Shown here: piece by piece, positions 1 to 6,969 of the stretch
How positions within the stretch are numbered: the stretch's first letter is position 1
How the letters are laid out: each line of letters begins with the position of its first letter
Assembly: GCA_023132075.1 (NCBI GenBank)
Contig: JAGLYT010000082.1
Coordinates: 1-6,969, forward strand
Source of the DNA: JAGLHV01 sp023132075 [NCBI: bacterium]
Lineage (GTDB): Bacteria; CBDUZB01; JAGLHV01
Direction: 5' to 3'
DNA: 6,969 bases
Position numbers and translations under genes: made by a program
Notes under the pieces: model-generated
Database searches by the model: none
What the model saw: only the letters and a program-made list of their open reading frames with translations
Told to the model about the DNA's origin: nothing

Positions 1-103
1 GCGAAACCTCCTCGATGATGTTTCCATCCTTGTCGGTGATCGCGATCCCGATCCCCGCCTCACCGCGTGTTTCGCCATCCACGTACACGAACAGCTTATT
101 CAT
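1..103 (-). CDS. RNase HI-family protein, N-terminal part only (runs off the window edge)
   Basis: Only the first 34 codons are visible. The protein begins MNKLFVYVDGETRGEAG and continues into GIGIAI and a DKDGN turn. This is the first and second beta strands of the RNase H fold. D9, in the YVDG motif, sits where the first catalytic metal-binding Asp of RNase HI is expected. The usual loop after this motif is longer (a GNPGP-type stretch); here it is shortened to RGEAGIG. Members of the family cleave RNA in RNA-DNA hybrids, but the other catalytic residues lie outside the window, so activity cannot be judged. The ATG at 103-101 is chosen because the DG motif then falls at the family position. 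There is only a weak ribosome-binding site (GCGAG), and the start lies 9 nt after the tRNA 3' end. The first 100 bases are 56% GC, far above the rest of the window, so this gene probably belongs to a different compositional background. Confidence 0.72.
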   Translation of the reverse strand, partial: MNKLFVYVDGETRGEAGIGIAITDKDGNIIEEVS

Positions 104-112
104 ACTCGCAAC

Positions 113-185
113 TGGGCCCACCAGGATTCGAACCTGAGACCATTCCGTTATGAGCGGAAGGCTCTACCAACTGAGCTATAGGCCC
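113..185 (-). tRNA. tRNA with CAT anticodon (elongator Met or lysidine-type Ile2)
   Basis: The 73-nt minus-strand sequence folds as a complete cloverleaf. It has a 7-bp acceptor stem (GGGCCTA with TGGGCCC, one U-G pair), a 4-bp D stem GCTC/GAGC, a 5-bp anticodon stem TTCCG/CGGAA, a 5-nt variable loop, a T stem, a TTCGAAT T loop and discriminator A. CCA is not encoded. The anticodon loop CTCATAA gives CAT. An initiator tRNA is excluded because the first acceptor position is a normal G-C pair and the anticodon stem lacks the GGG/CCC run. The C4-G69 and C5-G68 pairs match known TilS determinants of E. coli tRNA-Ile2, where E. coli elongator Met has U-A and A-U. I therefore lean to Ile2, without certainty. 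The gene starts 7 nt after the stop of the upstream glycosyltransferase. Confidence 0.95.
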
Positions 186-192
186 TTATTTG

Positions 193-438
193 TTATTCAA
201 AAATATATTTTACTTCGCCTTCATTTGCAAAAGGCATATTAAAATTTTTCATCGTATTATTTAATACATTGTCAGGTATAATTTTACCTTCTCTAGAATC
301 ATTTCTAAAAATAATTTCTTCAATAACTGGCAACAAAACAATAAGTTTAACTTCAAATCCATTTTGTCTCAACCGATTAATAAATTTCATTCTACCTTTA
401 TGAGTAAGATTTGTTCTATCAATAACAAAATCTTTCTT
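193..438 (-). other. P-loop kinase C-terminal half (T4 Pnkp-like/AAA_33) fused to the GT39 protein
   Basis: This segment codes for about residues 424-504 of the membrane glycosyltransferase. It reads like the second half of a polynucleotide-kinase-type P-loop kinase. A beta strand ends in DRTNLT (T4 Pnkp has SDTNLNPERR at this place). A helix with G-R-x-x-F-I and a strand FEVKLIV follow. Next come the lid arginines in RNDSREGKIIP (T4 Pnkp: RNSKRGTKAVP), then V-L-x-x-x-M and P-x-x-x-EGE-x-x-YI at the end. The Walker A loop that binds ATP phosphates belongs to the first half of the fold and is absent from this protein. The tail therefore cannot be an active kinase by itself. The join lies in a Lys-rich, low-complexity stretch (INKEKK, about 430-455). 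The segment is about 25% GC, as AT-rich as the rest of the gene. The family match is from memory of motif order, not a search. Confidence 0.7.
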
Positions 439-1707
439 TTCTTTATTTATTTGCATAATAAAATCGAAAATTTCTTTATGTTTCCAATTTTCCCGGCAAG
501 GTGGACGAGATAAACTTAAATGTAGTTTATTAAAAGCTATAATATCAGGAAACACCCCATAACTAAAAAAAATACATTGTAAAAACCCTATTATTATCAC
601 ACCATAAACCACAATCTTCTGCCAAATTTCTTTTTTTAAAGCAGGAATCCAAAAAACAGAAATAATACTAACCGCAGGTAAGAATGGCAATGTATATCTT
701 CCATCTTTATTTCCTATTAAGGTAAAAATAAAATAAGGAACAACTATCCAACCAAGCATTATTATTAAATTATCCCGATTTTGATAATTTGTTTTCCATT
801 CTTTTACTAATTTTATTGTCCCCACTAAAAAAAGAATAAAAAATAAAAATTGTACTTGTTTTTCTAAATTCCAGAAATAAAACAAAAAAGAACTTATTGA
901 TAAAAAATAAGGATCTCCTTCAGCAGCACCTATAGTAGCTGCTTGAAAACAACGTTGAATTATAGGGATTAAATTATACAAATACCACGGAGCAGTAATA
1001 ATAAAAAAAGAAATACCTGCGAATAAAAAATTTTTTATACCTCTTTTATCTATTTCCCTAATTGATTTAAATACAGCAAAAGAAACCGGAAAAAATATAA
1101 AAAACAAATAAGTCCATTTAACCAGCAAACCTATGCCGGAAATTACACCAAAAGCAATTGCATATTTTTTTTCTTTAAAATGCCTACTGCGCAACAAAAA
1201 ATATATTCCCCAGGTCACTACCGTAGTAAGAGGAATATCCAAAAGCGGAAAACGAGACATATAAATTATACTCTGATACATTGAGACTAAAAAAGCCGAC
1301 AACAATCCTACTTTACGGCAATAAAGAAAACTTCCCAACTTATAAACTCCCACAATTAAAAAAGCAAAATAAACAACCACACTCATTGTTGCCCAATCAG
1401 CAGAAATACCGAATAAAAGGTGCACCGGCACTAAAGAAAGATGAAAAAAAGGAGGATAATAATACGACACCCTTATCAAATTTAAAATTAAATCCCTTGT
1501 GGGATGAAGTAACAATTCTAAATAACGCAAACTTAAACAGAGATGTGCAGACTCATCCCAGGCAGGAGGACAGGTATCCAGGAATAACCATATAGCATTA
1601 TTTATTAGATGAAATAAAATAAGCCCGCTCAAAAATAAATAATCAAAAACCACTCTTTTCTTTTGTGTTATGTCATCTATATGTTTTTTTAAATTAATCT
1701 TATACAT
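193..1707 (-). CDS. GT39/ArnT-PMT-like membrane glycosyltransferase with a kinase-like C-terminal tail
   Basis: The product is 504 residues. Residues about 20-390 form a GT-C type polytopic membrane protein with roughly ten hydrophobic segments. Family features are the Asp-Glu pair D51-E52 in the first outside loop (PPAWDE), YYPPFFH at 83-89, the SRFPLLDIP stretch at 151-159, KWTY at 197-200, and GNKDGRYTLPF at 332-342. Such enzymes move a sugar from a polyprenyl-phosphate carrier to lipid A, polymer or protein on the outer face of the inner membrane. RPPCRENWK (401-409) also looks like this family. From about residue 424 the sequence changes character. DRTNLT at 430-435, RNDSREGKIIP at 468-478, and a final F-x-x-P then EGE pattern match the C-terminal half of T4-Pnkp-like/AAA_33 kinases (see the separate entry). 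The ATG is 4 nt after the zinc-ribbon gene's stop. A GGAGG lies 18 nt upstream and a weaker AGAAG 9 nt upstream, so coupled translation is likely. The stop is 7 nt before the tRNA. The membrane part is confident, the acceptor is unknown. Confidence 0.85.
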   Translation of the reverse strand: MYKINLKKHIDDITQKKRVVFDYLFLSGLILFHLINNAIWLFLDTCPPAWDESAHLCLSLRYLELLLHPTRDLILNLIRVSYYYPPFFHLSLVPVHLLFGISADWATMSVVVYFAFLIVGVYKLGSFLYCRKVGLLSAFLVSMYQSIIYMSRFPLLDIPLTTVVTWGIYFLLRSRHFKEKKYAIAFGVISGIGLLVKWTYLFFIFFPVSFAVFKSIREIDKRGIKNFLFAGISFFIITAPWYLYNLIPIIQRCFQAATIGAAEGDPYFLSISSFLFYFWNLEKQVQFLFFILFLVGTIKLVKEWKTNYQNRDNLIIMLGWIVVPYFIFTLIGNKDGRYTLPFLPAVSIISVFWIPALKKEIWQKIVVYGVIIIGFLQCIFFSYGVFPDIIAFNKLHLSLSRPPCRENWKHKEIFDFIMQINKEKKDFVIDRTNLTHKGRMKFINRLRQNGFEVKLIVLLPVIEEIIFRNDSREGKIIPDNVLNNTMKNFNMPFANEGEVKYIFE

Positions 1708-1711
1708 TGCT

Positions 1712-1867
1712 TTATTCTTCTGCTTCCTCCACTAACATTATAGGTATTCCATCCCTAATCGGATATTTCCTTCCACATCCAAGACATATAATTTTCTCGT
1801 TTTTTAATTCCACGCTTTTTTTACATGCCGGACAGGCTAAAATTTCCAGCAACTCTTTATCAATCAT
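1712..1867 (-). CDS. Trm112/YcaR (UPF0434)-like small zinc-ribbon protein
   Basis: The product is a 51-residue protein beginning MIDKELLEILACPACKK. It has two CxxC knuckles, C12-C15 and C28-C31, followed by the family-typical YPIRDGIPIML. It is a Trm112-type zinc ribbon. In eukaryotes and archaea Trm112 stabilises methyltransferases. In bacteria the related YcaR is encoded between the lipopolysaccharide genes lpxK and kdsB in E. coli, so a polysaccharide setting is familiar. The open frame extends 11 codons upstream to an ATG at 1900. I chose the ATG at 1867-1865 because GGGAGGG ends 4 nt before it and because family members start with MI/MxxxLLxILACP. Unlike many proteobacterial members, all four cysteines are kept, so zinc binding is likely. 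No methyltransferase partner is encoded in the window. It lies between the fused GT2-GT4 gene and the GT39-like gene and is almost certainly co-transcribed with them. Confidence 0.88.
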   Translation of the reverse strand: MIDKELLEILACPACKKSVELKNEKIICLGCGRKYPIRDGIPIMLVEEAEE

Positions 1868-1871
1868 TTTT

Positions 1872-1878
1872 CCCTCCC
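1872..1878 (-). promoter_or_regulatory. Strong Shine-Dalgarno that fixes the zinc-ribbon start
   Basis: The minus strand reads GGGAGGG, then AAAA, then ATG (1867-1865). The upstream in-frame ATG at 1900 has only an A-rich GTAAGTTAAAAGA before it. This decides in favour of the 51-residue product. Confidence 0.8.
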
Positions 1879-1917
1879 AATCATTTATAAACTTATTCAT
1901 TCTTTTAACTTACAATT

Positions 1918-3930
1918 TTATGCCGTTTCCTCATATATTTTACACATTTGATAAGCTGTTTTTTCCCAGGAAAAAAACTTTGCTTGTTTAATCCCTTCCT
2001 CAATCATTTTTTCTTTAAGAACATTATTTGACAAAACTTCATACATAGCACCGGTTAAACCATCAATATCGTTAGGATCAACCATAATACCTGCTTTTCC
2101 AACCACCTCCGGCAAAGAAGCAACGTTGGAACTAATCACCGGCACACCACAAACCATTGCCTCCAAAGGGGGAATACCAAATCCTTCATAAAAAGACGGA
2201 AAAACAAACAAATCAGCTGCGTTATAAAACAAAGGTAATTCGCTTGCAGAAATATACCCGGTAAAAATCACCTCTTTTTCTATATTTAATTCTTTCACCA
2301 GATTATATATTTGAGGATAACGAGGATCTCTTTTTCCTACAATGACTAAGCAGCAATCCACCTGTTTATTTTTTTGTAAATTAGCAAAAGCATGAATTAA
2401 TCCGGCAATATTTTTAGAAGGGTCCTGCCTGCCAACATAAAGAATACGTTTTTTATTAGGCAAAGAATACGTCAAATTACATTCTTTACGAGGATAAAAT
2501 TCATTCCCCACTCCAACATAAACCATTTCCGTCTTTTTACCAAAACCAGGAAACGCCTGTACAATATCACGACAAGTTGCTTTAGAACAAGCAACTATTT
2601 TATCTGCTCTCTTTAAAATTAAACCAAAGATAACTTTATAAAGCAAATAGTATTTTGTTGTTTTCTTTAACGGACAAAGATGTGGATAAAGATACGGAAT
2701 CAAGTCATAAACATTAATAACCGTCCTGTATCCAAAAGATAATAACGGAATTGTAGAAAACGGTAAATGCAAAATAGCAACTTTTTTCCGCCACAAAAAT
2801 ACCGGAAGCCTTATATAATTTTTCCAGGAAGTTAAATTATAAGGAATTAAATGAAAAGAAAAATTTTTTTGGGAACTCAATTTACACTTCGCATCGATTT
2901 CTTTTCTTAAATCACTTTTATCAATCAATAAAAGATACTCATTGTGAATATCAATTTTTGATAAATTTTCTACCAAATTTAAAATGTATTGTCTAATTCC
3001 TCCTGTATCAACAGTAATCCAACGCATATCAATAGCAATATGTAAAACTCTCCTTCCTAACCGTTTACAATAATAATCAGATAATGCCTGAAAAACACAA
3101 CTCCAGTTTTTCCCTTTTATCATTAAAAATAATAAATTCTTCACTATAACAAAAGGAAAAATGAAAAATAGAAAAAACCAACGACCAAACCATTGTGCAT
3201 GTTTTTGTAACAATAATAAACGATTACGAATACCATAATAAATACTGGAAACTGAAAATTTTCCAAGGCTGGAAGATATTTTATGCCATACTTTTGCCTG
3301 AGGAACAAACATTAATTGATAACCAGCTTTTATTGCACGAAGAGACCAATCGATGTCTTCATAATAAAGAAAAAATCTATCATCCAATAATCCAATTTTT
3401 TCTATTACTTCCCTTTTTACTAAAAGAGCACAACCGGTAATATAATCACTCTGTTTAACTTTCTCTAATTTCCCTCTATCAACAAAACCATTGCTAATAT
3501 GGACAGGACGCCACCATCGAATTTTTCCACCCCCAAACCAAATCTTATCCGGCTTATCTTGATAATAAATTTTTGGACCGACCATCCCTATTTTTTCATC
3601 ACTTTCAACAACCTTGATCAATTCTTTTAATAAAGAACCTTCTACAGTAGTATCGTTATTTAATAATAAAACATAATCCGCCCCAAAATTCAAGGCATAT
3701 CTTATTCCAACATTATTACCTTCAGCAAAACCCAAGTTATCATCATTTATAATTAATTTTACACCAGGATAGCTTTCCTTAATTAAACAAGCCTCATTGC
3801 CATCCTCAGAACCGTTCTCTACCACCAAAATTTCAAACGGAGAATAATCCAGTTTATCCAATGATTTTAAACATTCCAAAGTATCATGAATACCATTCCA
3901 ATTTAAAATAACAATATAAACTTTTTTCAT
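1918..3930 (-). CDS. Fused GT2-GT4 glycosyltransferase (two catalytic domains in one chain)
   Basis: The product is 670 residues in one uninterrupted frame. Residues 1-294 are a full GT-A fold GT2 of the rhamnosyltransferase (WbbL/RfbF-like) type. It shows NWNG at 10-13, VVENGS at 36-41, the metal/nucleotide motif NND at 91-93, TGCALLVKR at 165-173, and the acceptor-side motif FFLYYEDIDW at 186-195. A hydrophobic, membrane-associating stretch lies at about 250-272. Residues about 295-670 are a full GT-B fold GT4. It begins LHIAIDMRW, with GGI at 310-312, the donor-phosphate motif GRQDPSKN at 500-507 (R501, K506), and EGFGIPPLE at 582-590, the E-x7-E motif. Both halves have normal single-gene lengths and keep their key residues, so both are probably active and add two successive sugars to a lipid-linked oligosaccharide in the cytoplasm. 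The sugars cannot be read from the sequence. The ATG at 3930 follows AGGA with 7-8 nt spacing. A loss of the stop between two adjacent genes is the simplest origin. Confidence 0.93.
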   Translation of the reverse strand: MKKVYIVILNWNGIHDTLECLKSLDKLDYSPFEILVVENGSEDGNEACLIKESYPGVKLIINDDNLGFAEGNNVGIRYALNFGADYVLLLNNDTTVEGSLLKELIKVVESDEKIGMVGPKIYYQDKPDKIWFGGGKIRWWRPVHISNGFVDRGKLEKVKQSDYITGCALLVKREVIEKIGLLDDRFFLYYEDIDWSLRAIKAGYQLMFVPQAKVWHKISSSLGKFSVSSIYYGIRNRLLLLQKHAQWFGRWFFLFFIFPFVIVKNLLFLMIKGKNWSCVFQALSDYYCKRLGRRVLHIAIDMRWITVDTGGIRQYILNLVENLSKIDIHNEYLLLIDKSDLRKEIDAKCKLSSQKNFSFHLIPYNLTSWKNYIRLPVFLWRKKVAILHLPFSTIPLLSFGYRTVINVYDLIPYLYPHLCPLKKTTKYYLLYKVIFGLILKRADKIVACSKATCRDIVQAFPGFGKKTEMVYVGVGNEFYPRKECNLTYSLPNKKRILYVGRQDPSKNIAGLIHAFANLQKNKQVDCCLVIVGKRDPRYPQIYNLVKELNIEKEVIFTGYISASELPLFYNAADLFVFPSFYEGFGIPPLEAMVCGVPVISSNVASLPEVVGKAGIMVDPNDIDGLTGAMYEVLSNNVLKEKMIEEGIKQAKFFSWEKTAYQMCKIYEETA
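3048..3055 (-). promoter_or_regulatory. Shine-Dalgarno-like AAGGAGAG at the GT2/GT4 joint
   Basis: The minus strand reads AAGGAGAG exactly where the GT2 domain ends (CKRLGRR) and the GT4 domain begins (LHIAIDMRW). The in-frame codon at normal spacing (8 nt) is ATT at 3039-3037. The first in-frame ATG (M302, 3027-3025) is 20 nt away. It may be a relic of a former GT4 ribosome-binding site or allow weak internal initiation. A chance purine run coding for GRR cannot be excluded. Confidence 0.4.
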
Positions 3931-3997
3931 TATCTGTCCTATGCTTCTGCCTACCTATTAATCCTTGAGCTGAACTGCCTGTCATTACCCAAGCTTT

Positions 3998-5431
3998 TTA
4001 GTTTATTATTTTACGAAAAAGAACTTTATCTTCTTCAGTAAAGGCTTTACTTATACATAACAAAATAAAATATATTACCACACCTATAATTATCAAAATA
4101 AAAAGATTCCACACTTGTAAATAGTAAAGAATACTACTCATTATTATTCCGCTAAGAATTGGTTTCCAAATTATCTTTAATAAAGATATACGATAAAAAT
4201 ATTTAGATATCAACCAAAAACCTATTCCAAAAAAAACCATCTGAGTAATCACAGTAGCCATCGCTGCCCCTAAATAACCCCACCGAGCAATAAAAACTAA
4301 ATTTAATCCGATATTAAGTAAAACACAAAACAATGCATTATATGCGTTTAAATGCTGTTTATCCAAAGAAATTAAGACATACATAATATTTATACTTAAA
4401 AATAAAAATGCTATTGCCCAAATTAAAATTCGTAAAGCTGAAATAGAATTTAAAAAATCAGGAGTAAATAAAAAAGAAATTTTTTTCCCTGAAAGCACTG
4501 CCCCTCCCATAGCAAAAGGAATCCCCAAAAAAAGCAAAAATCGAAAACTTTCCCGATATGCTCTTTTTAAATTATCTAATGAATTTTTAGAATAATCCGA
4601 AAAAACCGGAAAGAATACCGCTGTAATGGCTAAAGGGATAAATATTAATACCTCAAAAGGACGATAAGCAGCATTATACCATCCCACTTCAGCATCTCCT
4701 CTCATAAATGAAAGCATCACCGTATCTATACGGAAAAAAATTATCATAAACATTGAGGTAATTCCTATAGGAAAAGCTTCTTTCAGTAAGGATTTCCAGA
4801 AAGGAAGATTAATTTCCAAACGCGGCCGTATAAAATTTTTGAAAACAAGAAAAAAAGTAAAAGTACTAGCTAAAACAATAGCCGCCAACTGCATAGTAAG
4901 AACACCAAAAATACGATAACCATAAAGCAATACACCCCATACTAAAACAAACATTATTGCTCTATTGATTATACTTACTAAAGCGGCATAATCAAATCGT
5001 TCGTAAGCATTAAAAACTCCTTTAAATACTTCATTAAAAGTCTTAATTATAACAATAAACCCGGCTATATATACTGCAAGCCGGGTAGATGAAGGCACAG
5101 AAATAAAATTAATAACCAAAACAATCAAAGCGTAAACCAAAACTGACAAAAACAATTTAATAGTAATTACGTTCCCCAAATAGTTACTCGCTACTTTTTT
5201 ATCCCGGGCAATATTCTTAATCACTACCGTAGTAAAACCCAACTCTGCCAGAAACATAAAAATTTCAACAAAAGCAAAAGCAAAGGCATATTTTCCATAC
5301 TCTACATCCCCTAAATGCCTAATAACAACAACAATAAAAAGCCAGAAAAACCCTCCGGCAATAATATGAGAAAGAACTTTATATATCACATTTTTACTAA
5401 TTTGTTTAATTCTCGGAATATTTTTTTCCAT
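3998..5431 (-). CDS. Polysaccharide flippase, Wzx-like (MVF/MATE superfamily)
   Basis: The product is 477 residues with about 12-14 membrane segments over its whole length, the normal size for O-antigen/teichuronic acid flippases (Polysacc_synt family). Typical features are a Lys-rich N-terminus and RHLGDVEYGKYAFA at 38-51 after the first helix. FRIDTVMLS at 233-241 and VGWYNAAYRPFE at 249-260 follow. WGYLGAAMATVI at 384-395 marks the second half. These proteins move undecaprenyl-diphosphate-linked repeat units from the cytoplasmic to the outer face of the inner membrane. The ATG at 5431 lies 8 nt after the stop of the ligase/polymerase gene. Its ribosome-binding site AGGTGA starts inside that stop codon (TAGGTGA), which points to coupled translation. 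The next gene starts after a 67-nt gap. I assign the family confidently. The transported glycan is unknown. Confidence 0.93.
   Translation of the reverse strand: MEKNIPRIKQISKNVIYKVLSHIIAGGFFWLFIVVVIRHLGDVEYGKYAFAFAFVEIFMFLAELGFTTVVIKNIARDKKVASNYLGNVITIKLFLSVLVYALIVLVINFISVPSSTRLAVYIAGFIVIIKTFNEVFKGVFNAYERFDYAALVSIINRAIMFVLVWGVLLYGYRIFGVLTMQLAAIVLASTFTFFLVFKNFIRPRLEINLPFWKSLLKEAFPIGITSMFMIIFFRIDTVMLSFMRGDAEVGWYNAAYRPFEVLIFIPLAITAVFFPVFSDYSKNSLDNLKRAYRESFRFLLFLGIPFAMGGAVLSGKKISFLFTPDFLNSISALRILIWAIAFLFLSINIMYVLISLDKQHLNAYNALFCVLLNIGLNLVFIARWGYLGAAMATVITQMVFFGIGFWLISKYFYRISLLKIIWKPILSGIIMSSILYYLQVWNLFILIIIGVVIYFILLCISKAFTEEDKVLFRKIIN
5059..5086 (-). repeat. Perfect 8-bp inverted repeat inside the flippase gene
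   Basis: The plus strand reads ACCCGGCT, a 12-nt AT-rich loop, then AGCCGGGT. Six of eight pairs are G-C in a gene that is about one-third G+C. It lies in the codons for about residues 116-125. There is no T tract after it on either strand, so it does not look like an intrinsic terminator. Confidence 0.6.
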
Positions 5432-5439
5432 TTTTTCAC

Positions 5440-6756
5440 CTAACTTTTTATTTTTTCTTTAACAATTGCTCTGGTTAACCCAATCAATATCCAGAATGAG
5501 ACTTGAATAGGTATCCAAAAAAAAGCATCAACGGTAATCATGTTTATAAAAAACCCTATAAAAATAGCCATTAATGCCCATAATAATTCTTTTAGATATG
5601 CATCTTCTATTTTCCTATAAGCGTTTATTAAATCTTTGAAAAAAAGAAAAAATAATCCCATTAAAACCCCCAACCCAATAATCCCTATTTCTGATAAGAA
5701 ACACAGATACATATTATCAGGTGTAGGGAATTCTGCTGAAGCACCAGGACTAAGATATTTTAGATGCACCAGAGAAAAATTACCATAACCAACCCCAAAA
5801 AAAAGGTGATCTTTAAGTATATTAAATGTAGTTTTATAAGACGCAGCACGGTGAGAATAAAAAATATCAGAAATTAGACGTTGACAATTAAGCCTCTCGT
5901 TAAAAGTTACTGTGGTTCGTTCAGAAAAAGAGAGAAATAATAATATCGTTATAAAAAGTATTAAGGTAACTAAAATTATTTTTTTAAAACTTTTTCTCGA
6001 AAAATAAAAAATACCAGCAATTATCGCTGCTATCCAACTACCTCGGGAAAAAGTTAATATAATACCAGCTAAAAGAGATAAACCAACAAAAAAGGAAAAA
6101 ATATTTACAATGCGATATCGTCCACCAATAATAAATCCTGCTTTGTAATAAGCAAGTGGTAAAAACAATACTAAATATGCTCCTAATGAAACCGGGTGAC
6201 CGATTGAACTTCCAATCCGGCCAGCACCATCATGTAAATACCAATCGTAATATAAATTATAACAAGCATATGTATTATGATACAAAGGACTTCTCTGCTT
6301 AATAAACTCAAGTATTCCTATAAATGCTACTACCATACTTATACCTAATAAAAGTAAGATGCTTCTTTCTATCCACTTTTTCTCTATAAACGATTTTTTA
6401 CTCACAAGATAAACAACTATTCCAGTTAAAAAAAAATTTCCTACTTTCGCTATCGTTTTTAAAGGCGAAATACTCCAGAAAGCACTAATCAACATAATAA
6501 AAATTAACAAAATTATCATTCGATCAAATGAATCTATCTCTCGCAAAGATTGAAAAGAAGTTTTCACTATTAGCAGTAAGAAAATTACACCTAGAAATAG
6601 GTGATACAAAGAAAATGATAATCCAAAAAAATTAATTTTCAAAAAAGGCATAAAACTGGGGGGTAAAAAGGAAACAGAAATAAATAATAAACATATTAAC
6701 CAAAAAAAAATCTGCTTTAAGTTTTTGATGTGATATTTTTCCTTTACAATAAACAT
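5440..6756 (-). CDS. O-antigen ligase/polymerase family protein (Wzy_C)
   Basis: The product is 438 residues with about 10-12 membrane helices and one large outside loop, as in WaaL/Wzy proteins. The Wzy_C signature is clear. LTFSRGSW at 234-241 carries the conserved Arg (R238). HRAASYKTTFNILKDHLFFG at 302-321 runs into VGYGNF. TPDNMYLCFLSEIGIIGLG at 345-363 closes the loop. Well-studied WaaL ligases have a catalytic His in the last motif. Here it is Asp (D347) before N348, a pattern I also associate with many uncharacterised Wzy_C proteins. Members join lipid-linked glycan units to each other (polymerase) or to lipid A core or protein (ligase), and sequence alone does not separate these. Its pairing with the adjacent flippase supports a Wzx/Wzy-type pathway. 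The ATG at 6756 has AAGAAG about 6 nt upstream and AGGAGA further away. No other in-frame start exists before an in-frame TAA. Confidence 0.88.
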   Translation of the reverse strand: MFIVKEKYHIKNLKQIFFWLICLLFISVSFLPPSFMPFLKINFFGLSFSLYHLFLGVIFLLLIVKTSFQSLREIDSFDRMIILLIFIMLISAFWSISPLKTIAKVGNFFLTGIVVYLVSKKSFIEKKWIERSILLLLGISMVVAFIGILEFIKQRSPLYHNTYACYNLYYDWYLHDGAGRIGSSIGHPVSLGAYLVLFLPLAYYKAGFIIGGRYRIVNIFSFFVGLSLLAGIILTFSRGSWIAAIIAGIFYFSRKSFKKIILVTLILFITILLFLSFSERTTVTFNERLNCQRLISDIFYSHRAASYKTTFNILKDHLFFGVGYGNFSLVHLKYLSPGASAEFPTPDNMYLCFLSEIGIIGLGVLMGLFFLFFKDLINAYRKIEDAYLKELLWALMAIFIGFFINMITVDAFFWIPIQVSFWILIGLTRAIVKEKIKS

Positions 6757-6823
6757 CCTTTTCTTCTTGTCTCCTAGAATAATCCATTAAAAGCTATCTT
6801 AACTTCTATGTTTTTTGTGCTTC

Positions 6824-6969
6824 TTAAAACTTCCACCCATGCTTATTGAAAAATTTAATAGCACTTTGGATATGCCATATTGTTTTCTTTGAAAATCTTT
6901 GCGCACTTTCTCTCCGATGATAATGAATCACAACTGCATCAGAATAATAATATACTTTATACCTTTCTT
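6824..6969 (-). CDS. GT2 (rhamnosyltransferase-like) C-terminal end, 5' part beyond the window
   Basis: The frame open from the window edge (first whole codon at 6967-6965) reads 47 residues to TAA at 6826-6824. It starts ERYKVYYYSDAVVIHYHRRE and ends KFFNKHGWKF. This is the typical end of a family 2 glycosyltransferase. G/R-Y-K-V-Y-Y-x-x-D-A is followed by a V-I-H-Y histidine motif, an R-x-S-A stretch, and an aromatic W-H-I-x-S-A-I-K-F-F-x-K-H-x-W-K tail. The catalytic part is not visible. The other two frames close within 45 nt, which supports this choice. The gene lies 67 nt upstream of the Wzy_C gene in the same direction and is most likely an earlier member of the same operon. The fused GT2 domain at 1918-3930 has a similar motif (FVPQAKVWHK), but the tail sequences differ, so this is not a recent duplicate. 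Confidence 0.82.
   Translation of the reverse strand, partial: ERYKVYYYSDAVVIHYHRRESAQRFSKKTIWHIQSAIKFFNKHGWKF

Follow-up and report, generated by a model that had tools for sequence, protein, structure and literature searches.

The window, a stretch of 6,969 nucleotides, is the entire contig C371 of a bin of 389 contigs (1.87 Mb, 86.7% complete). Its ORF at 193–1707 on the minus strand encodes 504 aa and ends at a natural stop codon, in keeping with the preliminary description, which had called the joined frame open and had taken it for a glycosyltransferase ending in the second half of a kinase. The features at this end of the contig are as follows:

2–103, minus strand: start of rnhA, 34 codons, running to the contig end (a match of its own over 2–103; same source as 78–141; in the rnhA frame of G481, a genome of another phylum)
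113–185, minus strand: hybrid tRNA gene with anticodon CAT (ARAGORN and alignment); nt 45–73 (113–141) are identical to G481, and nt 1–44 (142–185) diverge from it
141/142, no strand: join B, the border of an exact match to G481 of 64 bases (window 78–141; alignment)
193–420, minus strand: the 3' end, most likely, of an HD-kinase gene of phage type, comprising the kinase second half and the stop codon (AAA_33, phrog_6931, phrog_505 and the viral contig L141)
418–423, no strand: join A, between codons I429 and D430, the last base common to both congeners being 420 (congener alignments and blastn)
421–1707, minus strand: codons 1–429 of a PMT/GT39-like glycosyltransferase native to the window's genus (Pfam, two congeners and blastn)

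The body of the ORF is GT39-like, as had been proposed. It matches the Pfam families PMT (PF02366, E 2.1e-9) and PMT_2 (PF13231, E 8e-9) with 37.8 bits against a curated cut-off of 22.7 and 36.3 bits against 26.1, respectively, and both are also matched by 430–1707 alone. Orthologues are found in two congeneric genomes, not four, as L010 and L032 look like one record and L011 and L033 like another. The gene is complete in L032, where it encodes 762 aa with 87% protein identity over residues 1–438 (tblastn), and the L033 record begins inside the gene at a contig end, with 81% identity over residues 222–438 (tblastn). At the DNA level, blastn gave 85.7% identity between window 420–2208 and L032, and 85.9% between window 420–1042 and L033. 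The proteins are alike over residues 1–429, but the native C-terminal part of the congeneric enzymes, about 330 residues, is missing from the window contig. A GT2-like gene (named from sequence) comes after the glycosyltransferase in both congeners, and in L032 the intact gene is also followed by further glycan genes. Neither the native C-terminus nor an orthologue of the GT2-like gene was found in the window's own bin, where the best matches to the latter were 30–32% identical; with bin completeness at 87%, both may lie on an unbinned contig.

The polysaccharide genes around the glycosyltransferase have some features of their own. Its native C-terminal part in L032 (6285–7286) weakly resembles an LmeA-like phospholipid-binding domain (PF11209, E 0.017, below the cut-off), and the O-antigen-ligase-like gene at L032 5–1164 is present as two overlapping ORFs (5–520 and 517–1164), possibly owing to a frameshift in the record. 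In the window, a 670-aa ORF at 1918–3930 on the minus strand has a glycosyltransferase of GT2 type and one of GT4 type in the same frame, and L032 has two GT4-like genes here. The DNA similarity to L032 (420–2208) ends within the GT4 part, with protein identity over the whole GT4 just 36%. This border at about 2208 has the look of a cassette boundary within a variable polysaccharide locus, or else of another join.

At the other end of the shared segment, whole-window blastn alignments against L032 and against L033 both end at base 420, and protein likeness is gone after residue 429. The window reads KKDFVI-DRTNLTH at this point, compared with KKDFVI-ARVLANH in L032 and KKNLII-ARVFVNH in L033. 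Of the kinase segment originally placed at 193–480, the part from 193 to about 420 stands; positions 421–480 are, by comparison with the congeners, still glycosyltransferase, which extends to I429 (codon 421–423). The pattern KDFVIDRTN was found, among 386 genomes, in the window itself only, and a degenerate FVIDRTNLT pattern gave two matches in the viral contigs, both on one non-kinase sequence.

The identification of the ORF end as the second half of an AAA_33 kinase was borne out. In the whole ORF, AAA_33 (PF13671) matched residues 414–489 over profile positions 60–140 of 143 (E 1.1e-5, 26.2 bits, just below the curated cut-off of 27), and the last 104 residues alone scored 30.4 bits (E 5.4e-7), above that cut-off. 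The motifs DRTNLT, GRMKFI, RNDSREGKIIP and EGEVKYIF follow one another in order. The ATP-binding first half is missing, again as described: the AAA_33 profile is unmatched before position 60, and glycosyltransferase sequence occupies the place of the Walker A (P-loop) half, so the fusion is not a kinase. Matches to the T4 polynucleotide kinase structure 1ly1 (E 0.77 only) and to NCBIfam kinase families (best E 0.015) were weak. In PHROGs, the tail matched phrog_6931 (E 5.3e-10) and phrog_505, 'polynucleotide kinase' (E 1.2e-6). The former was matched at the profile end only, at 263–332 of 343, and the combination of an HD domain with a complete kinase domain was not found; the tail is most likely a fragment of a phrog_6931-type gene.

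A scan of viral contigs with the lid pattern returned five stretches, three of them with kinases (two with the same protein) and two by chance, and only one was close: the viral contig IMGVR_UViG_3300033146_001659 (L141). Over 78 columns, the tail and the L141 kinase are 64% identical, so the kinase likeness of the tail is more than chance, and the 388-aa frame of L141 includes the kinase first half, preceded by an HD domain. Relatives of the L141 protein were present in 66 phage records (51 from Campylobacter phages), all below 60% identity and 53 of them at 80% or more of its length; the record of Campylobacter phage CP220 has an HD domain and a P-loop annotated in one protein. Of these phage HD-kinases (phrog_6931; L141, CP220), the window tail preserves the latter half of the AAA_33 kinase domain; the HD domain, the half with Walker A and some 300 residues at the N-terminus are absent. 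On these likenesses, the tail most likely represents the 3' end of a gene from a phage. Searches for the source phage were negative, both with peptide words of the tail in the viral contigs and by tblastn in phages, and a scan for relatives of the L141 kinase returned its own contig only. An exact 27-mer of the tail had no match in the viral contigs, so the word common to both sources at join A is one that we infer. No tRNA gene was found beside the related kinase gene in L141 (5970 bases), and none is listed in the CP220 and RM378 stretches. Near the HD-kinase gene, L141 183–4692 carries ORFs that by eye resemble a nucleotidyltransferase, a metallophosphoesterase and an HNH-type endonuclease, and is perhaps an RNA-repair region.

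Relatives with the same fusion, which the preliminary description had envisaged, did not appear: of 193 genomes, only the window's own contained the 78-residue tail. This genome has 19 AAA_33 matches, that of the window included. The orphan 5' kinase half that had also been envisaged was not among the seven stronger of the 18 others; all seven look like ordinary P-loop genes, which from their sequence we take to be shikimate kinase, MiaA, CoaE, Cmk, a GspE-like ATPase, Lon and RarA.

The tRNA gene starts seven bases past the kinase stop codon, and G+C is 24% in 186–429 compared with 55–56% in 1–185. DNA identity over window 1–185 is 88% to G481, 85% to G480 and 81% to G482, all in another phylum; 32 of 100 genomes of that phylum match window 1–430, with G481 the best. 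The rnhA start reads MNKLFVYVDGKTRGESGEAGIGIAITDKDGNIIEEVSR in G481 and MNKLFVYVDGETRGEAGIGIAITDKDGNIIEEVS in the window, and in two loci of one genus of this phylum (L048 and L049) a tRNA(CAU) stands directly before rnhA. At E ≤ 0.05, the 34-residue rnhA start had matches in 25 of 290 genomes; these included the window's own but neither congener. A search for RVT_3 was negative in 3 of 3 genomes of the window's genus, a result of little weight alone, as the search overlooks even the 34-codon piece of the window and its control was positive in 8 of 14. At about window position 74–75, within rnhA and next to a repeated CGGTGAG, the window is without nine bases of G481, either through a natural in-frame deletion or through collapse of a repeat in assembly.

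Compared with G481, the tRNA differs at 12 of 44 positions in its 5' part and at 0 of 29 in its 3' part (Fisher p 0.002, an optimistic value since the border was placed after seeing the alignment). Nucleotides 1–44 show 11 mismatches and a gap against each of G481, G480 and G482, and in this 5' part 2 of 43 positions distinguish G481 from G480 and from G482. The last 24 bases of the tRNA are exact also in G003 (L065), from another family, and are for that reason a word common to lineages; shared words are branching points of assembly graphs. An exact 29-mer of the tRNA 5' half had no match in the viral contigs, and no phage tRNA was found there. The window tRNA was 60–62% identical to Met tRNAs found in the genus, a weak comparison in that those may be another tRNA(CAU) type; it took in the other tRNA places of three genomes (13 of 13 of G000, 13 of 13 of G001 and 32 of 35 of G002).

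Broader searches with this end of the contig mostly returned the tRNA. Window 1–192 had a match in 49 of 60 genomes, in almost every case owing to the tRNA, with no match in G001 and a weak one in G002. By blastn, 37 plasmid and 194 phage records matched window 1–430, and the best 20 of each cover the tRNA stretch only. Across 17 loci of G481's phylum the tail had no match of note (one 12-residue match, E 4.5), and five loci of that phylum obtained with longer flanks had no AT-rich sequence before the tRNA (in L136, fewer than 400 bases lie there).

Three different affinities therefore meet at two sharp borders: the window's genus above 420, phage-like sequence in 193–420 and another phylum in 1–141. 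Judging from sequence, we consider the last ~420 of the 6,969 bases to be an assembly chimera of three sources in a metagenome contig, with a probability of roughly 0.85, the joins having probably arisen in assembly and not in a cell. The assembly path would leave the glycosyltransferase gene at a short common sequence near GATTTTGTTATTG, which the phage gene would share, run along the HD-kinase gene of a phage, past the stop codon and into an adjoining tRNA gene, whose 5' half would come with the phage DNA, and exit at the conserved tRNA 3' half into the tRNA–rnhA locus of a bacterium from a different phylum. Join A would yield the in-frame 'fusion protein' as a by-product, and in the organism the glycosyltransferase would run on into its own C-terminal domain, as in the sister species.

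An assembly join is favoured because host genus, phage and other phylum meet within 430 bases at a contig end, a pattern that one cellular event would not readily give and that two joins at short common sequences would. The same reading is favoured because the congeners part from the window at base 420, the L032 gene being intact, and because the native C-terminus and the next-gene orthologue are not found in the bin. It draws further support from the tail, which is confined to one of 193 genomes and belongs to a phage family whose viral member, at 64% identity, has both the first half and the HD domain, and from the foreign part at the contig end, with its shift in G+C, its other-phylum match in 1–185 and its unevenly diverged tRNA. 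Some points count against an assembly chimera. The searches brought up no source phage and no tRNA beside the related kinase genes of L141, CP220 and RM378; the reading frame is kept across join A, for which the chance is about one in three; G+C of the L141 kinase gene is 35.9%, not 24%; join B was chosen with the alignment in view, which makes its Fisher p optimistic; and inter-organism chimeras are rare according to Chen et al. 2020 (PMC7111523). As in the chimeric metagenome scaffolds treated there, different organisms lie on either side of a join, as seen here by phylogenetic profile and composition, but the window differs in bringing together three sources within 430 bases.

The preliminary description had left the choice between a real chimera and an assembly join. 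The latter fits; the former is unsupported, given the other C-terminus of the congeners, the restriction of the tail to a single genome, its phage-like character and the other-phylum DNA into which the contig apparently passes within a tRNA gene, and the same evidence leaves the suggested kinase-derived fold outside the membrane, serving another purpose, without support. That the species' glycosyltransferase was broken in the cell and joined to a phage kinase end, with the fused protein made, is very unlikely. Phage DNA can insert into polysaccharide loci, and the open frame with its natural stop and the microhomology-like border at FVI would suit such an event; however, it requires a further event, different in kind, only 280 bases away in DNA from a third source, the gene is intact in the congeners and no relative among the genomes searched has the fusion. 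Among the papers listed in a literature search, none was, by title and opening lines of the abstract, about a fusion of a glycosyltransferase with a polynucleotide kinase. The tail as an ordinary domain, carried by GT39-like enzymes of this kind, has a negligible probability and is refuted within the genomes searched: both close orthologues continue with unrelated sequence, and in the 14 of 193 genomes that match the whole protein, all matches except the window's own end at residue 443 or before.

Join B could instead be natural and only join A an artefact, if a phage-like element had integrated at the tRNA gene of the bacterium from the other phylum and had brought along a tRNA 5' part of its own; the kinase end, hybrid tRNA and rnhA would then be one true molecule and only the glycosyltransferase would be misjoined. 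Where an element has integrated at a tRNA, the border takes the form of a hybrid tRNA whose 3' part is shared exactly, and the window appears to contain such a tRNA. We nevertheless regard this as unlikely, since G+C goes from 24% to 55% within 200 bases, the five loci with longer flanks from that phylum have neither a notable tail match nor an AT-rich flank before the tRNA, and no integrase is visible in the short stretch. It is extremely unlikely that the whole is one real molecule, in which a phage-like element at one phylum's tRNA–rnhA locus captured the low-G+C polysaccharide cluster of another phylum and fused the glycosyltransferase to its own kinase at the capture border; if true, this would be gene capture between phyla by a phage-like element.

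With an assembly chimera as the preferred reading, the gene is most plausibly an ordinary glycosyltransferase that a contig error has truncated at codon 429, and 'glycosyltransferase plus half a kinase' is probably not a real new protein. A chimera can be strongly suspected without reads where, as here, orthologues part at one base and the contig end passes through a hybrid tRNA into another phylum. The case is a warning that an assembler can produce, where a contig of a bin ends, a 'domain fusion' that is clean, open and in frame.
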